NCBI RefSeq assembly: GCF_014873145.1
Contig: NZ_JADBEK010000001.1
Span: forward strand, 4,278,001-4,342,000
Direction: 5' to 3'
DNA from: Nonomuraea angiospora
GTDB lineage: Bacteria > Actinomycetota > Actinomycetes > Streptosporangiales > Streptosporangiaceae
DNA: 64,000 nucleotides
Below the pieces are notes generated by a model. It had not been told where the DNA came from. It did no database searches and saw nothing but the letters and a program-made list of their open reading frames with translations. A program made the translations under genes and the position numbers. How positions within the stretch are numbered: the stretch's first letter is position 1; each line of letters begins with the position of its first letter. Below are positions 1-64,000 of this stretch, in pieces.

Positions 1-2629
1 AGACCCGGCCCGCGCGCCGCGGCGCCGGGGGCGGGACCGGGGTCGCGGCCGGTGTCCCCACCACGACGGGCACGGGCGCGGGAGGCGGCGAGGCCGCCGC
101 CCACGGCACGAACTCGGGGCGTTCGGCCACCTCTCCGTTCACCTCGTGCGTGATGGGGAGCGGAGCCTGGATCACCGAGGGCTGCACCGCCGGGGGCGCG
201 AGCTGGACGGCCGTCACGCCGGGACCGCCGTAGGCGACCGGCTGCGGCTCGACCGGCTCCTCCACCGGTCCGGGCAGGTCCCGCTCGATGTGGCTGTGCT
301 CCTTGTGGGCCCTGGCCGCGTCGCGGTGGTAGTCCTCCAGCTCCCGGCAGAGCTCGTCGGAGGCGTAGATCGTGCCGTCGATGAGCGGCCCGGGCTCCCT
401 GCGGATGATGGCCACCACGTCGTCGCCGTTGAGCGTCTTGTGCGTCTCCAGCGCGTGCGCCACGCAGAGCACCTCCCTGCGGTGCTCCTGCAGCAGCTCC
501 TCGGTCTTCTCCAGCAGCCGCACCAGGTTGAACTCGATCCGCTCCCCCAGCACGTCGGGGGTCAGGTCGGGCTGGTTCCTGGCGGGCTCCCTGTCGGTGA
601 TGCCGATGGAGCCGCCCCCGCCGGGGCGCGACTTGCGCACGGCCTTGCCGCCCAGGATCTCCAGCTCCTGCAGCGCCGGCAGCGAGGTGACGCCGGAGCC
701 CATGCCCCAGTACGACTCCATCATGGCGGTCAGGTACGTGGCCGAGTAGAGGTCGCCGGAGACCCCGGAGGAGTTGTCCTCCCCGAAGAACATCCGCTCG
801 CCGGCCAGCGAGGCCAGGGAGACCATGATGTCGGCCTCGTGCTCGGACTTCCACCGGGTGAACTGGTCCTCGGGCTTGATCGAGGCGACCATGCCGAGGT
901 AGTCGGCGCCCTTCTCGATGGTGGCGATGTCGATCTCGAGGTGGAAGCGGGTCACGTACGCCACGACGGCGTGGCAGGCCTCGTGCACGGCCACGGCGTG
1001 CCGCTCGCGCTCGATGTACTCGACGTCCTCGGGCGGGCCGAGCTGCTTGAGCCGCTTGGCCCGCAGCACGTCCGACCAGGTGATGATCTCGCGCCCGTCC
1101 CTGATGGCGGTGATCAGCGACTCGTTGACCAGGTCCTTGATCGTGGCGCCGGTGGCGTACGGGGTGATCGTGGCCAGCTTGTCGATCTGCTCCGGGGTGA
1201 GCTCGTGCCACACCTTGTCGAAGTAGCCCTGGTACGTGCGGACCCGGCCGGCCTTGGACGGGTAGCCGACCTTGTAGATGCGGTCGATGCGGCCGGGCCG
1301 CAGCAGCGCCTCGTCGAGCGCGTCGGGCCGGTTCGTGGCCATCATGACGAGGATGCGGTACTTGGGCGGCGGCTTGGGCCGCATGCCGAGCAGCCTGCGG
1401 ACGAGCCGGTTGAAGAACCCGCGCGGCTTCTTGAGCCCGGACAGCTCGGTGAGCAGTGCCTGCAGCGTGCCCGGGTCGCCCGAGCCGTTCATGCCGCCGC
1501 CCATGAAGAAGCGGTTGCGCCGCTCCGGCTCGTCGGGCGACTCGCGCCTGGCCCGGAAGGCCAGCACCTGGCGGGTCTCCTCGGACAGGTAGTTGAGCCC
1601 GTGGCAGCCGTTGACGCCGGACAGGCCGGAGAAGCCGCCCTGCCCGGGCGGGCCCTGCTGGGCGAGGCGGCCGCGCTTGCCGAGCGAGTCGGCCTCGTCG
1701 AAGAAGACGATCACGCCGCCGTACCGGAGCGCCAGCTTGCGCAGCTTCCTGAACAGCCCCTTGACCTTCAGGATGCCGACGCCCATGAACATGTTCGTGA
1801 ACGCGCCCGGATCCACGAACACGTACGGCTTGCCGGTCTCACCCGCGACGGCCTCGGCCATGAGGGTCTTGCCGGTGCCCGGCGGCCCCCACAGCAGCAG
1901 GCCGCTGGGGACGTACCCGCCGCGCCGCTCGATCTCGTCGGGGCGTTCGAGGAAGACGATGTTCTCCCGGACGCGCTCGACCACGTGGTCCTGCCCCCAC
2001 ACGTCGTGGAAGCGGGTCTTGATGTCGTCGGGGAAGTACGTCTCCACGCCGCCCCTGGACAGGAACCAGAACAGGCCCACGAACTGGATGATGACCACGA
2101 AGAACAGGAAGACGATCTGGATCAGGAACGGCATCGCGTTCCAGAGCAGCGCCGGCGCCTGCATCACCGCCACGAACGGGCTGACGTCCAGCACCGCCCC
2201 CAGCACCAGGGCCGTCAGCACCACGAAGAAGGCGACCTTGAGCGCCCGCGAGAGCCGGTACCTCGTCCAGTCGTCGAAGCGCCGGTGCGTCCAGCGCTCG
2301 AAGCCGCCGAACACCCGGTGGCTCCAGAAACGGTGGTAGGCCGACCAGTGCTCGCTGACCAGGAAGTGGAGTTGCCGCGCGACCTCCACGCCGAGCAACC
2401 AGAAGATCCATTGATATTCGTACGCGATCTTCTGGGCGGCCTCGGTGAACGTGACGACGCCCTGCCAGTCGGCCATCACCTTCCACGTGAGAATGAGGTA
2501 GGCCACCAGCAGGGCGATGAGGAATTTGCTCCGGTCCCAGAACTGCATCTTCTTTCTGGTCACGGATTCGGGGTCGGAGGGCCCGCTGCCGGGGGCACGC
2601 AGCCCTTCATGGTGATTGGTCGTGGTCAA
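1..2629 (-). CDS. FtsH-like membrane AAA+ metalloprotease (3' end outside window)
   Basis: An ATP-dependent membrane protease related to FtsH. The start is TTG, with AGGGAG 5 nt upstream and only 10 nt after the preceding lipoprotein stop. The N-terminal ~200 residues hold several hydrophobic segments (about 36-50, 65-80, 135-155 and 165-190). Walker A GPPGTGKT is near residue 250, Walker B FFDEAD near 305, sensor-1 ATNRPD near 420, the zinc motif HEACH near 548 (FtsH normally HEAGH), and a downstream SGVSGDL supplies the third ligand. About 80 extra residues lie between Walker B and sensor-1, a Gly/Arg-rich insertion not found in ordinary FtsH. The C-terminus is Pro/Val-rich and runs off the window with no stop. 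It is probably a second, lineage-specific FtsH relative rather than housekeeping FtsH; substrate unknown. Confidence 0.85.
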   Translation of the reverse strand, partial: MTTTNHHEGLRAPGSGPSDPESVTRKKMQFWDRSKFLIALLVAYLILTWKVMADWQGVVTFTEAAQKIAYEYQWIFWLLGVEVARQLHFLVSEHWSAYHRFWSHRVFGGFERWTHRRFDDWTRYRLSRALKVAFFVVLTALVLGAVLDVSPFVAVMQAPALLWNAMPFLIQIVFLFFVVIIQFVGLFWFLSRGGVETYFPDDIKTRFHDVWGQDHVVERVRENIVFLERPDEIERRGGYVPSGLLLWGPPGTGKTLMAEAVAGETGKPYVFVDPGAFTNMFMGVGILKVKGLFRKLRKLALRYGGVIVFFDEADSLGKRGRLAQQGPPGQGGFSGLSGVNGCHGLNYLSEETRQVLAFRARRESPDEPERRNRFFMGGGMNGSGDPGTLQALLTELSGLKKPRGFFNRLVRRLLGMRPKPPPKYRILVMMATNRPDALDEALLRPGRIDRIYKVGYPSKAGRVRTYQGYFDKVWHELTPEQIDKLATITPYATGATIKDLVNESLITAIRDGREIITWSDVLRAKRLKQLGPPEDVEYIERERHAVAVHEACHAVVAYVTRFHLEIDIATIEKGADYLGMVASIKPEDQFTRWKSEHEADIMVSLASLAGERMFFGEDNSSGVSGDLYSATYLTAMMESYWGMGSGVTSLPALQELEILGGKAVRKSRPGGGGSIGITDREPARNQPDLTPDVLGERIEFNLVRLLEKTEELLQEHRREVLCVAHALETHKTLNGDDVVAIIRREPGPLIDGTIYASDELCRELEDYHRDAARAHKEHSHIERDLPGPVEEPVEPQPVAYGGPGVTAVQLAPPAVQPSVIQAPLPITHEVNGEVAERPEFVPWAAASPPPAPVPVVVGTPAATPVPPPAPRRAGRV

Positions 2630-2639
2630 TGGTGCTCCC

Positions 2640-3320
2640 TCATCCAGGCAGCCGGAGCAGCTTGAACGTACTCTCGATCTTGTCGAACTCGGCGGCGCGC
2701 TTCCGGAAACAGATCGATTGGCAGCCGATGAGCATGACGGAGACCGTGGCGCCCTTCTCGTCGAGGATGGCGGTCTGGTCGAACGTCTGGACGTCCTCGC
2801 CGATCTGGTATTCGAAGCGGACCCGGACTCCCCTGGCGCCGTTGTCCATCGTCAACACCTCGTCGTTGAGGAGGGCGAAGTTCTTGAACATCGACGGCTG
2901 GCCCGTCGCCATGGCCTGCTGCGCGTAGAGTTCGCGCACCTGGGAGGTCACCGGCAGCACGAAGTCGCGCAGCCGGTTCAGTGAGATGGCGTCCCGCTGC
3001 TCGTCCGTGAGCTGGTGCACGGTCGCGTAGACGAACGGCTCCGTCGAGCCGAGCAGGTGGTTGACCGACGGCTCCGCGGACTGGTCGAAGGCGGTCGACC
3101 ACACCCGCTGGGCCCGCAGCAGGGCGGCCGCCGAGTTCGGGTGGTCCCCGGACAGGTACATCTCAATGGGATCGGCGTTGAGCTGCGTGAACGAGGACGG
3201 CACCTTGAAGTAGGTCGTGCCCGCCTTGTCGCGTACGTAATGGAATTCGGGCTGTCCGGCGCACGCGGACAGCATGAGGATCGCGACCGTGACCGCGATC
3301 AAACCCCGTGCCTTTTTCAC
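2640..3320 (-). CDS. Putative lipoprotein
   Basis: A 226-residue exported lipoprotein of unknown function. It begins GTG (MKKARGLIAV...) with GGAGG 9 nt upstream. A basic n-region and hydrophobic stretch end in the lipobox LSAC around residue 21, so the mature protein should be anchored to the outer face of the membrane. I recognise no catalytic motif in the remainder. Its stop lies 10 nt before the TTG of the FtsH-like protease, so the two are almost certainly co-transcribed; a role as an accessory or substrate-presenting subunit is a guess from context only. Confidence 0.8.
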   Translation of the reverse strand: MKKARGLIAVTVAILMLSACAGQPEFHYVRDKAGTTYFKVPSSFTQLNADPIEMYLSGDHPNSAAALLRAQRVWSTAFDQSAEPSVNHLLGSTEPFVYATVHQLTDEQRDAISLNRLRDFVLPVTSQVRELYAQQAMATGQPSMFKNFALLNDEVLTMDNGARGVRVRFEYQIGEDVQTFDQTAILDEKGATVSVMLIGCQSICFRKRAAEFDKIESTFKLLRLPG

Positions 3321-3599
3321 CAGGGCTTACCTCCGCTTTACGGACCAACGGAGTTGTTGTGCCCGCTTTCCGACACAATGAGGCCGAAGCAGAGGGAAAA
3401 ATCTTGACCAAATCTTGGCCGTGCCTTGGCTTTACTTGTTACAGATCAATTAAGGCTCCGCGCACGGCCCGTAGCACTCCGTGGCGGGTCACCTCGGGGG
3501 CGGTTCAGGTGGCTACAACGTTCATGCAACCCCCATTGGTTCATCTGGGGAAGTAGCGAAAGATATGAGGATCCCTTCCGACCGCCCCGGGAGCGCACA

Positions 3600-3935
3600 A
3601 TGTCAGAACCCGCGATGGAGACCGTCGACTCCTTCGGCATGACGGCGGAACGGCAGTTCGCCGAGGTCTGGTCGAGGACGGTCCTGTCCGTGCGGGAGCG
3701 CCGCCTGCTCCTTCTCGGGCTGCTCGTCGGCCAGGGGCTCCACGATCAGACGGACGTGCAGCTCGACACCGCGCTGCGCTCGGGCGAGCTCACCGAGACC
3801 GAGCTGCGCGAGGTGGTCGTCTTCCTCACGCTCTACGCGGGCTGGGCTCGGGGCAGCAAGCTGAACGACCAGGTCGAGGGGCTGATCGAGCGGGTCAGGC
3901 AGGCTCGATCCGGTAGATCGGACCACGCAGGCTGA
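3600..3935 (+). CDS. Carboxymuconolactone decarboxylase (CMD) family-like protein
   Basis: A 111-residue, mostly helical protein resembling the C-terminal part of carboxymuconolactone decarboxylases (pattern ...GLLVGQGLHDQ...ALRSGELTETEL REVVVFLTLYAGW...). I chose ATG 3600, preceded by GGGAGCG, over an in-frame upstream start at 3426 whose extension has no family resemblance. The redox CxxC of AhpD-type members is absent, which argues for a decarboxylase or lactone-binding type rather than an alkylhydroperoxidase. The 279-nt region upstream holds no gene and no promoter I can place confidently. Its 3' end overlaps the convergent sugar dehydrogenase gene by 41 nt. Confidence 0.8.
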   Translation: MSEPAMETVDSFGMTAERQFAEVWSRTVLSVRERRLLLLGLLVGQGLHDQTDVQLDTALRSGELTETELREVVVFLTLYAGWARGSKLNDQVEGLIERVRQARSGRSDHAG

Positions 3936-5073
3936 GCGCGTACAGCTCGCCGTCGTGCCCCTCGCCGAACGACGAGAGCTGCTCGACCTTCCCGACCTCG
4001 GCCCCGTCCTGCGGGGCGTCGGCCGGTGCGGCCTTGATCCAGCCGGCGCAGAAGTCGCCGTACAGGAACCGGCCCCGCAGCCAGGGGATCTTCTCGCCGC
4101 GGTAGACGTATCCGGCGATGACGGAGCAGTTCCCGCCCTTCCCCAGGGGGTAGGTGATCACCGGGTCGACCATGTCGCGGCCCTTCGCGCCCCGGAAGCG
4201 GCTCTTGCCCTCGCGGGCGTTCCAGCCGTAGTTCTCGCCGCCGCGCGACCCGGCGGGCTGGTGGTCGACCTCCTCCCAGGCGTTCTGCCCGACGTCGCCG
4301 ATCCACAGGTCTCCCGTGCCGCGGTCGAAGCCGAACCGCCAGGGATTGCGAAGCCCGTAAGCCCATATTTCGGGCTTTGCGCTTTTCTGGTCGGCGAACG
4401 GGTTGTCCTCCGGGATCTCGTACGGCCGGCCGCCGCGCGGGTCGATGCGCAGGATCTTGCCGAGCAGGGTCGTCAGGTCCTGGCCGTTGCCCTGGGGGTC
4501 GCCGGCGCTGCCGCCGTCGCCGAGCGCGATGTAGAGGTGGCCGTCGGGGCCGAAGGCGAGCTGGCCGCCGTTGTGGTTGGGGTAGGGCTGGTCCTGGGTG
4601 AGCACGTCGCGCCTGGCCGTGGCCCTGGAGCCGTCGAAGGCCCATTCGGTGACGTGGGTGTCGCCCCGCGCGTCGGTCCAGTCGAGGTAGACCCAGCGGC
4701 CGGAGGGGTGGAACGCGACGCCGAGCAGGCCCTGCTCGTTGCCGCCGCTCACCTCGCGGGACAGGTCGATCACGACGTCGCCGTCGGAGGTGCGCAGCCT
4801 GCCGGTCTGCTCGGCGACGTAGAGCCGGTCGTCCCCCTTGCGCACGGCGAACGCCACCGGCTGCTCCAGCTTGGCGATCTGCTTGAACCGTAACTTCCCG
4901 GGCTTCGAAAGCTCCGTCGCGGTGGGATCCATCCCGGTGGGCTCCGGCGCCGGGGCGGCGCTCTCCGCGGGGTCGAGCGGGGCGGGCGCGGGCTGCTGCG
5001 CGCACGCGGTGAGGGTCACGAGGACGAGGGCCGTTGAGGCCGCCACAGCCGCCACGAGTCGCACGAGGCCCAT
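3895..5073 (-). CDS. PQQ-dependent sugar dehydrogenase family lipoprotein
   Basis: A 392-residue six-bladed beta-propeller of the soluble glucose/aldose sugar dehydrogenase family, which oxidises sugars using pyrroloquinoline quinone outside the cell. The lipobox LTAC at about residue 24 follows a hydrophobic signal segment, so it is membrane-anchored. Typical family strings are present: GLLGVAFHP, YPNHNGGQLAFGPDG, GDGGSAGDPQGNGQD, LLGKILRIDP, WAYGLRNPWRF and DVGQNAWEEVD. No PQQ biosynthesis genes are in the window, so the cofactor must come from elsewhere or the protein may use another ligand. Only 25 nt separate its start from that of the divergent SDR gene, so the promoters overlap. Confidence 0.88.
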   Translation of the reverse strand: MGLVRLVAAVAASTALVLVTLTACAQQPAPAPLDPAESAAPAPEPTGMDPTATELSKPGKLRFKQIAKLEQPVAFAVRKGDDRLYVAEQTGRLRTSDGDVVIDLSREVSGGNEQGLLGVAFHPSGRWVYLDWTDARGDTHVTEWAFDGSRATARRDVLTQDQPYPNHNGGQLAFGPDGHLYIALGDGGSAGDPQGNGQDLTTLLGKILRIDPRGGRPYEIPEDNPFADQKSAKPEIWAYGLRNPWRFGFDRGTGDLWIGDVGQNAWEEVDHQPAGSRGGENYGWNAREGKSRFRGAKGRDMVDPVITYPLGKGGNCSVIAGYVYRGEKIPWLRGRFLYGDFCAGWIKAAPADAPQDGAEVGKVEQLSSFGEGHDGELYALSLRGPIYRIEPA

Positions 5074-5086
5074 CCTCGCACGGCAT

Positions 5087-5092
5087 TAGGGT
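5087..5092 (+). promoter_or_regulatory. -10 box TAGGGT of the SDR gene (leaderless)
   Basis: TAGGGT ends 6 nt before ATG 5099, leaving no room for a Shine-Dalgarno sequence; transcription should start at or next to the A of the start codon. It lies in the 25-nt gap shared with the divergent sugar dehydrogenase. Confidence 0.55.
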
Positions 5093-5098
5093 TCAGGT

Positions 5099-5848
5099 AT
5101 GCCTACCGCATTGATCACCGGCGCGACCTCCGGCCTCGGCGCCGCCTTCGCCCGGCGCATGGCCGCCGACGGCTTCTCGCTCGTCCTGGTCTCCCGCGAC
5201 GAGCAACGGCTCTCCGAGAGCGCCGACCAGCTCAAGCTCAGGTACGGCGTCGACGCCGAGGTGCTGCCCGCCGACCTCGCCACCGAGGAGGGGCTGGCCA
5301 GGGTGGAGTCCAGGGTCGCCGACGGCGTCGACCTGCTGGTCAACAACGCCGGGTTCGGCCACCCGGGCCGGTTCCTGGAGGTGCCGGTCGAGGACGAGGT
5401 GCGCATGCTCAAGGTGCACTGCGAGGCCGTCCTGAGGCTGACGCTGGCCGCGCTGCCCGGCATGCGCGAGCGCGACCGGGGCGCGATCGTCAACGTGGCC
5501 TCGGTGGCGGCGTTCTTCCCTCGGGGCACGTACAGCGCGTCCAAGGCGTGGGTGGTGAACTTCAGCGAGTCCGCCGCGAGCGACGTGGGCAACCCGCGCA
5601 TCAAGATCATGGCGCTCTGCCCCGGTTTCGTGCGGACCGAGTTCCACCAGCGGGCCTCGATGGATACCTCGGGGATCCCCGGGTTCCTGTGGCTGAAGGC
5701 CGACGACGTGGTGCGGGAGACCATGCGTGACCTGGCGCTGGGCAAGCGGGTGAGCGTGCCCGACCTGCGTTACAAGGCCATCGTCGCGATCGGCAGGCTC
5801 GTGCCGCGCGGCCTGCAGGCCCGCGTCTCGTCGAGCATCGGCCGCTGA
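5099..5848 (+). CDS. SDR-family NAD(P)-dependent oxidoreductase
   Basis: A classical short-chain dehydrogenase of 249 residues. The Rossmann motif TGATSGLG is near residue 7, NNAG near 80, the catalytic Ser in NVASVA near 135, and YSASK (Tyr and Lys) near 148, all in register. An Arg after the second strand (VSRDE) suggests NADPH preference. The C-terminal part resembles the DltE/YqjQ-type 'SDR family NAD(P)-dependent oxidoreductase' of actinomycetes; the substrate cannot be assigned. ATG 5099 is used as the start because a -10 box stands directly before it. It is convergent with the sugar-importer ATPase, with a strong hairpin between them. Confidence 0.92.
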   Translation: MPTALITGATSGLGAAFARRMAADGFSLVLVSRDEQRLSESADQLKLRYGVDAEVLPADLATEEGLARVESRVADGVDLLVNNAGFGHPGRFLEVPVEDEVRMLKVHCEAVLRLTLAALPGMRERDRGAIVNVASVAAFFPRGTYSASKAWVVNFSESAASDVGNPRIKIMALCPGFVRTEFHQRASMDTSGIPGFLWLKADDVVRETMRDLALGKRVSVPDLRYKAIVAIGRLVPRGLQARVSSSIGR

Positions 5849-5874
5849 CCCCGTACCACGAGGGCCAATGGAAC

Positions 5875-5911
5875 GGGCCCCCGCCGCGGGAGGGGGTCGC
5901 GGTGGGGGCCC
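5875..5911. terminator. Bidirectional hairpin terminator
   Basis: A 14-bp GC-rich stem (GGGCCCCCGCCGCG at 5875-5888 with CGCGGTGGGGGCCC at 5898-5911, one G-T pair) and a 9-nt loop lies between the converging SDR and ugpC genes. There is no U-tract, as is usual for high-GC actinobacterial terminators. Confidence 0.75.
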
Positions 5912-5955
5912 GGGCGGTCGTGAGCGGGGCTCACGGCCGGGAATGCAGGAGTCGG

Positions 5956-7170
<1,215 letters not shown>

Positions 7171-7334
7171 GACATTCCTTCGCGCTCCAGGGCGGTGGCC
7201 CGGACGTTGTTACCGTGACCCACTCACGTGGATACGTTTTCAAGCATCTCACCCGAAACGGACATCGGTGTCAAGGGTTACCGTATGACCAGCCGTTGTG
7301 GGAACGCGAGTCTTCCCGTTTTCCGGAAACCATG

Positions 7335-7350
7335 ATGGAATCGTTTCCAT
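7335..7350. promoter_or_regulatory. LacI-type operator over the regulator's start codon
   Basis: ATGGAATCGTTTCCAT is a palindrome centred on CG with one mismatched pair, the form typical of LacI/GalR sites. Its right end contains the first two bases of the regulator's ATG (7349). A second perfect palindrome, TTTCCGGAAA, lies at 7320-7329. Both positions suit autorepression and control of the divergent ugpC gene. Confidence 0.6.
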
Positions 7351-8407
7351 GGAGAAGCGGGCGACGATCAAGGACGTGGCCGAGGCGGCCGGCGTGGGCG
7401 TCGCGACAGTGTCCAGAGTACTGTCGGGCGGCTCCGCCAGCGCGGCCACCAGGGAGCGCGTCCTGGCCGTCGCCGCCCAGCTCGACTACCGCCCCAGCGC
7501 CCTGGGCCGCAACCTGCGCCAACGCCGCACGGGCGGCATGGGCCTGCTCGTCCCCGACCTGACCGACACCTTCTACGGCCAGCTTTCCGAGGGCGTGCTC
7601 GCCTGCGCCCGCTCGGCCGGCGAGCCCGTCGTGATCGGCTCCACGGGCGGGGACCCCGAGCAGGAGGCCGACCTGATCGGCATGCTCCTGGAGCAGAGCG
7701 TGGACCGCCTGATCGCCGTGCCGTCGGGCGACGCCGACACCTGGTCCCCGGTGCTCCGCGCGGGCATGACGGTCGTCTTCGCCGACCGCCTCCCGCTCCA
7801 GTCGTCCCCCGAGGACGTGCGGGCGGCGGCCGTGGCCGACCTCATGGCCCTGGACGGCCTGTCCGCCGCCGCCCCGGCCCGCCCGCTGGACGTCCCCGCC
7901 GTGGTGGCCGACGACCGGGCCGGCATCCGCACGGCCGTGCGCTACCTGCGCGGCCTGGGCCACAAGCGCATCGCCTTCCTCGGCGGCCCCGGCCAGGACA
8001 GCCGGGTCAACGCCTTCAGGGAGGCCGTGGGGGCGCCGGTGGACGAGGAGCTGGTGGTGTTCGGCACCGGCAGCCGCGACTCCGCCTACGCCGCCGCCTC
8101 GGGCCTCTTCCAGAGCCGCCCCGACCTGTCGGCCGTGGTCGCCGGGGGCAACGTGCTGGGCGAGGCCGCGGTGCTCGCGGCCAGGGAGCTGGACCTGCGG
8201 GTGCCCAGGGACGTGTCGCTGGTGATGTACGACGACGTGCCCTGGGCCGAGCTGTGCTCCCCGCCCCTGACGGTGATCGCCCAGCCGGGCCGGGACATGG
8301 GCTACCGGGCGGCGGAGCTCGTCCTGCGGGCGGGCGGCAGGAGGCCGCGCAGCGTGGTGCTGCCGACGGAGCTCATCATCCGCGGCAGCTGCGGCCCCCA
8401 CCGCTAG
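7349..8407 (+). CDS. LacI-family transcriptional regulator
   Basis: A 352-residue regulator. The N-terminal helix-turn-helix TIKDVAEAAGVGVATVSRVL at residues 5-24 is the family hallmark, followed by the hinge helix (SALGRNLRQRRT) and a periplasmic-binding-protein-like effector domain (GLLVPDLTDTFYGQL, VIGSTGGD, DDVPWAELCSPPLTVIAQP). A 17-residue longer in-frame start at 7298 is possible, but residue 1 at 7349 places the HTH where the family has it. It faces the sugar-importer ATPase and probably senses a sugar. Its TAG overlaps the stop of the convergent neighbour within CTAG at 8404-8407. Confidence 0.93.
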   Translation: MEKRATIKDVAEAAGVGVATVSRVLSGGSASAATRERVLAVAAQLDYRPSALGRNLRQRRTGGMGLLVPDLTDTFYGQLSEGVLACARSAGEPVVIGSTGGDPEQEADLIGMLLEQSVDRLIAVPSGDADTWSPVLRAGMTVVFADRLPLQSSPEDVRAAAVADLMALDGLSAAAPARPLDVPAVVADDRAGIRTAVRYLRGLGHKRIAFLGGPGQDSRVNAFREAVGAPVDEELVVFGTGSRDSAYAAASGLFQSRPDLSAVVAGGNVLGEAAVLAARELDLRVPRDVSLVMYDDVPWAELCSPPLTVIAQPGRDMGYRAAELVLRAGGRRPRSVVLPTELIIRGSCGPHR

Positions 8408-9537
8408 GCGGCTCCGCCCCCCGTGTAGCGGCGGGGCAGGATCATGATCGGGTTGTCGTCGAGGATCACGTCCGGCGGGCCGAACCGCGCCGCGACCTCC
8501 CTGATCTCCGGCTCGTCGAGCATCAGCAGGCGCCCGTTCTCGATGAAGAGCTCTCCGTCCACCAGCACGGTGGGCCGGTCGACCTGGCAGTCGCAGTGCG
8601 CGAAACCCGGGCCCGTCGTGACCGGCCGCCCGTCGGTCAGGCCGTCGATGCCGCAGTAGAAGGCCCCGGCGTGCTTCTCCCGCTCGAACTGGTTGCCCCC
8701 GGCCACCCGCACCTTCGGGTTGAGCCCGATGAGGCCGTGGCGCATGTAGAAGCCGCCGGGCGCGTAACGCCGCAGCTGCTCGGCCGCCGCCCCGCCCTCG
8801 ATCTTGCGTACGAGGTTGCCCTCCAGGGTGATGCGCAGAGACTCCTCCGGCACGCCGGTGACCGTGCTGTCCTCGATCATGAGGACGCCCTCGGTGTCGG
8901 CCGGCCAGAAGTTGGCGCCCCCGTACGGGAAGGGCCGCCAGTCCCCGGGCCGCATCGCGCCGGGGTCCGGGTCGAACGTCAGCCCCGAGAACGTCACGTC
9001 CGTCCCCCGCGCGGACGTCACCCGGATCGAGCGGGCGCCCGACATCTGCCGCAGCGTCCGGCGCAGCAGCGCGTAGAAGACCTCGGCGGGCAGCCGCCCC
9101 CCGGTGAGCAGCGCCCCCGCGGTGGCCGTCATGTGCAGGGACAGGAAACGGGAGGAGCGCGACTTGATCTGGTCGAAGAAGAGCGGCGCCGTGTGCACCT
9201 CGCCCCACCAGGTGCCGCTGATCACCAGGTCGGCCTCGCGGAAGGCGGCCGTCTCGATGTGCAGCGACGCCTCCCTGTCCCACCCGCCGGGACTGAACGG
9301 CGGCACGGACAGGATGCGCACGTCGGCGTCCCGGTAGGCCACGGCCGCCGCGATGGCCTGGACGACGACCGGATCGACGGTGTGCTCCATGAGCAGCAGC
9401 ACGCGCTCGCCCGCCCGGAGCCCGGTGTAGTCCAGCAGGTTCCGGACGCCGGGCATCAGCTCCACGATCGAGTACGGTCCCACGGCCGGCTCGGTGGCAT
9501 AGCTGAACGGCGAGCCGGCGTACGGATTGATCGTCAT
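8404..9537 (-). CDS. Aminopeptidase-T/NicX-like (M29-related) protein
   Basis: A 377-residue cytosolic protein resembling the family that holds thermophilic M29 aminopeptidases and the related 2,5-dihydroxypyridine dioxygenase NicX. Family-like strings are GERVLLLMEH, ADLVISG, GLIGLNPKVRVAGGNQFER and HCDCQVDRPTVLVDGE. I chose ATG 9537 because AGGGAG stands about 7 nt upstream; a start at 9588 lacks one. Whether it is a peptidase or a ring-cleaving dioxygenase cannot be settled by eye. It probably ends an operon of glutathione peroxidase, SDR and this gene (gaps of 50 and 68 nt). Confidence 0.75.
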   Translation of the reverse strand: MTINPYAGSPFSYATEPAVGPYSIVELMPGVRNLLDYTGLRAGERVLLLMEHTVDPVVVQAIAAAVAYRDADVRILSVPPFSPGGWDREASLHIETAAFREADLVISGTWWGEVHTAPLFFDQIKSRSSRFLSLHMTATAGALLTGGRLPAEVFYALLRRTLRQMSGARSIRVTSARGTDVTFSGLTFDPDPGAMRPGDWRPFPYGGANFWPADTEGVLMIEDSTVTGVPEESLRITLEGNLVRKIEGGAAAEQLRRYAPGGFYMRHGLIGLNPKVRVAGGNQFEREKHAGAFYCGIDGLTDGRPVTTGPGFAHCDCQVDRPTVLVDGELFIENGRLLMLDEPEIREVAARFGPPDVILDDNPIMILPRRYTGGGAA

Positions 9538-9605
9538 CGCGTGCTCCCTGCGGGACGTCAGGCCAATGCCTGCACCCCTACCCGTCACGGAGCGAAATCA
9601 CACGA

Positions 9606-10385
9606 TTACGGAACCCAGCGGCGGAACCCTCCCTCGGAGTTGATCACCTGCCCGGTGATCCAGGCGGCCTCGTCCGAGGCGAGCCAGCGCACCACCCTGG
9701 CCACCTCCTCCGGCCGCCCCCAGCGCCCGGCCGGGAGCGAGCGGCCGACCCGCCGCGCGAGCTCGGGACCGGCCCAGCCCGTGTCGACCGGGCCCGGATT
9801 GACGGTGTTGACGGTGATGCCCCGGTCCGCGAGCGCGTCGGCCAGGCTGAGCGTCATCTGCTGGATCGCGCCCTTGCTGATCGCGTACGGCAGCTCGTCC
9901 GGCATCGGGGCCAGGTGCTGGCCCGAGGTGAACAGGATCACCCTGCCGCCGGGCCTCCGGTCGTCGTGCTGGGCCGCGAACGCCTGCGTCAGCAGCGCGC
10001 TGGCGCGGGCGTTCACCGCCCACGACAGGTCCAGCTCGGCGGCCGTCAGGTCCGCCAGCGACTGCCGGACGCTGCGGGCGTGGTTGGCCACGAGCACGTC
10101 CACGTGCCCGAACCTGCCGACCGCCTGCTCCATCACCCACGCCGGCGCCGCCGGGTCCGCGAAGTCGGCCTCCACGTGGTGCAGCCGGTCGCCGACGCCG
10201 CCCAGCGACTCCAGCACGCCGTCCATGCCCGCGGGGTCGCTGCCCCACGGCTGCTCGGCGTCGTGCGGGGTCCACGACTGCACCAGCACCTTCGCGCCCG
10301 TCGCCAGCAGCTCCCGCGCGATGGCGTAGCCGATCCCGATCCGCCTGCTCACGCCGGTCACCACGGCGACCCTCGTCTCGGACAT
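9606..10385 (-). CDS. SDR-family oxidoreductase
   Basis: A 259-residue short-chain dehydrogenase. The cofactor motif is modified to TGVSRRIGIGYA, a form found in 3-ketoacyl-reductase-like SDRs. NHA replaces NNAG (VANHARSV), the catalytic segment is LFTSGQHLAPMPDELPYAISKGA with Tyr and Lys in register, and NTVNPGPVDTGW follows. The C-terminus ITGQVINSEGGF matches the usual SDR ending (TGQ...DGG). The start is either ATG 10385 or the adjacent ATG 10388; neither has a clear ribosome-binding site. It lies 50 nt downstream of the glutathione peroxidase on the same strand. Substrate unknown. Confidence 0.88.
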   Translation of the reverse strand: MSETRVAVVTGVSRRIGIGYAIARELLATGAKVLVQSWTPHDAEQPWGSDPAGMDGVLESLGGVGDRLHHVEADFADPAAPAWVMEQAVGRFGHVDVLVANHARSVRQSLADLTAAELDLSWAVNARASALLTQAFAAQHDDRRPGGRVILFTSGQHLAPMPDELPYAISKGAIQQMTLSLADALADRGITVNTVNPGPVDTGWAGPELARRVGRSLPAGRWGRPEEVARVVRWLASDEAAWITGQVINSEGGFRRWVP

Positions 10386-10435
10386 CATCCGATCATCGTC
10401 GCCGACCGCTCGCGGGGCGTCGAAGGGTTTTCCGC

Positions 10436-10921
10436 TTAGAGGAGCTTCTCGATGGCGGACGTGACCGCGGGGTCGTCCGGGGTGGTGCGGGGACGGAAGC
10501 GGGCCACGACGCCGCCCTCCCGGTCCACCAGGAACTTCTCGAAGTTCCACTGCACGTCGCCCGCCTCGCCCTGCTCGTCGGCGGTCCGCGTCAGCTCCTC
10601 GTAGAGCGGGTGCCGGCCGGGGCCGTTGACGTCGGCCTTCTCCAGGAGCGGGAAGTCCACCCCGTACGTCGCCGAGCAGAACGCCTGGATCTCCTCGGCC
10701 GTGCCCGGCTCCTGGCCGGCGAACTGGTTGCAGGGCATGCCGACCACCGTGAAGCCGCGTGGCCCGTACTGCTCCTGGAGCTTGACCAGGGCGCCGTACT
10801 GCGGGGTGAGGCCGCATCGCGAGGCCACGTTGACGACGAGGACGGCCTTGCCGGCCGCCAGCTCCCCGAAGGTGGTGGGGGCGTCGTCGAGGGTGCGGAG
10901 CTGGATGTCAGTGAGGCTCAT
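10436..10921 (-). CDS. Glutathione peroxidase family (thiol peroxidase)
   Basis: A 161-residue thioredoxin-fold peroxidase that reduces hydroperoxides. The active site NVASRCGLTPQY carries Cys, not selenocysteine. The other family motifs are in order: GMPCNQFAGQEPG near residue 65 and the catalytic Gln/Trp segment WNFEKFLV near 130. Actinobacterial members normally take electrons from thioredoxin or mycothiol-linked systems rather than glutathione. ATG 10921 is selected because TAGGGT stands 7 nt before it, making the message leaderless. It is probably the first gene of an operon with the SDR downstream. Confidence 0.92.
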   Translation of the reverse strand: MSLTDIQLRTLDDAPTTFGELAAGKAVLVVNVASRCGLTPQYGALVKLQEQYGPRGFTVVGMPCNQFAGQEPGTAEEIQAFCSATYGVDFPLLEKADVNGPGRHPLYEELTRTADEQGEAGDVQWNFEKFLVDREGGVVARFRPRTTPDDPAVTSAIEKLL

Positions 10922-10928
10922 GAACCGC

Positions 10929-10934
10929 ACCCTA
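10929..10934 (-). promoter_or_regulatory. -10 box TAGGGT of the glutathione peroxidase gene (leaderless)
   Basis: On the minus strand TAGGGT is followed by 7 nt and ATG 10921; the same hexamer precedes the SDR at 5099. Confidence 0.5.
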
Positions 10935-11035
10935 CGCCTCCGGAACACGATTCGGTCTCGCGCCCTCCCCGCCGGGCGGCTGTTAGGATCGCGGCGGCGC
11001 GAGTGCGCCTGATCGCTCCGGGACGAGGGAGGTTG

Positions 11036-11095
11036 ATGAATATGGCTGCCAGCGGCCGTCGTCAGCATGCCCTTCTCCGGTCCGCGCGAGCCTAG
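11036..11095 (+). CDS. Possible 19-aa leader peptide upstream of GNAT
   Basis: ATG 11036 with GAGGGAGG 4 nt upstream, far better than most starts here, opens a 19-codon ORF (MNMAASGRRQHALLRSARA). A -10-like TAGGAT lies at 10984-10989, giving a leader of about 40 nt. Its stop codon (11093-11095) sits in the loop of a strong hairpin that precedes the acetyltransferase. The arrangement resembles attenuation leaders. No expression evidence exists and the peptide matches no family I know. Confidence 0.4.
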   Translation: MNMAASGRRQHALLRSARA

Positions 11096-11107
11096 AGCGC
11101 GGTCCGG
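11077..11107 (+). promoter_or_regulatory. Hairpin between leader ORF and GNAT
   Basis: CCGGTCCGCGC (11077-11087) pairs with GCGCGGTCCGG (11097-11107) apart from one T-T mismatch. The 9-nt loop contains the leader ORF's TAG. The acetyltransferase ribosome-binding site GGAG follows at 11122-11125. A ribosome terminating at the TAG would melt the stem. Confidence 0.5.
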
Positions 11108-11133
11108 TCGTATCGAACGACCTGGAGTCACAA

Positions 11134-11649
11134 GTGTCTTCCTTCTTCTCGGTGGCCGGCACCGACCTGACCACCGACCGCCTCGTCCTGCGGTCCTGGA
11201 CCCTCCGTGAAGCCGGCGCCGTCCTGCACGGCCCCCGGTCCGCGCACTGGGCCGAGGACTTCCCCGCCGAGGGCGACCACGTCATCGCCGGCCTGTTCGC
11301 CGAGCACCCGGGGTGGCTGGGCGAGTACGGCCACCGCCAGATCATCGAGCGCGACGGCGGTCTCGTGGTCGGCTCGATCGGCCTGTTCTGGCCGCCCGCC
11401 GACGGCACCCTGGAGATCGGGTACGGCATCGTGGCCTCCCGCCGGGGCCGCGGCTACGCTCCCGAGGCGACGCGCGCGCTGACGGAGTTCGCCCTCGGGG
11501 CGCCGGGCGTGCACACGGTGTGCGCCGGCGTCGAACTGTCCAACCCGGCCTCGATCAGGGTCCTGGAGAAGGCCGGCTTCCAGCGGTCGCACACGGACGC
11601 CGAGGCGAACACGGCCCGGTACGTGACCACGTCACCGGCCCGGCGGTAA
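11134..11649 (+). CDS. GNAT-family N-acetyltransferase (RimJ/RimL type)
   Basis: A 171-residue acetyl-CoA-dependent acetyltransferase. It opens with the family pattern TDRLVLRSWTLREA, has the motif A strand GTLEIGYGIVASRRGRGYAPEATRAL (acetyl-CoA pyrophosphate loop R-R-G-R-G-Y) near residue 95, and ends with the motif B segment LSNPASIRVLEKAGF. GTG 11134 has GGAG 8 nt upstream. The acceptor could be a protein N-terminus, a ribosomal protein or a small amine. It follows a possible leader peptide and hairpin, so translation or transcription may be conditionally controlled, and is closed by a strong terminator. Confidence 0.9.
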   Translation: MSSFFSVAGTDLTTDRLVLRSWTLREAGAVLHGPRSAHWAEDFPAEGDHVIAGLFAEHPGWLGEYGHRQIIERDGGLVVGSIGLFWPPADGTLEIGYGIVASRRGRGYAPEATRALTEFALGAPGVHTVCAGVELSNPASIRVLEKAGFQRSHTDAEANTARYVTTSPARR

Positions 11650-11658
11650 CGACCCGAC

Positions 11659-11687
11659 GGGATCGGCGGCACCCCACCGCCGATCCC
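11659..11687 (+). terminator. Strong hairpin terminator after GNAT
   Basis: A perfect 11-bp stem (GGGATCGGCGG at 11659-11669 with CCGCCGATCCC at 11677-11687) and a 7-nt loop, starting 10 nt after the acetyltransferase stop. Confidence 0.75.
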
Positions 11688-12096
11688 CCGGCCCGGCCAC
11701 CGGCCCAAGGCGCGAGGCGCGCGGCGGGGAAGGGCGTGCTTACCCGCAGGTCGCGCCCGGCCAAACCCCATAGTTGGTCGCGGTTTGCGGCAAGGGCCGT
11801 TCAGCCGGACGGCGGGGCGGGCAACGCCGGGTCTGCGAGAGGGACTTTTATCCGCAACGCTCACGCAAACACCTCGCCACCGCGTGTCGAGATGTATGAC
11901 CCACGGTGACCGAACGTAATAGGAATCGTGCTAGAGGACACGTCGCGGCGCCCTTCGGGCCGCCCAGCGGGATCGGGCGGTACCGATTCCCGGAGGGCCG
12001 CGCGGACCCTCCGCGTCCGAGCCACGGACGCGGACCGGCAGGGGCGCCCGATGCAAAGTGCGCCTGTCCGCACGCGACCCGACAGCAAGGATCGAG
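11688..12096 (+). other. Gene-free, structured leader region
   Basis: A 409-nt stretch with no credible gene on either strand. Near its 3' end are three successive hairpins: 11960-11980 (CCGCCC/GGGCGG), 11992-12012 (GGAGGG/CCCTCC) and 12011-12033 (CCGCGTCCG/CGGACGCGG, perfect 9 bp). The last two share two bases and cannot both form fully. They precede the transglycosylase-like gene and could be an RNA control element. I looked for the conserved core of the c-di-AMP (ydaO) riboswitch, frequent before actinobacterial wall hydrolases, and did not recognise it. Confidence 0.45.
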
Positions 12097-12627
12097 TTGG
12101 ACAGCAAACGCGCGCTCATGAGTATCACCGCGTTCACCGCGTGCACCACCTTCACCACGATCGGGACGCCCGCGGCCTGGGCCGACCGCCCGCCTGTAGT
12201 GCGGATGGGGACCTGGGGCGACCGCCCGCCGGTGGTGCGGATGGGGACCTGGGGCGCTCGCCCGCCCTTGGTGCGCATCGGGACGTGGACGACGAAGGCG
12301 CGGCCCAGGGTGGCGGTGGCCACGCCCAACAGGAACAAGAGGATCGCGCTGGGCCAGGTGGTCCAGCGATCGTGGAACCTGCAGGAGTTCCGCTGCCTGG
12401 ACAATCTCTGGACCAGGGAGAGCAACTGGAACCATCACGCAATCAACCGCTCGTCCGGCGCGTACGGCATCCCGCAGGCGCTGCCCGCGGGCAAGATGCG
12501 CGGCGCCGGCCGCGACTGGAAGTCCAACCCGGAGACGCAGATCCGGTGGGGACTGTCCTACATCAAGGGGAGGTACGGCAGGCCGTGCGGGGCCTGGGGA
12601 CATTGGAGATCGCACAACTGGTACTAG
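12097..12627 (+). CDS. Secreted lytic-transglycosylase-like protein
   Basis: A 176-residue exported protein. I chose TTG 12097, which has AAGGA 8 nt upstream and opens a signal peptide ending ...TPAAWA near residue 29; a longer start at 12058 would bury the signal. After the signal come three 12-residue Pro/Trp-rich repeats (DRPPVVRMGTWG) and a C-terminal domain of about 75 residues: FRCLDNLWTRESNWNHHAINRSSGAYGIPQALPAGKM, resembling the SLT-like C-terminal domain of aggregation-promoting factors and Rpf relatives, with the catalytic Glu in TRESNW. It should cleave or remodel peptidoglycan outside the cell. A structured leader precedes it. Confidence 0.85.
   Translation: MDSKRALMSITAFTACTTFTTIGTPAAWADRPPVVRMGTWGDRPPVVRMGTWGARPPLVRIGTWTTKARPRVAVATPNRNKRIALGQVVQRSWNLQEFRCLDNLWTRESNWNHHAINRSSGAYGIPQALPAGKMRGAGRDWKSNPETQIRWGLSYIKGRYGRPCGAWGHWRSHNWY
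12184..12291 (+). repeat. Three 36-bp tandem repeats (12-aa units)
   Basis: Units at 12184-12219, 12220-12255 and 12256-12291. The first two are nearly identical and the third is diverged (ARPPLVRIGTWT). They form the linker between signal peptide and catalytic domain, possibly a wall-spanning or wall-binding spacer. Confidence 0.85.
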
Positions 12628-12657
12628 CCGCCGAAGGCGGGCGAGGGCACCCGGGGC

Positions 12658-13305
12658 TCACCGGGTGCCCTCCCTGCGCGCCACGTGCACCTCGATCGCC
12701 TGGATGAGCAGCTCCAGCCCGAACTCGAACTCCGCCTCGTGATCGCACTGGTCCAGCAGCGGCGCCAGTGAGTGGACCTCGGGGAACAGCGCGGGATCGA
12801 CGCCCTCGGCCTTGACCAGCCGGTTGTGGACGGGCGCGAACGTCGGCGTCACCCCCACCTCCCGCAGCAGCGAGCCCACGATGTACGCGATGAACATCCG
12901 CAGCATCCTGACCGCGTCCGCCCCGTCGAACCCGGCACCGCGCAGCGTGGCCAGCGCCCGCTCGACCGGCAGCAGCCCGGCCGTGGAGTGGAGCTGGCGG
13001 CTGACGACCACCATGGTCGAGCGCGGGTGGTCGTGGGCGATCTGGCGGAACGCCCGAGCCTGCATGCGCACCCGCTCGGTCCAGTGCGCGCCCGGGTCGT
13101 CGGTGAACTCGATCTCGCTCAGCACCGCCTCGGCCACCCCGTCGAGCAGGGCGTCCTTGTTGGGCACGTGGTTGTAGAGGGACATCACACCGACGCCGAG
13201 CTCGGCCGCGATGCGCCGCATGGAGACCGCGTCGGCGCCCTCGCGCTCTATGAGGTCGATGGCCGTGGCGACGATGCGGCCCCGCGAGAGTGGCTCCGTA
13301 GGCAT
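12658..13305 (-). CDS. TetR/AcrR-family regulator
   Basis: A 215-residue regulator. The N-terminal HTH (GRIVATAIDLIEREGADAVSMRRIAAELGVGVMSLYNHVPNK) spans residues 9-52 and the remainder resembles the TetR_C domain found in tetracycline-repressor-like members. A -10-like TAGAAT (13311-13316) lies 5 nt before the ATG, overlapping the operator region, so it probably represses itself. It is divergent from the diiron gene across 85 nt with two identical 15-bp palindromes, so that gene is its likely target. The ligand is unknown. Confidence 0.93.
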   Translation of the reverse strand: MPTEPLSRGRIVATAIDLIEREGADAVSMRRIAAELGVGVMSLYNHVPNKDALLDGVAEAVLSEIEFTDDPGAHWTERVRMQARAFRQIAHDHPRSTMVVVSRQLHSTAGLLPVERALATLRGAGFDGADAVRMLRMFIAYIVGSLLREVGVTPTFAPVHNRLVKAEGVDPALFPEVHSLAPLLDQCDHEAEFEFGLELLIQAIEVHVARREGTR

Positions 13306-13323
13306 ACCTCATTCTATTGACGT

Positions 13324-13371
13324 ACGTACGGTGTACGTGGAACTCTCGGAAGGCGGACGTACGGTGTACGT
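13324..13371. promoter_or_regulatory. Twin TetR operators
   Basis: ACGTACGGTGTACGT occurs at 13324-13338 and again, identically, at 13357-13371. Each is a perfect ACGTAC-N3-GTACGT inverted repeat, with centres 33 bp apart (about three helix turns). They fill the gap between the TetR gene and the divergent diiron gene. Confidence 0.8.
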
Positions 13372-13390
13372 AACCCCCTCGGGAGGTCCC

Positions 13391-14503
13391 ATGTCGACCC
13401 ACGATCTCTACACCATCCCCGCCGAGCTCTCCACGTGGAACGTCGAGATGGCCGGGGCGAGCCGATTCACCTGGGAGTACGACGACGGCCGGGACCGCAT
13501 GCTGGCGCTGTACCAGAAGGGCAAGGACAAGCAGTGGGACTCGACCAAGCGCATCGACTGGGACCTCGAGGTCGATCCGTACGACGTGCTGGGCGTCCCC
13601 GACCAGACCATCGCGATCCACGGCACCCCGCTCTGGGAGCGGATGAGCGAGCGGACCCGTAACGAGGTGCGGCGGCACGGCGCGGCGTGGCAGTTCTCCC
13701 AGTTCCTGCACGGCGAGCAGGGCGCGATGATCTGCTCGGCCAGGATCGTGGAGTCGGTCCCCGACCTCGACTCGAAGTTCTACGCCGCCACCCAGACGAT
13801 GGACGAGGCGCGCCACGCCGAGACGTACGCGCGCTTCCTCCAGGAGAAGGTGGGCCTGGCGTACCCGATCAACGAGCACCTCAAGGCCCTGCTCGACAGC
13901 ACGCTGAGCGACTCCCGCTGGGACATGCCCTACCTCGGCATGCAGGTGCTCATCGAGGGGTTGGCGCTGGCGGCGTTCGGGGTGATGCGCGACATCACGA
14001 CCAAGCCGCTGCCCAAGCAGATCCTCGCGTACGTGATGCAGGACGAGGCCAGGCACGTGGCCTTCGGCCGGATGGCGCTGCGCGACTACTACCGGAGCCT
14101 GTCGGAGAGCGAGCTGCGCGAGCGCGAGGACTTCGTCATCGAGGGCTGCTACCTCATGCGCGACCGGCTGCGCGGCAGGGAGACCTGGGAGAACCTGGGC
14201 CTGTCCAAGGCCGAGGTCGACGAGGCCATGGAGGCCACCGACCACTCCGAATACCTGCGGCTGTTCAGGTCGCTGCTGTTCAGCCGGATCGTGCCGTGCG
14301 TCAAGGACATCGGGCTGTGGAGCCCGCGGCTGCGGCAGGCGTACGCGGAGATGGGCGTGCTGGAGATGGCGGGCCAGTCCCTGGACGCCCTGATGCGCCA
14401 GGACGAGGACATCGCCGACAGGCTCGACGCCGAGCGCTTCGCCCAGGAGGAGGCCGAACGGCACGCCGAGGTGGCCGAGACGGTCGAGCTCGGCAAGTCC
14501 TAG
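13391..14503 (+). CDS. Ferritin-like diiron oxygenase/oxidase
   Basis: A 370-residue protein with a ferritin-like four-helix diiron core. The iron-ligand pattern is visible twice: Glu in LHGEQGA with DEARHAE near residue 138, and Glu in VLIEGLALAAF with DEARHVAF near 220, i.e. two E-x-x-H helices plus two lone Glu. This is the layout of R2-like/AurF-like oxygenases and acyl desaturases; the substrate is not evident. ATG 13391 follows GGGAGG. Expression is probably controlled by the divergent TetR repressor through twin operators. Its TAG overlaps the stop of the convergent kinase in a shared CTAG. Confidence 0.82.
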   Translation: MSTHDLYTIPAELSTWNVEMAGASRFTWEYDDGRDRMLALYQKGKDKQWDSTKRIDWDLEVDPYDVLGVPDQTIAIHGTPLWERMSERTRNEVRRHGAAWQFSQFLHGEQGAMICSARIVESVPDLDSKFYAATQTMDEARHAETYARFLQEKVGLAYPINEHLKALLDSTLSDSRWDMPYLGMQVLIEGLALAAFGVMRDITTKPLPKQILAYVMQDEARHVAFGRMALRDYYRSLSESELREREDFVIEGCYLMRDRLRGRETWENLGLSKAEVDEAMEATDHSEYLRLFRSLLFSRIVPCVKDIGLWSPRLRQAYAEMGVLEMAGQSLDALMRQDEDIADRLDAERFAQEEAERHAEVAETVELGKS

Positions 14504-15837
14504 AGCCGCGTCGCGTCGGGTGCGGGCGAGCTCTGCGGCAGGCGCAGGATCATCCGGGCCCCGGGGCCGTCCCCGATCTCCAGCGTCCCGCCGTGGGCCT
14601 TGGCGATGTCGCGGGCGATCGGCAGCCCCAGCCCGGTGCCCCCGGTGTCCCGCGACCGGGTGTGGTCGAGGCGGGTGAACCGCTCGAACACCCGGTCGCG
14701 CATCTCCGCCGGGATGCCCGGCCCGTCGTCCAGCACCTCCACCACGGCCTGGTCGGCCCACCCCCGCACGGAGATCCACACCCGGGAGTCGCCGTACCGG
14801 TCGGCGTTGGACAGCAGGTTCGTCAGCAGCCGGGCGAGCCGGAGCCGGTTGCCGCGGACGAAGAGCCCCGGCTCCACGTCCATCGTCAGCGGCAGCCGGC
14901 AGGACTGCCGCGAGACCTCCTCCTCGACCAGCTTCCCCAGTTCGATCCGCTCCTGCGCGGGCTGTACCCCCGCGTCCAATCGGGCCATCAGGAGCAGGTC
15001 GTGGACGATGTCCGACAGCCGCTCGGCGTCCTTGATCGCCGCCCGCCACTCGTCTTCGTGCGGGTCGGCGAGCCCCGCCTCCAGCCGGACCAGGAGCCCG
15101 GTGATCGGCGTGCGCAGCTCGTGGGAGGCGTCGGAGACGAAGCGCTGGTGCCGGGCCACGGCGTCCTCCAGCCGCTCCAGGGTCTCGTTGACCGTGGCGG
15201 CCAGCTCGGCGACCTCGTCCTGCGTGTCGGGCACGTCGATGCGCCGGCTCAGGTCCTGGGCGCTGAAGCGGGCCAGCCCCGACCTGATCCGCTCCACGGG
15301 GGCCAGCACCCGGCCGACCCCGTACCAGGCCCCCCATCCCGTCAGCGCCACCAGCACCACTCCGAAGGCGCTCAGCAGCACGGGCAGGAACGGCGAGCTC
15401 AGCAGGAACGGCTCCCGCAGGGCCGCGTAGGCGACGACGGACCCGTACGCGCTGGCGGGGTTGCTGGTCCCCACGACGACCATGCACCTGCCGGGACACA
15501 CCCGGGTCTGGACCCGCAGGTCGCCCGCCTCGGGCCAGGCCCGGGTGAGCGCCGGCTGGCCGGCGAGTCCGGTGCTGGCGGCCAGCACGTGGCCGTCGGA
15601 GTTCACGATCTGGAGGAGGTAGGCGCCCTTCAGCGGCGGGATGGGGCCGCTGAACCGGTGCTCGGTGATGGCCAGGGACAGGTGCCTGCTGGCGTCGTCA
15701 GCCGTCTGGACGAGGTCCGCCCGCGCCCGCACGGGGTAGGTCAGGGAGATCGCCAGAATCCCCAGAAGGACGACGGCCCCGAAGACCACCACCGTCGCGA
15801 TGGTCATCCGGGCCCTGATCGAGCGGCCGAACACCAT
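14500..15837 (-). CDS. Orphan membrane sensor histidine kinase
   Basis: A 445-residue kinase: TM1 about 10-33, an extracytoplasmic sensor of about 110 residues containing a CPGRC Cys pair, TM2 about 150-172, then HAMP (VERIRSGLARFSAQDLSRRI), the phosphoacceptor His in SDASHELRTP near 243, N-box NLLSNADRYG, G1 DDGPGIP and G2 GGTGLGLPIA. All catalytic boxes are intact. No response regulator lies on either side: neighbours are a diiron protein and a deaminase. Its partner must be encoded elsewhere. A perfect inverted repeat sits just upstream of the start. There is no clear ribosome-binding site. Confidence 0.92.
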   Translation of the reverse strand: MVFGRSIRARMTIATVVVFGAVVLLGILAISLTYPVRARADLVQTADDASRHLSLAITEHRFSGPIPPLKGAYLLQIVNSDGHVLAASTGLAGQPALTRAWPEAGDLRVQTRVCPGRCMVVVGTSNPASAYGSVVAYAALREPFLLSSPFLPVLLSAFGVVLVALTGWGAWYGVGRVLAPVERIRSGLARFSAQDLSRRIDVPDTQDEVAELAATVNETLERLEDAVARHQRFVSDASHELRTPITGLLVRLEAGLADPHEDEWRAAIKDAERLSDIVHDLLLMARLDAGVQPAQERIELGKLVEEEVSRQSCRLPLTMDVEPGLFVRGNRLRLARLLTNLLSNADRYGDSRVWISVRGWADQAVVEVLDDGPGIPAEMRDRVFERFTRLDHTRSRDTGGTGLGLPIARDIAKAHGGTLEIGDGPGARMILRLPQSSPAPDATRL

Positions 15838-15841
15838 GGTC

Positions 15842-15862
15842 GTACTCTGTCACGGAGAGTAC
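15842..15862. promoter_or_regulatory. Inverted repeat before the kinase gene
   Basis: GTACTCT-N7-AGAGTAC, a perfect 7-bp inverted repeat 5 nt upstream of the kinase ATG and between it and the upstream deaminase. It may be an operator or an RNA hairpin in the 5' end of the message. Confidence 0.5.
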
Positions 15863-15889
15863 AAATCGCAGGTAAAACGGCATATTTGC

Positions 15890-16363
15890 TCAGCCGTGGA
15901 AACGGCGGTGCAGCTCGTGAACCTCCTCGGCCAGCTCCGGCACCGGACCCTCGACCACCACCCCGGGCGCGACCTCGTTGATCGGGAGCGTGCGTACGGG
16001 CGGCTGCGGCACGCCGAGCTCCGACAGCCACGCGGCGAGCTGCTCCGAGGAGGACACGTACACGATGCGGCCGAGCCCGACCCACGCGTGGGCGGCGGCG
16101 CACATCGGGCAGTGCTCGCCGGAGGTGTAGACGGTGGCGGCCGCCCGCTCCTCGGGTGTCAGGTGCGCCGCCGACCAGCGGGCCAGCGCGAACTCCGGAT
16201 GCTGCGTGTTGTCGCCGGCGGCCACCCGGTTGTGGTCCTCGGCCAGCACGGCCCCGTCGCCGGAGACCAGCACCGATCCGAACGGCTCGTCGCCCACCTC
16301 CAGCGCCCTGGTGGCCAGCTCGACGCAGCGGCGCAGGTGCGGCATCTCCGATTCAGCGATCAT
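15890..16363 (-). CDS. Nucleoside/guanine deaminase-like protein
   Basis: A 157-residue cytidine-deaminase-fold enzyme of the tRNA-adenosine/guanine deaminase branch. The zinc site is readable: His-Pro-Glu (THPEFAL) near residue 55, where most family members have His-Ala-Glu, and TSGEHCPMCAAAHAW near 80 with the two Cys ligands. The Glu proton shuttle is present, so activity is expected. Usual guanine deaminases have PCPMC; here His replaces the Pro. The substrate may be guanine, cytosine or a modified base. It is read away from the ABC exporter that follows. Confidence 0.85.
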   Translation of the reverse strand: MIAESEMPHLRRCVELATRALEVGDEPFGSVLVSGDGAVLAEDHNRVAAGDNTQHPEFALARWSAAHLTPEERAAATVYTSGEHCPMCAAAHAWVGLGRIVYVSSSEQLAAWLSELGVPQPPVRTLPINEVAPGVVVEGPVPELAEEVHELHRRFHG

Positions 16364-16528
16364 GAGTCCAACATCCTAGACGGCCACCGAGCAGGGCGAA
16401 GAACATACCCCAACAGATCACAACAAAAGTAACGGTCGGCCGAATGTGCAAGATCTTTCACTGTTTCCGCACGTCACGTACAGAAACCGCACTCTTCGGG
16501 CTACTGAAAATCGGTTGAACCCTCGTAT

Positions 16529-16534
16529 TAGCCT
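16529..16534 (+). promoter_or_regulatory. -10 box TAGCCT of the ABC exporter operon (leaderless)
   Basis: TAGCCT is followed by AGAAGGG and ATG 16542. The purine run abuts the start codon, too close to act as a normal ribosome-binding site. Confidence 0.5.
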
Positions 16535-16541
16535 AGAAGGG

Positions 16542-18326
16542 ATGCCTCCCGATACGCACATACCTCAACGTCCCCTGCTCTCCTCCAACTCCCTGTGGCG
16601 GATGAAGTCCTACCTCCGCCCCTACGTCGTCAGATTGGTGTTCATCTGGCTGGCGGCGATCGTCGGCATCGCGGCCGGCATCGCGCTCCCGCTCATCAGC
16701 GAGAAGGTCATCGACGGTCCCGTGGCCCACGGGGACTCCGGCGCGCTGCTCCCCCTCGGGCTGCTCGCGATCGGCGTCGGCGTCGTCGAGGCCCTGCTGA
16801 TCCTGCTGCGGCGGTGGGCCCAGGTGAAGCCGGTGCTCGGCCTGGAGACCGCGATCCGCGACGACCTCTACGAGCACCTGCAGCGGCTGCCCATGGGCTT
16901 CCACGGCGACTGGCAGTCCGGCCAGCTGTTATCCCGGGCCACGACCGACCTGTCGACCATCCGGCGCTTCCTCGGCTTCGGCATGCTCTTCCTGGTCATG
17001 AACATCCTGCAGCTGATCACCGTGACCGTGCTGCTGCTGAACAAGTACTGGCCGCTCGGGCTGCTGGTGCTGGCCTCGGCCGTGCCGATCGTGTGGCTGT
17101 CGCTGCGGTTCGAGAAGCGCTACATCAAGACCTCCCGCCAGGTGCAGGACGAGCAGGGCGACCTCGCCACGCTCGTCGAGGAGTCCGCCCTCGGCATCCG
17201 CACGATCAAGGCCTTCGGCCGCCGCCACTACGTCTTCGACCGCTACGACGAGGGCGCGCTCAAGGTCTACGGCACCTCCATGGACAAGGCCAGGCTGCTG
17301 GCCAAGTTCTTCGCCTTCCTCGAGATCATCCCCAACATCACGCTGGCCCTGGTGCTGCTGCTGGGCGCGCTGGCCGTCGGCACGGGCTCGCTGACGCTGG
17401 GCGCGCTGGTCGCGTTCACCACGCTGATGCTCCAGCTCGTCTGGCCGATCGCGAGCCTGGGCTACATCCTGGCCATGGCCCAGGAGGCCATGACCTCCGC
17501 CGACCGCCTCATGGAGGTCATGGACACCGTGCCCGCCATCGAGGGCGGCACGCGGACCATCGACACGCCCCGCGGCCACCTGCGCTTCGAGGGCGTCGGG
17601 TTCCGCTTCCACGACTCCGAGGAGCCGGTGCTGCGCGACGTCTGGCTGGACGTGCGCCCCGGCGAGACGGTGGCCGTCGTGGGCGCCACCGGCTCCGGCA
17701 AGACCACGCTGACCGCCCTGGTGCCGCGGCTGATCGACCCCACCGAGGGCCGCGTCACGATCGACGGGCACGACGTGCGCGACCTGGAGCTGACCAGCCT
17801 CCGCTCCGTGGTGGCCACGGCGTTCGAGGAGCCGACGCTGTTCTCGATGAGCGTGCGGGAGAACCTCACGCTCGGCCGGCTCGACGCCACCGAGGAGGAG
17901 CTGGCCGAGGCGATCCGGACCGCGCAGGCCATGTTCGTGTACGACCTGCCGTGGGGCCTCGACACCCGCATCGGCGAGCAGGGCCTGTCCCTGTCCGGCG
18001 GCCAGCGGCAGCGCCTGGCCCTGGCGCGGGCCGTGCTGAGCAATCCGCGGATCCTCGTGCTCGACGACACCCTCTCCGCGCTCGACGTGGAGACCGAGGC
18101 GCTCGTGGAGGAGGCGCTGCGGCACGTGCTGCGTGACGCGACCGGCATCGTGGTCGCCCACCGCGCCTCGACCGTGCTGCTGGCCGACAAGGTGGCGCTG
18201 CTGCGGGGCGGCACGATCACGCACGTCGGGCAGCACCACGAGCTGCTGGCCGAAGTGCCCGAATACCGCGAGCTGCTGGCCCAGGACGCCGACTTCGACG
18301 ACGCCGCGGAAGGAGCGCTGCGATGA
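16542..18326 (+). CDS. ABC exporter half-transporter, subunit with degenerate Walker B
   Basis: A 594-residue fusion of a six-helix transmembrane domain (about 25-310) and a nucleotide-binding domain. Walker A GATGSGKTT is near residue 384 and the signature LSGGQRQRLALARA is intact. Walker B reads ILVLDDT, so the catalytic Glu is Asp, and the Q-loop Gln region is AFEEPTLF. These are marks of the degenerate half of a heterodimeric exporter. A 32-residue longer start exists at 16446, but the promoter and family alignment favour ATG 16542. The stop overlaps the next ATG by ATGA. Likely exports drugs or lipids with its partner. Confidence 0.93.
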   Translation: MPPDTHIPQRPLLSSNSLWRMKSYLRPYVVRLVFIWLAAIVGIAAGIALPLISEKVIDGPVAHGDSGALLPLGLLAIGVGVVEALLILLRRWAQVKPVLGLETAIRDDLYEHLQRLPMGFHGDWQSGQLLSRATTDLSTIRRFLGFGMLFLVMNILQLITVTVLLLNKYWPLGLLVLASAVPIVWLSLRFEKRYIKTSRQVQDEQGDLATLVEESALGIRTIKAFGRRHYVFDRYDEGALKVYGTSMDKARLLAKFFAFLEIIPNITLALVLLLGALAVGTGSLTLGALVAFTTLMLQLVWPIASLGYILAMAQEAMTSADRLMEVMDTVPAIEGGTRTIDTPRGHLRFEGVGFRFHDSEEPVLRDVWLDVRPGETVAVVGATGSGKTTLTALVPRLIDPTEGRVTIDGHDVRDLELTSLRSVVATAFEEPTLFSMSVRENLTLGRLDATEEELAEAIRTAQAMFVYDLPWGLDTRIGEQGLSLSGGQRQRLALARAVLSNPRILVLDDTLSALDVETEALVEEALRHVLRDATGIVVAHRASTVLLADKVALLRGGTITHVGQHHELLAEVPEYRELLAQDADFDDAAEGALR

Positions 18327-20155
18327 CCACGACCACCACGGCGTCCTGGCGGGGCGTGGCCTCAGAGGACCAGGACGAGCTGCCGGAGAAGGTGTCCGTC
18401 CTGCTCCGGGATCGTTCCCGGCGGCTGCTCGGCGCGCTGCTCAAGCCGTACCGGAAGAAGATCGGGCTGCTCGTCGCGATCATCGTCGTCTCCAACGCGG
18501 CCGGGCTCTCGATCCCCTTCCTGGTCTCCATCGGGATCGACGAGGGCATCCCGCCGATCACGCGCGGGGACGGCACCTCCGTCCTGCTGACCGTGGTCGG
18601 GGTGATCCTGGCCGCGGCGATCACGCAGGCGATCACACGGCGGGCGTTCCTGATCCTGTCGGGCCAGATCGGCCAGGGCACCCTGCTCGAACTGCGCAGG
18701 AGGGTGTTCGACCACTTCCAGCGCCTGTCGCTGAGCTTCCACGAGCAGTACACCTCGGGGCGGGTCATCTCGCGGCTGACCTCGGACATCGAGGCCATCG
18801 CCGAGCTGCTCCAGTCGGGGTTCGACGCGCTGGTCAAGGCCGTGCTGACCATGGTCGGCACTGCCGTGCTGCTGCTGGTGCTGGACGTGCACCTGGGCCT
18901 GCTGGCGCTCGTCCCGCTGCCGTTCCTGCTGCTGTTCACCCGGTGGTTCCGGCGGCAGTCGGCGATCGTCTACCGGCGTACGCGGGAGACGGTGGCGCTG
19001 GTGATCGTGCACTTCGTGGAGTCGATGACCGGCATCCGCGCGGTGCAGGCCTTCCGCAGGGAGCCGCGCAACCAGGAGATCTTCGAGCAGCTCAACGACG
19101 ACTACCGGGGCGCGAACGCGCGCAGCATGCAGCTCGGCGCGACGTTCATGACCGGGATCAAGCTGATCGGCAACCTGACGATCGGCGGCGTGCTGCTGTA
19201 CGGCGGCTGGCTGGCGCTGCAGGGCGAGGTCAAGGTCGGCGTGCTGGCCGCCTTCCTGCTCTACCTGCGCCAGTTCTACGAGCCGATGCAGGAGGTCAGC
19301 CAGTTCTACAACACCCTGCAGTCGGCCGGCGCGGCGCTGGAGAAGCTGTCGGGCGTGCTGGAGGAGGAGCCCTCCGTGCCCGAGCCGCGCGAGCCGGCCA
19401 GGCTCCCGGACGGCAGGGCGCGCGGCAAGGTGCGCTTCGAGGGCGTCAGGTTCGCCTACGTCGAGGAGATGCCGATCCTGCCCCGGCTCGACCTGACCGT
19501 CCCGGCCGGGCAGACGGTGGCGCTGGTCGGGGCGACGGGCGCGGGCAAGACGACGCTGGCCAAGCTGATCTCCCGCTTCTACGACCCGACCGACGGCCGC
19601 GTGCTGCTCGACGGCGTCGATCTGCGCACGCTGGACGAGCCGACCCTGCGCCAGGCCGTGGTCATGGTGACGCAGGAGAACTTCCTGTTCAGCGGTACGG
19701 TCGCCGACAACATCAGGTTCGGCCGGCCCGACGCCACCGACCGGGAGGTGCGCGAGGCGGCCAAGGCCATCGGGGCGCACGAGTTCGTCTCGAGCCTGCC
19801 CGACGGCTACGACACCGAGGTGGGCAAGCGCGGCGGCCGGATGTCGGCCGGGCAGCGCCAGCTCGTCGCGTTCGCCAGGGCGTTCCTCGCCGATCCCGCC
19901 GTGCTGATCCTCGACGAGGCCACCTCCAGCCTCGACGTGCCCAGCGAACGGCTGGTGCAGCGCGCGCTGCGCACCATCCTGGCCGACCGGACCGCGCTGA
20001 TCATCGCGCACCGCCTCTCGACGGTGGAGATCGCCGACCGGGTGCTGGTGATGGACCGCGGCGAGATCGTCGAGGACGGTCCGCCGGACCGGCTCATCGC
20101 GGCCTCGGGTCGCTACGCCGGGCTGCACCAGGCGTGGCTGGAGAGCCTCAGCTAG
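18323..20155 (+). CDS. ABC exporter half-transporter, catalytic partner
   Basis: A 610-residue half-transporter, translationally coupled to the previous gene (ATGA overlap). The transmembrane domain spans about 45-330. The nucleotide-binding domain has Walker A GATGAGKTT, Q-loop MVTQENFLF, Walker B VLILDEATSSLD with the catalytic Glu, and H-loop IAHRLST. Its signature is SAGQRQL instead of LSGGQ. This complements the first subunit: one composite ATP site pairs the good Walker B here with the good signature there, while the other pairs Asp-Walker B with SAGQ and should hydrolyse poorly. That is the TM287/288 or BmrCD pattern. Confidence 0.94.
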   Translation: MTTTTTASWRGVASEDQDELPEKVSVLLRDRSRRLLGALLKPYRKKIGLLVAIIVVSNAAGLSIPFLVSIGIDEGIPPITRGDGTSVLLTVVGVILAAAITQAITRRAFLILSGQIGQGTLLELRRRVFDHFQRLSLSFHEQYTSGRVISRLTSDIEAIAELLQSGFDALVKAVLTMVGTAVLLLVLDVHLGLLALVPLPFLLLFTRWFRRQSAIVYRRTRETVALVIVHFVESMTGIRAVQAFRREPRNQEIFEQLNDDYRGANARSMQLGATFMTGIKLIGNLTIGGVLLYGGWLALQGEVKVGVLAAFLLYLRQFYEPMQEVSQFYNTLQSAGAALEKLSGVLEEEPSVPEPREPARLPDGRARGKVRFEGVRFAYVEEMPILPRLDLTVPAGQTVALVGATGAGKTTLAKLISRFYDPTDGRVLLDGVDLRTLDEPTLRQAVVMVTQENFLFSGTVADNIRFGRPDATDREVREAAKAIGAHEFVSSLPDGYDTEVGKRGGRMSAGQRQLVAFARAFLADPAVLILDEATSSLDVPSERLVQRALRTILADRTALIIAHRLSTVEIADRVLVMDRGEIVEDGPPDRLIAASGRYAGLHQAWLESLS

Positions 20156-20159
20156 CTCT

Positions 20160-20582
20160 CTAGTGGTGGTGCGCCATGGCGACGGCGTTCGCGTACAGCT
20201 CGTACCCGACGAACAGCGCCAGGGGCACCCCGAGAGCGATCAGCAGCCTGCCGGGCAGGTGGGTCCGCGGCGCGGACACCCTGCCCGGCTCCGGCACCGC
20301 CGCGGCGAGGACCGGCTCGGGCTCCGGATCGGAGCCGGGCACGAGCTCGGGATGCCGCGCCAGGTATCCCCTGGGGAACGAGGTCACGCGGTACGCGCCG
20401 CAGTGCGGGCAGCAGGTGCCCGACCAGGGCGGCGGCACGGTCACTCCCGCGCTGAGCCAGAGATCCACCTCGTTGCCGTGCACGTCTGTGAGATGTCTGA
20501 CGACGAAGTTCTCTTCCCAGACGTGTAAGCAGCGAAGGCATTCGAAAGGCCACGTCTCGCGGGTGTCGAATCCTTCGGTCAC
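20160..20582 (-). CDS. Zinc-ribbon protein with C-terminal membrane segment
   Basis: A 140-residue protein with a likely zinc ribbon: CLRC near residue 15 and CPHC near 60. Between them lies the conserved HVWEENFVVRHLTDVHGNE segment. A hydrophobic helix at about 115-132 and a His-rich tail follow. GTG 20582 gives an N-terminus of exactly the same length before PFEC as in its paralogue (20694-21074); an alternative GTG at 20591 sits too close to the G-run to be used. Function unknown; possibly a membrane-tethered metal-binding or nucleic-acid-binding protein. Confidence 0.75.
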   Translation of the reverse strand: MTEGFDTRETWPFECLRCLHVWEENFVVRHLTDVHGNEVDLWLSAGVTVPPPWSGTCCPHCGAYRVTSFPRGYLARHPELVPGSDPEPEPVLAAAVPEPGRVSAPRTHLPGRLLIALGVPLALFVGYELYANAVAMAHHH

Positions 20583-20693
20583 TGGGACCACCCCCCGGCT
20601 CCTGATCGCCGTCGATCCCGAGTGTCCGCCTGGCTGGGCACTTCCGCAAGACGGGCCTTATGACACTTGCCGCTACGAAATGCTCACCAAGCG

Positions 20694-21074
20694 TCAGGTT
20701 AGTCGTTCATGGTGGGGCCGGGGTTGCCCCCTGCCTGAGACGACGCGTTCGGCGGCATCGAGATAGTGCGGGCTGGGGACCGGGCTGAGCAGCGGAGTCG
20801 CGTCCGGCGCGGGGGGCTCCGCGGGCGGGATCAGCTCCGGATGTCGCGACAGGTAACCGTCCGGGAAGGTCGTGGCCTGCTGACAGCCGCACCTCGGGCA
20901 CATGACGCCCCCCGGTGACGGCGGCAGCACGGGGAGCCCGGCCTGCAACCAGATCTCCCGCTCGTTTCCGTGACGGTCGTCGATGCGCCTGACGAGGTAC
21001 TCCTCTTCCCAGACGTGCCAGCAACGGCGGCACTCGAAAGGCACGATCCTGTGTACTTCTTCCAACGAGGTCAC
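20694..21074 (-). CDS. Zinc-ribbon protein, paralogue without membrane segment
   Basis: A 126-residue paralogue of the neighbouring gene: PFECRRCWHVWEEEYLVRRIDDRHGNE and CPRCGCQQATTFPDGYLSRHPELIP align closely with it, including both Cys pairs. It lacks the C-terminal membrane helix and ends in a Pro-rich tail instead. GTG 21074 has GGAGG 7 nt upstream. The two genes are a tandem duplication on the same strand, separated by 111 nt, in which one copy gained or lost a membrane anchor. Function unknown. Confidence 0.75.
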   Translation of the reverse strand: MTSLEEVHRIVPFECRRCWHVWEEEYLVRRIDDRHGNEREIWLQAGLPVLPPSPGGVMCPRCGCQQATTFPDGYLSRHPELIPPAEPPAPDATPLLSPVPSPHYLDAAERVVSGRGQPRPHHERLT

Positions 21075-21123
21075 CCCCTTACCTCCGAGTGTGTGCCTCC
21101 TTCTCCGGATCTGGCAACCGCGC

Positions 21124-21459
21124 TTACCGGATCGCCAGGACGAAGGTGATGGCGCCGGCCACCACGCACATGGTGCCGAGCCAGGCGAACAGCACGTCGG
21201 GCCCGGGGTTCAGCGGCTTGCCGCCGTGCAGGGCCTCCTGAACACGGCGGAACCGCACCCCGGTCCTGATCAGCAGCACCGCCCCGCAGAGCGCGGCCAG
21301 CGCGAACGCCACCACCGAGGGCACGGGCAGGCCGTGCCTGAGGGACAACCCGGCCGCGCCGAGCCCGCCGGTGGCCAGCGCCACGGCGGTGCGCACCCAG
21401 GCCAGCCGGGTGCGCTCGCTCTGCAGCCCCTCGTCCCAGATCTCCTTCTCCGGAGGCAC
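21124..21459 (-). CDS. DUF202-type small membrane protein (second copy)
   Basis: A 111-residue protein with three predicted membrane helices and the DUF202 opening motif: LQSERTRLAWVRTAVALATGG near residue 12. GTG 21459 is the only reasonable start; the frame upstream of it enters the previous gene. It lies 17 nt after the stop of the preceding DUF202 gene and is surely co-transcribed with it. DUF202 proteins (YidH-like) commonly occur in pairs like this; their function is not established. Confidence 0.82.
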   Translation of the reverse strand: MPPEKEIWDEGLQSERTRLAWVRTAVALATGGLGAAGLSLRHGLPVPSVVAFALAALCGAVLLIRTGVRFRRVQEALHGGKPLNPGPDVLFAWLGTMCVVAGAITFVLAIR

Positions 21460-21476
21460 CTGATCCGGCCTCGGGC

Positions 21477-21803
21477 TCAGGCGGCCAGGATGATCAGCAC
21501 GAGGGCGATCACCGCCACGGCCGCCACGCCGTACCCGAAGACCGCCGCGAGCGCGGGCGGCGGCAGCGGCGCCTGCTGGCGCAGGGCGCGCTGGATGTTG
21601 CGCCAGCGCGGGTACGCCATCCCCGCCGCCAGCGCCGACAGCGTCACCAGCACCACGGCCAGCGCGGTACGGATCCACGGCACGAACACGTGCTCGGGCA
21701 CCGCCGCCATCGCCACCCCACCCGCGCTGAGCGCCAGCGCCGTGCTCAGCCAGGTGAGGAAGGTTCGTTCATTGGCCAAGGTGAAACGCGGGTCGGGTTC
21801 CAT
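21477..21803 (-). CDS. DUF202-type small membrane protein (first copy)
   Basis: A 108-residue protein with the DUF202 signature FTLANERTFLTWLSTALAL at residues 6-24 (N-E-R-T-x-L-x-W-x-R/S-T) and three hydrophobic helices to the C-terminus (ending VIALVLIILAA). ATG 21803. It forms a two-gene unit with the second DUF202 protein, 17 nt downstream. The pair probably makes a hetero-oligomeric inner-membrane complex of unknown role. Confidence 0.87.
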   Translation of the reverse strand: MEPDPRFTLANERTFLTWLSTALALSAGGVAMAAVPEHVFVPWIRTALAVVLVTLSALAAGMAYPRWRNIQRALRQQAPLPPPALAAVFGYGVAAVAVIALVLIILAA

Positions 21804-21849
21804 GGGAAAAACGGTAATTCGTCCCCATTTCCCCTAGAGAAGTTGGGAT

Positions 21850-22239
21850 TCAGCCAGTACAGGCCTTGGCCACCTTCTCGGCATAGGCCGCGCTCTCGCT
21901 GAGGACCTTCTGGGTGGCGTCGACGGCGTCGTTGACGGTGGTGACGTTGATGCCGCTCAGCGTCTTGGCCAGGTCGTCGGAGGCTTCCTTGATCGTGGTG
22001 TTGGCCGCCTTGTCGGCCACGTCGTTGAGCTTGGTCGCGGCGTCGTCGAGGGCCTTGTCCATGGCCTTGGGATCGTCGGCGAGCGTCTTGAGCTGGGCAC
22101 CCAGGTCGGCGACGATCTTCGGGGCTTCGAGGCACGCTTGGGCCTTGTCGATGGTGCTGTTGACCTCACCGCACCCGGCGGCGAAGACACAGATGGCGAA
22201 GGCGGCCAGGGGCACGAATCGGCTCTTGAGGAGTCGCAT
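21850..22239 (-). CDS. Small helical lipoprotein
   Basis: A 129-residue lipoprotein: signal MRLLKSRFVPLAAFAICVF, lipobox AAGC at about residue 23, then a mature part rich in Ala, Asp, Lys and Thr that reads as long amphipathic helices (DKALDDAATKLNDVADKAAN). No catalytic motif. Two residual Cys (one in ACLEA, one in the terminal KACTG) could pair. It is divergent from the ArsR gene and shares a 72-nt promoter region with it, including a half-site (GCATTCCAAAGG at 22258-22269) of the ArsR operator, so it may be co-regulated. Confidence 0.78.
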   Translation of the reverse strand: MRLLKSRFVPLAAFAICVFAAGCGEVNSTIDKAQACLEAPKIVADLGAQLKTLADDPKAMDKALDDAATKLNDVADKAANTTIKEASDDLAKTLSGINVTTVNDAVDATQKVLSESAAYAEKVAKACTG

Positions 22240-22274
22240 ACATCGACCCTACCCAACGCATTCCAAAGGTTCCC

Positions 22275-22326
22275 TTGACATCTCCGGCGGCCGGCGCCGA
22301 GGATTCCAAGCATGTCTTTGGAATCC
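22275..22326 (+). promoter_or_regulatory. ArsR promoter and self-operator
   Basis: The -35 TTGACA (22275-22280) and -10 GAGGAT (22299-22304) are 18 nt apart, with ATG 22312 only 7 nt after the -10 (leaderless). Over the -10 and start codon lies GGATTCCAA-N8-TTGGAATCC (22301-22326), a perfect 9-bp inverted repeat. A repressor bound there would block its own transcription. Confidence 0.75.
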
Positions 22327-22899
22327 TCGCGGCGGCGGCTCAGCGACCCGGCCGCGATGCGGGCGTTCGCCCACCCGGTGCGGCTGGCGCTGCACGAGCT
22401 GCTGATGAGGGCGGGCGCGATGACCGCCGCCGACGCCGCGCGGGAGGTGGGCATCAGCCAGGCGCTGGCCTCGTACCATCTGCGGCAGCTGGCCAAGTAC
22501 GGCTTCGTGGAGCAGGCGGCGGCGCGCGATGAGCGCGAGCGGCCGTGGAAGGCGACCGAGGCCGTCCAGGAGTGGGACGACGAGGCGGCCGGGCCGGAGC
22601 AGGCGGCCGCCCGGAGCCTGCTGGAGCAGGTGATCGCCGAGCGCGCGCTGTCCCGCCTGGCGGAGTGGCAGCAACACCGCGGGGACGAACCCGAGGCGTG
22701 GCGGGGGGTGGGGGGCGTGGGCAACCTGTACCTCTACGCCACGGCGGAGGAGGTGACGGCGCTGGGCGCGGCGATGGCGAAGCTGCTCGGACCGCTGATG
22801 GCCCGCGTCGACGCCCCCTCGACCCGCCCCGCGGGCGCCCGGCCCGTGCTGATGACCCAACTGGTCGTCCCCCTGCCGCCCACGGACTCCGGTGACTGA
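22312..22899 (+). CDS. ArsR-like winged-helix regulator
   Basis: A 195-residue regulator. The N-terminal winged helix starts AAMRAFAHPVRLALHELLMR (residues 14-33), with recognition helix ISQALASYHLRQL near 48-60 and wing QAAARDERERPWKATE. The C-terminal ~100 residues are helical and do not show metal-binding Cys pairs, so a small-molecule ligand is more likely than a metal. The family 'helix-turn-helix, ArsR' often sits before MFS exporters, as here: the next gene starts within its last 8 nt. It should repress itself and the exporter. Confidence 0.9.
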   Translation: MSLESSRRRLSDPAAMRAFAHPVRLALHELLMRAGAMTAADAAREVGISQALASYHLRQLAKYGFVEQAAARDERERPWKATEAVQEWDDEAAGPEQAAARSLLEQVIAERALSRLAEWQQHRGDEPEAWRGVGGVGNLYLYATAEEVTALGAAMAKLLGPLMARVDAPSTRPAGARPVLMTQLVVPLPPTDSGD

Positions 22900-24256
22900 G
22901 CCCCGGCCCGCCGCCGGGGTCCCCGCGTCAGGTGACGGCGAGGTCCACGGGTCAGGGGCCGGCCGCGACGGGGACGGCGGGGGCCGTGCGTCGGGCGGCA
23001 CCCGGGGCGGGGGCGGCGGGGTGCGCGCGCTGTTGGGCGGCAACCGGGACTACCGGCGCCTGCTCCTCGCCGGGCTGATCTCGCAGACCGGCGACTGGGT
23101 GATCAGCACCGGGCTGGCGTTCCACGTCTACCGCCTCACCGGCTCCACGCTGTCCATGGCGTTCATGCTGCTGGTCTCGCGGCTGCCCGACGTCGTGCTC
23201 GGGTCCGTGGCCGGGGTGCTGGCCGACCGGTGGGATCGCCGCCGGCTGCTGGTCGCCACGGACGTGCTGCTCGCGCTCGGCCTGCTGCCGCTGTTGGCCG
23301 TACGCGGGCCGGACCAGGTGTGGATCGTGTACACCGTCGCGCTCTGGACCGGCGTCCTGAGCACCGTGCTCGCTCCCGCGCAGAAGGCCCTCGTGCCGCA
23401 GATCGTGGCGGAGTCGCAGCTCGTACGGGCCAACGCCCTGCACGGCCAGACCGGCCAGGTCGCCCGCCTGCTGGGCGCCATGCTGGGCGGGCTGGCCGTC
23501 AGCGCCGGAGGGCTCGCCGCGGTCGTGCTGATCGACGTGGCCAGTTTCCTCCTCTCCGCGGCCCTCCTGCAGGCCGCCCTCCGACCGCCCGGACGCCCGA
23601 CGGGGACGGCGGGGACGGCGGGGACGGCGGGGACGGCGGGGACGGCGGGGACGGCGACGATGGGCGGGCAGTGGGTCGCCGGGCTCCGCCTGGCCATGGG
23701 GCACGCGGGCGTCCGCCTGCTGGTGGCGTACATGATGATCACGGGGCTGGGCGAGGGGATCTTCGCCACGCTCGCCGTGCCCTTCGTGAGCGACGTGCTC
23801 GGCGGCGCGGGCGACGCCTACGGGCTGTTCCTGTCGGTGCAGGCGGTCGGCGGGATCCTGGGCGGGCTCGTCGTGGCGCTGCGTCCGGGGCGGGCCGCTC
23901 CGCGGGTGCTGCTGGGCGGGGCGACGGTCGTCTTCGGGCTGGTGGACCTGGCCCTGTTCACCTACCCGATGGCCGTGCCCGCGCTGTGGCCGGCGCTGGT
24001 GCTGATCGGGCTGGCCGGGGTGCCCGCGGCGGCCGCGGCGGCGGGGTTCACCACGCTGGCCCAGAACGTCGTCGGCGACGACCGGCGGGGAGGCGTGTTC
24101 GGCGTCCTGGGCAGCGCCCACGCGGCCACCGCGCTGGCCGGCATGGGGCTGGCGGGGGTGCTCGGCGGGGCGGCCGGGGTCGTGCCCGCGCTGTGCGTGC
24201 ACGCCGCCGGGCTGATCGTCGCCGGAATCATGGTCCTGACCTGTGCCCATGCGTGA
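22892..24256 (+). CDS. MFS exporter
   Basis: A 454-residue major facilitator with about 12 transmembrane helices, resembling the TMS12/enterobactin-exporter-like branch (NRDYRRLLLAGLISQTGDWVISTGLAFHVYRLTGS; loop ADRWDRRRLL after TM2). The first ~45 residues are a Gly/Asp/Arg-rich tail. The central loop holds six Gly-Thr-Ala units encoded by a 9-bp tandem repeat. It starts GTG 22892, overlapping the ArsR stop by 8 nt, so it is in the same operon and likely induced by the ArsR ligand. Substrate unknown; drug efflux is usual for this layout. Confidence 0.9.
   Translation: MTEPRPAAGVPASGDGEVHGSGAGRDGDGGGRASGGTRGGGGGVRALLGGNRDYRRLLLAGLISQTGDWVISTGLAFHVYRLTGSTLSMAFMLLVSRLPDVVLGSVAGVLADRWDRRRLLVATDVLLALGLLPLLAVRGPDQVWIVYTVALWTGVLSTVLAPAQKALVPQIVAESQLVRANALHGQTGQVARLLGAMLGGLAVSAGGLAAVVLIDVASFLLSAALLQAALRPPGRPTGTAGTAGTAGTAGTAGTATMGGQWVAGLRLAMGHAGVRLLVAYMMITGLGEGIFATLAVPFVSDVLGGAGDAYGLFLSVQAVGGILGGLVVALRPGRAAPRVLLGGATVVFGLVDLALFTYPMAVPALWPALVLIGLAGVPAAAAAAGFTTLAQNVVGDDRRGGVFGVLGSAHAATALAGMGLAGVLGGAAGVVPALCVHAAGLIVAGIMVLTCAHA
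23602..23655 (+). repeat. Six perfect 9-bp tandem repeats in the MFS gene
   Basis: GGGGACGGC x 6, encoding (Gly-Thr-Ala)6 in the cytoplasmic loop between the two six-helix halves. The unit is a multiple of three, so copy-number changes would alter loop length without a frameshift. Confidence 0.95.
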
Positions 24257-24257
24257 A

Positions 24258-24284
24258 TCGATATCGACTTGTTCGCGATATCGC
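24258..24284. promoter_or_regulatory. Paired palindromes upstream of the beta-lactamase
   Basis: TCGATATCGA (24258-24267) and GCGATATCGC (24275-24284) are perfect 10-bp palindromes sharing the core CGATATCG, with centres 17 bp apart. They lie 2 nt after the MFS stop and about 70 nt before the beta-lactamase start, in a locally AT-richer gap, so they probably bind a regulator of the latter. Confidence 0.55.
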
Positions 24285-24352
24285 TATTAGACATGTGGTG
24301 ATCGCATCTGCTTTGCTCCTTGCCCATTGACGGACGACCGTAAGGACAAAGC

Positions 24353-25270
24353 ATGCGAAACCGCCGCTTCACGGCAGTTGCCACGTTGACCGTCTCCTTC
24401 CTGGCGGGCGGCGCCCTCCCGGCGGGCGCCACCTCGGCCACGAGCTCCGTGCAGGCGCTCTCGGGCGAGGCCCAGGCGCGCAAGGAGCTGCGCGCGCTGG
24501 AGGCGTCGTTCAAGGGGCGCATCGGCGCGTACGCCATCGACACCGCCACCGGCAGGACGATCGGGTATCGGTCGAACGAGCGGTTCCCGCTGCTGTCCAC
24601 GTTCAAGGCGATGGCCTGCGCGGCCGTGCTGCACAAGGCGCGCACCTCCGACCCCGGGCTGATGGAGAAGGTCGTGCGCTGGACGGGCGACGACCTCAAG
24701 CCGAACTCCCCCACCACCGAGAAGCACGTGGAGGACGGCCTGACCGTCAACCAGCTGTGCGAGGCGACCATCACCCTGAGCGACAACACCGCGGGCAACA
24801 TGGTGCTCAAGCAGATCGGCGGACCGGCCGGCCTGACGCGCTACTTCCGCACGCTGAAGGACCCGATCTCCCGCCTGGACCGCTGGGAGACCGAGCTGAA
24901 CGACTGGACGCCCAAGGAGAAGCGCGACACCACGACGCCCGCGTCCATCGCCCGCGACCTGCGCGCGGTCACGACGGGGAACGCGCTCACCGCCAAGGAC
25001 CGGGAGCAGCTCACCGCCTGGCTGATCGCGACCAAGACGGGTGACGCCCGCATCCGCGCCGGCCTGCCGAAGACCTGGACGATCGGCGACAAGACCGGGA
25101 CGAACAGTGCTTTTGGCGGGGGGAACGACATCGCCGTCATCTGGCCCAAGAAGGGCGTGTCTCCCATCATCATGGCCATTTACACCAACCGCGCCGCCGG
25201 CGAGTCCGGCGACGACACGGCCATCGCCCGCACAGCCACCATCCTGGCCCGCGGTCTCGGCAAGCTCTGA
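24353..25270 (+). CDS. Class A serine beta-lactamase
   Basis: A 305-residue secreted enzyme that hydrolyses beta-lactams through a Ser acyl-enzyme. The signal peptide ends near ...LPAGATSA (residue 27). All class A elements are present: S-T-F-K (Ser70/Lys73) near residue 84, SDN (Ser130 loop) near 144, omega-loop E-T-E-L-N with Glu166 near 179, and KTGT (Lys234) near 246. RBS AAGGA lies 6 nt before ATG 24353. Neighbours are an ArsR-MFS efflux pair and an unknown coiled-coil protein; no BlaI/BlaR or LysR regulator is adjacent. Paired palindromes upstream suggest control. Confidence 0.96.
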   Translation: MRNRRFTAVATLTVSFLAGGALPAGATSATSSVQALSGEAQARKELRALEASFKGRIGAYAIDTATGRTIGYRSNERFPLLSTFKAMACAAVLHKARTSDPGLMEKVVRWTGDDLKPNSPTTEKHVEDGLTVNQLCEATITLSDNTAGNMVLKQIGGPAGLTRYFRTLKDPISRLDRWETELNDWTPKEKRDTTTPASIARDLRAVTTGNALTAKDREQLTAWLIATKTGDARIRAGLPKTWTIGDKTGTNSAFGGGNDIAVIWPKKGVSPIIMAIYTNRAAGESGDDTAIARTATILARGLGKL

Positions 25271-25452
25271 CGACCAGCGGGGGCGGCGATTTCGATACCC
25301 CATTCGCACCCGCGCCGAATCTGAAAAGATTTCTTTCCAATTCGGGAGGATAATTCCGGACTTAAAGGGCTACTTGCCCTCTGACCAGGGGAATCTTCAT
25401 TCGATTCCGCTTCCGATCGCCAATTGAAGGGGTATCCTCTTGGCAAAGAAGC

Positions 25453-25499
25453 GGGACCGGAGATCACTCACATCCCCGGTCCCTTACCTCCAAGGTAAG
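25453..25499 (+). promoter_or_regulatory. Two adjoining hairpins before the coiled-coil gene
   Basis: GGGACCGG (25453-25460) pairs with CCGGTCCC (25476-25483), then CTTACCT (25483-25489) pairs with AGGTAAG (25493-25499); both perfect. The second ends next to the ribosome-binding site GGGAG, 11 nt before ATG 25510. A -10-like TATCCT lies at 25433-25438. The rest of the 239-nt gap after the beta-lactamase is AT-richer and holds no gene. Confidence 0.55.
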
Positions 25500-25509
25500 G
25501 GAGATCAAC

Positions 25510-25956
25510 ATGAGCTTCAAGGAACTCTGCTGCAATCTCGGCACCGAGTTGGACAACGAGTTCATCCGGCTCCGGGCGGACCAGGCGGAGCTGGGGCAGC
25601 AGCTCACCGAGCGGATCAACGGCGTGGCCAACCACGTCAAGACCCTCGACGCCAAGGTGACCTCCCTGGACGCCAAGGTCACCGTCCTCGACGAGCGGGT
25701 CACCCAACTCGACACCAAGGTCACCGTCCTCGACGAGCGGGTCACCCAACTCGACACCAAGGTCACTGTCCTCGACGAGCGGGTCACCGCGCTCGACACC
25801 AAGATCGACACGAAGTTCGCGGAGATCGACACCAGGTTCGAGTCCATCGACGCCAGGTTCGAGACCATGGACGGCAAGATCAACACTCTGCAGGGCAATC
25901 AGAACGAGATGATGAACATCCTCATCGACATCCAGCGCAAGGTCAGCGCCAACTAG
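25510..25956 (+). CDS. Tandem-repeat coiled-coil protein
   Basis: A 148-residue soluble protein that is nearly all coiled coil from about residue 20. Four 14-residue units (T-V-L-D-E-R-V-T-Q-L-D-T-K-V type, two heptads each) run through residues 44-99, followed by diverged heptads (FAEIDTRFESIDARFETMD). No enzyme motif, signal or membrane helix. Two adjacent Cys near the N-terminus (ELCCN) could link chains. GGGAG lies 6 nt before ATG. It is read alone, between the beta-lactamase and a strong terminator. Function unknown; a trimeric or tetrameric spacer is the physical expectation. Confidence 0.82.
   Translation: MSFKELCCNLGTELDNEFIRLRADQAELGQQLTERINGVANHVKTLDAKVTSLDAKVTVLDERVTQLDTKVTVLDERVTQLDTKVTVLDERVTALDTKIDTKFAEIDTRFESIDARFETMDGKINTLQGNQNEMMNILIDIQRKVSAN
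25639..25806 (+). repeat. Four 42-bp tandem repeats (14-aa heptad pairs)
   Basis: Units start at 25639, 25681, 25723 and 25765. The units at 25681 and 25723 are identical at every base, so the expansion is recent; the flanking two are diverged. Confidence 0.92.
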
Positions 25957-25973
25957 CGCCTGACCGACCGTGA

Positions 25974-26008
25974 AAGGGCGGACTCGTGGAGCACACGAGT
26001 CCGCCCTT
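25974..26008. terminator. Very strong hairpin terminator
   Basis: A perfect 15-bp stem (AAGGGCGGACTCGTG at 25974-25988 with CACGAGTCCGCCCTT at 25994-26008) and a 5-nt loop, between the coiled-coil gene and the convergent small ORF; it can serve both strands. Confidence 0.85.
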
Positions 26009-26016
26009 CGCGTTCG

Positions 26017-26205
26017 CTAGAGCTTGTCGTAGCAAGGACCGTCGAACGTGTACCCCCGCGCCGTCGGCCCCGTGAAGAAGTCCTTGACGATCGTCACGCC
26101 CGTCGACGCCTGCTCGTCGACCTTGTTGATCAGCGTCTGCCTGAAGACCGCGGTGCTCGGCGCGTCCTCGTAGTTGTGCACGTCGTCAAATGTCAGGAGA
26201 GCCAT
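26017..26205 (-). CDS. Small hypothetical protein (62 aa) abutting a livF remnant
   Basis: ATG 26205 has GGAGGAGACG directly upstream, a textbook ribosome-binding site, and opens a 62-codon ORF (MALLTFDDVHNYEDAPSTAV...FDGPCYDKL). It shares the reading frame of the broken livF just upstream, but its sequence has nothing in common with an ABC ATPase, so it is either an independent gene or the part of another gene joined here by a deletion. No family recognised. One Cys, several aromatic residues; soluble. Confidence 0.55.
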   Translation of the reverse strand: MALLTFDDVHNYEDAPSTAVFRQTLINKVDEQASTGVTIVKDFFTGPTARGYTFDGPCYDKL

Positions 26206-26758
26206 CGTCTCCTCCGCTTGTAGTGCGATCTCGACGATGAGGTCGCGCACCTGGGTGACCAGCGACGGCGCCAGGCCCAGGCTGGGCTCGTCCAGCAGCA
26301 GGTATTTCGGCCCTGCCATGAGGGCGCGGCCGACGGCCAGCATCTGCTGCTCGCCGCCCGGCAGGTAGCCGGACACGCTCCCGCACCAGCGGGAACAGGC
26401 CGTAGACGCGGTCCAGGTGGGACTCGGCCGCCGTGTGGCCGCCGACCCTGAGGTTCTCCTCGACGGTCAGCTCGGCGAGGATGCGGCGGCCCTCCATCAC
26501 CTGGCTGACCCCGCGCCGCACGATCTGGGCGCGGCTGAGGGGGTGGATGGGCTCGCCCTCCAGCGTCACACCGCCCTTGGTGATCTCGCCGTCGTGCACG
26601 CCGAGCAGCCCGGACACGGCCCGGAGCAAGGTCGTCTTGCCCGCGCTGTTCGCGCCGAGCAGCGCCACGATCGCCCCCGGCGGGACGCTGAGGCTCACGC
26701 CGCGCAGCACGAGCATCACGTCGTCGTAGACGACTTCGAGGTTGCGCACCTCCAGCAC
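26206..26758 (-). pseudogene. livF: livF (branched-chain amino acid ABC ATPase) remnant
   Basis: The 5' part encodes a normal LivF N-terminus (MLEVRNLEVVYDDVMLVLRG, Walker A GANSAGKTT, SQVMEGRRILAELTVEENL). After LFPLVRER near 26376 the frame shifts: the signature and Walker B (SGYLPGGEQQMLAVGRALM, LLLDEPSLGLAP) continue in another frame, a few codons short. The gene then stops resembling LivF after the D-loop region (VRDLIVEIA); the H-loop and C-terminal third are missing. No livK, livH, livM or livG is nearby. Two independent lesions make this a decaying remnant of a transporter operon. Confidence 0.85.
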
Positions 26759-26871
26759 GCCCGGCTCCTCGGGATGGTGTGGCCTATGTCACTCCCCGAT
26801 GAGCACAATGTCCACGCCTGCCCGGCGGCCGACAAGAGGGGGCGGGCGATATTTGATCGTGCTGCTGGTTC

Positions 26872-26877
26872 TAGGAT
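26872..26877 (+). promoter_or_regulatory. -10 box TAGGAT of the UBP zinc-finger gene (leaderless)
   Basis: TAGGAT followed by 7 nt and ATG 26885; no ribosome-binding site fits between. Confidence 0.55.
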
Positions 26878-26884
26878 TTCTGTT

Positions 26885-27142
26885 ATGGCAATTTGCGAGC
26901 ATCTTTCCCAGGCTGACGATCCGGCCGCGAGGACGCCGGAGGGCTGCGAGGAGTGCCTCGCCGTCGGGGGCCGCTGGGTGCACCTGCGGCGCTGCCTGGA
27001 GTGCGGCCACATCGGGTGCTGTGACTCCTCACCGGGCAAGCACGCCACCCAGCACTACCACGAGACGGCCCACCCGGTGATCCAGTCCTACGAACGCGGT
27101 GAGGAGTGGCGCTGGTGCTTCGTCGACAGCGCGATGGGCTGA
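26885..27142 (+). CDS. UBP-type zinc-finger protein
   Basis: An 85-residue protein that is a single zf-UBP domain. Cys/His ligands are in the family order: CEHL at residue 4, CEEC near 22, CLECGHIGCCDSS near 37-49, then HATQHYHETAHPVI with the His ligands, ending in YERGEEWRWCFVD, the usual C-terminal strand. In eukaryotes this fold binds ubiquitin C-termini; bacterial single-domain versions have no known ligand. It is convergent with the Na+/H+ antiporter (19 nt between stops). I recall antiporters of this type fused to or near zf-UBP domains in other actinomycetes, so a link is plausible. Confidence 0.9.
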   Translation: MAICEHLSQADDPAARTPEGCEECLAVGGRWVHLRRCLECGHIGCCDSSPGKHATQHYHETAHPVIQSYERGEEWRWCFVDSAMG

Positions 27143-27161
27143 GCGGCGCGGCTCTTCCCGG

Positions 27162-28736
27162 CTAGCGCTCCAGGATCGCCTCCTCGAAGTCGAGCTGCGC
27201 CATCACGTCGCGCATCACCTCGTCGTCGAGGCGGCGTTCGTCGCGCAGCCGTACGAAGACCTGTCGTTCGGCCTGGAGCATGTCGCGGCGCAGGCGGCGG
27301 TAGAGGGCACTGGGGGTCTCCGCACCACCCTGCCCCGTGCCGCCGCCCAGGCGTTCCCAGGCGCTCAGCGAGCGGCGCCAGGACTTCTCCCTGAGCTGGT
27401 CGATGACCTGCTTCTGGATCTCGTCGGGCTCGCCCTGCTCGGCGATGAGCCGCGTGAGCTCCTCCAAGCCGGCCTCCAGCGCGGCCTGCTGGGCCGCCGC
27501 CTCGGCCAAGCGGTCTTCGTACTGCTCCTGCTCGCTCGACACGCGCAGCCGCTTGATCAGCGCGGGGAACGTGGTGCCCTGGATGAGCAGCGTGCCGATC
27601 ACGGTCGTGAACGTCAGGAACAGCAGCATCGCGCGGTCGCGCGCCGGGATGTCCGGCGGGATGGCGAAGGCCGCCGCCAGTGACACCACGCCGCGCATGC
27701 CCGCCCAGCCGAGGATCACCGTCTGCGGGCCGGTGGGCACGTTGCTCCTGCGCAGGAGCTTCATCAGGCGCGTCACCGCGAACAGCCACACGAACCGGCT
27801 GACGATCGTCACCGCCAGCACGGCGGCGGCGTAGCCCGCGACCGCCCACGGGTTGTAACCGGAGATGCCCTGCACGACGGTCGTCAGCTGCAGCCCGATC
27901 AGGGCGAACACGACCGCTTCCAGGAAGAAGTCGGTGACCTTCCACACGGCGTCGGACACCAGCCGGGTGCCGAACCCCTGCAGGTGCATGCGGTTGCCCA
28001 GATAGAGGCCGACGATCACGACCGCGATCACGCCCGAGGCATGCACGCTCTCCGCCGCGAGGTAGGTGGCGAACGGGATCAGCAGCATCAGCGTGTTCTC
28101 GACCAGGGAGTCGCGCGTGTGCCTGAACAGCCAGGCCAGCGCGAACGCCACCACCAGCCCGATCGCCACGCCGCCCGCCGCGGCGAGCGCGAAGTCGCCG
28201 AGGCCGTGCCACACGTCGAAGGTGCCGCCCAGCGCGGCCCCGACGGCGACCCGGTAGAGCGTGAGCGCCGTGGCGTCGTTGAACAGGCTCTCGCCGACCA
28301 GGATCGTCAGCGCCCTGCGCGGCAGGCCCAGCCGGCGGCCGACCGCGACGGCGGCCACGGCGTCAGGCGGCGCGATGATCGCGCCCAGCGCGAACGCCAG
28401 CGCGAGCGGGAGCTGCGGCAGCAGCAGGTGGACGACCAGCCCGATGGCGGCGGTGGTGAACAGCACGAGCCCGATCGACAGCAGGGCCACGGCCCGCTTG
28501 ACATCACGCAGGCGCAGGTAGGAGCTGTCGAACGCGGCGGAGTAGAGCAGCGGCGGCAGGAAGACGTACAGCACGAGCTCCGGCTGCAACGGCACCGCCG
28601 GCACCAGCGGCGACACCAGCAGGCCGGCGGCCACCAGCAGGAGGGGAGCGGGCCAGCCCTTGCGCCGGGCGACGGCCGCGACGCCGATCGCGCCGCCCGC
28701 CACCAGCAGCAGCTGCAGGCCCATGGTCGGGTTCAC
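27162..28736 (-). CDS. CPA1-family Na+/H+ antiporter
   Basis: A 524-residue cation/proton antiporter. About 12 membrane helices span residues 5-400. Family motifs: FLPPLLYSAAFD near 58, the ion-site GAIIAPPDAVAAVAV near 117 (the A-P-P-D-A form of NhaP/CPA1), GESLFNDATALTLY near 148 with the conserved Asp, and GWAGMRGVVSLAAAFAIP near 345. The C-terminal ~120 residues are a charged, helical cytoplasmic domain (ELTRLIAEQGEPDEIQKQVIDQL...) likely to regulate transport. Exchanges Na+ or K+ for H+ in pH and salt homeostasis. Confidence 0.94.
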   Translation of the reverse strand: MNPTMGLQLLLVAGGAIGVAAVARRKGWPAPLLLVAAGLLVSPLVPAVPLQPELVLYVFLPPLLYSAAFDSSYLRLRDVKRAVALLSIGLVLFTTAAIGLVVHLLLPQLPLALAFALGAIIAPPDAVAAVAVGRRLGLPRRALTILVGESLFNDATALTLYRVAVGAALGGTFDVWHGLGDFALAAAGGVAIGLVVAFALAWLFRHTRDSLVENTLMLLIPFATYLAAESVHASGVIAVVIVGLYLGNRMHLQGFGTRLVSDAVWKVTDFFLEAVVFALIGLQLTTVVQGISGYNPWAVAGYAAAVLAVTIVSRFVWLFAVTRLMKLLRRSNVPTGPQTVILGWAGMRGVVSLAAAFAIPPDIPARDRAMLLFLTFTTVIGTLLIQGTTFPALIKRLRVSSEQEQYEDRLAEAAAQQAALEAGLEELTRLIAEQGEPDEIQKQVIDQLREKSWRRSLSAWERLGGGTGQGGAETPSALYRRLRRDMLQAERQVFVRLRDERRLDDEVMRDVMAQLDFEEAILER

Positions 28737-28770
28737 GGGAGGAGCGTACCTGGCTACCGGACCCGGCGTG

Positions 28771-30036
28771 TCACCACTCCCTGCGGTCGCTCCGCTCGTG
28801 GTAGTCCGGCTGCTCGCCGGGCCGCAGGCGCTCGCCCGTGGAGAACATGGGGTCCACGACGTACGGGCGGGACAGCGGGTCGGGCTGCTGCTGGTGCTCC
28901 TGCCGGCCCATGTTCAGCAGCGGGTCCACCGGGTTGGGCGCGGGGCTCTGCTGGTAGGCGGCGTAGTCGTCGCGGACGGGCTGCGGGGCGGGACGGCGCC
29001 GGCCCGCGCCCGGGATGCCGTGCATGGGGGTCCCCAGGCCGGCGGCGGCCGGGGCCTGCTGCTGCGGCTGCGGCGGCGCCACCGGTTGCTGCTGCTGGTA
29101 GGCGTCGGGGTGCCGGGCGTAGGGATCGGACGGGTAGGGGTCGTTCTGGTACAGGTCCGGCCGGTGCTGGGGCGGCTGGTGAGGAGCCTGCTGGTGGGGC
29201 GCGGCGGCCTGGGAGGGGAAGCCGAGCGGGTCGGTGCTCAGCGGCGCCGGACGGCGCTGGTCGCCGGGCATCTGGTAGACGGGCTCGTCCATGTACTGGG
29301 GGCCCGTGAAGGGGTCGGCCTGGGCGGGCGGGCCCGCGTACTGGTGCGGCTCGGCGGTGTACTGCGGGCCGCTGAAGGGGTCGCCGGCGTACTGGGGGCC
29401 GCTGAGGGGATCCCCGGTGTACTGGGGCCCGCTGAACGGATCACCGGTGTACTGCGGGCCGCTGAGCGGGTCGCCGGTGTAGCGCTGCTGCGGGCCCGTC
29501 GTCTCCACGTACTGGGGGCCGGTGAAGGGGGCCCGCTCGCCGTAGGCGTCCCTGGGAGCCTCGCCGTACGCCGGGGGCATGGTGTCCCTGGGGGCCGTGG
29601 TCTCGCCATAGGAGGCCACCAGCTTGTCCTGGTGAGCCGGAGGGGCGCCCCTGGCCACGAGGACGTCGTTGGGCGACAGCGCGGCCGTCGGCCGCTCGTC
29701 GGGCTGGTGCTGCTGCGCCTGCGGCGGCTGCTGGACGGGCTGGGCCGGCCGCTGGTACTGGCCGGTGCCAGGGATGACCTCCGTGCCCGGGTCGTGCGCG
29801 GGCACGGCGGGCTGCTCGCCCGTGGCCTCGGCGAAACCCTCGTCGAGGGTGTCGAGCAGGCGCCCGACGTCCTCCATCGGCATGCGGAAGCTCGCGGTGC
29901 ACATCTCGCCGCGCCAGAGGCTGAGGACCAGCGTGCCCTCATGCCACGTGACGCGGAGACACCGCTCCTGACCTCGCGCATCGAAGAACACTTCGCCGAA
30001 CGACGGCAACGGGACAACTTCCGACATGGCAGACAT
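28771..30036 (-). CDS. Disordered repeat protein with small N-terminal domain
   Basis: A 421-residue protein in two parts. Residues 1-75 look folded (PLPSFGEVFFDARGQERCLRVTWHEG...GEMCTASFRMPMEDVGRLLDTLDEGF), like a small beta/alpha domain found at the start of several actinomycete unknowns. The rest is Pro/Gln/Gly/Tyr-rich and disordered, including ten-residue repeats (YTGDPFSGPQ). No membrane helix or signal. ATG 30036 is taken; ATG 30027 is equally possible. Such low-complexity tails often mediate scaffolding or condensate formation; no function can be assigned. Confidence 0.8.
   Translation of the reverse strand: MSAMSEVVPLPSFGEVFFDARGQERCLRVTWHEGTLVLSLWRGEMCTASFRMPMEDVGRLLDTLDEGFAEATGEQPAVPAHDPGTEVIPGTGQYQRPAQPVQQPPQAQQHQPDERPTAALSPNDVLVARGAPPAHQDKLVASYGETTAPRDTMPPAYGEAPRDAYGERAPFTGPQYVETTGPQQRYTGDPLSGPQYTGDPFSGPQYTGDPLSGPQYAGDPFSGPQYTAEPHQYAGPPAQADPFTGPQYMDEPVYQMPGDQRRPAPLSTDPLGFPSQAAAPHQQAPHQPPQHRPDLYQNDPYPSDPYARHPDAYQQQQPVAPPQPQQQAPAAAGLGTPMHGIPGAGRRRPAPQPVRDDYAAYQQSPAPNPVDPLLNMGRQEHQQQPDPLSRPYVVDPMFSTGERLRPGEQPDYHERSDRREW
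29359..29478 (-). repeat. Four 30-bp tandem repeats (YTGDPxSGPQ)
   Basis: Four contiguous 30-bp units in the disordered protein, alternating Leu and Phe at the sixth residue of the unit (DPLSG/DPFSG). The alternation suggests duplication of a 60-bp pair. Confidence 0.9.
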
Positions 30037-30264
30037 ACTGCTTTAACCAGCCTTTTCCCGTCCACTCAACCCCGGAAAACCCTCTTGAACCGGCCTTCCC
30101 ATCTACACCGGGAACCCCTTTGGTCACTCCGCGTGAAGTCCTGCTCTGACCCGTCGGAGTCCCGATCGCCCAGTGTGCCACGGGTGCCGCCGCGAGGGTC
30201 CGGGAACGCCGGGATGCATCTGGCCGATCACACCGCGTTCGGCACGGCGACCCCGGAATGCGGG

Positions 30265-30270
30265 TAGCGT
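30265..30270 (+). promoter_or_regulatory. -10 box TAGCGT of the helicase gene (leaderless)
   Basis: TAGCGT is followed by 8 nt and GTG 30279. Confidence 0.45.
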
Positions 30271-30278
30271 TTACTGCC

Positions 30279-32258
30279 GTGCCGGACTCCCATCTCCCGT
30301 CTGCGGACGAACTACTCATGGTCGCGGTGAACGCTCTCGGAGGGAGCGAACGGCAGGGCCAGCTGACCATGGTCCAAGCCGTGCAGCAGGCCATCGACGG
30401 CGAGCAACACCTGGCGGTCCAGGCCGGCACGGGCACCGGGAAGTCGCTGGCGTACCTGGTGCCGTCGATCCGCCACGCGATGGACAGCGACTCGCCCGTC
30501 GTGGTCTCCACGGCCACGATCGCGCTGCAGCGCCAGCTCGTCGACCGCGACCTGCCCCGGCTGGCCGAGACGCTGGCCAAGGAGCTGCCGCACGAGCCGA
30601 CGTTCGCGATCCTGAAGGGCCGCCGCAACTACCTGTGCCGCTACAAGGCAACGGCGGGCTGGCCCGAGGAGGACGAGCAGGACCAGCTCTTCGATCCCCG
30701 CGAGGTGAGCGCGACCGGCCGCATGGTGCAGCGCATCCAGGAGTGGGCCGACGAGACCGAGACCGGCGACCGCGACGAGCTCGTGCCCGGCGTGAGCGAG
30801 CAGGCGTGGCGGCAGTTCTCCGTGAGCGCGCAGGAGTGCCTCGGGGCCAGCCGCTGCCCCAGCGGGGCCGAGTGCTTCGCCGAGATGGCCCGGGCGCGGG
30901 CGGGCGAGGTGGACGTCGTGGTGACCAACCACGCGCTGCTGGCCATCGACGCCATGGGCGACCTGCCGGTGCTGCCCGAGCACGAGGTCGTGGTCGTGGA
31001 CGAGGCTCACGAGCTGGTCGACCGGGTGACCTCGGTGGTGACCGGCGAGCTGTCGGAGCTGACCGTGGCGCTGGCGGTGCGCCGGGTGGGCCGGCTGATC
31101 GAGCAGGGCATCGCCGACCAGCTCATGGAGGCGGGCGAGGACCTCAAGGCGCTGCTGGCCGCCGCGCCGCCCGGGCGCATCGACGAGCTGCCGCAGGTGC
31201 TCGGCCTGACTCTGGCGCTGGTGCGCGACTCGGCCGCGCGGTGCGTCACCGCCATGGGGCCGCGCGGCGCCGACAAGGACGACCCCGACAAGGCGGGGCA
31301 GCGCAAGGCCGCGTTCTCGGCGCTGGACGAGGTGCACGACACGGCGGTGCGCATGCTGGAGGCGTACGGCCACGCCTCGGAGTCCGACCGCGCCGAGGTC
31401 GTCTGGCTCGACGCCGGCACCGACCGGCGCCCGCCCACGCTGCGGGTCGCGCCGCTGACGGTGAGCGGCATGCTGCGCGACAAGCTGTTCGGCGAGCGCA
31501 CGGTGATCCTCACCTCCGCCACCCTGGCCCTGGGCGGCACCTTCGACGCGCTGGCCGCGCAGTGGGGGCTCGGCGACGGCAAGGGCTGGCAGGGCATCGA
31601 CGTCGGCTCTCCGTTCGACCACCCCCGCGCGGGCATCCTGTACGTCGCCAAGCACCTCCCCCAGCCCGGCCGCGACGGGCTGCCGCAGCAGTACCTGGAC
31701 GAGATCACCGAGCTGATCGAGGCGGCCGGGGGCCGCACGCTGGGCCTGTTCTCCTCGATGCGCGCCGCCAAGGCCGCCACGGAGGCGCTGCGCGAGCGGC
31801 TGGACGTGCCGCTGCTGTGCCAGGGGGACGACTCGACGATGCTGCTGGTCAAGCAGTTCGCCGAGGACGAGCCCACGTGCCTGTTCGGCACGCTGTCGCT
31901 GTGGCAGGGCGTGGACGTGCCGGGGCCCTCGCTGCGGCTGGTCATCATCGACCGGGTGCCGTTCCCGCGCCCGGACGACCCGCTGACGTCGGCCCGGCAG
32001 CGCCACGTGGCGGCCAGGGGCGGCAACGGCTTCATGGCGGTCGCGGCCAACCACGCCGCCCTCCTCCTCGCCCAGGGCGCCGGCCGCCTCCTGCGCGCCC
32101 AGGACGACAAGGGCGTCATCGCCGTCCTGGACCCCCGGCTCGCCACGGCCCGCTACAGCGGCTTCCTCCTGGGCTCCCTGCCCCCGTTCTGGCGCACCAC
32201 CGACCCGGCCGTCCCCCGAGCGGCCCTCAAACGCCTGTCCTCCGAATCCCCCACCTGA
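30279..32258 (+). CDS. DinG/XPD-like ATP-dependent DNA helicase
   Basis: A 659-residue superfamily 2 helicase. Q-like motif REGQL-type segment (ERQGQLTMVQAV) is followed by Walker A AGTGTGKSLAYLVP near residue 52, motif Ia STATIALQRQL, four Cys of a Fe-S cluster (NYLCRYK near 118; CLGASRC and AECF near 187-200), DEAH (VVVDEAHELVD) near 236, and C-terminal motifs ILTSATLALGG, LFSSMRAAKAA and QGAGRLLRA. It unwinds damaged or structured DNA 5' to 3' as in DinG/XPD. GTG 30279 is chosen over 30258 because a -10 box stands just before it. Confidence 0.92.
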   Translation: MPDSHLPSADELLMVAVNALGGSERQGQLTMVQAVQQAIDGEQHLAVQAGTGTGKSLAYLVPSIRHAMDSDSPVVVSTATIALQRQLVDRDLPRLAETLAKELPHEPTFAILKGRRNYLCRYKATAGWPEEDEQDQLFDPREVSATGRMVQRIQEWADETETGDRDELVPGVSEQAWRQFSVSAQECLGASRCPSGAECFAEMARARAGEVDVVVTNHALLAIDAMGDLPVLPEHEVVVVDEAHELVDRVTSVVTGELSELTVALAVRRVGRLIEQGIADQLMEAGEDLKALLAAAPPGRIDELPQVLGLTLALVRDSAARCVTAMGPRGADKDDPDKAGQRKAAFSALDEVHDTAVRMLEAYGHASESDRAEVVWLDAGTDRRPPTLRVAPLTVSGMLRDKLFGERTVILTSATLALGGTFDALAAQWGLGDGKGWQGIDVGSPFDHPRAGILYVAKHLPQPGRDGLPQQYLDEITELIEAAGGRTLGLFSSMRAAKAATEALRERLDVPLLCQGDDSTMLLVKQFAEDEPTCLFGTLSLWQGVDVPGPSLRLVIIDRVPFPRPDDPLTSARQRHVAARGGNGFMAVAANHAALLLAQGAGRLLRAQDDKGVIAVLDPRLATARYSGFLLGSLPPFWRTTDPAVPRAALKRLSSESPT

Positions 32259-32287
32259 ACGCGGGCGGCGGGAAGGGGGGAGCACGG

Positions 32288-32303
32288 AGCCGGTCCGGCT
32301 TTT
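32288..32303 (+). terminator. Weak terminator after the helicase gene
   Basis: AGCCG-GTC-CGGCT followed by a short T-run (TTTT), 30 nt after the stop. The following CGGCACCCAGCCGG allows an alternative fold. The remaining ~200 nt to the SGNH gene holds nothing I recognise. Confidence 0.35.
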
Positions 32304-32505
32304 CGGCACCCAGCCGGTCAAGCGTGCGCACCGTAGCGGCGCTCAGCCGGTGAAGGGTCAGCGGCCGTTTCCTGGAGGGCCCTGCTCATGGTCGCGCTCG
32401 CACGGGGCTCCGCTGGTCACGCAAGCTGCCGCTCTCCGCCCCAGGCTCACCGCTCCGTCAGCCGAAGTACTGCGGGTGGCCTCCCCGTGCTCAGCCGTAA
32501 AAAAC

Positions 32506-33258
32506 TTAAAAGGCAGTAAGGTCAGGCCGCTTCGGGGAGAGCCCGTCGCCGGAGGAGACGCCGCGGAGGCGGCGCGACATCCAGGGGACGAGGTGCTCGC
32601 GGATCCACTGGGCGTCCTCGCGCCGCCGCGCCCGCGGATCGACCGTACGCGACGGCCAGTCCTTGCGCCAGTCCTCGAACGGCACCCCCAGCACGTCCAG
32701 CACCCGCGCCGCCACCAGCCGGTGCCCGTCCTCGTTCATGTGCAGCCGGTCCGCGCTCCACGCCCGCCAGTCGCGCAGCCCCTGCATCGACCACTGATCC
32801 ACCAGCCGGCACCCGTAGAGGTCGGCGATGGAGCGCACGTGCAGGTAGAAGATCGCGAAGCGGCCGCGCAGCCGCCGCATCAGCGGCGTGTCGCGCGGGT
32901 CCACCCCCGTGAACAGCAGCACGTCCGAGCCGCCGGCCCGCAGGTCGCGCACGGCGCGGGCGAGCTTCTTGGCCATCACGTCGGGGTCGCTGCCCGGCCT
33001 GAGCAGGTCGTTGCCCCCGGCGCAGAGGCTGACCAGGTCGGGGGCCATCTCGACGGCCACCGGCACCTGCTCGGCGACGATCTGGTCGAGCAGCTTCCCG
33101 CGCACGGCCAGGTTGGCGTAGCGGAAGCCGGGTTCGTCGGCGGCGAGCCGTTCGGCCACCCGGTCGGCCCAGCCACGGTAGTGACCGTTGTGACCGGGGT
33201 CGTTCAGTCCTTCTGTGAAGCTGTCGCCGAGGGCGACGAAGGACTTGTAGTGCCTCAT
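32506..33258 (-). CDS. SGNH/GDSL-type hydrolase
   Basis: A 250-residue esterase/lipase-fold protein without a signal peptide. Block I GDSFTEG (catalytic Ser) is near residue 11, block II Gly in RGKLLDQ, block III GGND near 81, and block V DRLHMNEDGH (Asp and His) near 169-178. It hydrolyses an ester or acyl group; cytosolic. Its ATG overlaps the aroQ stop by ATGA, making it the last gene of a tightly coupled shikimate operon, an unexpected partner for aromatic biosynthesis. Confidence 0.9.
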   Translation of the reverse strand: MRHYKSFVALGDSFTEGLNDPGHNGHYRGWADRVAERLAADEPGFRYANLAVRGKLLDQIVAEQVPVAVEMAPDLVSLCAGGNDLLRPGSDPDVMAKKLARAVRDLRAGGSDVLLFTGVDPRDTPLMRRLRGRFAIFYLHVRSIADLYGCRLVDQWSMQGLRDWRAWSADRLHMNEDGHRLVAARVLDVLGVPFEDWRKDWPSRTVDPRARRREDAQWIREHLVPWMSRRLRGVSSGDGLSPKRPDLTAF

Positions 33259-33689
33259 GAGGTGGTGTTCATCTCCGCGATAGCGTGCAGCGCAAGGACG
33301 TACGACTGTAGTCCGAAGCCCGCGATGGTGCCCGTCGCCACCCCGGCCACGACGGAGTTGTGGCGAAACTCTTCCCTGGCGGCCGGATTGGAGATGTGAA
33401 CCTCGACGAGCGGTGCCGTGCGCATGGCGATCGCGTCGCGCAGGGCGTAGGAGTAGTGGGTGAAGGCGGCCGGGTTGAGGACGACCGGGATGCGGCCGTC
33501 GGCGGCCTCGTGGATCCAGCCGATCAGCTCGGCCTCGTCGTTGGTCTGGCGCACCTCGACGTGCTCGCCGAGCTTCCTGCCGGTGTCGCGGCAGAGCGTG
33601 GCGAGGTCCTCGAACGTCTCGGCCCCGTAGATGTCGGGCTCGCGGGTGCCGAGCCTGCCCAGGTTGGGCCCGTTGAGCACGAGGATCAT
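33255..33689 (-). CDS. aroQ: Type II 3-dehydroquinate dehydratase
   Basis: A 144-residue enzyme catalysing the third shikimate step (3-dehydroquinate to 3-dehydroshikimate). Signature: ILVLNGPNLGRLGTREPDIYG at the N-terminus with the catalytic Tyr loop; NPAAFTHYSYALRDAI near 72 (Asn, His); VHISNPAAREEFRHNS near 98 (His, Arg); and VVAGVATGTIAGFGLQSY. Length is normal for type II. ATG 33689 overlaps the aroB stop (ATGA). Confidence 0.96.
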   Translation of the reverse strand: MILVLNGPNLGRLGTREPDIYGAETFEDLATLCRDTGRKLGEHVEVRQTNDEAELIGWIHEAADGRIPVVLNPAAFTHYSYALRDAIAMRTAPLVEVHISNPAAREEFRHNSVVAGVATGTIAGFGLQSYVLALHAIAEMNTTS

Positions 33690-34756
33690 GCGGAGATCTC
33701 CTTGTAGGCGGCTTCGAGCAGCTCTTCCGAGGGGCCTTCGAGCCGGCCCGGCTCGGCCAGGCCGTCGAGCACGACGAACCGCTGCTTGGCGCCGCGGTTC
33801 TTCTTGTCCAGCCGCATGTGGTCGCGCAGGGACTTCCAGGCGTCGGCGCGGTAGGCGGTGGGCAGGCCGACGCTCGTGAGGATGGATCTGGTGCGTTCGA
33901 CCAGGTCGGCGCGGCCGGCGAGCTTCGACAGCTCGGCGGCGTAGACCATGCCGATGGCGACGGCCTCGCCGTGGCGGATGGCGTAGTGCTCCTCGCGTTC
34001 GATGGCGTGGGCGAGGGTGTGGCCGTAGTTGAGGATCTCGCGCAGGCCCGCCTCGCGCAGGTCGGCGCCCACGACGTCGGCCTTGACCTGGATCTTGCGC
34101 TCGATCAGCTCGCGGGTGTGGGGGCCGTCGGGCCTCGTGGCGGCCTCCGGGTCGGCCTCGACGAGCCTGAGGATCTCCGGGTCGGCGATGAACCCGCCCT
34201 TGATGATCTCGGCCAGGCCGGCCACGTAGTCGCGCCTCGGCATGCTCGCCAGCGTGGACAGCTCGCACAGCACCCCGGCGGGAGGCAGGAACGTGCCCAC
34301 GAGGTTTTTGCCCTCGGGCGTGTCGATGCCGTTCTTGCCGCCGACGGCCGCGTCGACCATGGCGAGCAGCGTCGTGGGCACGAGCACGACCTGTACGCCG
34401 CGCAGCCACGTGCCCGCCACGAACCCGGCCAGGTCGGTCGTCGCGCCCCCGCCCACGCCCACCACGGCGTCGGAGCGGGTCACGCCGGCGCGGCCGAGCG
34501 CCGACCAGAGGCCGGCGGCCACCTCGACGGACTTGGCCTGCTCGCCGTCGGGCACGGGCAGCTCGACGACCTCGTAGCCGGCCCCGCGCAGCGCCTCGCC
34601 GACCGGGCCGGCGATCTCCGGCAGGGTCTCCGGGTGGATGACGGCGACCGTGCGCACGCCGGGCTTGAGCAGCGTGGCCAGCTCGGCCAGCACGCCGGTG
34701 CCGACCACCACGTCGTAGGGGCTGTCGCCGCGTACGTGGATCCTCGTGGCACTCAT
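33686..34756 (-). CDS. aroB: 3-dehydroquinate synthase
   Basis: A 356-residue NAD+- and metal-dependent cyclase that converts DAHP to 3-dehydroquinate, the second shikimate step. Visible motifs: PDGEQAKS near 70, GVGGGATTDLAGFVAGTWLRG near 100 (NAD binding), PTTLLAMVDAAVGGKNGID near 127, EIIKGGFI near 180 (metal Glu), and NYGHTLAHAIE near 247 with HGEAVAIGM near 262 (metal His residues). All ligands are intact. Starts on the aroK stop (ATGA). Confidence 0.97.
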   Translation of the reverse strand: MSATRIHVRGDSPYDVVVGTGVLAELATLLKPGVRTVAVIHPETLPEIAGPVGEALRGAGYEVVELPVPDGEQAKSVEVAAGLWSALGRAGVTRSDAVVGVGGGATTDLAGFVAGTWLRGVQVVLVPTTLLAMVDAAVGGKNGIDTPEGKNLVGTFLPPAGVLCELSTLASMPRRDYVAGLAEIIKGGFIADPEILRLVEADPEAATRPDGPHTRELIERKIQVKADVVGADLREAGLREILNYGHTLAHAIEREEHYAIRHGEAVAIGMVYAAELSKLAGRADLVERTRSILTSVGLPTAYRADAWKSLRDHMRLDKKNRGAKQRFVVLDGLAEPGRLEGPSEELLEAAYKEISA

Positions 34757-35253
34757 GCGGGCAGCCCCTTGATGATCTCGTCGGCGAGCTCGTCCGGCTC
34801 CCGCTTGTCCGTCACCACGGTCGCCACCGCCAGCCGCTCGTAGACCGGCCGGCGCTCCTCCATCAGCTTTTTCAGCCGGCTGCGCGGGTTGAGCACGAGC
34901 AGCGGCCGGGCCGAGGCCAGCCCCACCCGCTGGACCGCGTCCGCCAGCCCCACCTGGAGGTAGACGACGTGGTGGCCCGCCAGCAGGGCCTGCGTCTCCT
35001 CGTTGAGCACGGCGCCGCCGCCCAGCGACAGGATCCCGTCGTGCTCGGCCAGGGCGCGGCGCACGGCCTCGTGCTCCAGCTCGCGGAAGCGGGCCTCGCC
35101 GTCCTCGACGAAGATGTCGGAGACGGGCTTGCCGGCGACGGCCTCCACGTCGGCGTCGGTGTCGCGGAACCCGACGCCGAGCCGCTCGGCGAGCAACTGC
35201 CCGAGCGTCGTCTTACCGGACCCGGGGGGACCGATCAATACAACCCTGCTCAT
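34753..35253 (-). CDS. aroK: Shikimate kinase
   Basis: A 166-residue P-loop kinase phosphorylating shikimate. Walker [10 protein letters not shown] is at residues 8-16, shikimate-binding Asp in FRDTDADVE near 34, [20 protein letters not shown] [10 protein letters not shown] near 52-61, [10 protein letters not shown] near 79, and the lid R-P-L in SARPLLV near 118. Length typical. ATG 35253 overlaps the aroC stop (ATGA), and its own stop overlaps the aroB start likewise. Confidence 0.96.
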
Positions 35254-36431
35254 TTGATCACCATTGACGACAGGTAGCCGGACAGGTTGCGGGCGACCTC
35301 CTCGACGGAGTCGCCACCGAACTTCTCGAGGGCCGCGTCGGCCAGCACCAGCGCGACCATGGCCTCGGCCACGATGCCGGCGGCCGGCACGGCGCACACG
35401 TCGGAGCGCTCGTGGTGGGCCTTGGCCGCCTCGCCGGTCTTGACGTCGATCGTGGCCAGCGCCCTGGGGACGGTGGAGATCGGCTTCATGGCGGCGCTGA
35501 CGCGCAGGATCTCACCGTTGGTCATGCCGCCCTCGACGCCGCCCGCGCGGTTGGTGATGCGGCGCACGCCGTCCTCGGCGGTGTACTCGATCTCGTCGTG
35601 GGCCCGGGAGCCGGGCCTGCGCGCGGTCTCGAAGCCGTCGCCGACCGCCACGCCCTTGATCGCCTGGATGCCCATGAGCGCGCCCGCGAGCCTGGAGTCG
35701 AGCCTGCGGTCCCAGTGGGTGTAGCTGCCCAGGCCGGGCGGCAGGCCGTAGGCGAGGACCTCGACGACGCCGCCGAGCGTGTCGCCGTCCTTGTGGGCCT
35801 TGTCGATCACGGCGATCATGGCGGCGCTGCCCTCGGCGTCGGAGCAGCGCACCGGGTCCTCGTCGATCCTGGCCAGGTCACCTGGGCCGGGCAGGGTCTG
35901 CGCCGGGCTCTTCGCGCCGCCGATCTCGGTGACGTGGCTGACGATGTCGACGCCGAGCGCCTGCTTGAGGAAGCGCCTGGCGACCTCGCCGAGCGCGACG
36001 CGGGCGGCCGTCTCGCGGGCGCTGGCCCGGTCGAGCACCTGCCTGGCGTCGTCGAACCCGTATTTCTGCATGCCCGCCAGGTCGGCGTGGCCCGGACGCG
36101 GGCGGGACCGGGGCGCGTTGCGCGCGAGGCCCTCCAGCTCGGCCGGGTCGACCGGGTCGGCCGCCATGACCTTCTCCCACTTGGGCCACTCGGTGTTTCC
36201 GATCCGGATCGCGACCGGGCTGCCCATCGTGCGGCCGTGGCGGACGCCGCCCACGATCGTCACCTGGTCCTGCTCGAACTTCATCCGGGCACCCCGGCCA
36301 TAACCGAGCCTGCGGCGGCGCAGGGCCTCGTCTACGGCGGCCGTGGTCACCTCCACCCCGGCCGGCAGGCCTTCGAGGATGGCGACGAGTTCGGGGCCGT
36401 GGGACTCTCCGGCGGTCAACCAGCGCAACAT
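35250..36431 (-). CDS. aroC: Chorismate synthase
   Basis: A 393-residue FMN-dependent enzyme making chorismate from EPSP, the last common step of aromatic biosynthesis. Family signatures: [18 protein letters not shown] at the N-terminus (GESHG), [32 protein letters not shown] near 117, and the C-terminal [21 protein letters not shown] near 300. Full length. It is 43 nt downstream of the prepilin peptidase gene and begins the chain of ATGA overlaps aroC-aroK-aroB-aroQ-SGNH. GGAAGA stands 9 nt before ATG 36431. Confidence 0.97.
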
Positions 36432-36474
36432 GCGTACAAGTCTTCCATGTGCTGCCTAGTGAGATGTCCCGCGT

Positions 36475-37062
36475 TCACCAGCCGAGACAGAGCGTGGTGA
36501 ACGCGCCCAGCAGCATGAACGGCCCGAACGGGAACTGGGTGTCCCTCGTCCCCCGCCCGGACAGCAGGAGCGCCAGGCCGTAGAGGGCGCCGAGCAGCTG
36601 GCCGCAGAAGGCCGCGACGATCCACGCCTGCCAGCTCAGCGCCGCGGCGGCCATCCCGATGAGCCCGGCCAGCTTGACGTCCCCCAGGCCCATCGCCTCC
36701 GGCCTGAGGAACCAGAGCAGCCCGTACACGGCCGTCAGCGCCACCCCGCCGGCCAGCGCCCTGGGCAGCTCTCCCGCCGGCGCCAGGGCCAGGGCCATGA
36801 TCGGGTACGCCGGGAGCGTGATCGCGTCGGGCAGCAGGCTGGTACGCCAGTCGACGACCGCCAGCGCGGTGCCGATGATCGCGAAAGGCGCGTACGGCAG
36901 CCCGAACCGCCAGGCGACCAGCGCGGCCACGGCGGCGGTCACCAATTCGACGCCCGCCCCGGTGCGCTGGTCGTAGTGGACCGGGCCCTCGTCGTAGGAG
37001 TCGGCCAGCCCGCGAATGTGGCGACCGCAGATCAGCCCGGCGAGCGCCATGAGTGCGACCAC
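36475..37062 (-). CDS. A24-type prepilin peptidase (short form)
   Basis: A 195-residue polytopic membrane aspartyl protease that removes type IV-pilin-like leaders. The catalytic Asp pair is in DWRTSLLPDAIT near residue 70 and GLGDVKLAGLIG near 125. The N-terminal cysteine-rich methylase domain of full-length PilD is absent, as usual in actinobacterial forms. GTG 37062 has AAGG 7 nt upstream. Prepilin peptidase next to aroCKBQ is a familiar actinomycete arrangement, usually with aroE upstream, but here aroE is missing and an SseB gene is upstream. Confidence 0.9.
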   Translation of the reverse strand: MVALMALAGLICGRHIRGLADSYDEGPVHYDQRTGAGVELVTAAVAALVAWRFGLPYAPFAIIGTALAVVDWRTSLLPDAITLPAYPIMALALAPAGELPRALAGGVALTAVYGLLWFLRPEAMGLGDVKLAGLIGMAAAALSWQAWIVAAFCGQLLGALYGLALLLSGRGTRDTQFPFGPFMLLGAFTTLCLGW

Positions 37063-37123
37063 GAGCCGACCTTAATGCGCCTCCCCCGCTCGCGCAGGGC
37101 CGTTCACTCCACCGGTGGATGCG

Positions 37124-37651
37124 TCATCCCCTGGAGAACCACCGGCGGCGCCGGACGGGCTCCACCTTGGCGACGGTCACACCGTCGAGCCGATCGACGC
37201 TCCCCGACTCGACGGCCGCCAGCGCCTCCAGCACCGCCCCCTCGATCACGAACTGCACCGGCCCCGCCACGTCCACCACGACCGCCGCCGCCTTCTCCTG
37301 GACCGCCGCCTGGCACACCTGCAACGCCGTGGCCTGGATCGGCCGGGCGTCGGGCCGCCATCGGGCCAGCGCCTGGCTGCCGGTGAACGCGAGCACCGCC
37401 TGCCTGCCGTCCGCCCCGACGAGCTTGGGCAGCGCCATCTCGCTCTCCTTCTCCTGCCGCAGCCCGTGCGCGCCGACCTCGCTCTCGGTCAGCAGCGCCA
37501 CGACGGGCACCAGCAGCCTGGCCCCGCTGAGGGCGTTCAGCACGTCGGCGGCGTCGGCGGTGCCCGCCTGGTAGGAGGCCAGGGCGGCGGCCACGGCGGG
37601 TGCGGCGCCGCCGTCGTCGTGGGGATCGAGAGGTCGCGGGATGCTCGGCAC
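37124..37651 (-). CDS. SseB family protein
   Basis: A 175-residue protein with an SseB N-terminal-type domain: LVPVVALLTESEVG near residue 48, MALPKLVGADGRQAVLAFTGSQALARWRP near 73, ATALQVCQAA near 110 and AGPVQFVIEGAVLEAL near 130. Bacterial SseB relatives are poorly understood; a link to enhanced serine-sensitivity is the origin of the name. GTG 37651 is chosen because TAGTCT lies 8 nt before it (leaderless). It is upstream of the prepilin peptidase-aro genes on the same strand, 61 nt away. Confidence 0.85.
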   Translation of the reverse strand: MPSIPRPLDPHDDGGAAPAVAAALASYQAGTADAADVLNALSGARLLVPVVALLTESEVGAHGLRQEKESEMALPKLVGADGRQAVLAFTGSQALARWRPDARPIQATALQVCQAAVQEKAAAVVVDVAGPVQFVIEGAVLEALAAVESGSVDRLDGVTVAKVEPVRRRRWFSRG

Positions 37652-37659
37652 AACCCTTG

Positions 37660-37665
37660 AGACTA
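37660..37665 (-). promoter_or_regulatory. -10 box TAGTCT of the SseB gene (leaderless)
   Basis: On the minus strand TAGTCT precedes GTG 37651 by 8 nt. Confidence 0.5.
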
Positions 37666-37713
37666 CCCGCGCCCTGCCCTGCCCCCGAGCCTGGTCCCGA
37701 CCTTCAGGGGCCT

Positions 37714-38805
37714 CTATCCCAGGTCGGAGATGGCCGCCACCGGGCCGCCGCCCGAGGGGCCCTGGTGGACGGCCGCCACCGAGACGAACACCGCCGGGTC
37801 GCCCGTGACCGAGGCCGCCACCCCGCCCACCGTCGCCTTGATCTGGCGGTGCCAGTGGACGTCCGAGTCGTCCAGCATGATGTTGCGCCGTCCGCGAACC
37901 CGGCCCGACGGGTCGGCCTCGCACTTCATGAACACGTTCACCAGCCGCCCGCCGAGGTCCGACGGGTGCGGGCGTTCGGGCAGCGGCAGCCCCGAGTCCC
38001 TGATGGCCTCCCAGATGCCGTCGGCGTCCAGGGCGTCCTTCATGACGCTGTGGCCGATGCGGTAGCGGCCCCCGATCCCCCGTACGTTGCCCACCAGCAC
38101 GATCTGCGCCCGGTCCAGCTCCACCCCGGACGAGCACGAGGCCACGGCGGAGTACAGCGACAGGTCCTTGTGGATCTGGTCGGCGCGCGGCATGTCGATC
38201 TCGCCGAGGGCGACGGCGATGCCGAGGGCGGTGGTCGAGTTGGACAGGTCCATGGAGGGGCCGGTCTCCTCGATGGCGGTGTCCTGGCCGCGGCTCTTGG
38301 CCTCGGTGATGGTGGCCAGGGTGAGCAGCGGCGTCTTGGTCTGTACGTAGTGGACGTCGCGCGGGTCGTCGATGCCGGCGATCTTCATGGCCTCGCGTAC
38401 GCCTGCCGCGACCTTCTCCACCATGGCGGGCCTGCCGATGTCCTCGGGCAGGATCACCTCGCTCATCGCCACGCCCACCGACAGCCGCGGCTCGTCGGAC
38501 GGGGGCGCGTCGGCCGTGGTGGCGAAGATGGTGGCGTGCGGGCTGAGCACGCCGTCGGTGCCGCCCGACCACACCAGCGGCACGCTCTCCGGCGCCGGAT
38601 GCCCGTGCTCCGCCAGCACCTCGCGGAAGGCCCGGTCGGCGAGGATGCGCGTGTAGTCGTTCACGCCGCCGTTGCCCTCGGTCTTGCCGACGACGGCGAG
38701 CACCCGGCGTGCCTCGATCACCCCGTCGGCGATGAGCCGGGCGAGGCCGGAGGCGTCGGTGACGCTCTCGATCGGCACCTTGCGTACTTCAATCGGGTCC
38801 GGCAT
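37714..38805 (-). CDS. Ring-opening amidohydrolase (cyanuric acid hydrolase/barbiturase family)
   Basis: A 363-residue member of the small AtzD/TrzD/barbiturase family, which opens cyanuric acid or barbiturate rings using three Ser-Lys dyads in a threefold repeat. Seen here: [16 protein letters not shown] with Lys near residue 41; [12 protein letters not shown] with Ser near 80; VQTKTPLLT with Lys near 155; SCSSGVELD with Ser near 225; and [33 protein letters not shown] plus [11 protein letters not shown] near the C-terminus. It may act on s-triazine breakdown or pyrimidine (barbiturate) catabolism. No other triazine or uracil-degradation gene is in the window. Confidence 0.93.
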
Positions 38806-38971
38806 ATGACGCCCTTTCTCCGTTACCGGTCCTCCCCGCCCTCGCGACGCTATCCGAGCCGGTCAGCGGGGTTCATGGTCAATGTCTGCCCATGAAGCCC
38901 GCCGACGATGTCAAGGTGCGCTCAGCGCCCCGGGGCCGGGGAGGCCGGGGAGTACGGCAGACGCCGGGCGA

Positions 38972-38977
38972 TATGGT
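38972..38977 (+). promoter_or_regulatory. -10 box TATGGT of the alpha/beta hydrolase gene (leaderless)
   Basis: TATGGT is followed by 7 nt and GTG 38985, where the conserved part of the hydrolase begins. Confidence 0.5.
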
Positions 38978-38984
38978 CGCCGGT

Positions 38985-39653
38985 GTGATTCGCGAAGCAC
39001 ACGTCAACGGGATCAAGCTCGTGTACCGGGAGGAAGGCGACCCCACCGCTCCCCCGCTCGTGCTGATCCACGGCCGGACCGCCAACCACAACGACTGGAA
39101 CGGCATCACCCAGCACTTCGCGGCGCGCTACCACGTCATCGCGCCCGACCTGCGCGGGCACGGGGCCAGCGAGCACCGGGGACCGTACGAGGTGCCGGAG
39201 ATGGCCGGGGACGTCGTCGCGCTGCTCGACCACCTGGGCGTCGCACGCGCCACGCTGATCGGGCACTCGCTCGGGGGCGTGGTGGCGTACCACGCGGCCA
39301 TGAACCATCCGGACCGGGTCGAGCGGCTGGTGCTCGAGGACGCGCCGCCGCCGCTCCCCTTCAGGAACCGCCCGCCGGTCGTCGAGGACGATTCGACCGG
39401 GTTCGACTGGCGCATGATGCACGACACGGAACGTCAGCTGGCCGGCCCCGATCCCGCCTGGCTGGAGGGGCTCGGCAGGATCACGGCGCCGACGCTGGTG
39501 CTGAGCGACGGAGAGGGGAGCCCCGTGAACGCCCGGGAGGTGGCGGCGCGGATCCCGGGGGCGCGGCTGGTCACGATCGACGTCGGGCACCTGATCCACA
39601 CCACGGCCCGCGACCGGTTCCTGCGGGCGGTGGACACCTTCCTGGACGGCTGA
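38985..39653 (+). CDS. Alpha/beta-fold hydrolase
   Basis: A 222-residue cytosolic hydrolase. Oxyanion motif HGRTANHND near residue 25, DLRGHG near 52, nucleophile elbow GHSLGG near 88, catalytic Asp in LVLSDGEGSP near 172 and His in VGHLIH near 203: a complete Ser-Asp-His triad. I start at GTG 38985 because of the adjacent -10 box and because family N-termini begin near VNGIKLVYREEG; an ATG at 38892 adds 31 low-complexity residues. It is a generic esterase/lactonase/epoxide-hydrolase-like enzyme; substrate unknown. Confidence 0.87.
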   Translation: MIREAHVNGIKLVYREEGDPTAPPLVLIHGRTANHNDWNGITQHFAARYHVIAPDLRGHGASEHRGPYEVPEMAGDVVALLDHLGVARATLIGHSLGGVVAYHAAMNHPDRVERLVLEDAPPPLPFRNRPPVVEDDSTGFDWRMMHDTERQLAGPDPAWLEGLGRITAPTLVLSDGEGSPVNAREVAARIPGARLVTIDVGHLIHTTARDRFLRAVDTFLDG

Positions 39654-39722
39654 CCGGGGGCCCCGCGCCGCAGCTCACCACGTCGTAACCCTGGTGTCAC
39701 GTATGCACGGCAGGGTAGAGGC

Positions 39723-40835
39723 GTGGTTGACATGCACGTACATCAGCGTCTGGGCAGACTGAGGCTGATGGCCCCCACGATCGGCCAGTGCGCGGTCGGA
39801 GCCGCGATCGCCTGGCTCGTGGCCAAGAACCTGCTGGGCCACAGCCGCCCGTTCTTCGCGCCCATCGCGGTCGTGGTCAGCATCGGCGTGGCGCTGGGGC
39901 AGCGGATGCGGCGGGTGGTGGAGCTGGTCGTCGGGGTCACCCTCGGCGTCGGCGTGGGCGACCTGCTGGTGTCGCGGATCGGCTCGGGCGCCTGGCAGAT
40001 CGCGCTGGTGGTGGCGCTGGCCATGGCCGTGGCGGTGCTGCTCGACAGCGGCTCGCTGATCGTCCTGCAGGCGGGCTCCTCGGCCGTGCTCGTCGCCACC
40101 CTCCTGCCGCCGAGCGGCAGCGGCGGGTTGGACAGGATGGTCGACGCCCTGGTCGGCGGGCTCATGGGGCTCGCGGCCGTCGCCCTGCTGCCCACCAGCC
40201 CGGCGACGCTGGTGAGGAGGCACGCGAAGGGGACGTTCGGCGCGCTGGCCGACGCGTTGCGGCAGATCGCCGAGGCCATCGAGAACGGCGACGCGCGCGT
40301 GGCCGCCGACGCGCTGGAGGAGGCGCGTGGCAGCCAGAAGGACGTGGAGGAGTTCAGGCAGGCGCTGCAGACGGGCAAGGAGATCGCCACCATCTCGCCG
40401 CTCCACCGTCACCGCCGCCCCTTCCTCGACGGGTACGAGCAGGCGGCGGTGCCACTCGACCACGCGCTCAGAAACGCCAGGGTGCTGGCCAGGCGGGCCA
40501 TCGTGGCGCTCGACGGCCCCGGCGCCCTCCCGCCCCGGCTGCCGCGCGAGCTGCGCGAACTGGCCGACGCGACGCTCATGCTGCGCGACGACCTCGCCGC
40601 CGGACGCCCGCCGGAAAGGGCTGCCCGGGCGATCCTGTCGGTGGCCTCGCGGCAGGGGGCGGAGCGGTGGGGTTTCTCGGCGGACGTGATGACCGCCCAG
40701 CTCCGGTCCATCATCGTGGACCTCCTCCAGGCGACCGGCATCGATCGGGACGAGGCGGTCGCGACCCTGCCGCCGCTGGACGCCCACCCCGACGACTCCA
40801 CCAGCCCCAGGAAATCCACACAACGCCCCACGTAA
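39723..40835 (+). CDS. FUSC/aromatic acid exporter-like membrane protein, copy 1
   Basis: A 370-residue protein with an N-terminal membrane domain of about six helices (residues 20-160: GQCAVGAAIAWLVAKNLLGHSRPFFAPIAVVVSIGVALGQRMRR) and a helical cytoplasmic domain. The FFAPI...GQR(L/M)RR pattern matches the FUSC/aromatic acid exporter type 1 superfamily, which exports hydroxylated aromatic acids and similar compounds. GTG 39723 has AGGG 7 nt upstream. The next gene is a paralogue with its own promoter. Confidence 0.85.
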   Translation: MVDMHVHQRLGRLRLMAPTIGQCAVGAAIAWLVAKNLLGHSRPFFAPIAVVVSIGVALGQRMRRVVELVVGVTLGVGVGDLLVSRIGSGAWQIALVVALAMAVAVLLDSGSLIVLQAGSSAVLVATLLPPSGSGGLDRMVDALVGGLMGLAAVALLPTSPATLVRRHAKGTFGALADALRQIAEAIENGDARVAADALEEARGSQKDVEEFRQALQTGKEIATISPLHRHRRPFLDGYEQAAVPLDHALRNARVLARRAIVALDGPGALPPRLPRELRELADATLMLRDDLAAGRPPERAARAILSVASRQGAERWGFSADVMTAQLRSIIVDLLQATGIDRDEAVATLPPLDAHPDDSTSPRKSTQRPT

Positions 40836-40893
40836 AGGCCGTAGCCGGGGCAAATGTGACCTCAATGTCATATAGATCCGCCAAGGTAGAAGC

Positions 40894-42024
40894 GTGGGAA
40901 CCAGGCTCAGCGATCATGTGAAGGAACGACTGGGCACGTTCAGCCTCATGGCACCCTCCATCGCGCAGTGCGCGGTGGGCGCCGCACTGGCCTGGATCAT
41001 CGCCATGGAGCTGCTCGGCCACCCCCGCCCGTTCTTCGCGCCGATCTCGGTGCTGATCTGCGTGGGCGTCGGGCTGGGGCAGCGGCTGCGCAGGGTGGCC
41101 GAGCTGGTGGTCGGCGTCAGCCTCGGGGTGGGCATCGGCGACCTGCTGGTGTCCTGGATCGGCTCGGGCGCCTGGCAGCTCGCGCTCGTGGTCGCGCTGG
41201 CGATGGCCGTCGCGGTGCTGCTGAACAGCGGGGCGCTGTTCGTCGCGCAGGCCGGGTCGTCGGCCGTGCTGGTGGCCACTTTGGTGCCCGGCGACGGGGC
41301 CGGCGGGCTGGACCGGATGGCCGACGCGCTCACCGGGGGCATCGTCGGGATCATGGCGGTCGCGCTGCTGCCCGCCAGCCCGTTCACGATCGCGGCCAAG
41401 CACCTGTCGGGGGTGCTCGACGCGCTGTCCACGGTGCTGGAGCGAGCGGCGGAGGCGATCGAGAAGCGGGACGTGGAGCTGGCGGCGGAGGCGCTGGAGG
41501 AGGCGCGGAACACGCAGGAGGCGGTCGAGGAGTTCGAGCACGCGCTGGAGACCGCCAAGGAGATCACGATGATCTCGCCGCTGCACTGGCACCGCAAGGC
41601 CAGGCTGGCGCGCTACGAGACCGCCGCCGTGCCGGTGGATCTGGCGATGCGGAACGCGCGGGTGCTGAGCAGGCGTACCCTCGCCTCGCTCGGGGAGGCC
41701 AGCCCGCCGCCCGCCGCCCTGGCCGAGGCCCTGCGCGAGGTCTCGGAGGCGGCGCTGCTGCTGCAACTGGAGCTCGGCGCCGGCCGGGAGCCGACGCTGG
41801 CGCGCCAGGCGCTGCTGGCGGTGGCGGCCCGCGAACGGCCCGACGGGCTCGGCTTCTCGGCGCACGTGATCATCGCGCAGCTGCGTTCGGTGGTCGTCGA
41901 CCTGCTGCAGGCGACCGGGATGGAGCACGAGGCGGCCACGGACACGCTCACCCCCTTGGACGAGCCCGCCGCCGGCCCGCTCGCCACGCTGGACGAGCCA
42001 CGCGACGAGGCCGGCCGCCGCTGA
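40894..42024 (+). CDS. FUSC/aromatic acid exporter-like membrane protein, copy 2
   Basis: A 376-residue tandem paralogue of the previous gene: the same membrane core (GQCAVGAALAWIIAMELLGHPRPFFAPI, GQRLRRVAELVVGV, WIGSGAWQLALVVALAMAVAVLLNSG) and the same C-terminal helical domain (FSAHVIIAQLRSVVVDLLQATG). GTG 40894, with AAGG 7 nt upstream and a likely -10 TATAGA at about 40870-40875. As the short upstream sequences of both copies are also alike, the duplication included the promoter. They may form homo- or hetero-oligomers with divergent substrates. Confidence 0.85.
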   Translation: MGTRLSDHVKERLGTFSLMAPSIAQCAVGAALAWIIAMELLGHPRPFFAPISVLICVGVGLGQRLRRVAELVVGVSLGVGIGDLLVSWIGSGAWQLALVVALAMAVAVLLNSGALFVAQAGSSAVLVATLVPGDGAGGLDRMADALTGGIVGIMAVALLPASPFTIAAKHLSGVLDALSTVLERAAEAIEKRDVELAAEALEEARNTQEAVEEFEHALETAKEITMISPLHWHRKARLARYETAAVPVDLAMRNARVLSRRTLASLGEASPPPAALAEALREVSEAALLLQLELGAGREPTLARQALLAVAARERPDGLGFSAHVIIAQLRSVVVDLLQATGMEHEAATDTLTPLDEPAAGPLATLDEPRDEAGRR

Positions 42025-42032
42025 CCCGCGGG

Positions 42033-43049
42033 TCAGCGGGGGGTCAGGTGGAAGAACGAGCCGTCCATGGGGCCGAGGTCGCTATGGGAGATCTCGTCCA
42101 GCCTGGCCACCGCCTCCTGCGGGAGGTCGAGGTCGAACGCCGCCAGGTTCTCCCGCAGCTGCTCCACCGATCGCGGGCCGATCAGCACCGAGGTCACCCC
42201 GGGACGCCGCGCCACCCAGGCCAGGGCCACCGCCGCCGGTGCGGCGCCGAGTTCGGCCGCGACCCTGACCAGTTCGTGGGCGATGTCCAGATTGCGGTCG
42301 TTGAGCAGCGACCGGGCCCAGCGGTTCGCGCCGGGGAGGGAGTGGCCGAGCAGCCTGCCCATGCGGCTGTCGGGGTCGGGGGCCTCGCCGTGCCTGTAGC
42401 GGCCGGTCAGCACGCCGCCGCCGAGCGTCCCGTACACGACGGTGCCGATCCCGTGCCGCTCGCACGCCGGCAGGATCTCCGCCTCGATCACCCGCTGGAT
42501 GAGCGAGTACTGCGGCTGCAGGCTCACGAACGGGGTGCCGCCCACGCGGGCGGCGGCCCACTGGGACTCGACGAGCTGGGCCGCGGTGAAGTTGGAGCAG
42601 CCGAGGTAGCGGACCTTGCCCGCCTTGACGAACCCGTCCAGCGTGGCCATCGTCTCCTCGATCGGCGTCGCCGGGTCCCACTGGTGGCACTGGTAGAGGT
42701 CCACGTAGTCGGTGCCGAGCCGGCGCAGGCTGGCGTCGAGGGCTCTGGTGAGGTGGCGCCGCGACAGGCCGCGCCCCTCCGTGCCCACCGGCATGGCGCC
42801 CTTGGTGGCCAGCACGACCCACTCGCGCCTGCCCTTCAGCGCACGGCCGACGATCTCCTCGGTCTCGCCCCGGTGGTACAGGTCCGCGGTGTCGATGAAG
42901 GTGCCGCCCGCGTCGAGGAACGCGCCGATGATCCGGCCCGCCTCGGCCTCGTCGCTGGCGGCCAGGCCGTGCCCGGTGCCGAAGTTCATGGTGCCCAGGC
43001 AGGCCCTGGAGACGCGCAGGCCGGAACGGCCGAGATTCAGGTGGTCCAA
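42033..43049 (-). CDS. Aldo/keto reductase
   Basis: A 338-residue NADPH-dependent (alpha/beta)8 reductase. Catalytic tetrad: Asp and Tyr in DTADLYHRGE near residue 50, Lys in VVLATKGAM near 80 and His in YQCHQWD near 120; cofactor segment VLIGPRSVEQLRENLAAF near the end. TTG 43049 has AGGGGG 6 nt upstream and starts at the family's usual DHLNLGRSGLRVS; an ATG at 43094 would read through the operators. Divergent TetR regulator and twin operators suggest substrate-induced expression. Probably reduces aldehydes or ketones of a foreign compound. Confidence 0.93.
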   Translation of the reverse strand: MDHLNLGRSGLRVSRACLGTMNFGTGHGLAASDEAEAGRIIGAFLDAGGTFIDTADLYHRGETEEIVGRALKGRREWVVLATKGAMPVGTEGRGLSRRHLTRALDASLRRLGTDYVDLYQCHQWDPATPIEETMATLDGFVKAGKVRYLGCSNFTAAQLVESQWAAARVGGTPFVSLQPQYSLIQRVIEAEILPACERHGIGTVVYGTLGGGVLTGRYRHGEAPDPDSRMGRLLGHSLPGANRWARSLLNDRNLDIAHELVRVAAELGAAPAAVALAWVARRPGVTSVLIGPRSVEQLRENLAAFDLDLPQEAVARLDEISHSDLGPMDGSFFHLTPR

Positions 43050-43066
43050 GGGATTCCCCCTAGAAT

Positions 43067-43111
43067 CGGAATGATTGTTCCGGAAGCTGACCATACGGAA
43101 CGATTGTTCCG
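43067..43111. promoter_or_regulatory. Twin TetR operators, reductase/regulator gap
   Basis: CGGAACGATTGTTCCG (43096-43111) is a perfect CGGAAC-N4-GTTCCG inverted repeat; CGGAATGATTGTTCCG (43067-43082) differs by one base. Centres are 29 bp apart. They occupy the gap between the divergent aldo/keto reductase and TetR genes. Confidence 0.8.
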
Positions 43112-43147
43112 GATGTCAATGAGGAAACGAGGAAGGGGCTCCCTGTG

Positions 43148-43696
43148 ATGCGTGCGGACGCGCGACGCAACCGCGCCCGGGTGCTGGAGGCCGCCGAAGT
43201 GGTGCTGGCCAGGGACGGGCTGTCCGCGTCGATGCGCGAGATCGCCTCGCTGGCCGGGGTGGGGGTCGGGACGATCTACCGCCAGTTCCCCGCCAAGGAG
43301 GACCTCTACCAGGCGATCGTGGTCGACCGGATGGCGCGGCTGGCCGCGCTGGCCGACGAGCTGGCCACGGCCGAGGACGCCGGGGAGGCGTTCTTCCGGT
43401 ACTTCACGATGATCGTGGAGGATTCGACCGTCAAGAAGGTGCTCGTGGACGCCCTGGCGGCGGCCGGGATCGACGCCAAGGCCGGGACGCCGGACATCCG
43501 GGGGGCCATCGAGACGCTGCTGGTGCGGGCGCAGGACGCCGGGGCGGTCCGGGGGGATGTGGGGATGGCGGAGTTGCTGGCGCTGCTGAGCGCCACGTGC
43601 CTGGCGGCGCAGCACAACGGGTGGGACGAGGGCCTGCGGACGAGGACCCTGGCCATCGTCTTCGACGGCCTGCGCCCCTCGCCACCGACCCGATGA
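43148..43696 (+). CDS. TetR/AcrR-family regulator
   Basis: A 182-residue regulator with HTH ARVLEAAEVVLARDGLSASMREIASLAGVGVGTIYRQFPAKEDLYQAI at residues 9-57 and a ligand-binding domain resembling the SbtR-like C-terminal family (FTMIVEDS, ADVR-type helices). GGAAGGGG stands upstream; ATG 43148 or the adjacent GTG 43145 may be used. It faces an aldo/keto reductase over two operator copies and probably represses both genes until an inducer binds. Ends 6 nt before the convergent aminotransferase. Confidence 0.92.
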   Translation: MRADARRNRARVLEAAEVVLARDGLSASMREIASLAGVGVGTIYRQFPAKEDLYQAIVVDRMARLAALADELATAEDAGEAFFRYFTMIVEDSTVKKVLVDALAAAGIDAKAGTPDIRGAIETLLVRAQDAGAVRGDVGMAELLALLSATCLAAQHNGWDEGLRTRTLAIVFDGLRPSPPTR

Positions 43697-43702
43697 CTCC
43701 CT

Positions 43703-44869
43703 TTAGGTGGACAGGCGTTTGAGGCGGGTCACGGCCTCGTCGATGACCTCGTCCTTCTTGCAGAACGCGAACCGGACGAAGTGCCGCCCCCGGTCGGCGT
43801 GGTCGTAGAAGACCTGGGTCGGGATGGCCACCACGCCGGCGAGCTCCGGCAGGCGGCGGGTGAGCTCGAGGCCGTCGGTGAAGCCCAGGGGGCGGATGTC
43901 CGTCTGGACGAAGTACGTGCCGGAGGGCCGCAGGACGGAGAACCCGGCGGCCGCCAGGCCCTCCATGAGGCGGTCGCGCTTGTCCTGGAGGCCGGCGCGC
44001 AGCGCGGAGACCCACTCGAGCTCGTGCCGCAGCCCGTACGCCACCGCGAGCTGCCACGGCGCGCTCGACGTGAACGTGAGGAACTGCTTGACCGTCTGCA
44101 CCGCCGTGACCAGGGCGGGAGGGGCACAGATCCAGCCGGTCTTCCAGCCGGTGACCGAGAACGTCTTGCCCGCGGACGAGATCATCACCGTGCGCTCGCG
44201 CATGCCGGGCAGCGTGGCCAGCGGAATGTGCTCGACCCCGTCGAACGTCAGGTGCTCGTACACCTCGTCGGTCACCGCGATCAGCCCGCGCTCCTGGCAG
44301 AGCTCGGCGATGACCTCGAGCTCGGCGCGGGTGAAGACGGTGCCGGTGGGGTTGTGCGGCGAGTTGACGAGGATGGCGCGGGTGCGCGGGGTGACGGCGG
44401 CGCGCAGCTCGTCGGGGTCGAACGTGAAGCGCCCGTCCACCGGGCGCATCGTGACGGCGACCAGGCGGGCCTGGGCGAGCGCGATCGAGGCCGCGTACGA
44501 GTCGTAGTACGGCTCGAAGGCGATCACCTCGTCCCCCGGCTCGCAGAGGGCGAGCACGGCCGACGCGATGGCCTCGGTCGCCCCCACCGTGACCAGGATC
44601 TCGCCCGACGGGTCGTAGGAGAGGTCGTAGTGCGCGGAGCGGTGTTCCGAGATCGCCCGGCGCAGCTCCAGGATCCCCGGACCCGGCGGATACTGGTTGG
44701 CGCCCGAGGAGATCGCCTGGACCGCGCGGTCGAGCATGGCCGCCGGCCCGTCGGTGTCGGGGAAGCCCTGGCCGAGGTTGATGGATCCGGTCTCGGCGGC
44801 GAGCGCGCTCATCTCCGCGAAAATGGTCGTGCCGAAGGCGCGCATCCTGGCAACAAGTGGTTCGGTCAC
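43703..44869 (-). CDS. Class I/II pyridoxal-phosphate aminotransferase
   Basis: A 388-residue fold-type I aminotransferase. Motifs: SINLGQGFPDTDGP near residue 30, ANQYPPGPGILELRRAI near 58, EPYYDSY, NSPHNPTG near 165 (cofactor Asn), DEVYEHL near 200, and SSAGKTFSVTGWKTGW near 232 with the PLP Lys. The sequence resembles the methionine/kynurenine aminotransferase (YbdL, DapC-like) branch. GTG 44869 is used because TAGCCT lies 7 nt before it; a GTG 39 nt earlier overlaps that box. Substrate probably an aromatic, sulfur or succinyl-diamino acid. Confidence 0.92.
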   Translation of the reverse strand: MTEPLVARMRAFGTTIFAEMSALAAETGSINLGQGFPDTDGPAAMLDRAVQAISSGANQYPPGPGILELRRAISEHRSAHYDLSYDPSGEILVTVGATEAIASAVLALCEPGDEVIAFEPYYDSYAASIALAQARLVAVTMRPVDGRFTFDPDELRAAVTPRTRAILVNSPHNPTGTVFTRAELEVIAELCQERGLIAVTDEVYEHLTFDGVEHIPLATLPGMRERTVMISSAGKTFSVTGWKTGWICAPPALVTAVQTVKQFLTFTSSAPWQLAVAYGLRHELEWVSALRAGLQDKRDRLMEGLAAAGFSVLRPSGTYFVQTDIRPLGFTDGLELTRRLPELAGVVAIPTQVFYDHADRGRHFVRFAFCKKDEVIDEAVTRLKRLST

Positions 44870-44876
44870 GGCACTT

Positions 44877-44882
44877 AGGCTA
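44877..44882 (-). promoter_or_regulatory. -10 box TAGCCT of the aminotransferase gene (leaderless)
   Basis: On the minus strand TAGCCT precedes GTG 44869 by 7 nt. Confidence 0.5.
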
Positions 44883-44961
44883 TGCCCGGCGGGAAAGCCG
44901 CTCACCATTCCGCCCCCTGATGTCGATGATGTCGCGCGGAGCGGCCGGCGCGCCTTGTCGG

Positions 44962-44967
44962 TAGTCT
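44962..44967 (+). promoter_or_regulatory. -10 box TAGTCT of the secreted hydrolase gene (leaderless)
   Basis: TAGTCT precedes GTG 44974 by 6 nt; the same hexamer as before the SseB gene. Confidence 0.5.
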
Positions 44968-44973
44968 CGTCAC

Positions 44974-46680
44974 GTGATCATTCGGGTCGTGCTCGCCCTC
45001 GCCTTGACGACACCCCCTGTCATGACCCCGCCGGACGCCGGCCCGAGCGCCTGCCCGGTCGCCATGCCGCCCCGTACGACGTGCGGTTTCCTCGAGGTCC
45101 CCGAGCGCAGGGACGCGCCGGAGCGGAAGATCAAGGTGGGGTACGCGGTCCACGCCTCCACCGCCAAGGACCGCAGACCCGATCCCGTGGTCTACATGAG
45201 CGGCGGCCCCGGGTCGGCGTCCATGCAGCTGACGGGGTTCCTGAGCCAGATGTTCCCCGATCGCGACGTGGTGACGGTCGAGCAGCGCGGCAGCAAGTAC
45301 TCCGAGCCGGTCCTGGGGTGCCCCGAGACGGCCGAAGCGCTGCTCGGGCAGCTCAGGCGGCCGCCCGCCGACGTCGGCGCGGCGGCCGTCCGCTGCCGCG
45401 AGAGGCTCCGGGAGCAGGGCGTCGACCTGCGGGGATACAACACGAAAGAGATCGCGGCCGACGTCGTCGCGTTACGCGAGAAGCTGGGCTACGACTCCTG
45501 GAACCTGTTCGGCGTCAGCTACTCCACCAGGGTCATGATGGACGTGGCCGCCGCGGACCCCAAGGGCGTGCGGTCGGTGGTGCTGGACTCGTACCTGCCG
45601 GAGAGCGTCAACTGGTACGACGACGCCGACCGCAACCTGGCGGGCACGGCGGCGCTGCTGGGCATGAAGGACGCGTTCGAGGCCATGACGGCCCGGCTGA
45701 ACGCCACGCCCGCGCGGGTGACGACGACCGACCCGCTGCTCGGCAAGGCGTTCGAGGCGCGGATCAGCGGTGACGACGTGGCCACGATCATGGCGGAGGC
45801 GCTGCACGAGGCGGACTTCGCGGCGGTCGCGCCGGCCATGGTCGGCGCGCTCGCGACGGGCCACGACGAGCTGCTGGGGGCGATGGCCGACGCGGTGGGC
45901 CAGGGGCTGGTGTCGCACGAGTTCGGGCTGTATCACGCGGTGCAGTGCCAGGACGAGGTCCCGTTCAACACATACAGCACTAAATCCCGACTTTTCACCG
46001 TAAACGGGGATAAAGCGGTTTGTGATGCTTGGCAGCTCCCCAAGGCCAAGCCCGTCAACGCCACCACCAAGGCCCCCGTGTACGTGGTGGGCGGCCAGTA
46101 CGACCCCACCACCCCCACCAGGACCACCGAACCCGCCGCCGAGGCCCTCCCCAGCGCCCGGTTCGAGGAGTTCCCCCGCGCCTCCCACGCCGTCTTCCTG
46201 ACCAGCCCCTGCGCCCGCCGCAAGATCGTCGGGTTCCTCGACGATCCGAAGGCCGCCCCGAAGGACGACGCGTGCGTCGACGACGACGCCGCGCAGCCGG
46301 GCGACCTGCACGTGACCGGCGCCCCGTACCAGATCTCGAAGTCGCCCTGGCTGGCCGCGCCCTTCGCGCTGTTCGCCCTCGTCTGTCTGATCCAGCTGGT
46401 CGCGGGCGCGCTGAAGGGCCGGGCGCTGGCGGCGTTCGGCGGGCTGGCCGGCGTGGCCTTCGCCGGGCTGGTCGGGCAGTCCGTGTACGCCCTGGCCACC
46501 CGGAACGAGACCGCGCTCGCCGTCGGAGTGCCCGGCACGGCCGTCGTCTACACCTGGATCGCCGCCGCCTCGGCCGCGCTGACCGCCGCCGCGCTCCTGC
46601 GCGAGCGGCGCTGGCCGCAGATCGCGGCGGCCGCCGTCGGCGCCGGATTCCTCGTATGGTGGTTGGCCTGGTTCCTGTGA
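44974..46680 (+). CDS. Secreted S33-type alpha/beta hydrolase with C-terminal membrane helices
   Basis: A 568-residue protein. A short hydrophobic N-terminus suggests export. Hydrolase part, residues ~30-420: YMSGGPGSAS (oxyanion GGPG of tripeptidyl/prolyl aminopeptidases) near 75, QRGSKYSEP, nucleophile GVSYS near 183, Asp in GGQYDPTTP near 375 and His in ASHAVF near 403. Four hydrophobic segments follow (about 450-565). An extracellular peptidase tethered by its own C-terminal membrane domain is unusual for this family. Its stop overlaps the next start (GTGA), so the DUF418 protein is co-made. Confidence 0.88.
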   Translation: MIIRVVLALALTTPPVMTPPDAGPSACPVAMPPRTTCGFLEVPERRDAPERKIKVGYAVHASTAKDRRPDPVVYMSGGPGSASMQLTGFLSQMFPDRDVVTVEQRGSKYSEPVLGCPETAEALLGQLRRPPADVGAAAVRCRERLREQGVDLRGYNTKEIAADVVALREKLGYDSWNLFGVSYSTRVMMDVAAADPKGVRSVVLDSYLPESVNWYDDADRNLAGTAALLGMKDAFEAMTARLNATPARVTTTDPLLGKAFEARISGDDVATIMAEALHEADFAAVAPAMVGALATGHDELLGAMADAVGQGLVSHEFGLYHAVQCQDEVPFNTYSTKSRLFTVNGDKAVCDAWQLPKAKPVNATTKAPVYVVGGQYDPTTPTRTTEPAAEALPSARFEEFPRASHAVFLTSPCARRKIVGFLDDPKAAPKDDACVDDDAAQPGDLHVTGAPYQISKSPWLAAPFALFALVCLIQLVAGALKGRALAAFGGLAGVAFAGLVGQSVYALATRNETALAVGVPGTAVVYTWIAAASAALTAAALLRERRWPQIAAAAVGAGFLVWWLAWFL

Positions 46681-47597
46681 CGCGCATCCGTGAGCTCGAC
46701 GCCCTCCGCGGCTTCGCGGTGGGCGGCATCATGCTGGTCAACACCTGGCAGCACACCGCCAAGGACCCGCGCAACGGCGTCGACTGGGTCGTCGAGGCGC
46801 TGTTCCAGAGCCGGTTCTACCCGATCTTCTCGTTGCTGTTCGGCATCAGCTTCATGCTGTTCCTGCGCGGCAACAGCCGCTGGGCGCTGCTGAGCAGGCT
46901 GTTCTGGCTGTTCTGCATCGGGCTGGTCCAGCACACCTTCTACGAGGGCGAGGTGCTGACCGACTACGCCGTCTACGGCGCGGCGGTGCTGCTGCCGGCC
47001 TCGTTCCTGACCGGCGTCCTGCCGGTGCTGCTGCTCGGGGTGGCGGTGCTGGCGTGGGGGCTCCAGATGGGCGCCGGGGCGCTGCTGATCCCCGGCCTGT
47101 TCCTGATCGGCATGGGGCTGTGGCGGCTGAGCCCGTCCAGGTCGCTGCTGCTGCCCTCGTTCGCGGTCACCGCGCTGGCCTGCGCGCTGCTGACGGCCGC
47201 CTGGGCGAGCCAGGGCGGGTGGACGCTCTACAGCACGGCGGCGCTGGCGGGCGCGGCGGCGTACTCGCTGGGGGTGCTGCTGGCGCTGCGGCCATGGTTG
47301 TCGGCGGTGCTGGAGCCGCTGGGCAGGACGGCGCTGACCAACTACGTCACGGGCACGGTCGTGATCGTCCTGGCCACCCCGCTGCTGAACACCGACCCGA
47401 CGCGCTGGTCGGTGGTGGCGCTGGCGGCTGTGACCGTGGCGGCGCAGGTGCTGTTCAGCAGGTGGTGGCTGGGCAGGTTCAGGTATGGGCCACTCGAGTG
47501 GATCTGGCGGTGCCTGACCTGGTTTCGAGTGGTGCCCAACCGGTTAGAGTCGGGCCGTGACCGCAATCGCCCTCTGCCAGATCCCGGTGTCTCCTGA
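46677..47597 (+). CDS. DUF418-like membrane protein
   Basis: A 306-residue polytopic membrane protein with about eight helices. N-terminus RIRELDALRGFAVGGIMLVN is the typical opening of DUF418/acyltransferase-3-like proteins; C-terminal LGRTALTNYVTGTVVIVL and WWLGRFRYGPLEWIWRCLTW match DUF418. It is shorter than the usual ~380-400 residues, the deficit being in the middle helices. GTG 46677 overlaps the previous stop (GTGA). The last 41 nt overlap the nitrilase gene, whose promoter lies within this coding sequence. Confidence 0.85.
   Translation: MTRIRELDALRGFAVGGIMLVNTWQHTAKDPRNGVDWVVEALFQSRFYPIFSLLFGISFMLFLRGNSRWALLSRLFWLFCIGLVQHTFYEGEVLTDYAVYGAAVLLPASFLTGVLPVLLLGVAVLAWGLQMGAGALLIPGLFLIGMGLWRLSPSRSLLLPSFAVTALACALLTAAWASQGGWTLYSTAALAGAAAYSLGVLLALRPWLSAVLEPLGRTALTNYVTGTVVIVLATPLLNTDPTRWSVVALAAVTVAAQVLFSRWWLGRFRYGPLEWIWRCLTWFRVVPNRLESGRDRNRPLPDPGVS
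47545..47550 (+). promoter_or_regulatory. -10 box TAGAGT of the nitrilase gene, inside DUF418 CDS
   Basis: TAGAGT precedes GTG 47557 by 6 nt although the DUF418 gene continues to 47597, allowing separate leaderless transcription of the nitrilase. Confidence 0.5.
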
Positions 47598-48333
47598 CCC
47601 GGCCACCAACCTCGAACGGGTCCAGGAGGCGCTCGCCCGGGCCGAAGGGGCCGACTTGGCGATCTTCCCCGAGGCGACGCTCACCCGCTACGGCCGGCGC
47701 ATCACGGACCTGGCCGAGCCGCTGGACGGGCCGTTCGTGTCGGGCCTGGCGCAGGCGGCCAGGAAGCACGGGCTGGCGGTGATCGCCGGGGTGTTCGAGC
47801 CGGGCGACGACCGCGTGCACAACACGGCCGTGGCCATCGACGCCCAGGGCGCGGTGCGGGCCGCGTACCGGAAGATCCACCTGTTCGACTCCTTCGGCGC
47901 GAAGGAGTCCGACCTGGTCGCGCCCGGCGCCGAGCCGACCGTGGTGGAGCTCGCGGGGCTCAGGGTCGGCCTCGTCACCTGCTACGACGTGCGTTTCCCC
48001 GAGCTGGCCAGGGCGCTCGTGGACCAGGGCGCCGAGCTGTTCGCGGTGATCGCCGCGTGGGGCTCCGGGCCGCTCAAGGAGGACCACTGGGTCACCCTGG
48101 TCAGGGCCCGGGCGCTGGAGAACACGATGTGGACGGCCGCCGTCGGCCAGGCGCCCAACCCGGCCGAGTCGTCCGACGGCTACGGGGTGGGCCGCAGCAT
48201 GCTGGTCGACCCCCTGGGTGTGATCCGCGCCGACCTGGGCACGGCACCCGGTGTGCAGATCGTGCGGGTGGATCACGAATGGACAACAGCGGCCAGGGCG
48301 ACCCTGCCGTGCCTCCAACACCGGGTTCTCTGA
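47557..48333 (+). CDS. Nitrilase-superfamily carbon-nitrogen hydrolase
   Basis: A 258-residue amidase-type enzyme. The Glu-Lys-Cys triad is complete: FPEATLT near residue 40, YRKIHLFD near 107 and VTCYDVRFPE near 143. The last block and the D-S-F-G after it resemble omega-amidase/deaminated-glutathione amidase (Nit1/YafV branch), which repairs deaminated glutathione or hydrolyses omega-amides of keto acids. Metabolite-repair function is likely; the aminotransferase at 43.7-44.9 kb could be a functional partner, as omega-amidases often follow glutamine transaminases. Confidence 0.9.
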   Translation: MTAIALCQIPVSPDPATNLERVQEALARAEGADLAIFPEATLTRYGRRITDLAEPLDGPFVSGLAQAARKHGLAVIAGVFEPGDDRVHNTAVAIDAQGAVRAAYRKIHLFDSFGAKESDLVAPGAEPTVVELAGLRVGLVTCYDVRFPELARALVDQGAELFAVIAAWGSGPLKEDHWVTLVRARALENTMWTAAVGQAPNPAESSDGYGVGRSMLVDPLGVIRADLGTAPGVQIVRVDHEWTTAARATLPCLQHRVL

Positions 48334-48347
48334 GGTTCAACCGATCG

Positions 48348-48353
48348 TAAAGT
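48348..48353 (+). promoter_or_regulatory. -10 box TAAAGT of the hypothetical gene at 48360 (leaderless)
   Basis: TAAAGT precedes GTG 48360 by 6 nt. Confidence 0.5.
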
Positions 48354-48359
48354 AGTACC

Positions 48360-48806
48360 GTGAGCGGAACGCAGATGCAGAAGGTTGTCCCGCCGCGTCT
48401 GCTCGTGCCATACCTGTCGGGCAAACGCACGGTGATCTCGGGTTACGTCTACCGCGTGCAGGACTGCGTCAGGCTGACCACGCCTGAGTCGCTCTACTAC
48501 GGGCTCGACCTGTCCTTCGACGGGTCGGAGCTGTTCGCCGAGGTGCCCGAGCTCTACGTGATGCGCTGGTACGCGCGCGACGTCGACACGTACGCGGTGC
48601 CGTACGGGCCCCACATGGGTGGCGACTGGAGCGACGCGCCGCCGTTCGCCGGCAACGGTTTCACGACATCGTCGGATCACGTGGTGCCGCAGTTCCACAC
48701 CGTTCCGATGCCGATCCCGGCGGGGGCGGAGATCGTCCACGTCACCGCCGACGGCGAGCGGCCCTTCGCCGAGTACGACGGCCTGACTTGGCGGCCCGCC
48801 GCATGA
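48360..48806 (+). CDS. Hypothetical protein (148 aa)
   Basis: No family recognised. The 148-residue sequence is soluble, beta-rich and aromatic (VISGYVYRVQDCVRLTTPESLYYGLDLSFDG; VMRWYARDVDTYAVPYGPHMGGDW), ending FAEYDGLTWRPAA. No signal, membrane helix or enzymatic motif. GTG 48360 has a -10 box 6 nt before it. It is coupled by ATGA to a 24-codon ORF and through that to the next unknown gene, so the three probably form one functional unit. Confidence 0.75.
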   Translation: MSGTQMQKVVPPRLLVPYLSGKRTVISGYVYRVQDCVRLTTPESLYYGLDLSFDGSELFAEVPELYVMRWYARDVDTYAVPYGPHMGGDWSDAPPFAGNGFTTSSDHVVPQFHTVPMPIPAGAEIVHVTADGERPFAEYDGLTWRPAA

Positions 48807-48877
48807 GCGAGCGTAGCGAGCGACCCATCGAACACAGCCGATTTTCGCTCATGCGACCGACGAAGGAGGGCGCATGA
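48803..48877 (+). CDS. 24-codon bridging ORF from a repeat-like element
   Basis: ATG 48803 overlaps the upstream stop (ATGA) and its TGA (48875-48877) overlaps the next ATG (ATGA), so ribosomes can pass through all three ORFs. It encodes MSERSERPIEHSRFSLMRP plus five residues. The DNA begins ATGAGCGAGCGTAGCGAGCG, a REP-like sequence, and ATGAGCGA (48803-48810) is inverted as TCGCTCAT (48847-48854). The peptide may have no function beyond coupling. Confidence 0.4.
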   Translation: MSERSERPIEHSRFSLMRPTKEGA

Positions 48878-49269
48878 GCGAGGAGATCATGCCGGTGGCG
48901 TCCGGCTTCGTGGCACGCTTCGACGGTCGCACGCTGCCCGCCGCGCTGGGCCCCGACAACGACCAGGTGGTGCTGTTCAGCGAGGTCGAGCTGGACGGGT
49001 TCGACCCCGCGTCGGGCTACTGGCGCAGGGTGGTGGCCAGGTCGCAGGTGGAGTGGCTCGTGCTGATCCGCACGGTGGGGGCGTTCGGCGGCGAGCCGTG
49101 CATCGTGATCGACGAGGACGACGACGGGCTGCACATCGCCTACACGGGCCACAGCGGGATGAAGGCGGAGGCGCTGGGCTACTGGCTGGTCGACCACGGC
49201 GCCTACGAGGTCGTGGTGCCCCGCGAGGAGGTCTTCTCGATCCGAGTCGAACGGATTCCGGTCCCCTAG
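48874..49269 (+). CDS. Hypothetical protein (131 aa)
   Basis: Unknown 131-residue soluble protein with a strong ribosome-binding site (AAGGAGG, 4 nt before ATG 48874). Beta-rich: SGFVARFDGRTLPAALGPDNDQVVLFSEVELDGFD; VIDEDDDGLHIAYTGHSGMKAEALGYWLVDHGAYEVVVPREEVF. No catalytic motif is evident. Its coupling to the upstream unknown gene suggests the two act together, perhaps as a complex or toxin-immunity-like pair, though nothing in sequence proves this. Confidence 0.75.
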   Translation: MSEEIMPVASGFVARFDGRTLPAALGPDNDQVVLFSEVELDGFDPASGYWRRVVARSQVEWLVLIRTVGAFGGEPCIVIDEDDDGLHIAYTGHSGMKAEALGYWLVDHGAYEVVVPREEVFSIRVERIPVP

Positions 49270-49302
49270 TCAACCTGGCGGCGTTCCGGGTGTCTCTATG
49301 AG

Positions 49303-49800
49303 GTGACCGAAACAGCGACCATGGCGCAGCCGTCGTTCGCCGACCTGTTCGCGGCCCAGTACCACTCCCTGGTACGCCTGGCCGGGCTGCTCGGCGCGGA
49401 CGACCCCGAGGACATCGCCCAGGAGGCGTTCGCCCGGCTGCACACAAGGCGGTTGCGCGACGACGGGGCCGCCCTGGCCTACCTGCGCTCCACCGTCTGC
49501 AACCTGACGCGCAACCGCCTGCGCCACCTCAGCCTCGTACGACTGCGCCGCCCCGACCCTCCCGAACCGGCGCGCAGCAGCGAGCACGCCGTGCTCGTCT
49601 CCGAGGAGCACCGCGAGCTGCTGGCCGCCGTGGACCGGCTGCCGCGCCGCCAGCGCGAGGCGCTCGTCCTGCGCTACTGGCTGGACCTGTCGGAACGCGA
49701 GATCGCCGACGCCATGGGCGTCTCGCCCGGATCGGTGAAGACGCACGCGAGCCGGGCCCTGGCGGCCCTGGGCAAGGCGCTGAAGGAGGAGGACGCGTGA
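49303..49800 (+). CDS. ECF/SigE-type RNA polymerase sigma factor
   Basis: A 165-residue group 4 sigma factor. Region 2: FADLFAAQYHSLVRLAGLLGADDPEDIAQEAFARL (the D-x-x-D-x-A-Q-E-x-F core), residues 12-46; region 4: LPRRQREALVLRYWLDLSEREIADAMGVSPGSVKTHASRALAAL, residues ~112-155, with a complete HTH. It resembles the SigE/SACE-type 'sigma-70 family factor' of Streptosporangiales. GTG 49303 or ATG 49321 may start it. Co-transcribed with the downstream membrane protein, whose GTG overlaps its stop. Confidence 0.92.
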   Translation: MTETATMAQPSFADLFAAQYHSLVRLAGLLGADDPEDIAQEAFARLHTRRLRDDGAALAYLRSTVCNLTRNRLRHLSLVRLRRPDPPEPARSSEHAVLVSEEHRELLAAVDRLPRRQREALVLRYWLDLSEREIADAMGVSPGSVKTHASRALAALGKALKEEDA

Positions 49801-51713
49801 ACGACATGGAAGAGCGCCTTCGAGCCGCGTTCGACGCCCAGGCCCGGACCTACGAGCCCGACCCGCACGCCTGGGCTCGCATCATGGAGCGCCGGCCGCG
49901 GCGGCGACCGGCCCGGTGGCTGCTGGCCGCGCTGCCGGTGGCGCTGCTGACGGTGTTCGTTCCTGTGCTGCTCAACGGGGGCCTGGGCAGGAACAGCGCG
50001 ATCGACCCGACCGGGGTCTACCAGCAGCTCATGAAAGAGAGGAGGCCCCTCGGCGAGGAGGTGACCATCGACAATCCCTCCGAGGGCAAGCCGCTGCGCC
50101 TCTGGTTCGCCAAGGCGAAGCTCGGCTATCCCGAGCTCTGCGTCGTCGTGGAGCGGGCCGCCGCCGAGCCGTACGGGAACTGCTCGGATCTCTATCAGGG
50201 GGATTACTCGGACGCGTGGTTCGTGGGCAGCACCCTGCGGGACGGGGCGGCCACCGCGATGGACTGGGGTGTGGCACGCCAGGACGTGGGCGCGGTCACG
50301 GGTGTCACGGAGGGCGGGAAGGAGTTCGCCGGCACGCTGCGGAGCCCGGACGGAGCGCCGTACCGCATCTGGACCGTGACCTATCCGGCCCAGGAGACGC
50401 TGTCCAAGGTGGAGATCGCCGACGTCAAGGGCAGAAACGTCGGCTGGGGAACCCGCGGCATGATATCTCCGGCGATCCAGCCCGCCCTGGGCGCGTCCAT
50501 GGAGCTACCCGAGGGCGTCTCGGTACGGCCGGTCCGGTCGAAGGGCGGGCAGGAGTTCACCTCGACGCGGGCCGGCGCTTATGTCGGCACGCTGAGGGCC
50601 CCCTTGCCGCTCCAGCCCACGCAGACGATCTCGCGTTCCGGCGTGATCGTCGGCGTCGCGCGCAAGGACGTCGCCAGGATCGAGGTCTCGGTCAACGACG
50701 GAGGCACGATGACCATGGAGACCAGGCCCGATCCGTGGAATCTGGGAGTGGCGCTGTTCGCCGGACCGTCGCCGGCCGATGCCCGCGGGAACGGCTATCG
50801 CGTGATCGCCTATGACGCGTCAGGCCGGCAGGTCCACGTGGACACGGTAGGGGGGACCAACGACGATCCCCGTCCGGCGGTCGGCGAAATGATGACCATC
50901 CCGGGCACCGAGGGCTCCGGCCGTCCGATGCGCGTCTGGTTCAACAGGAACAACGAGTTCTGCTACTCCGGAGGCGTCGTGCCGGACGACTGGAGCTCCT
51001 CCACCAGCTGCGTGAAGAGCTTCCGGGAGGGCTCCTTCGGTTACCTGGAGACGACCAGCTACCTGCCCGAACCCGGCGTCGTCAGCTACTTCGGCCCGGC
51101 CGGCGAGGACTGGGAGACGGTCGACGCGGTGCTCTCCGACGGCCGGCAGATCCGCGGCTCGTTCCTGCGTGGCACCGGCGCCCCGCGCCCGGTCTGGCAT
51201 GTCGGCGTCCCGCTCGGAGCCGAGGTCGGAGGCTTCCTCATGAAGCTGAAGAACAAGCCGGTCAAGCAGGTCCCGATATACGCCAAGGACTGCGCGAGGC
51301 AGGCCGCGAGGTCCGACACCACCCGCCACACGCTCCCCGCGGGCGTCACGACTCTCCTCGCCCCGAACTGCGTGGCCTTCTGGGAGCGCGGCGAGGTGAT
51401 GCCGTCGCTGCCCGGGCCGCTGCCGGGCGGAAAGCTGAGCGACCTGCTGGACGAGGAGCGGCCGACCCGGTGGATCGACGGATACAAGTCCTGGTACGGC
51501 TACGCCCTCGCCGGCACCGTCAAGGTCGAGGCCACGATGAAGAACGGCATCACGGCCACGGCCGACGCGGCCCCCGATCCATGGGGACAGGGAGTGGCGC
51601 TGTTCGCCGCTCCGAAACCCACGGCCAAGGAGTTCACCGGCTCGAACGTCGTCCTGAAGGGTTACGGCGCTGACGGCAAGGAACTGTGGCGGAAGGCTCT
51701 TCCTCCCTCCTAG
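49797..51713 (+). CDS. Large membrane protein, probable anti-sigma partner
   Basis: A 638-residue protein: a 38-residue cytoplasmic N-terminus (MNDMEERLRAAFDAQARTYEPDPHAWARIM), one membrane helix near 39-60, and a ~570-residue extracytoplasmic part containing three similar modules. Evidence for repeats: PRPDPWNLGVALFAGPSPADARGNGYRVIAYDASG and APDPWGQGVALFAAPKPTAKEFTGSNVVLKGYGADG align, as do EGKPLRLWFAKAK / EGSGRPMRVWFNRNN. The GTGA overlap with the sigma gene and the topology suggest an anti-sigma factor with an unusually large sensor. No zinc-binding anti-sigma motif is present. Confidence 0.72.
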   Translation: MNDMEERLRAAFDAQARTYEPDPHAWARIMERRPRRRPARWLLAALPVALLTVFVPVLLNGGLGRNSAIDPTGVYQQLMKERRPLGEEVTIDNPSEGKPLRLWFAKAKLGYPELCVVVERAAAEPYGNCSDLYQGDYSDAWFVGSTLRDGAATAMDWGVARQDVGAVTGVTEGGKEFAGTLRSPDGAPYRIWTVTYPAQETLSKVEIADVKGRNVGWGTRGMISPAIQPALGASMELPEGVSVRPVRSKGGQEFTSTRAGAYVGTLRAPLPLQPTQTISRSGVIVGVARKDVARIEVSVNDGGTMTMETRPDPWNLGVALFAGPSPADARGNGYRVIAYDASGRQVHVDTVGGTNDDPRPAVGEMMTIPGTEGSGRPMRVWFNRNNEFCYSGGVVPDDWSSSTSCVKSFREGSFGYLETTSYLPEPGVVSYFGPAGEDWETVDAVLSDGRQIRGSFLRGTGAPRPVWHVGVPLGAEVGGFLMKLKNKPVKQVPIYAKDCARQAARSDTTRHTLPAGVTTLLAPNCVAFWERGEVMPSLPGPLPGGKLSDLLDEERPTRWIDGYKSWYGYALAGTVKVEATMKNGITATADAAPDPWGQGVALFAAPKPTAKEFTGSNVVLKGYGADGKELWRKALPPS

Positions 51714-53212
51714 CCGAGACCGCCTCCGACGCCGAGGTTGCGGTAGCGGGCCCGGCGGGCCGCGAAACGGTCCGCCGGGCTCAGCTCCAGCAGGTTGGCG
51801 ATCTCGTACTCCAGCGCCCGCCCCACCCGCTCGCAGAACTGCCGCGGCTCGTAGGCGGCGTCCGGCACCTCCGGGACGACCCGGTCCACGATGCCGTCGC
51901 GGCGCAGGTCGGTGGCGCGGATGCGCTGGGCCTGGGCGATCTCGGGCGCGAAGTCCACCGAGCGGTAGAGGATGGCCGAGGCGCCCTCCGGCGGCAGCGG
52001 CGACAGCCAGGCGTGCTGGGCGCAGAGCACCCGGTCGGCGGGCAGCAGCGCCAGCGCCGCCCCGCCCGCGCCCTCGCCGAGTAGCAGGCACACGGTCGGC
52101 GCGTCGAGCATGACCAGCTCGGCCAGGCAGCGGGCGATCTCGGCGGCCAGCCCGCCCTCCTCGGCCGCCTTCGACAGGTCGGCGCCCGCCGTGTCGACGA
52201 CGGTGATCAGGGGCAGGCCCAGCTCGGCCGCCAGCCGCATGCCCCGCCGGGCCACCCTGAGCCCGGCCGGGCCGAGGGGCGAGTTGGTCCGCTGGACCCG
52301 CCGGTCCTGCCCGAGCACCACCGCCGGCGCCGTGCCGAACCTGGCCAGCGCCAGCAGCAGCCCCGGCTCGTTCTCGCCCTCCCCGCTGCCGCTGAGCGGG
52401 GTCACGTCGGTGGCGGCGAGCTTGAGCAGCGTACGCACGCCGGGCCGGTCGTCGCGGCGCGAGCGGGTGATCGCCTCCCACGCCTCGACGGGCCGCAGGT
52501 CCTCCTCCGGCGGCGTGCCCGCCTCCACCCCGGACCTGTCGTCGGCGAGCACGCTGAGCGCCCTGATCGCGACCTCCCGCGCCTCCTCGGCCGGGACCAC
52601 CGCGTCGATCAGGCCCTTCCGGTGGAGGTTCTCCGCGACCTGCACGCCCTCGGGGAACGGGTAGCCGTGCAGCGACTCGAACACCCGCGGCCCCATGAAC
52701 CCGATCAGCGCCCCCGGCTCGGCCGCCGTGACGTGCCCGAGCGACCCCCACGACGCGAACACCCCGCCCGTCGTCGGATGCCGCAGGTAGACCAGGTAGG
52801 GCAGGCCCTCGCTCCGGTGCAGCTGGATCGCGGTGGTGATCTTCACCATCTGGACGAACGCGAGCGCGCCCTCCTGCATCCGCGTGCCGCCCGACGCGGG
52901 CGCGGCCAGCACCGGCAGCCGCTCGCGGGTGGCCCGCTCCACGGCGGCCGTGAACCGCTCGGCCGCCGCCACCCCGATCGAGCCCGCCATGAACGAGAAC
53001 TCGCAGGCCACCACGGCCACCCTGCGGCCGCCGAGCAGCCCTTCGCCGGTGATGACCGACTCGTCGTAGCCGGACTTGACGCGGGCCGCGGCCAGCTCGT
53101 CGGCGTAGGGGGAGCCGGGCTGCGCCGGGTCGGCGGGCGGCGCATCCCACGACTTCCACGAACCCCGGTCGAGGATCGTTTCGATCAGTGTGCGCGCGTC
53201 CGGACGGCTCAC
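51710..53212 (-). CDS. Fused acetyl-CoA carboxylase carboxyltransferase (AccD-AccA)
   Basis: A 500-residue carboxyltransferase that joins beta (AccD-like, residues 1-240) and alpha (AccA-like, 250-480) halves. Seen: SVITGEGLLGGRRVAVVACEFSFMAGSIGVAAAERF, APASGGTRMQEGALAF (oxyanion GG) near 105 and GLIDAVV; then VVLGQDRRVQRTNSPLGPAG, DTAGAD near 355 and LLGEGAGGAALAL near 390 (second oxyanion). The AccD zinc finger is missing. It carboxylates acetyl- or another acyl-CoA with a biotin protein not encoded here. The CoA-transferase gene is 74 nt upstream. Stop shared as CTAG with the convergent gene. Confidence 0.9.
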   Translation of the reverse strand: MSRPDARTLIETILDRGSWKSWDAPPADPAQPGSPYADELAAARVKSGYDESVITGEGLLGGRRVAVVACEFSFMAGSIGVAAAERFTAAVERATRERLPVLAAPASGGTRMQEGALAFVQMVKITTAIQLHRSEGLPYLVYLRHPTTGGVFASWGSLGHVTAAEPGALIGFMGPRVFESLHGYPFPEGVQVAENLHRKGLIDAVVPAEEAREVAIRALSVLADDRSGVEAGTPPEEDLRPVEAWEAITRSRRDDRPGVRTLLKLAATDVTPLSGSGEGENEPGLLLALARFGTAPAVVLGQDRRVQRTNSPLGPAGLRVARRGMRLAAELGLPLITVVDTAGADLSKAAEEGGLAAEIARCLAELVMLDAPTVCLLLGEGAGGAALALLPADRVLCAQHAWLSPLPPEGASAILYRSVDFAPEIAQAQRIRATDLRRDGIVDRVVPEVPDAAYEPRQFCERVGRALEYEIANLLELSPADRFAARRARYRNLGVGGGLG

Positions 53213-53286
53213 TATCGCTCCCTAAATGTCGGCCAGCCTTGCAATGTTGACGCACGAAACGATCGTCCGGTGCCGCGAAATGCGGA

Positions 53287-54444
53287 TCATCGTTCACGCT
53301 CTTCGAGCCAGGCGAGCACGGCGTCGCCGTCCTGGCCGAGGGCGGGTGGCGCGGTGTGCTCGAACCCCTCGAGACCGTCGAAGCGCAGCGGCGGCCCGGG
53401 CAGCTCGATCGTGCCCAGCACCGGGTGCTCCACCTCGACGACCAGCCCCTGCGAGCGGGTCTGGTCCCAGGCGTAGACCTCGTCGAGCGTCCTGATCGCG
53501 CCCGCGGGCACGCCCTCCTCGCCCAGCCTGGCCAGCCAGTGGGCGCGGTCGTGGGCCGCCAGGGCCTTCTCCATGTCCGCGATCAGCTCGTCCCGGTGCG
53601 CGAACCTGTCACGGTTGGTGGCGTATTTCGCGGCGTCGGGGTCGATGCCGAGGAGCGTGGCCACCTTCTTCCACTGGCCGTCGTTGGCGGCGGCGATCTG
53701 CAGCATGCCGTCGGCGCAGCGGAAGGCGCCGTAGGGGGCGATGGAGGCGTGGTGGTTGCCGCCGGCCGCCGGCACCTTGCCGCCGACCGTCCAGGCGGTG
53801 CCGTGGTAGGCATGGACGCCGGTGATCGCGGCCAGCAGCGAGGTGCGCACGACGCGGCCCCTGCCGGTGCGCTCGCGCTCGTAGAGGGCGCCGGTGACGC
53901 CGTACGCGCCGTGGATGCCGGCGAGCAGGTCGGCGATGGAGGCGCCGACGCGGTAGGGCTCGTCGGGCGACGGCCCGGTCAGCGACATCAGGCCGGCCTC
54001 GCCCTGGGCGATCTGGTCGTAGCCGGGCCGCCCGCCCTCCGGGCCGTCGTGGCCGAAGCCGGTGATCGACAGGATGACCAGGCGGGGGTTGAGCTCGTGG
54101 AGGCGCTCGACGGAGAAGCCCAGGCGGTCGAGCACGCCGGTGCGGAAGTTCTCGATCAGGACGTCGCTCTGGCGGACGAGGCGCTCGATGAGCCGCTTGC
54201 CGTCGGCGGACTTGAGGTCGACGGCGATGGACTGCTTGTTGCGGTTGGCTGCCAGGAAATAAGTCGAAATTTCGTGATCCGGCCCGACGAACGGCGGCCC
54301 CCACCCGCGCGACTCGTCGCCCCCGTCCGGATGCTCCACCTTGATCACCCGAGCGCCCAGGTCACCCAGCATCTGCGCCGCGTGCGGCCCGGCCAGGGCC
54401 CTGGACAGATCGAGCACGACGATGTCACCGAGGGGTCCGAGCAA
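53287..54444 (-). CDS. CaiB/BaiF-type (class III) CoA-transferase
   Basis: A 385-residue family III CoA-transferase. Motifs: LGDIVVLDLSRALAGPHAAQMLGDLGARVIKVE at the N-terminus, NRNKQSIAVDLKS near 68, ENFRTGVLDRLG near 99, and GRPGYDQIAQGEAGLMSLTG near 148 with the catalytic Asp; C-terminus ELPGPPLRFDGL. TTG 54444 has AGGAGG 6 nt upstream; the first TTG abuts it and is unlikely. It moves CoA between carboxylic acids. With the downstream carboxyltransferase it forms a probable acyl-CoA pathway of unknown substrate. Confidence 0.93.
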   Translation of the reverse strand: MLGPLGDIVVLDLSRALAGPHAAQMLGDLGARVIKVEHPDGGDESRGWGPPFVGPDHEISTYFLAANRNKQSIAVDLKSADGKRLIERLVRQSDVLIENFRTGVLDRLGFSVERLHELNPRLVILSITGFGHDGPEGGRPGYDQIAQGEAGLMSLTGPSPDEPYRVGASIADLLAGIHGAYGVTGALYERERTGRGRVVRTSLLAAITGVHAYHGTAWTVGGKVPAAGGNHHASIAPYGAFRCADGMLQIAAANDGQWKKVATLLGIDPDAAKYATNRDRFAHRDELIADMEKALAAHDRAHWLARLGEEGVPAGAIRTLDEVYAWDQTRSQGLVVEVEHPVLGTIELPGPPLRFDGLEGFEHTAPPALGQDGDAVLAWLEERER

Positions 54445-54509
54445 GATCAACCTCCTGCTTGCTTTCCGGGGCGAAAGAACATTCTCTCAGTTGCCCACAC
54501 CACGTCTTC

Positions 54510-54515
54510 TACCCT
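54510..54515 (+). promoter_or_regulatory. -10 box TACCCT of the kinase gene (leaderless)
   Basis: TACCCT precedes GTG 54523 by 7 nt. Confidence 0.45.
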
Positions 54516-54522
54516 GGGTCCG

Positions 54523-55089
54523 GTGAACGACCTGGCCGATCGCATCATGACCCTGCGCCCCTCCTGCGGCCCCGTCCGGCTGGTGGCCGTGGACGGGCCG
54601 GCGGGGGCGGGCAAGACGACGTTCGCGGGGCGGCTGGGGGCGGCGCTCGGGTGCCAGGTGATCCACAGCGACGACTTCCCCGTGCCGTGGGAGGAGGGGC
54701 CCGGCGGCTGGTTCCACGCGCTGGAGTCGCAGGTGCTGGTCCGGCTCCGGGACGGCGTGCCCGGAGGTTTCCGCAGGTACGACTGGGTGCGCGGCGAGTA
54801 CGCCGAGCACGTGGCGGTCCCGGTCGCGCCGGTCCTGGTCATCGAGGGCGTCGGCACGGCCCGCGCCTCGATCGCCCGCCTGCTGGCCTTCACCGTCTGG
54901 GTGGACGCGCCGCGGGCGCTGCGCTTCGCGCGGGTCATGGAGCGGGACGGGGCCGAGCTGGAGCCTCGGTGGCTGGAGTGGTTCGCGGCCGAGGAGAAGT
55001 GGTTCGCCGAGGACCGGTCCCGCGACCGGGCCGACCTGATCGTCGAGACCGGCCAGACCGGCCAGAGACGGGCGACCGGGCCTACCTGA
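54523..55089 (+). CDS. P-loop kinase (uridine kinase-like) with altered C-terminus
   Basis: A 188-residue uridine/nucleoside-kinase-like protein. Walker A GPAGAGKTTFAG near residue 26, Asp pair in IHSDDFPVPWEEG near 47-58, YDWVRGEYAEH near 86, VLVIEGVGTAR near 105 and VWVDAPRALRFARVMERDG near 126 (lid). GTG 54523 has a -10 box 7 nt before. A 50-bp tandem duplication at the 3' end (55024-55106) is not a multiple of three and shifts the frame, replacing the ancestral ending (about ADLIVETGQAS) by ADLIVETGQTGQRRATGPT. Substrate unknown. Confidence 0.87.
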   Translation: MNDLADRIMTLRPSCGPVRLVAVDGPAGAGKTTFAGRLGAALGCQVIHSDDFPVPWEEGPGGWFHALESQVLVRLRDGVPGGFRRYDWVRGEYAEHVAVPVAPVLVIEGVGTARASIARLLAFTVWVDAPRALRFARVMERDGAELEPRWLEWFAAEEKWFAEDRSRDRADLIVETGQTGQRRATGPT

Positions 55090-55106
55090 TCGTCAAGACC
55101 GGCCAG
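55024..55106 (+). repeat. 50-bp-period tandem duplication at a gene end
   Basis: A 33-bp block at 55024-55056 recurs at 55074-55106 with two mismatches (period 50). The second copy contains a possible older C-terminus and stop (TAG at 55113-55115). Confidence 0.85.
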
Positions 55107-55152
55107 GCCTCCTAGGGACGCGCGACGCCGCCGAGACAGGCAGGTGCCGGGT

Positions 55153-55204
55153 GCCGTCGACAGCGGCTGGAGGTGACGGGCGCCGTCGAGAGCGGCTAGA
55201 GGTG
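55153..55204. repeat. 29-bp-period direct repeat
   Basis: GCCGTCGACAGCGGCTGGAG (from 55153) recurs with changes from 55182. The second copy includes the histidine phosphatase stop codon, so this interval has undergone a second local duplication. Confidence 0.7.
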
Positions 55205-55855
55205 GCCGACGTCGTTGAACCGGACGAGCCCCGAGCCGTCCCAGACGGAGACGGAGGCGTTCAGCACCGGCGCGAACTTCAGCACCGCGCCCAGATCCGC
55301 GTCCGGCCCGCCCCCGAGGACGTGGCGCAGGCCCAGCACCACCGAGTCGTGGGCGACGATCAGCACCCGCCGCCCGGCCGCGCGCTCGCGCAGGTCGGCG
55401 AGAAGGTCACGGAGCCGCACCACGACGTCGGCCAGCGACTCGCCGCCGGGCGGCCGGAAGGCGTAGGCGCCCTCGGCCTCCCGCCGCGCCATCTCCTCGG
55501 GAAAGCGCTCCCTGATCGCGGCCACGTTGTAGCGCGCGAACGCGCCCGCCTCCTGGTCCCTGAGCCGCCTGTCCACGGTGAGCGGCAGCGGCCCGGCGCC
55601 CCACGCCCGCAGCGCCACCCGCCACGTGTCGAGCGCCCGGAGGTAGGGCGAGCACCACACCACCTCGGGGGTCTCGGCGGCGGGCAGGCCCGCCAGCGAC
55701 CGCCCGAACGCGGCGGCCTGCGCCCGGCCCAGGTCCGTCAGCGTGACCTCGTCGTCCCCGCGCTCGTAGACCAGCGGCGCCGACCCGGCCTCCCGGTGGG
55801 CGAGGTTGGCCTCGCTCTCCCCGTGTCGCACCGCCATGATCCGCGTCGGTCCCAT
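55196..55855 (-). CDS. Histidine phosphatase (phosphoglycerate mutase-like) protein
   Basis: A 219-residue branch of the histidine phosphatase superfamily. RHGESEAN near residue 10 holds the phospho-acceptor His, CSPYLRALDT near 68 the second Arg, and VAHDSVVLGLRH near 168 the second His; a Glu in GAFARYN/LRDQEAGAF is the probable proton donor. Four active-site residues are intact. ATG 55855 lacks a clear ribosome-binding site; ATG 55837 (MAVRHGE) is an alternative. Upstream there is a palindrome. Substrate is a phosphate ester, unidentified. Confidence 0.88.
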   Translation of the reverse strand: MGPTRIMAVRHGESEANLAHREAGSAPLVYERGDDEVTLTDLGRAQAAAFGRSLAGLPAAETPEVVWCSPYLRALDTWRVALRAWGAGPLPLTVDRRLRDQEAGAFARYNVAAIRERFPEEMARREAEGAYAFRPPGGESLADVVVRLRDLLADLRERAAGRRVLIVAHDSVVLGLRHVLGGGPDADLGAVLKFAPVLNASVSVWDGSGLVRFNDVGHL

Positions 55856-55907
55856 CCCGACATCTTGTCACGGACCCTCCATCCAATTACGGTCAGGCCC
55901 GTTATAT

Positions 55908-55922
55908 GGACCTGGGAGGTCC
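55908..55922. promoter_or_regulatory. Palindrome GGACCT-GGG-AGGTCC
   Basis: A perfect 6-3-6 inverted repeat 52 nt upstream of the phosphatase ATG, next to a minus-strand TATAAC that could be its -10. Confidence 0.45.
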
Positions 55923-56051
55923 TACGCCTTATCGCTCTCAACTCCGGCCCACGCCGAACCCACCGCCGTCCCACCCACCGGCTGCGGCTTCCAGAGCCTC
56001 GGCACGTTCCCGCTGACCGGCGCCACCACCGCGGGCACCGCGCTGGACGCC

Positions 56052-56383
56052 CGCCACCTGCTCATGCTGCGCCTCCGGCCCGGCGCTGCTCGGGATCAGG
56101 GACGTTCGCGGCTGCAATGGGTGATCACCTTAGCGAGGGCCTCGGCGACGTCGCCGGCCGCCTCAGGGGCGTCCATGAGCATGGCCTGGCGTACCCACAC
56201 CACGGTCCTGGCGGCCTCCTCGGCGCCCGGGCACGGCTCGGCGCGGGCGCCCTCGGCGGTGAGGGCGGCCATCGTGCCGAGCGGCGGGTAGCCGGCGTCG
56301 AGCGGCACCCCCTCCGCGGCCATGGCCGCCAGCGCGAACTCCCGGTCCACCCCGGCGTCGAGGCGCAGCATGAGCAGGTGGCG
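56052..56383. repeat. Inverted 24-bp repeat: aminotransferase fragment facing its relative
   Basis: CGCCACCTGCTCATGCTGCG plus four more bases is found on the plus strand at 56052-56075 and, perfectly inverted, at 56360-56383 inside the DegT-type gene. In both places it encodes D-(A/S)-R-H-L-L-M-L-R-L in the corresponding frame. The gene-free 55,857-56,095 stretch therefore holds a plus-strand scrap of a related aminotransferase; its outer parts are unrecognisable. Confidence 0.75.
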
Positions 56384-57271
56384 CGAGTCGCGCGTCGTGC
56401 CCTCGGGCTGCGGCACCACGGTCACCTCGGGGACATGGGCCAGCTCGCGTTCCAGGGCGGCGCAGAATGCGTTCCTGCGCTCGATCTCCTCGTCGAGGCG
56501 GTCGAGCCAGGGCAGCAGGAGCGCCGCCTGGATCTCGGTGAGGCGCAGGTTCCAGCCGACGGACGGGTGGCCGTACCAGCGGCCGCCGGGCGCGCGGCCG
56601 ACGTTGCAGGCCGACCAGACGCGCTCGTGCACGGCCTGGTCGCGGCAGACGATGAGGCCGCCCTCGCCGGCGGTCATCGCCTTGCTCGCCTGGAAGCTGT
56701 AGACGCCCGCGTCGCCCAGACCGCCCACGGGACGGTCCCGGTACGTGGCGCCGTGCGCCTGGGCGGCGTCCTCGACGACCGCGAGGCCGTGCCGGGCGGC
56801 CAGGTCGTTGAGCGGGTCCATGTCGGCGGGGCTGCCCGCCAGGTGCACGGGCATGATCGCCGCGGTCCTGCCGGTCACCGCGTCCCGCACGGCTCCCGGC
56901 GACAGGTGCAGGTCCACCGGGTCCACGTCGGCGACGACGGGGACGGCGCCGGCCAGCAGCACGGCGGTGGCCGAGGCCACGAACGTGTACGCCGGGACGA
57001 TCACCTCGTCGCCCCTGCCCACGCCGAGGCCGCGCAGCGCGGCGAACAGGCCCAGCGTGGCGTTGCCCACGGCGACGCCGTACGGGACGCCGGAGCGGCT
57101 GGCGAACGCGGCGGTCAGGTCCGCCACCACGGAACCGCCCTGCGTGGCTCCCCACAGGCCGCTCTCGAGCACCTTGGTGACGAGCTCGCGCTGCGCGGGG
57201 TCGAGGGGCGGCGGCCAGGCGGGCCAGGAGGCCGAGCGGACAGGAGTGCCGCCGTGGATGGCGAGCGTCAC
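56096..57271 (-). CDS. DegT/DnrJ/EryC1/StrS-type PLP aminotransferase
   Basis: A 391-residue sugar or cyclitol aminotransferase-like enzyme. N-terminus LAIHGGTPVR, cofactor-binding GNATLGLFAALRGLGVGRGDEVIVPAYTFVASA near 70-95, VVEDAAQAHGATY near 160 (Asp, His), and the PLP Lys in SFQASKAMTAGEGGL near 195. GTG 57271 with AAGGGA upstream; an earlier GTG 57289 would overlap the preceding stop (GTGA). Such enzymes transfer amino groups to keto sugars/cyclitols, suggesting that the surrounding amidohydrolases act on sugar or cyclitol derivatives. Confidence 0.9.
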   Translation of the reverse strand: MTLAIHGGTPVRSASWPAWPPPLDPAQRELVTKVLESGLWGATQGGSVVADLTAAFASRSGVPYGVAVGNATLGLFAALRGLGVGRGDEVIVPAYTFVASATAVLLAGAVPVVADVDPVDLHLSPGAVRDAVTGRTAAIMPVHLAGSPADMDPLNDLAARHGLAVVEDAAQAHGATYRDRPVGGLGDAGVYSFQASKAMTAGEGGLIVCRDQAVHERVWSACNVGRAPGGRWYGHPSVGWNLRLTEIQAALLLPWLDRLDEEIERRNAFCAALERELAHVPEVTVVPQPEGTTRDSRHLLMLRLDAGVDREFALAAMAAEGVPLDAGYPPLGTMAALTAEGARAEPCPGAEEAARTVVWVRQAMLMDAPEAAGDVAEALAKVITHCSRERP

Positions 57272-57285
57272 GGGAGATCGTCCCT

Positions 57286-57999
57286 TCACGAGTGGCCGAG
57301 CAGGCGGGCCAGGTTGGCGCCCTGGATGAGGGCGCGGTCAGTGTCGGTGAGCGGGGCCAGGGCGACGCGGCCGTAGCCGGTGCGCAGGTCGAGGAAGCAG
57401 GCGTCCGAGCCGAACAGCACCCGCTCGGCCCCCGCCAGCGCCGCCAGCCGGGCGATCCACCGGCCGGTCATCTTCGAGCCGCACGTCTCCAGATAGACGT
57501 TGGGAAGGTCGGCCACGAGGCGGGCCGCGCGGCCGAACCCGTACGCAAAGAGCCCGGTGTGCCCCATGATCAGCGGAACGTGCGGGTGCCGGGCCGCGAC
57601 GGCGGCGAACTGGGCGGGGTCGCTCCAGGGCGAGTCCGTCTGGCCGTGCGCCAGGACCGGCAGGCCGAGCCGCCAGACCGGCTCGTACAGGGGGTCGTCG
57701 AGGCGGCACTGGTGCACGTCGGGGTGGAGCTTGACCCCCCACACGCCGTCGCGGACGAGCGGCGTGCGGTGGTGCGGGTTGTAGACCTGCCACACCCCGA
57801 ACCGGCCGGGGAAGCGTCCCGCGATCTCCATGGCCAGCTCGTTGCCGCGCACCGCGTCGGGGCCGACGGCGAGCAGGTGGCTGATGCCCATCGCGGTGAC
57901 GCCGATCCGGTCCATCGCGGCCACGAGGTGTTCGGCGGTGGGATGGGGGATGAGGAAGTCGGGCCAGGTGCCGACGTGGCCGTGGGCGTCGAGGATCAC
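57286..57999 (-). CDS. Amidohydrolase_2 family hydrolase, metal-site intact (arm A)
   Basis: A 237-residue TIM-barrel metal hydrolase. Ligands in order: HGH (DAHGHVG, residues 5-8), VKLHPDVH near 95 in place of the carbamylated Lys region, His in LAHGQTD near 128, His in MGHTGLF near 155 and Asp in FGSDACF near 205. This is the PF04909-type layout of decarboxylases and lactonases (ACMS decarboxylase relatives). GTG 57999 overlaps the stop of the degenerate homologue (GTGA) and GGAGG stands 7 nt upstream. Next to a DegT aminotransferase and a secreted propeller. Confidence 0.88.
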   Translation of the reverse strand: MILDAHGHVGTWPDFLIPHPTAEHLVAAMDRIGVTAMGISHLLAVGPDAVRGNELAMEIAGRFPGRFGVWQVYNPHHRTPLVRDGVWGVKLHPDVHQCRLDDPLYEPVWRLGLPVLAHGQTDSPWSDPAQFAAVAARHPHVPLIMGHTGLFAYGFGRAARLVADLPNVYLETCGSKMTGRWIARLAALAGAERVLFGSDACFLDLRTGYGRVALAPLTDTDRALIQGANLARLLGHS

Positions 58000-58685
58000 A
58001 GCAGCGCCTCCAGCGTGCCTGCGGCGATCCGCTCGATGTCCTTCTCGGGCAGGTCGAGGTGGTCGAGCAGGAAGCGGGGGCCGCAGTCGTCGGACACCGG
58101 CGCGCCCGTGCCGAACACCAGCCGCTCCGCCCCGAACCGCGCCGCCAGCCACTCGACGCCGCCCTGGGTGTTGACGGTGCCGATCTCGGCCCGCACGTTC
58201 GGCGCCTCGGCCATCAGCTCGGCCAGCGCGCGCAGGCGGCGGTAGCCGGGGTTGAGGACGAGCAGGGGCAGCTCGGGCAGGTGCTCGGCGAGGTGGCGGA
58301 GCTGGGCGGGCGAGGTCTCGTCGAGGTCGATCGCGACCGGCAGGCCGATCTCGGCCAGCCACCGCAGGGTCCACGGTCCCGTGAGGTCGAAGCGGTGGCG
58401 TTCGGGACAGAGCCTGATCATCCGTACGCCCCACGCCGCCACCTCGTCCGGCCCGTCCGGCTCCCCGGCCCCCGGCACCACGACGGGGACGGGGATGAGC
58501 CGGGGGTTGTCGAGCGCGAGCAGTGCCTCGTTGCCCGCCTTGGGGTCGGAGTAGAGGCTCAGCGTGTGGGTGACGCAGGCCAGGCCGATGCCCAGCCGGT
58601 CCATCTCGTCCCGGGGGTCCGTCGGCAGGTCGTCGAACGGCACGGGACCGATGAGCCGGTGGGCATCGATCACATATTTCGGCAC
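57996..58685 (-). CDS. Amidohydrolase-fold pseudoenzyme (arm A)
   Basis: A 229-residue relative of the neighbouring amidohydrolase. The barrel is recognisable (VIDAHRLIGPVP, ACVTHTLSLYSDPKAGNEALLAL, LPLLVLNPGYRRLRALAELM, ERLVFGTGAPVSDD), but the metal ligands are missing: HxH is HRL, the first later His is replaced in IDLDETS, the next by LNPGYRR and the Asp by FGTGAPVSD. It should not bind metal and probably serves as a subunit or substrate-binding partner. It is read just before the intact enzyme (GTGA overlap), as in arm B. Confidence 0.82.
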   Translation of the reverse strand: MPKYVIDAHRLIGPVPFDDLPTDPRDEMDRLGIGLACVTHTLSLYSDPKAGNEALLALDNPRLIPVPVVVPGAGEPDGPDEVAAWGVRMIRLCPERHRFDLTGPWTLRWLAEIGLPVAIDLDETSPAQLRHLAEHLPELPLLVLNPGYRRLRALAELMAEAPNVRAEIGTVNTQGGVEWLAARFGAERLVFGTGAPVSDDCGPRFLLDHLDLPEKDIERIAAGTLEALL

Positions 58686-58703
58686 AGACCGAAACTAGCG
58701 AGG

Positions 58704-60671
58704 TTACGGAGTGACGGTCAAGGCCGGGCAGCGCGGATCGAGCCGGATCCTGGCCAGGTCGCGGCCCACCAGCCCCCAGGCCCGCCAGGAGCCGGGCTCG
58801 AAGTGCAGCTGCGGGTTGGTGTACCACTCGTCACCGAGCCCGGTGGCCAGCAGCTTGGCCTCGGCGCCCAGCTCGTACGCGTTCCCGCCGCCGAAGAACG
58901 TGGACGCGAACACCCTGCCCCGGTGCACGGTCAGCTCGCCGTACCCGGAGAGCTTGCCCTGCCGCACCACCGCCTTGGTGGCCAGGTCCAGGGCGATCCA
59001 GGTGCCCGAGTCGCGCTTGTAGACGCCGTACAGCAGCCCGTCGTGCACCTTGACGTCCTGGAACGTGCGGTGCCCCGGGATCGGGTCCACCTGCCAGAGC
59101 ACCTTGCGGGCGCGCAGGTCGAAGGCGGCCACGGACGCGGACGTCTTGACCGGCGGGGTGCCGCCCCCGCCGAGCACGTCGCCGCCCAGGTAGACGACGC
59201 CGCCCCGGGGGTCGACCGACAGGCTCATGAGGCTCTGGTCGGGGATGACGCCCTCGTAGACGTCGATGCGGCCGGTGCGGGGGTCGATCACGGACAGGGC
59301 GCCGTTCAGCTTGGCGCCGAGCGGGGCGCTGGCGACCACGAGCTTGTCGGTGGCGGGGTCGTACTCGATGTCCCAGGGGCGCTGCTGGCCGTGGCCCAGG
59401 TAGCCGAGGCTGCGCACCCGGTCCGTACGCAGGTCGACGGAGACGATCTGCCCGCTCGGGTAGATGGCGGCGTAGATCTTGTCGCCCCTCCGCACGAGGT
59501 CCTTCGGCTCGCCGGGCATCCGGAACCTGCGCTTCTCGCCCGTGGGCAGGTCGCGCACCTCCATGGAGAAGTGGCCGCCGATGTAGACGGCGCGGTTGGG
59601 CACGAGGAGCATGCTCTGCGGCCGCTCCGGGCCGCTGGGCAGGCCGGCGTCGATGAGGTCGACGAACTCGGACTCGCCGGTGCGCAGGTCCAGCCACCAC
59701 ACGCCGCCGCTGCCCGCGAAGCCGAGCATGGTGTGCTCGTCGAGCTGCTGCAGCCGCCTGGTCTCGTCGCCGGGCGACGGCGCTTCGGCGACCTTGGTGA
59801 AGGTGGTCTCGCCCGTGCGGTAGCGGTGGACGGCGCCGTCGGGGCGGGAGGTGGCGTAGACGGTGTCGTCACCGGCCACGGTGAGCATGTCGATCGTGCC
59901 GCCCGGCAGGGTCGCCCGGCGCTCGTCCGTGCCGTCCGAGCGGATGTCGATCAGCGTGTCGCCGGCGGCGGCCAGCACCCGGTCACCGTGTACGGCGACG
60001 GCGCCGATGCCGGTCGGGGCGGCGGCCAGCTCCTTCACCGTGCCGTCCGCGCGGGTGATCCGGACGAGCCTGCCCTTGTCGAGCAGCCCCGCGTAGACGT
60101 AGGTGGCGTCGGCGGCGACCGCGCGCACGTACCGCTCGCCCTGGACCAGCACGCCGAAGTCGCGCACCGCGCCCGTGCCCGGCACGTACTCGCGGACCCG
60201 GCCGTCCGGGTAGGTGCCGGCGTAGAGGGTGCCGTCGGGCGCGGCGGCGAGGCTCCAGACGAAGCCGCCGTTCTTCCCGAACGACGCCAGCCGCTCCACC
60301 GCGCCCGTGGCCGGGTCGAAGCTGTAGAGGTCGGGCACCGGGTAGGTGCCGACGTAGATCTTGCCGCCGGACACGGCCGTGGCCCAGGCGCCCTCCGCCT
60401 CACCGGCGGCCGGGCCGTCGGGCAGGGTGACGCTCCTGACGACCTTGCGGGTGGCGAGGTCGATGTCGGCCAGCACGGGGGGCTTCAGGCCGCGGGTCAC
60501 CACGTAGGCGTGCCCGTCGAGCACGGTGGCGCCCACGATGGCGCCGGTGACCGACGCCGGGCCGAACCGCTCCACGGCCGGGGCGTCACAGGCCGTCGCC
60601 GCCCGCGCGACCGGGCCGGTGAGGAGTGCGGGTAAGAGCGCCGACAGGATTACCAGGAGGGATCGGAGCAT
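58704..60671 (-). CDS. Secreted beta-propeller protein (arm A)
   Basis: A 655-residue exported protein. The signal peptide (MLRSLLVILSALLPALLTGPVARA, cleavage near 24) precedes ~14 blade-like repeats of PQQ/WD40-type sequence (KIYVGTYPVPDLYSFDPATGAVERL; TLYAGTYPDGRVREYVPGTGAVRDFG; AIYPSGQIVSVDLRTDRVRSLG). It is a homologue of the Tat-exported protein at 62359, sharing segments such as AAFDLRARKVLWQVDPIPG with AAFDLRTRKLLWQHEPIPG. It probably binds or acts on a polysaccharide outside the cell; a polysaccharide-lyase-like propeller role is conceivable. Start ATG 60671 with GAGG upstream. Confidence 0.82.
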   Translation of the reverse strand: MLRSLLVILSALLPALLTGPVARAATACDAPAVERFGPASVTGAIVGATVLDGHAYVVTRGLKPPVLADIDLATRKVVRSVTLPDGPAAGEAEGAWATAVSGGKIYVGTYPVPDLYSFDPATGAVERLASFGKNGGFVWSLAAAPDGTLYAGTYPDGRVREYVPGTGAVRDFGVLVQGERYVRAVAADATYVYAGLLDKGRLVRITRADGTVKELAAAPTGIGAVAVHGDRVLAAAGDTLIDIRSDGTDERRATLPGGTIDMLTVAGDDTVYATSRPDGAVHRYRTGETTFTKVAEAPSPGDETRRLQQLDEHTMLGFAGSGGVWWLDLRTGESEFVDLIDAGLPSGPERPQSMLLVPNRAVYIGGHFSMEVRDLPTGEKRRFRMPGEPKDLVRRGDKIYAAIYPSGQIVSVDLRTDRVRSLGYLGHGQQRPWDIEYDPATDKLVVASAPLGAKLNGALSVIDPRTGRIDVYEGVIPDQSLMSLSVDPRGGVVYLGGDVLGGGGTPPVKTSASVAAFDLRARKVLWQVDPIPGHRTFQDVKVHDGLLYGVYKRDSGTWIALDLATKAVVRQGKLSGYGELTVHRGRVFASTFFGGGNAYELGAEAKLLATGLGDEWYTNPQLHFEPGSWRAWGLVGRDLARIRLDPRCPALTVTP

Positions 60672-60744
60672 GGGCGCACCTCACGTTCATTGCTGAGCAA
60701 TTATGGGCCAGACCGTAACTTTATAAGCACAGTTCGTCAATGGC

Positions 60745-61590
60745 ATGATGTGCGGCATGGCGATTGAGGATGGGTCCGGTATTCCGTTCGACGCGTGGCG
60801 CCTGGTCGGCGGGCTGGAGGTGGCGCTGGACGTGGACGTGCTGTTCGGGGCCTATCCCGACCGCGACGGCCCGCCCGGCGCCCCGGAGCAGGTGCTGCGG
60901 CTGCTGAGCGGGCACCGGATCAGGGCGGCGGCGGTGGCGAGCCTGCGGGCCGCGCTGTTCGACGTGCGCTCTGGCAACGACGAGCTGATCACACGTGCGG
61001 CCCCGGAGGTCGCCCCCGCCGGGACCCCGGCTGCGGAGGTCGCCCCCGGCGCGGCCGTGGACCCGGAGGTCGTCCCCGTCGGGGTCGTGGATCTGCGTGA
61101 CCCGGTCGGCGCGGCGCGCGAGCTGGAGCGGCTGGCCGCCGAAGGCGTCCGGGCCGTCCGGCTGTTCCCCGACGAGCAGGGCGTCGAGGCGGGCTTCCCC
61201 TCCGTCAGGCACGTCGCGCGCCGGGCGGCGCGGCTCGGCCTGGTGGTGCTGACCGGCGGTGACGTGCGCAGGTTCTGGCAGCCCTTCGCGGGCCTCGGGG
61301 CCGAGGTGGTCTTCCTCGACACGCACTTCTACCACCTGGGCGACTTCCTGGTGGCGGCCGCGGAGGAGCCCGGCTTCCACACCTCCACCCGCCTGCTCAA
61401 CTCCCCCGACGCGCTGGAGCTCGCCGCCGCCGAACTCGGCGCCGACCGCCTCCTGTACGGCTCGCGCGCCCCCCACTACGAGCCGCTCGTGCCCCTCCTG
61501 CGCCTGGCCACCAGCGGGTTGAAGCCGGAGGAGATCGCCGCCGTGGCGGGCGGCAACGCGGAAAGGCTCCTGAGGAGGCCGCAGTCATGA
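60745..61590 (+). CDS. Amidohydrolase-fold pseudoenzyme (arm B)
   Basis: A 281-residue counterpart of the arm A pseudoenzyme: FDAWRLVG matches IDAHRLIG (HxH lost completely), RSGNDELI matches KAGNEALL, VVLTGGDVRRFW stands where the His is expected, FLDTHFYHLGD replaces the next His segment, and LLYGSRAPHYEP replaces the Asp segment. There is an inserted Ala/Pro-rich loop (~88-110; EVAPAGTPAAEVAPG). Start is one of ATG 60745, 60748 or 60757, after a likely TATAAG -10 at 60722-60727. The next gene overlaps by ATGA and has an intact site. Confidence 0.78.
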   Translation: MMCGMAIEDGSGIPFDAWRLVGGLEVALDVDVLFGAYPDRDGPPGAPEQVLRLLSGHRIRAAAVASLRAALFDVRSGNDELITRAAPEVAPAGTPAAEVAPGAAVDPEVVPVGVVDLRDPVGAARELERLAAEGVRAVRLFPDEQGVEAGFPSVRHVARRAARLGLVVLTGGDVRRFWQPFAGLGAEVVFLDTHFYHLGDFLVAAAEEPGFHTSTRLLNSPDALELAAAELGADRLLYGSRAPHYEPLVPLLRLATSGLKPEEIAAVAGGNAERLLRRPQS

Positions 61591-62315
61591 TCATCGACGT
61601 GCACGCCCACTGGGGCCCGTGGTTCTTCACCATGGACGTGGCCGAGGCCAACCTCGCCACCATGGACCGCTACGGCATCGACCGCGCGATCGTCTCCGCC
61701 ACCGAGGCCGTCATCTACGACGCCGCCGCCGGAAACCGCGCCCTGGCCTCCTACCTGGAGACGCAGGAGCGCCTGCTCGGCTACGTCACGGTCAACCCGC
61801 GCCGGCTGCGCGAGGCGGAGGCGGACCTGGCGGCGTACCTGCCGGGCGGCCGGTTCGTCGGCGTCAAGATCCACACCGACTACACGGGCTCGCCGGTCGG
61901 CTCCGCGCAACTGCGTGAGGCGCTCACGCTGGTGGCCGCCACCGGGCGGCCCGCGCTCGTGCACACCTGGGGCACGTCCGTGCTCGCCCTGGCGGAGGTC
62001 TGCGCCGACATCCCGGACCTGCGGGTGATCGCCGGGCACATGGGCGCCGACGGGTTCCGGTACGCCATCGAGGCCGCGAACGCCTGTGACCGCCTCTACC
62101 TGGAGCCCTGCTGGTCACACTTCCCCGCCGGCCGCATCGCGGAGGTGGTGGCGGCCGTGGACCCGGGGCAGCTGCTGTTCGGCACGGACGCGACGCTGAT
62201 CGACCCGTCGTCGGCGTTCGGGGCGGTCGCGGCGGCCGGGCTCACCGGCGCGACCGCCGAGCGGATCGCCTGGCGCAACGCCGCGGCGCTCTTCGCTCTG
62301 GACATTACGGCCTAG
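61587..62315 (+). CDS. Amidohydrolase_2 family hydrolase, metal-site intact (arm B)
   Basis: A 242-residue TIM-barrel hydrolase with a complete site: VHAHWG at residues 5-10, VKIHTDY near 92, VHTWG near 125, GHMG near 152 and FGTDATL near 200. It is the arm B counterpart of the enzyme at 57286-57999 (both read ...R-x-x-x-G-x-x-x-x-N-P...VK-H; E-x-C; LFG(T/S)DA). Overlaps the pseudoenzyme stop by ATGA, so the two polypeptides are made in tandem, favouring a heteromeric complex. A promoter for the next gene lies in its last codons. Confidence 0.88.
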   Translation: MIIDVHAHWGPWFFTMDVAEANLATMDRYGIDRAIVSATEAVIYDAAAGNRALASYLETQERLLGYVTVNPRRLREAEADLAAYLPGGRFVGVKIHTDYTGSPVGSAQLREALTLVAATGRPALVHTWGTSVLALAEVCADIPDLRVIAGHMGADGFRYAIEAANACDRLYLEPCWSHFPAGRIAEVVAAVDPGQLLFGTDATLIDPSSAFGAVAAAGLTGATAERIAWRNAAALFALDITA

Positions 62316-62326
62316 CCCGTTATAGC
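62299..62326 (+). promoter_or_regulatory. Promoter for the Tat-exported propeller gene
   Basis: TGGACA (62299-62304), 16 nt, TATAGC (62321-62326), overlapping the last codons of the amidohydrolase. The expected start is about 62333, giving a leader of ~26 nt with AAGGGAG before ATG 62359. Confidence 0.55.
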
Positions 62327-62358
62327 GTGCGGGCCAACTTCACCAAGGGAGCCCGCGC

Positions 62359-64000
62359 ATGATCCCCCGCCGTCGTTTCCTCCAGGCGGCCGCCGCGACC
62401 ACGGCGGCCGCCACGCTCACGGCCCCGCCGGCCCGCGCCACCGTCCACAAGAAGGTCCAGCCCGAAGGCACCCTCACCGACCTGGGGCCGGCGAGCGTCG
62501 CCAGCCCGCTGGGCAACGGCGAGTTCGTCGGCGGCGTGCTCTACGCGGGCTCGCGCGGCCTGTCGCCCAACGTGGTCGGCGCGTTCGACCTCGCCCAGGA
62601 TTCGGTCACGACCCATTTCGACATCCCGACCGGCGTGGGCATCTGGGCGATGTGCAAGGTGGGCACCGACGTCTACGTCGGCACCCACGCGAGATCCGAC
62701 CTGTACAAGATCGACACCGTCGCCGGCCAGGTCACCAAGGTCGCCGAATACCCCGACCACTACATCTGGACCATGGCTTCCTCCCCCGACGGCAAGGTCT
62801 ACCTGGGCACGTCGGAGCCGGGCCGCGTCCGGGAGTACGACCCGGCCACCGGCACGAGCCGCGACCTGGGCGAGCCCGCCCCCGGCGAGGCGTACGTCCG
62901 CAGCATCCAGGCCGACGACACCTACGTCTACGCCGGGATCGGCGCCAACGCCCACCTGATCGCCATCGACCGCAGGACCGGCGAGAAGCGCGAGCTCCTG
63001 CCCTCAGCCGTGGCCGACCGCGACTGGGTCTCCAGCATGGGCATGTCGGATACCCACCTGGCCGGCGGCATGAACTCGCTGGGCGAGCTGCTCGTGCTGG
63101 AGAAGGCCGCGCCGCAGAACTACAAGGTCGTCAAGGCCACCGCGGCCGGCGAGAAGTACGTCGTCGCGGTCCTGATCCACGACGGGTACGTCTACTTCGC
63201 CGGCCGCCCCTCCGGCACGTTCTACCGCTACCACCTGGCCACGGAGAAGCTGGAGGTGCTCGGCGTCCCCTACTTCGAGGCCCTGACCCACCGCCTGCTC
63301 GCCCACGAGGGCCGCATCTACGGCATCCAGGACAGCGCGGTCTTCGTCTACGACCCGGCGACCGGCTCCCTCGAGTACGTCAACCTCGTCCAGCGCGGCT
63401 TCAAGGCCGCACCCGAGGAGCCGATGTCCGTGCACTCCGACGGCCGGCGCGTCTACGTCGGCGGCAAGGGCGGCGCCGACGTCCACGACCTGGCGACCGG
63501 CAAGGTGACCCGGCTGGGCATCTCGGGCGAACCGAAGACGCTGCTCACCGTCGGCGACACCACGTACCTGGGCGTCTACACCCAGGCGGCCCTGTACGCG
63601 CACCACCGCGGGAAGACCGAGGCCGACCTGGTCGCCCGCACCGGCAACCAGCAGGACCGCCCGCGCGACCTCGCCTACGACGCCACGACGGGCCTGATCG
63701 TGATGCCCACCCAGCCGGAGCCCGGCCACATGAACGGCGCCCTCTCGCTGTACTCGCCCGGCAAGGGCACGTACGAGACCTACCGGCCGGTGGTGGAGCG
63801 CCAGACCGTCTACTCGGTCGTCGCCCGGCACGGCGTCGCCTACCTGGGCACCCTCATCCAGGAGGGCCTCGGCCTGCCGCCGGTCACGACGACCGCCCGC
63901 CTGGCCGCCTTCGACCTGCGCACGCGCAAGCTGCTCTGGCAGCACGAGCCGATCCCCGGGGCCCGCATGATCTCCTCGCTCGCCCTCGGCAGGAACGGCA
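62359..64000 (+). CDS. Tat-exported beta-propeller protein (arm B; 3' end outside window)
   Basis: A protein of more than 547 residues running off the window. The N-terminus RRRFLQAAAATTAAATLTAPPARA is a twin-arginine signal, unlike the Sec-type signal of its arm A homologue. The rest is a chain of propeller blades (DVYVGTHARSDLYKIDTVAGQVTKV; KVYLGTSEPGRVREYDPATGTSRDLG; YVYFAGRPSGTFYRYHLATEKLEV). AAGGGAG lies 7 nt before ATG 62359. Tat export implies folding in the cytoplasm, perhaps with a bound cofactor. Confidence 0.85.
   Translation, partial: MIPRRRFLQAAAATTAAATLTAPPARATVHKKVQPEGTLTDLGPASVASPLGNGEFVGGVLYAGSRGLSPNVVGAFDLAQDSVTTHFDIPTGVGIWAMCKVGTDVYVGTHARSDLYKIDTVAGQVTKVAEYPDHYIWTMASSPDGKVYLGTSEPGRVREYDPATGTSRDLGEPAPGEAYVRSIQADDTYVYAGIGANAHLIAIDRRTGEKRELLPSAVADRDWVSSMGMSDTHLAGGMNSLGELLVLEKAAPQNYKVVKATAAGEKYVVAVLIHDGYVYFAGRPSGTFYRYHLATEKLEVLGVPYFEALTHRLLAHEGRIYGIQDSAVFVYDPATGSLEYVNLVQRGFKAAPEEPMSVHSDGRRVYVGGKGGADVHDLATGKVTRLGISGEPKTLLTVGDTTYLGVYTQAALYAHHRGKTEADLVARTGNQQDRPRDLAYDATTGLIVMPTQPEPGHMNGALSLYSPGKGTYETYRPVVERQTVYSVVARHGVAYLGTLIQEGLGLPPVTTTARLAAFDLRTRKLLWQHEPIPGARMISSLALGRNG

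Follow-up and report, generated by a model that had tools for sequence, protein, structure and literature searches.

Pairs of intact and degenerate amidohydrolase domains in a putative catabolic regulon of actinomycetes

The window analyzed here, a 64,000-nt stretch of the Nonomuraea angiospora genome, ends in two gene arms that diverge at about 60,700 (Table 1). An earlier note had described these arms, and the gene coordinates agree with its account. Each degenerate gene (PseA, PseB) overlaps its intact mate (AmhA, AmhB) by 4 nt, as AmhA also overlaps DegT1, and the arms share homologous genes, with identities of 35% between PropA and PropB and of 31% both between AmhA and AmhB and between PseA and PseB. 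The description of the arms as mirrored does not hold, as the gene order differs, with the propeller first in arm A and last in arm B. DegT is not confined to arm A either: another DegT gene (DegT2) is located on the far side of the importer genes, outside the window. Both arms are part of a larger regulon that continues past the window with an ABC importer (two permeases and a solute-binding protein), a DapA-like aldolase, the second DegT and a regulator. The set of degenerate gene, intact gene, propeller and DegT proposed earlier is present as genes, but not as a unit: relatives vary in their propellers, DegT occurs a second time, and the regulon is larger and contains an importer.

Table 1. 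Genes and operator-like sites of the two-arm locus (positions in the window)
Feature	Position	Strand	Remarks
Histidine phosphatase gene (PGM-like), probable regulon member	55196..55855	-	Pfam His_Phos_1; operator 55887-55904 upstream
Operator-like palindrome, 2 mismatches, before phosphatase gene	55887..55904	.	G000:C1:4333887-4333904
DegT1 aminotransferase	56096..57289	-	PF01041, 308.8 bits
AmhA, intact amidohydrolase, pair A	57286..57999	-	PF04909, 76.1 bits; metal residues present
PseA, degenerate partner of AmhA	57996..58685	-	PF04909, 55.3 bits; metal site lost
PropA, propeller, Sec-like signal read by eye	58704..60671	-	DUF6923
Operator-like palindrome, 2 mismatches, divergent PropA/PseB promoter	60701..60718	.	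G000:C1:4338701-4338718; conserved at this position in relatives
PseB, degenerate partner of AmhB	60745..61590	+	PF04909, 45.8 bits; metal site lost
AmhB, intact amidohydrolase, pair B	61587..62315	+	PF04909, 91.6 bits; metal residues present
Operator-like palindrome, 3 mismatches, before PropB	62305..62322	.	G000:C1:4340305-4340322
PropB, propeller, Tat-type signal	62359..64308	+	window stops at 64000, 308 nt before gene end

All four amidohydrolase-like proteins scored above the curated cut-off of the Pfam Amidohydro_2 profile (PF04909, 26.4 bits). AmhA and AmhB possess all of the metal residues (HxH, His, His, Asp) and would bind the metal, whereas these residues are gone from PseA and PseB. 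The same division was found among relatives. Every metal residue was kept in 52 of 53 live domains (23 split and 30 fused, the latter being the first 30 of 34 aligned fusion rows, with P0159-P0162 left out), and the site was kept in none of 54 dead domains. All nine metal and catalytic positions were retained in 23/23 split live domains; in the fused live halves, the His and Lys positions were retained in 30/30 and the Asp in 29/30. Among the 54 dead domains, the second His, the helix-6 His, the Lys, the second Lys-motif His and the Asp were never kept, the strand-5 His was kept once and the first His 11 times, and a separate set of residues is conserved in the dead pocket. The earlier suggestion that the degenerate partners are catalytically dead is borne out at the level of these residues, and no separate metal site is left in them. 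NCBIfam gave no name to any of AmhA, AmhB, PseA and PseB, and the source annotation labels both halves "amidohydrolase family protein", so that the live/dead pairing is hidden by annotation.

A third Pse/Amh pair lies elsewhere in the same genome (G000:C1:8.095 Mb). Of the 20 distinct Amidohydro_2 genes in this genome (21 matches, PseB being counted twice), only the six genes of the three pairs adjoin another one, and therefore the pairing is not a matter of chance. A motif check of the 14 unpaired genes was crude and is shown for 11 of them; no conclusion rests on it.

Pairing was followed in a set of 71 pairs, three entries of which are regions fetched twice. Pse lies beside Amh or is fused to it in these pairs, Pse comes first in 69/71, and 10/71 are fused; the exact 4-nt overlap is seen in 51/57 pairs. 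Pse-Amh fusions gave 42 matches, 41 of them full-length (502-652 aa), and 34 of the 42 were taken into the fusion alignment. One fusion, P0156, shares 51% identity with PseA and 65% with AmhA, and is by these identities orthologous to the arm A pair. The pairing is kept across families and phyla with the reading frames open, the pairs in distant phyla coming from metagenome bins. No Pse match was found in 9/36 Nonomuraea genomes; in one genome-by-genome scoring, which took 7 candidates per genome, some of the 34 matches were weak and partial. Separate occurrence of the genes had been named as evidence against an obligate pair, and in the neighborhoods of relatives the genes were found conserved together. 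Because the same pairing, sometimes as a fusion, recurs in distant bacteria, it is probable that the dead copy is required as a partner.

In a tree of 104 domains, the main type showed a single live/dead split with support of 100/100, after 18 of 122 rows had been dropped (six unpaired genes, the second pair type, Lentisphaeria, Spirochaetales and Bathyarchaeota). When the long branches were kept, support for the dead side was weak (61/51), with the second pair type and the dead partner from Bathyarchaeota placed outside it; in this tree the pairs of ten near-copy loci (16/71 pairs) were left out and the three pairs of the window genome were added. Distances among live domains correlated with those among dead domains (r 0.953, 58 pairs), a value that 0/2000 permutations reached, and by this measure live and dead domains duplicated together as pairs. 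Median omega was 0.38 for PseA, 0.27 for PseB and 0.38 for PseC, compared with 0.33, 0.29 and 0.23 for AmhA, AmhB and AmhC; PseC is thus less constrained than AmhC, and all three ratios point to purifying selection on the Pse genes. Loss of the metal site is what would be expected if the degenerate genes were decaying duplicates without function. We rejected this explanation and give it next to no credence, as it is excluded in practice by median omega values (0.27-0.38) close to those of the live partners, the open frames and the pairing conserved across families and phyla.

AlphaFold2 was applied to two natural fusions and placed both halves confidently relative to each other (pTM 0.91 each; these scores are pTM only, and known homodimers of Amidohydro_2 proteins may have influenced the predictor). 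A stable Pse-Amh interface is predicted on these natural fusions. A phmmer search with fusion P0121 returned no match among solved structures, and the VIA-align rows fall almost wholly on the live half, so the dead half is barely tested by structure. Taken together, the loss of the metal site, the single split of the main type, the duplication as pairs, the gene overlaps, the fusions and the confident joint folding of two of them make obligate Pse-Amh heteromers well supported by genomics. Of the earlier claim of obligate heteromers, the conserved dead partner stands (51/57 overlaps, fusions, one split), and the physical complex is suggested by genomics and the two fusion models. We infer that Amh activity would need Pse.

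How Pse may act on its partner was considered from its conserved motifs. GYRxxR, an arginine pair in the opening turn of helix 6, was found in 46/54 dead domains, its position being judged from sequence and a predicted helix, and was missing in 28/58 dead rows of the tree; B-type Pse has DTHFYHLGDF instead. In ACMSD-type dimers, the neighboring subunit supplies an essential arginine, according to two reports (PMC11650718, PMC9021598). By analogy with Arg239 of that subunit, GYRxxR in A-, C- and fused-type Pse could give an arginine to the live site, which we regard as quite possible, if short of probable. Alternatively, Pse could be a physical partner that contributes no residue to the live site and serves as a stabilizer, scaffold or ligand sensor. 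This is a real possibility, somewhat below an even chance: precedents are pseudo-dihydroorotase, which stabilizes Pseudomonas ATCase (PMC7053772), and prozyme, an activator of trypanosome AdoMetDC (PMC5201418), B-type Pse lacks GYRxxR, and the dead pocket has its own conserved residues, as expected of a sensor; however, in ACMSD, a member of this family, an arginine from the other subunit completes the site in the accounts cited above, and an arginine pair follows the corresponding position in most dead domains. Those conserved residues could also belong to an independent, metal-free enzyme with a new site catalyzing a separate step, and fusions of enzymes for consecutive steps are common. We consider such an enzyme, joined to Amh merely for consecutive reactions, quite improbable, since Pse accompanies Amh in the 71 pairs, duplicates together with it, and is predicted to hold a fixed placement relative to it in two fusions.

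The regulon is marked by the palindrome TTACGGTCnnGACCGTAA, which has 22 genomic sites at ≤3 mismatches, 7 of them in these 17 kb, and 4 sites at ≤2 mismatches, all 4 in the 17 kb. The palindrome is conserved, in a survey of 19 relatives and 31 "other" loci; of the latter, two are Nonomuraea regions that also count among the 19, a Jiangella region appears twice, and four loci are not from Actinomycetota. We infer that Reg1 would bind this operator. A different palindrome, ATTGCTnAGCAAT (window 60689-60701), was dropped in favor of TTACGGTCnnGACCGTAA, being exact only in the loci of the window genome among 215, and the box GGnCCAGACCGTAA, seen in relatives, turned out to be part of operator TTACGGTCnnGACCGTAA. 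The regulon, whose limits this operator marks, occurs in Nonomuraea, Streptomyces, Kribbella, Actinomadura and other genera. The propellers were rejected as core members: three of the 19 relatives (L076, L077, L082) have no close PropA or PropB and keep both pairs. G003 has propeller pieces only, and more distant propellers (24-31% identity) lie near many clusters. By this distribution the propellers are variable extras, and since profile searches matched generic propellers only, no enzyme class is claimed for them.

DegT1 and DegT2 (287.1 bits) score above the cut-off of the DegT/DnrJ/EryC1/StrS profile (19.8 bits), and their PLP lysines were assigned by eye within the motifs SKAMTAGEGG and WKHITCGDGG, respectively. 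The best solved relative of DegT1 is L-glutamine:2-deoxy-scyllo-inosose aminotransferase (5w70, E 1.1e-60), whereas that of DegT2 is an octulosonate transaminase, not a cyclitol enzyme. The resemblance of DegT1 to aminocyclitol and AHBA biosynthetic transaminases, together with a luciferase-like monooxygenase in the Actinomadura cluster, would suit biosynthesis of a natural product of the aminated sugar or cyclitol type. We consider a biosynthetic cluster unlikely in view of the two-permease importer with its solute-binding protein, the DapA-type aldolases, the dedicated operator, and the ROK kinase and glucosamine-isomerase-like protein at the Spirochaetales locus.

We therefore favor a catabolic regulon, and consider it likely that the Pse/Amh pair is one enzyme, made of a live and an obligate dead barrel, in a regulon that imports and breaks down a compound. 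In this model, Amh would hold the metal and do the chemistry, and Pse would shape or complete the live site; the two arms would encode two such paired enzymes. The ABC transporter would import the compound, DegT transaminases, a Gfo/Idh dehydrogenase and DapA-type aldolases would catalyze neighboring steps, and the secreted propellers would probably act outside the cell. The substrate class is only tentatively put as an amino- or keto-sugar or cyclitol, imported and catabolized. A broader proposal, worth taking seriously though less than probable, is an ancient multi-phylum amidohydrolase class that forms an asymmetric live/dead heterodimer with a single site completed in trans, the pair having been duplicated for successive enzymes of a new operator-defined amino-/keto-cyclitol or sugar regulon.

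Nothing relevant came up in literature searches on paired live and dead Amidohydro_2 proteins or on catabolic clusters combining DegT with an amidohydrolase, and a search on scyllo-inosamine found nothing decisive. For this candidate sugar-type nutrient pathway with a dead partner, no description was found in the literature searched. The inositol cluster of Thermotoga maritima encodes a dehydrogenase and a metal hydrolase of keto-inositol, and we know of no dead partner there. PMC3750489 places the Thermotoga inositol genes in a regulon with an importer.

ACMSD, gamma-resorcylate decarboxylase and LigW share the Amidohydro_2 family and fold with Amh; however, ACMSD and its kin are homodimers of live subunits of ~330 aa, with no dead partner. 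Pseudo-dihydroorotase belongs to the amidohydrolase superfamily. ATCase of Pseudomonas aeruginosa requires this catalytically dead protein in a dodecamer (PMC7053772), but there the active ATCase is not a paralogue of its dead partner. In trypanosomatids, AdoMetDC-prozyme and DHS-DHSp are described, in PMC5201418 and PMC3663545, as live enzymes activated by a dead paralogue. Pse/Amh resembles these systems in having a paralogous partner without catalytic residues that is conserved with the live one. The trypanosomatid pairs differ in having other folds and in being eukaryotic and confined to a single lineage, and to our knowledge known live/dead enzyme pairs are mostly single, lineage-bound cases. 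In contrast, one Pse/Amh split is seen in many families of actinomycetes and also in other phyla, there in metagenome bins, with the pair duplicated as a unit and also fused. Owing to this breadth, the duplications and the fusions, the passage from a homodimer to an obligate live/dead heterodimer could here be approached by comparison and by tests with small proteins.

The earlier note had placed the genes of two divergent arms (A and B) and assigned their families, and both the positions and the assignments were borne out by coordinate checks and profile matches. The same was true of its claim that each degenerate Amidohydro_2 gene (Pse) overlaps its intact mate (Amh) by 4 nt, which held for PseA/AmhA and PseB/AmhB; the junction of a third pair (C), elsewhere in the genome, overlaps by the same length. 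The chromosome is a single contig of 13.09 Mb, of which the window covers 4278001-4342000, and only the six genes of these three pairs, among 20 distinct Amidohydro_2 genes in the genome, adjoin another gene of the family. Past the window end, the cluster continues with a DapA-like protein, two permeases, a solute-binding protein, a second aminotransferase (DegT2; DegT1 lies in arm A) and a divergent regulator (Reg1), followed by another DapA-like protein, an epimerase, a Gfo/Idh family member and HyuB/HyuA. Profile matches among these genes were to DHDPS, DegT, SBP_bac_1 and, in the regulator, a winged-helix C terminus. The third pair has different neighbours (a heparinase II/III-like protein, Gfo/Idh, an importer, a SIS protein, a BadF-type kinase and a FAH-type hydrolase), and a regulator related to Reg1 by BLAST is also found near it.

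All nine catalytic positions were invariant in 23/23 split live domains. Fused live halves (n = 30) showed no variation at the His and Lys positions, and 29 of them kept Asp, Glu and Cys. Of 54 dead domains (30 from fusions, 24 from split pairs), none retained the Asp, the Lys or the His following it, the second His or the second late His. The first His persisted in 11 and that of strand 5 in one, and the residues replacing the lost positions were themselves fairly conserved. The overlap was exactly 4 nt in 51/57 split pairs, the other six having gaps of 8 to 56 nt, depending on the start codons chosen here. The 60 scanned loci gave 71 pairs, a count including three repeats from regions fetched twice; Pse came first in 69 of the 71, and ten of the 71 were fused. 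A second pair type, seemingly distinct, joins a live protein with a partly degenerate one (see table); its dead partner retains the first His and Asp.

Pse and Amh are encoded by a single open frame in two Jiangella loci (L140 and L151). With one Jiangella fusion as query, 42 proteins were retrieved at E up to 1e-20 (identity 28-100%; 41 of 502-652 aa) from Jiangella, Dactylosporangium, Micromonospora, Phytohabitans and metagenomes. The dead half was N-terminal and the live half C-terminal in 34 aligned fusions, the N-half of the weakest (P0162) aligning poorly. The halves of P0156 from Phytohabitans kaempferiae match PseA (51% identity) and AmhA (65%); arm A therefore exists elsewhere as one polypeptide.

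The Pse/Amh system is real and conserved. Named relatives of the window's Pse proteins were mostly Nonomuraea (best 120 of 331), with Pse matches in 27/36 genomes of the genus. Counting the genome itself, the Pse profile matched in 28/59 genomes and the propeller in 29/59, and 34/394 genomes of a class-wide sample matched, some weakly. PseA, AmhA, PseB, AmhB and the DapA-like gene were present in all 19 fetched A/B loci, and DegT1 in 18, the contig of the remaining one stopping short of its position. Close propellers were absent from 3/19; in one genome the propellers are reduced to pieces and both pairs are intact. Gene order differs in Streptomyces, Kribbella, Actinomadura and Jiangella, where the same set is arranged as importer-Pse-Amh-DegT1, DapA-like, and Pse-Amh-DegT2 with Reg1. 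Scanning named genomes with fusion sequences yielded 38 loci, including Chloroflexi, Armatimonadetes, Zipacnadia, Lentisphaeria, Spirochaetales and one Bathyarchaeota bin, these distant-phylum loci being metagenome bins in which contigs may be misplaced. Fused proteins recur in the Armatimonadetes and Lentisphaeria loci, and DegT, permeases and Gfo/Idh in the Spirochaetales and Chloroflexi loci.

In a 122-domain tree, 55 live rows formed one group (100/97) and 54 dead rows a weakly supported one (61/51). Outside the dead group fell the dead partner of the Bathyarchaeota bin, and live and dead rows of the second pair type (three loci) grouped with unpaired genes. In a 104-row tree, built from the same set less those rows (including the second pair type) and three long-branched lineages, one branch parted live from dead (100/100; 200/200 bootstrap trees). 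Dead-partner distances tracked live-partner distances over 58 pairs (r 0.953; 0/2000 permutations as high), a correlation that shared ancestry alone raises. Median omega was 0.38, 0.27 and 0.38 for PseA, B and C versus 0.33, 0.29 and 0.23 for AmhA, B and C, values made rough by GC-rich codons.

A palindrome, TTACGGTCnnGACCGTAA, was first read 5' of the epimerase operon. At up to 3 mismatches the genome holds 22 sites versus 9 for the reversed control. The cluster span, 0.13% of the chromosome, contains seven of the 22, among them every one of the four that have no more than 2 mismatches. It recurs in 19/19 A/B loci of relatives (72 matches versus 1 for the control) and 25/31 other loci (63 versus 2), with one match versus 2 in 18 C loci. 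Because the relatives share ancestry, this recurrence shows conservation, not independent events. We infer that Reg1 binds TTACGGTCnnGACCGTAA. An adjoining exact palindrome, ATTGCTGAGCAAT, was absent from other genomes' loci among 215 compared. Several regulators that combine a winged-helix C terminus with a common GVVGPHDLV-like start of the N-terminal region look like a family without a Pfam name; one gave a weak GTP cyclohydrolase III match.

Locations of operator-like sites and accompanying features
Feature	Location	Remark
Seven TTACGGTCnnGACCGTAA sites	chromosome 4333887-4351288	Before phosphatase gene; PropA/PseB gap (PropA, PropB: secreted propellers); before PropB; two at importer operon, one overlapping the end of degT2; DegT2/Reg1 gap; before epimerase
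Further TTACGGTCnnGACCGTAA site	window 27599-27616	3 mismatches; outside cluster
ATTGCTGAGCAAT	window 60689-60701	Adjoins operator
GVVGPHDLV-type regulators	L216:456-1703; L007:7524-8840; L177:19474-20721	
Propeller pieces	L071, G003:C12:482862-485615	
Second pair type	L146:8428-9920; L160, L161 near 19.8-21.2 kb; L088:9157-10658	
HyuA/HyuB (hydantoinase/oxoprolinase)	L216:5228-9029	3' of epimerase and Gfo/Idh genes; perhaps same operon
Glucosamine-isomerase-like, ROK-family and URO-D-like proteins	L192:10090-13229	Spirochaetales; behind Pse/Amh pair
Luciferase-like monooxygenase	L177:12690-13661	Within Actinomadura atramentaria cluster; similar start sequence in Streptomyces locus L170

The best solved relatives of DegT1 and DegT2 are 2-deoxy-scyllo-inosose aminotransferase and octulosonate transaminase, respectively. 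Together with the importer, Gfo/Idh and DapA-type aldolases, they suggest, at low confidence, breakdown of an amino- or keto-cyclitol or sugar.

We favour a model in which Pse and Amh would form an obligate heterodimer with a single metal site. A member of this family, ACMSD, is reported to be active only as a dimer because the neighbour subunit supplies an arginine (PMC9021598, PMC11650718). Where the predicted helix 6 makes its first turn, Pse of the A, C and fused types has an arginine-pair motif, GYRxxR (46/54 dead domains). Since B-type Pse carries DTHFYHLGDF in its place and 28/58 dead rows of the tree lack it, our hypothesis that Pse completes the live site in trans is confined to some Pse types. 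The literature searched, through a search reaching few subscription papers, held no description of a Pse/Amh system. A dead paralogue serving as partner is an already known concept; as far as could be seen, what is new is this family, its age, co-duplication, the fusions and the regulon.
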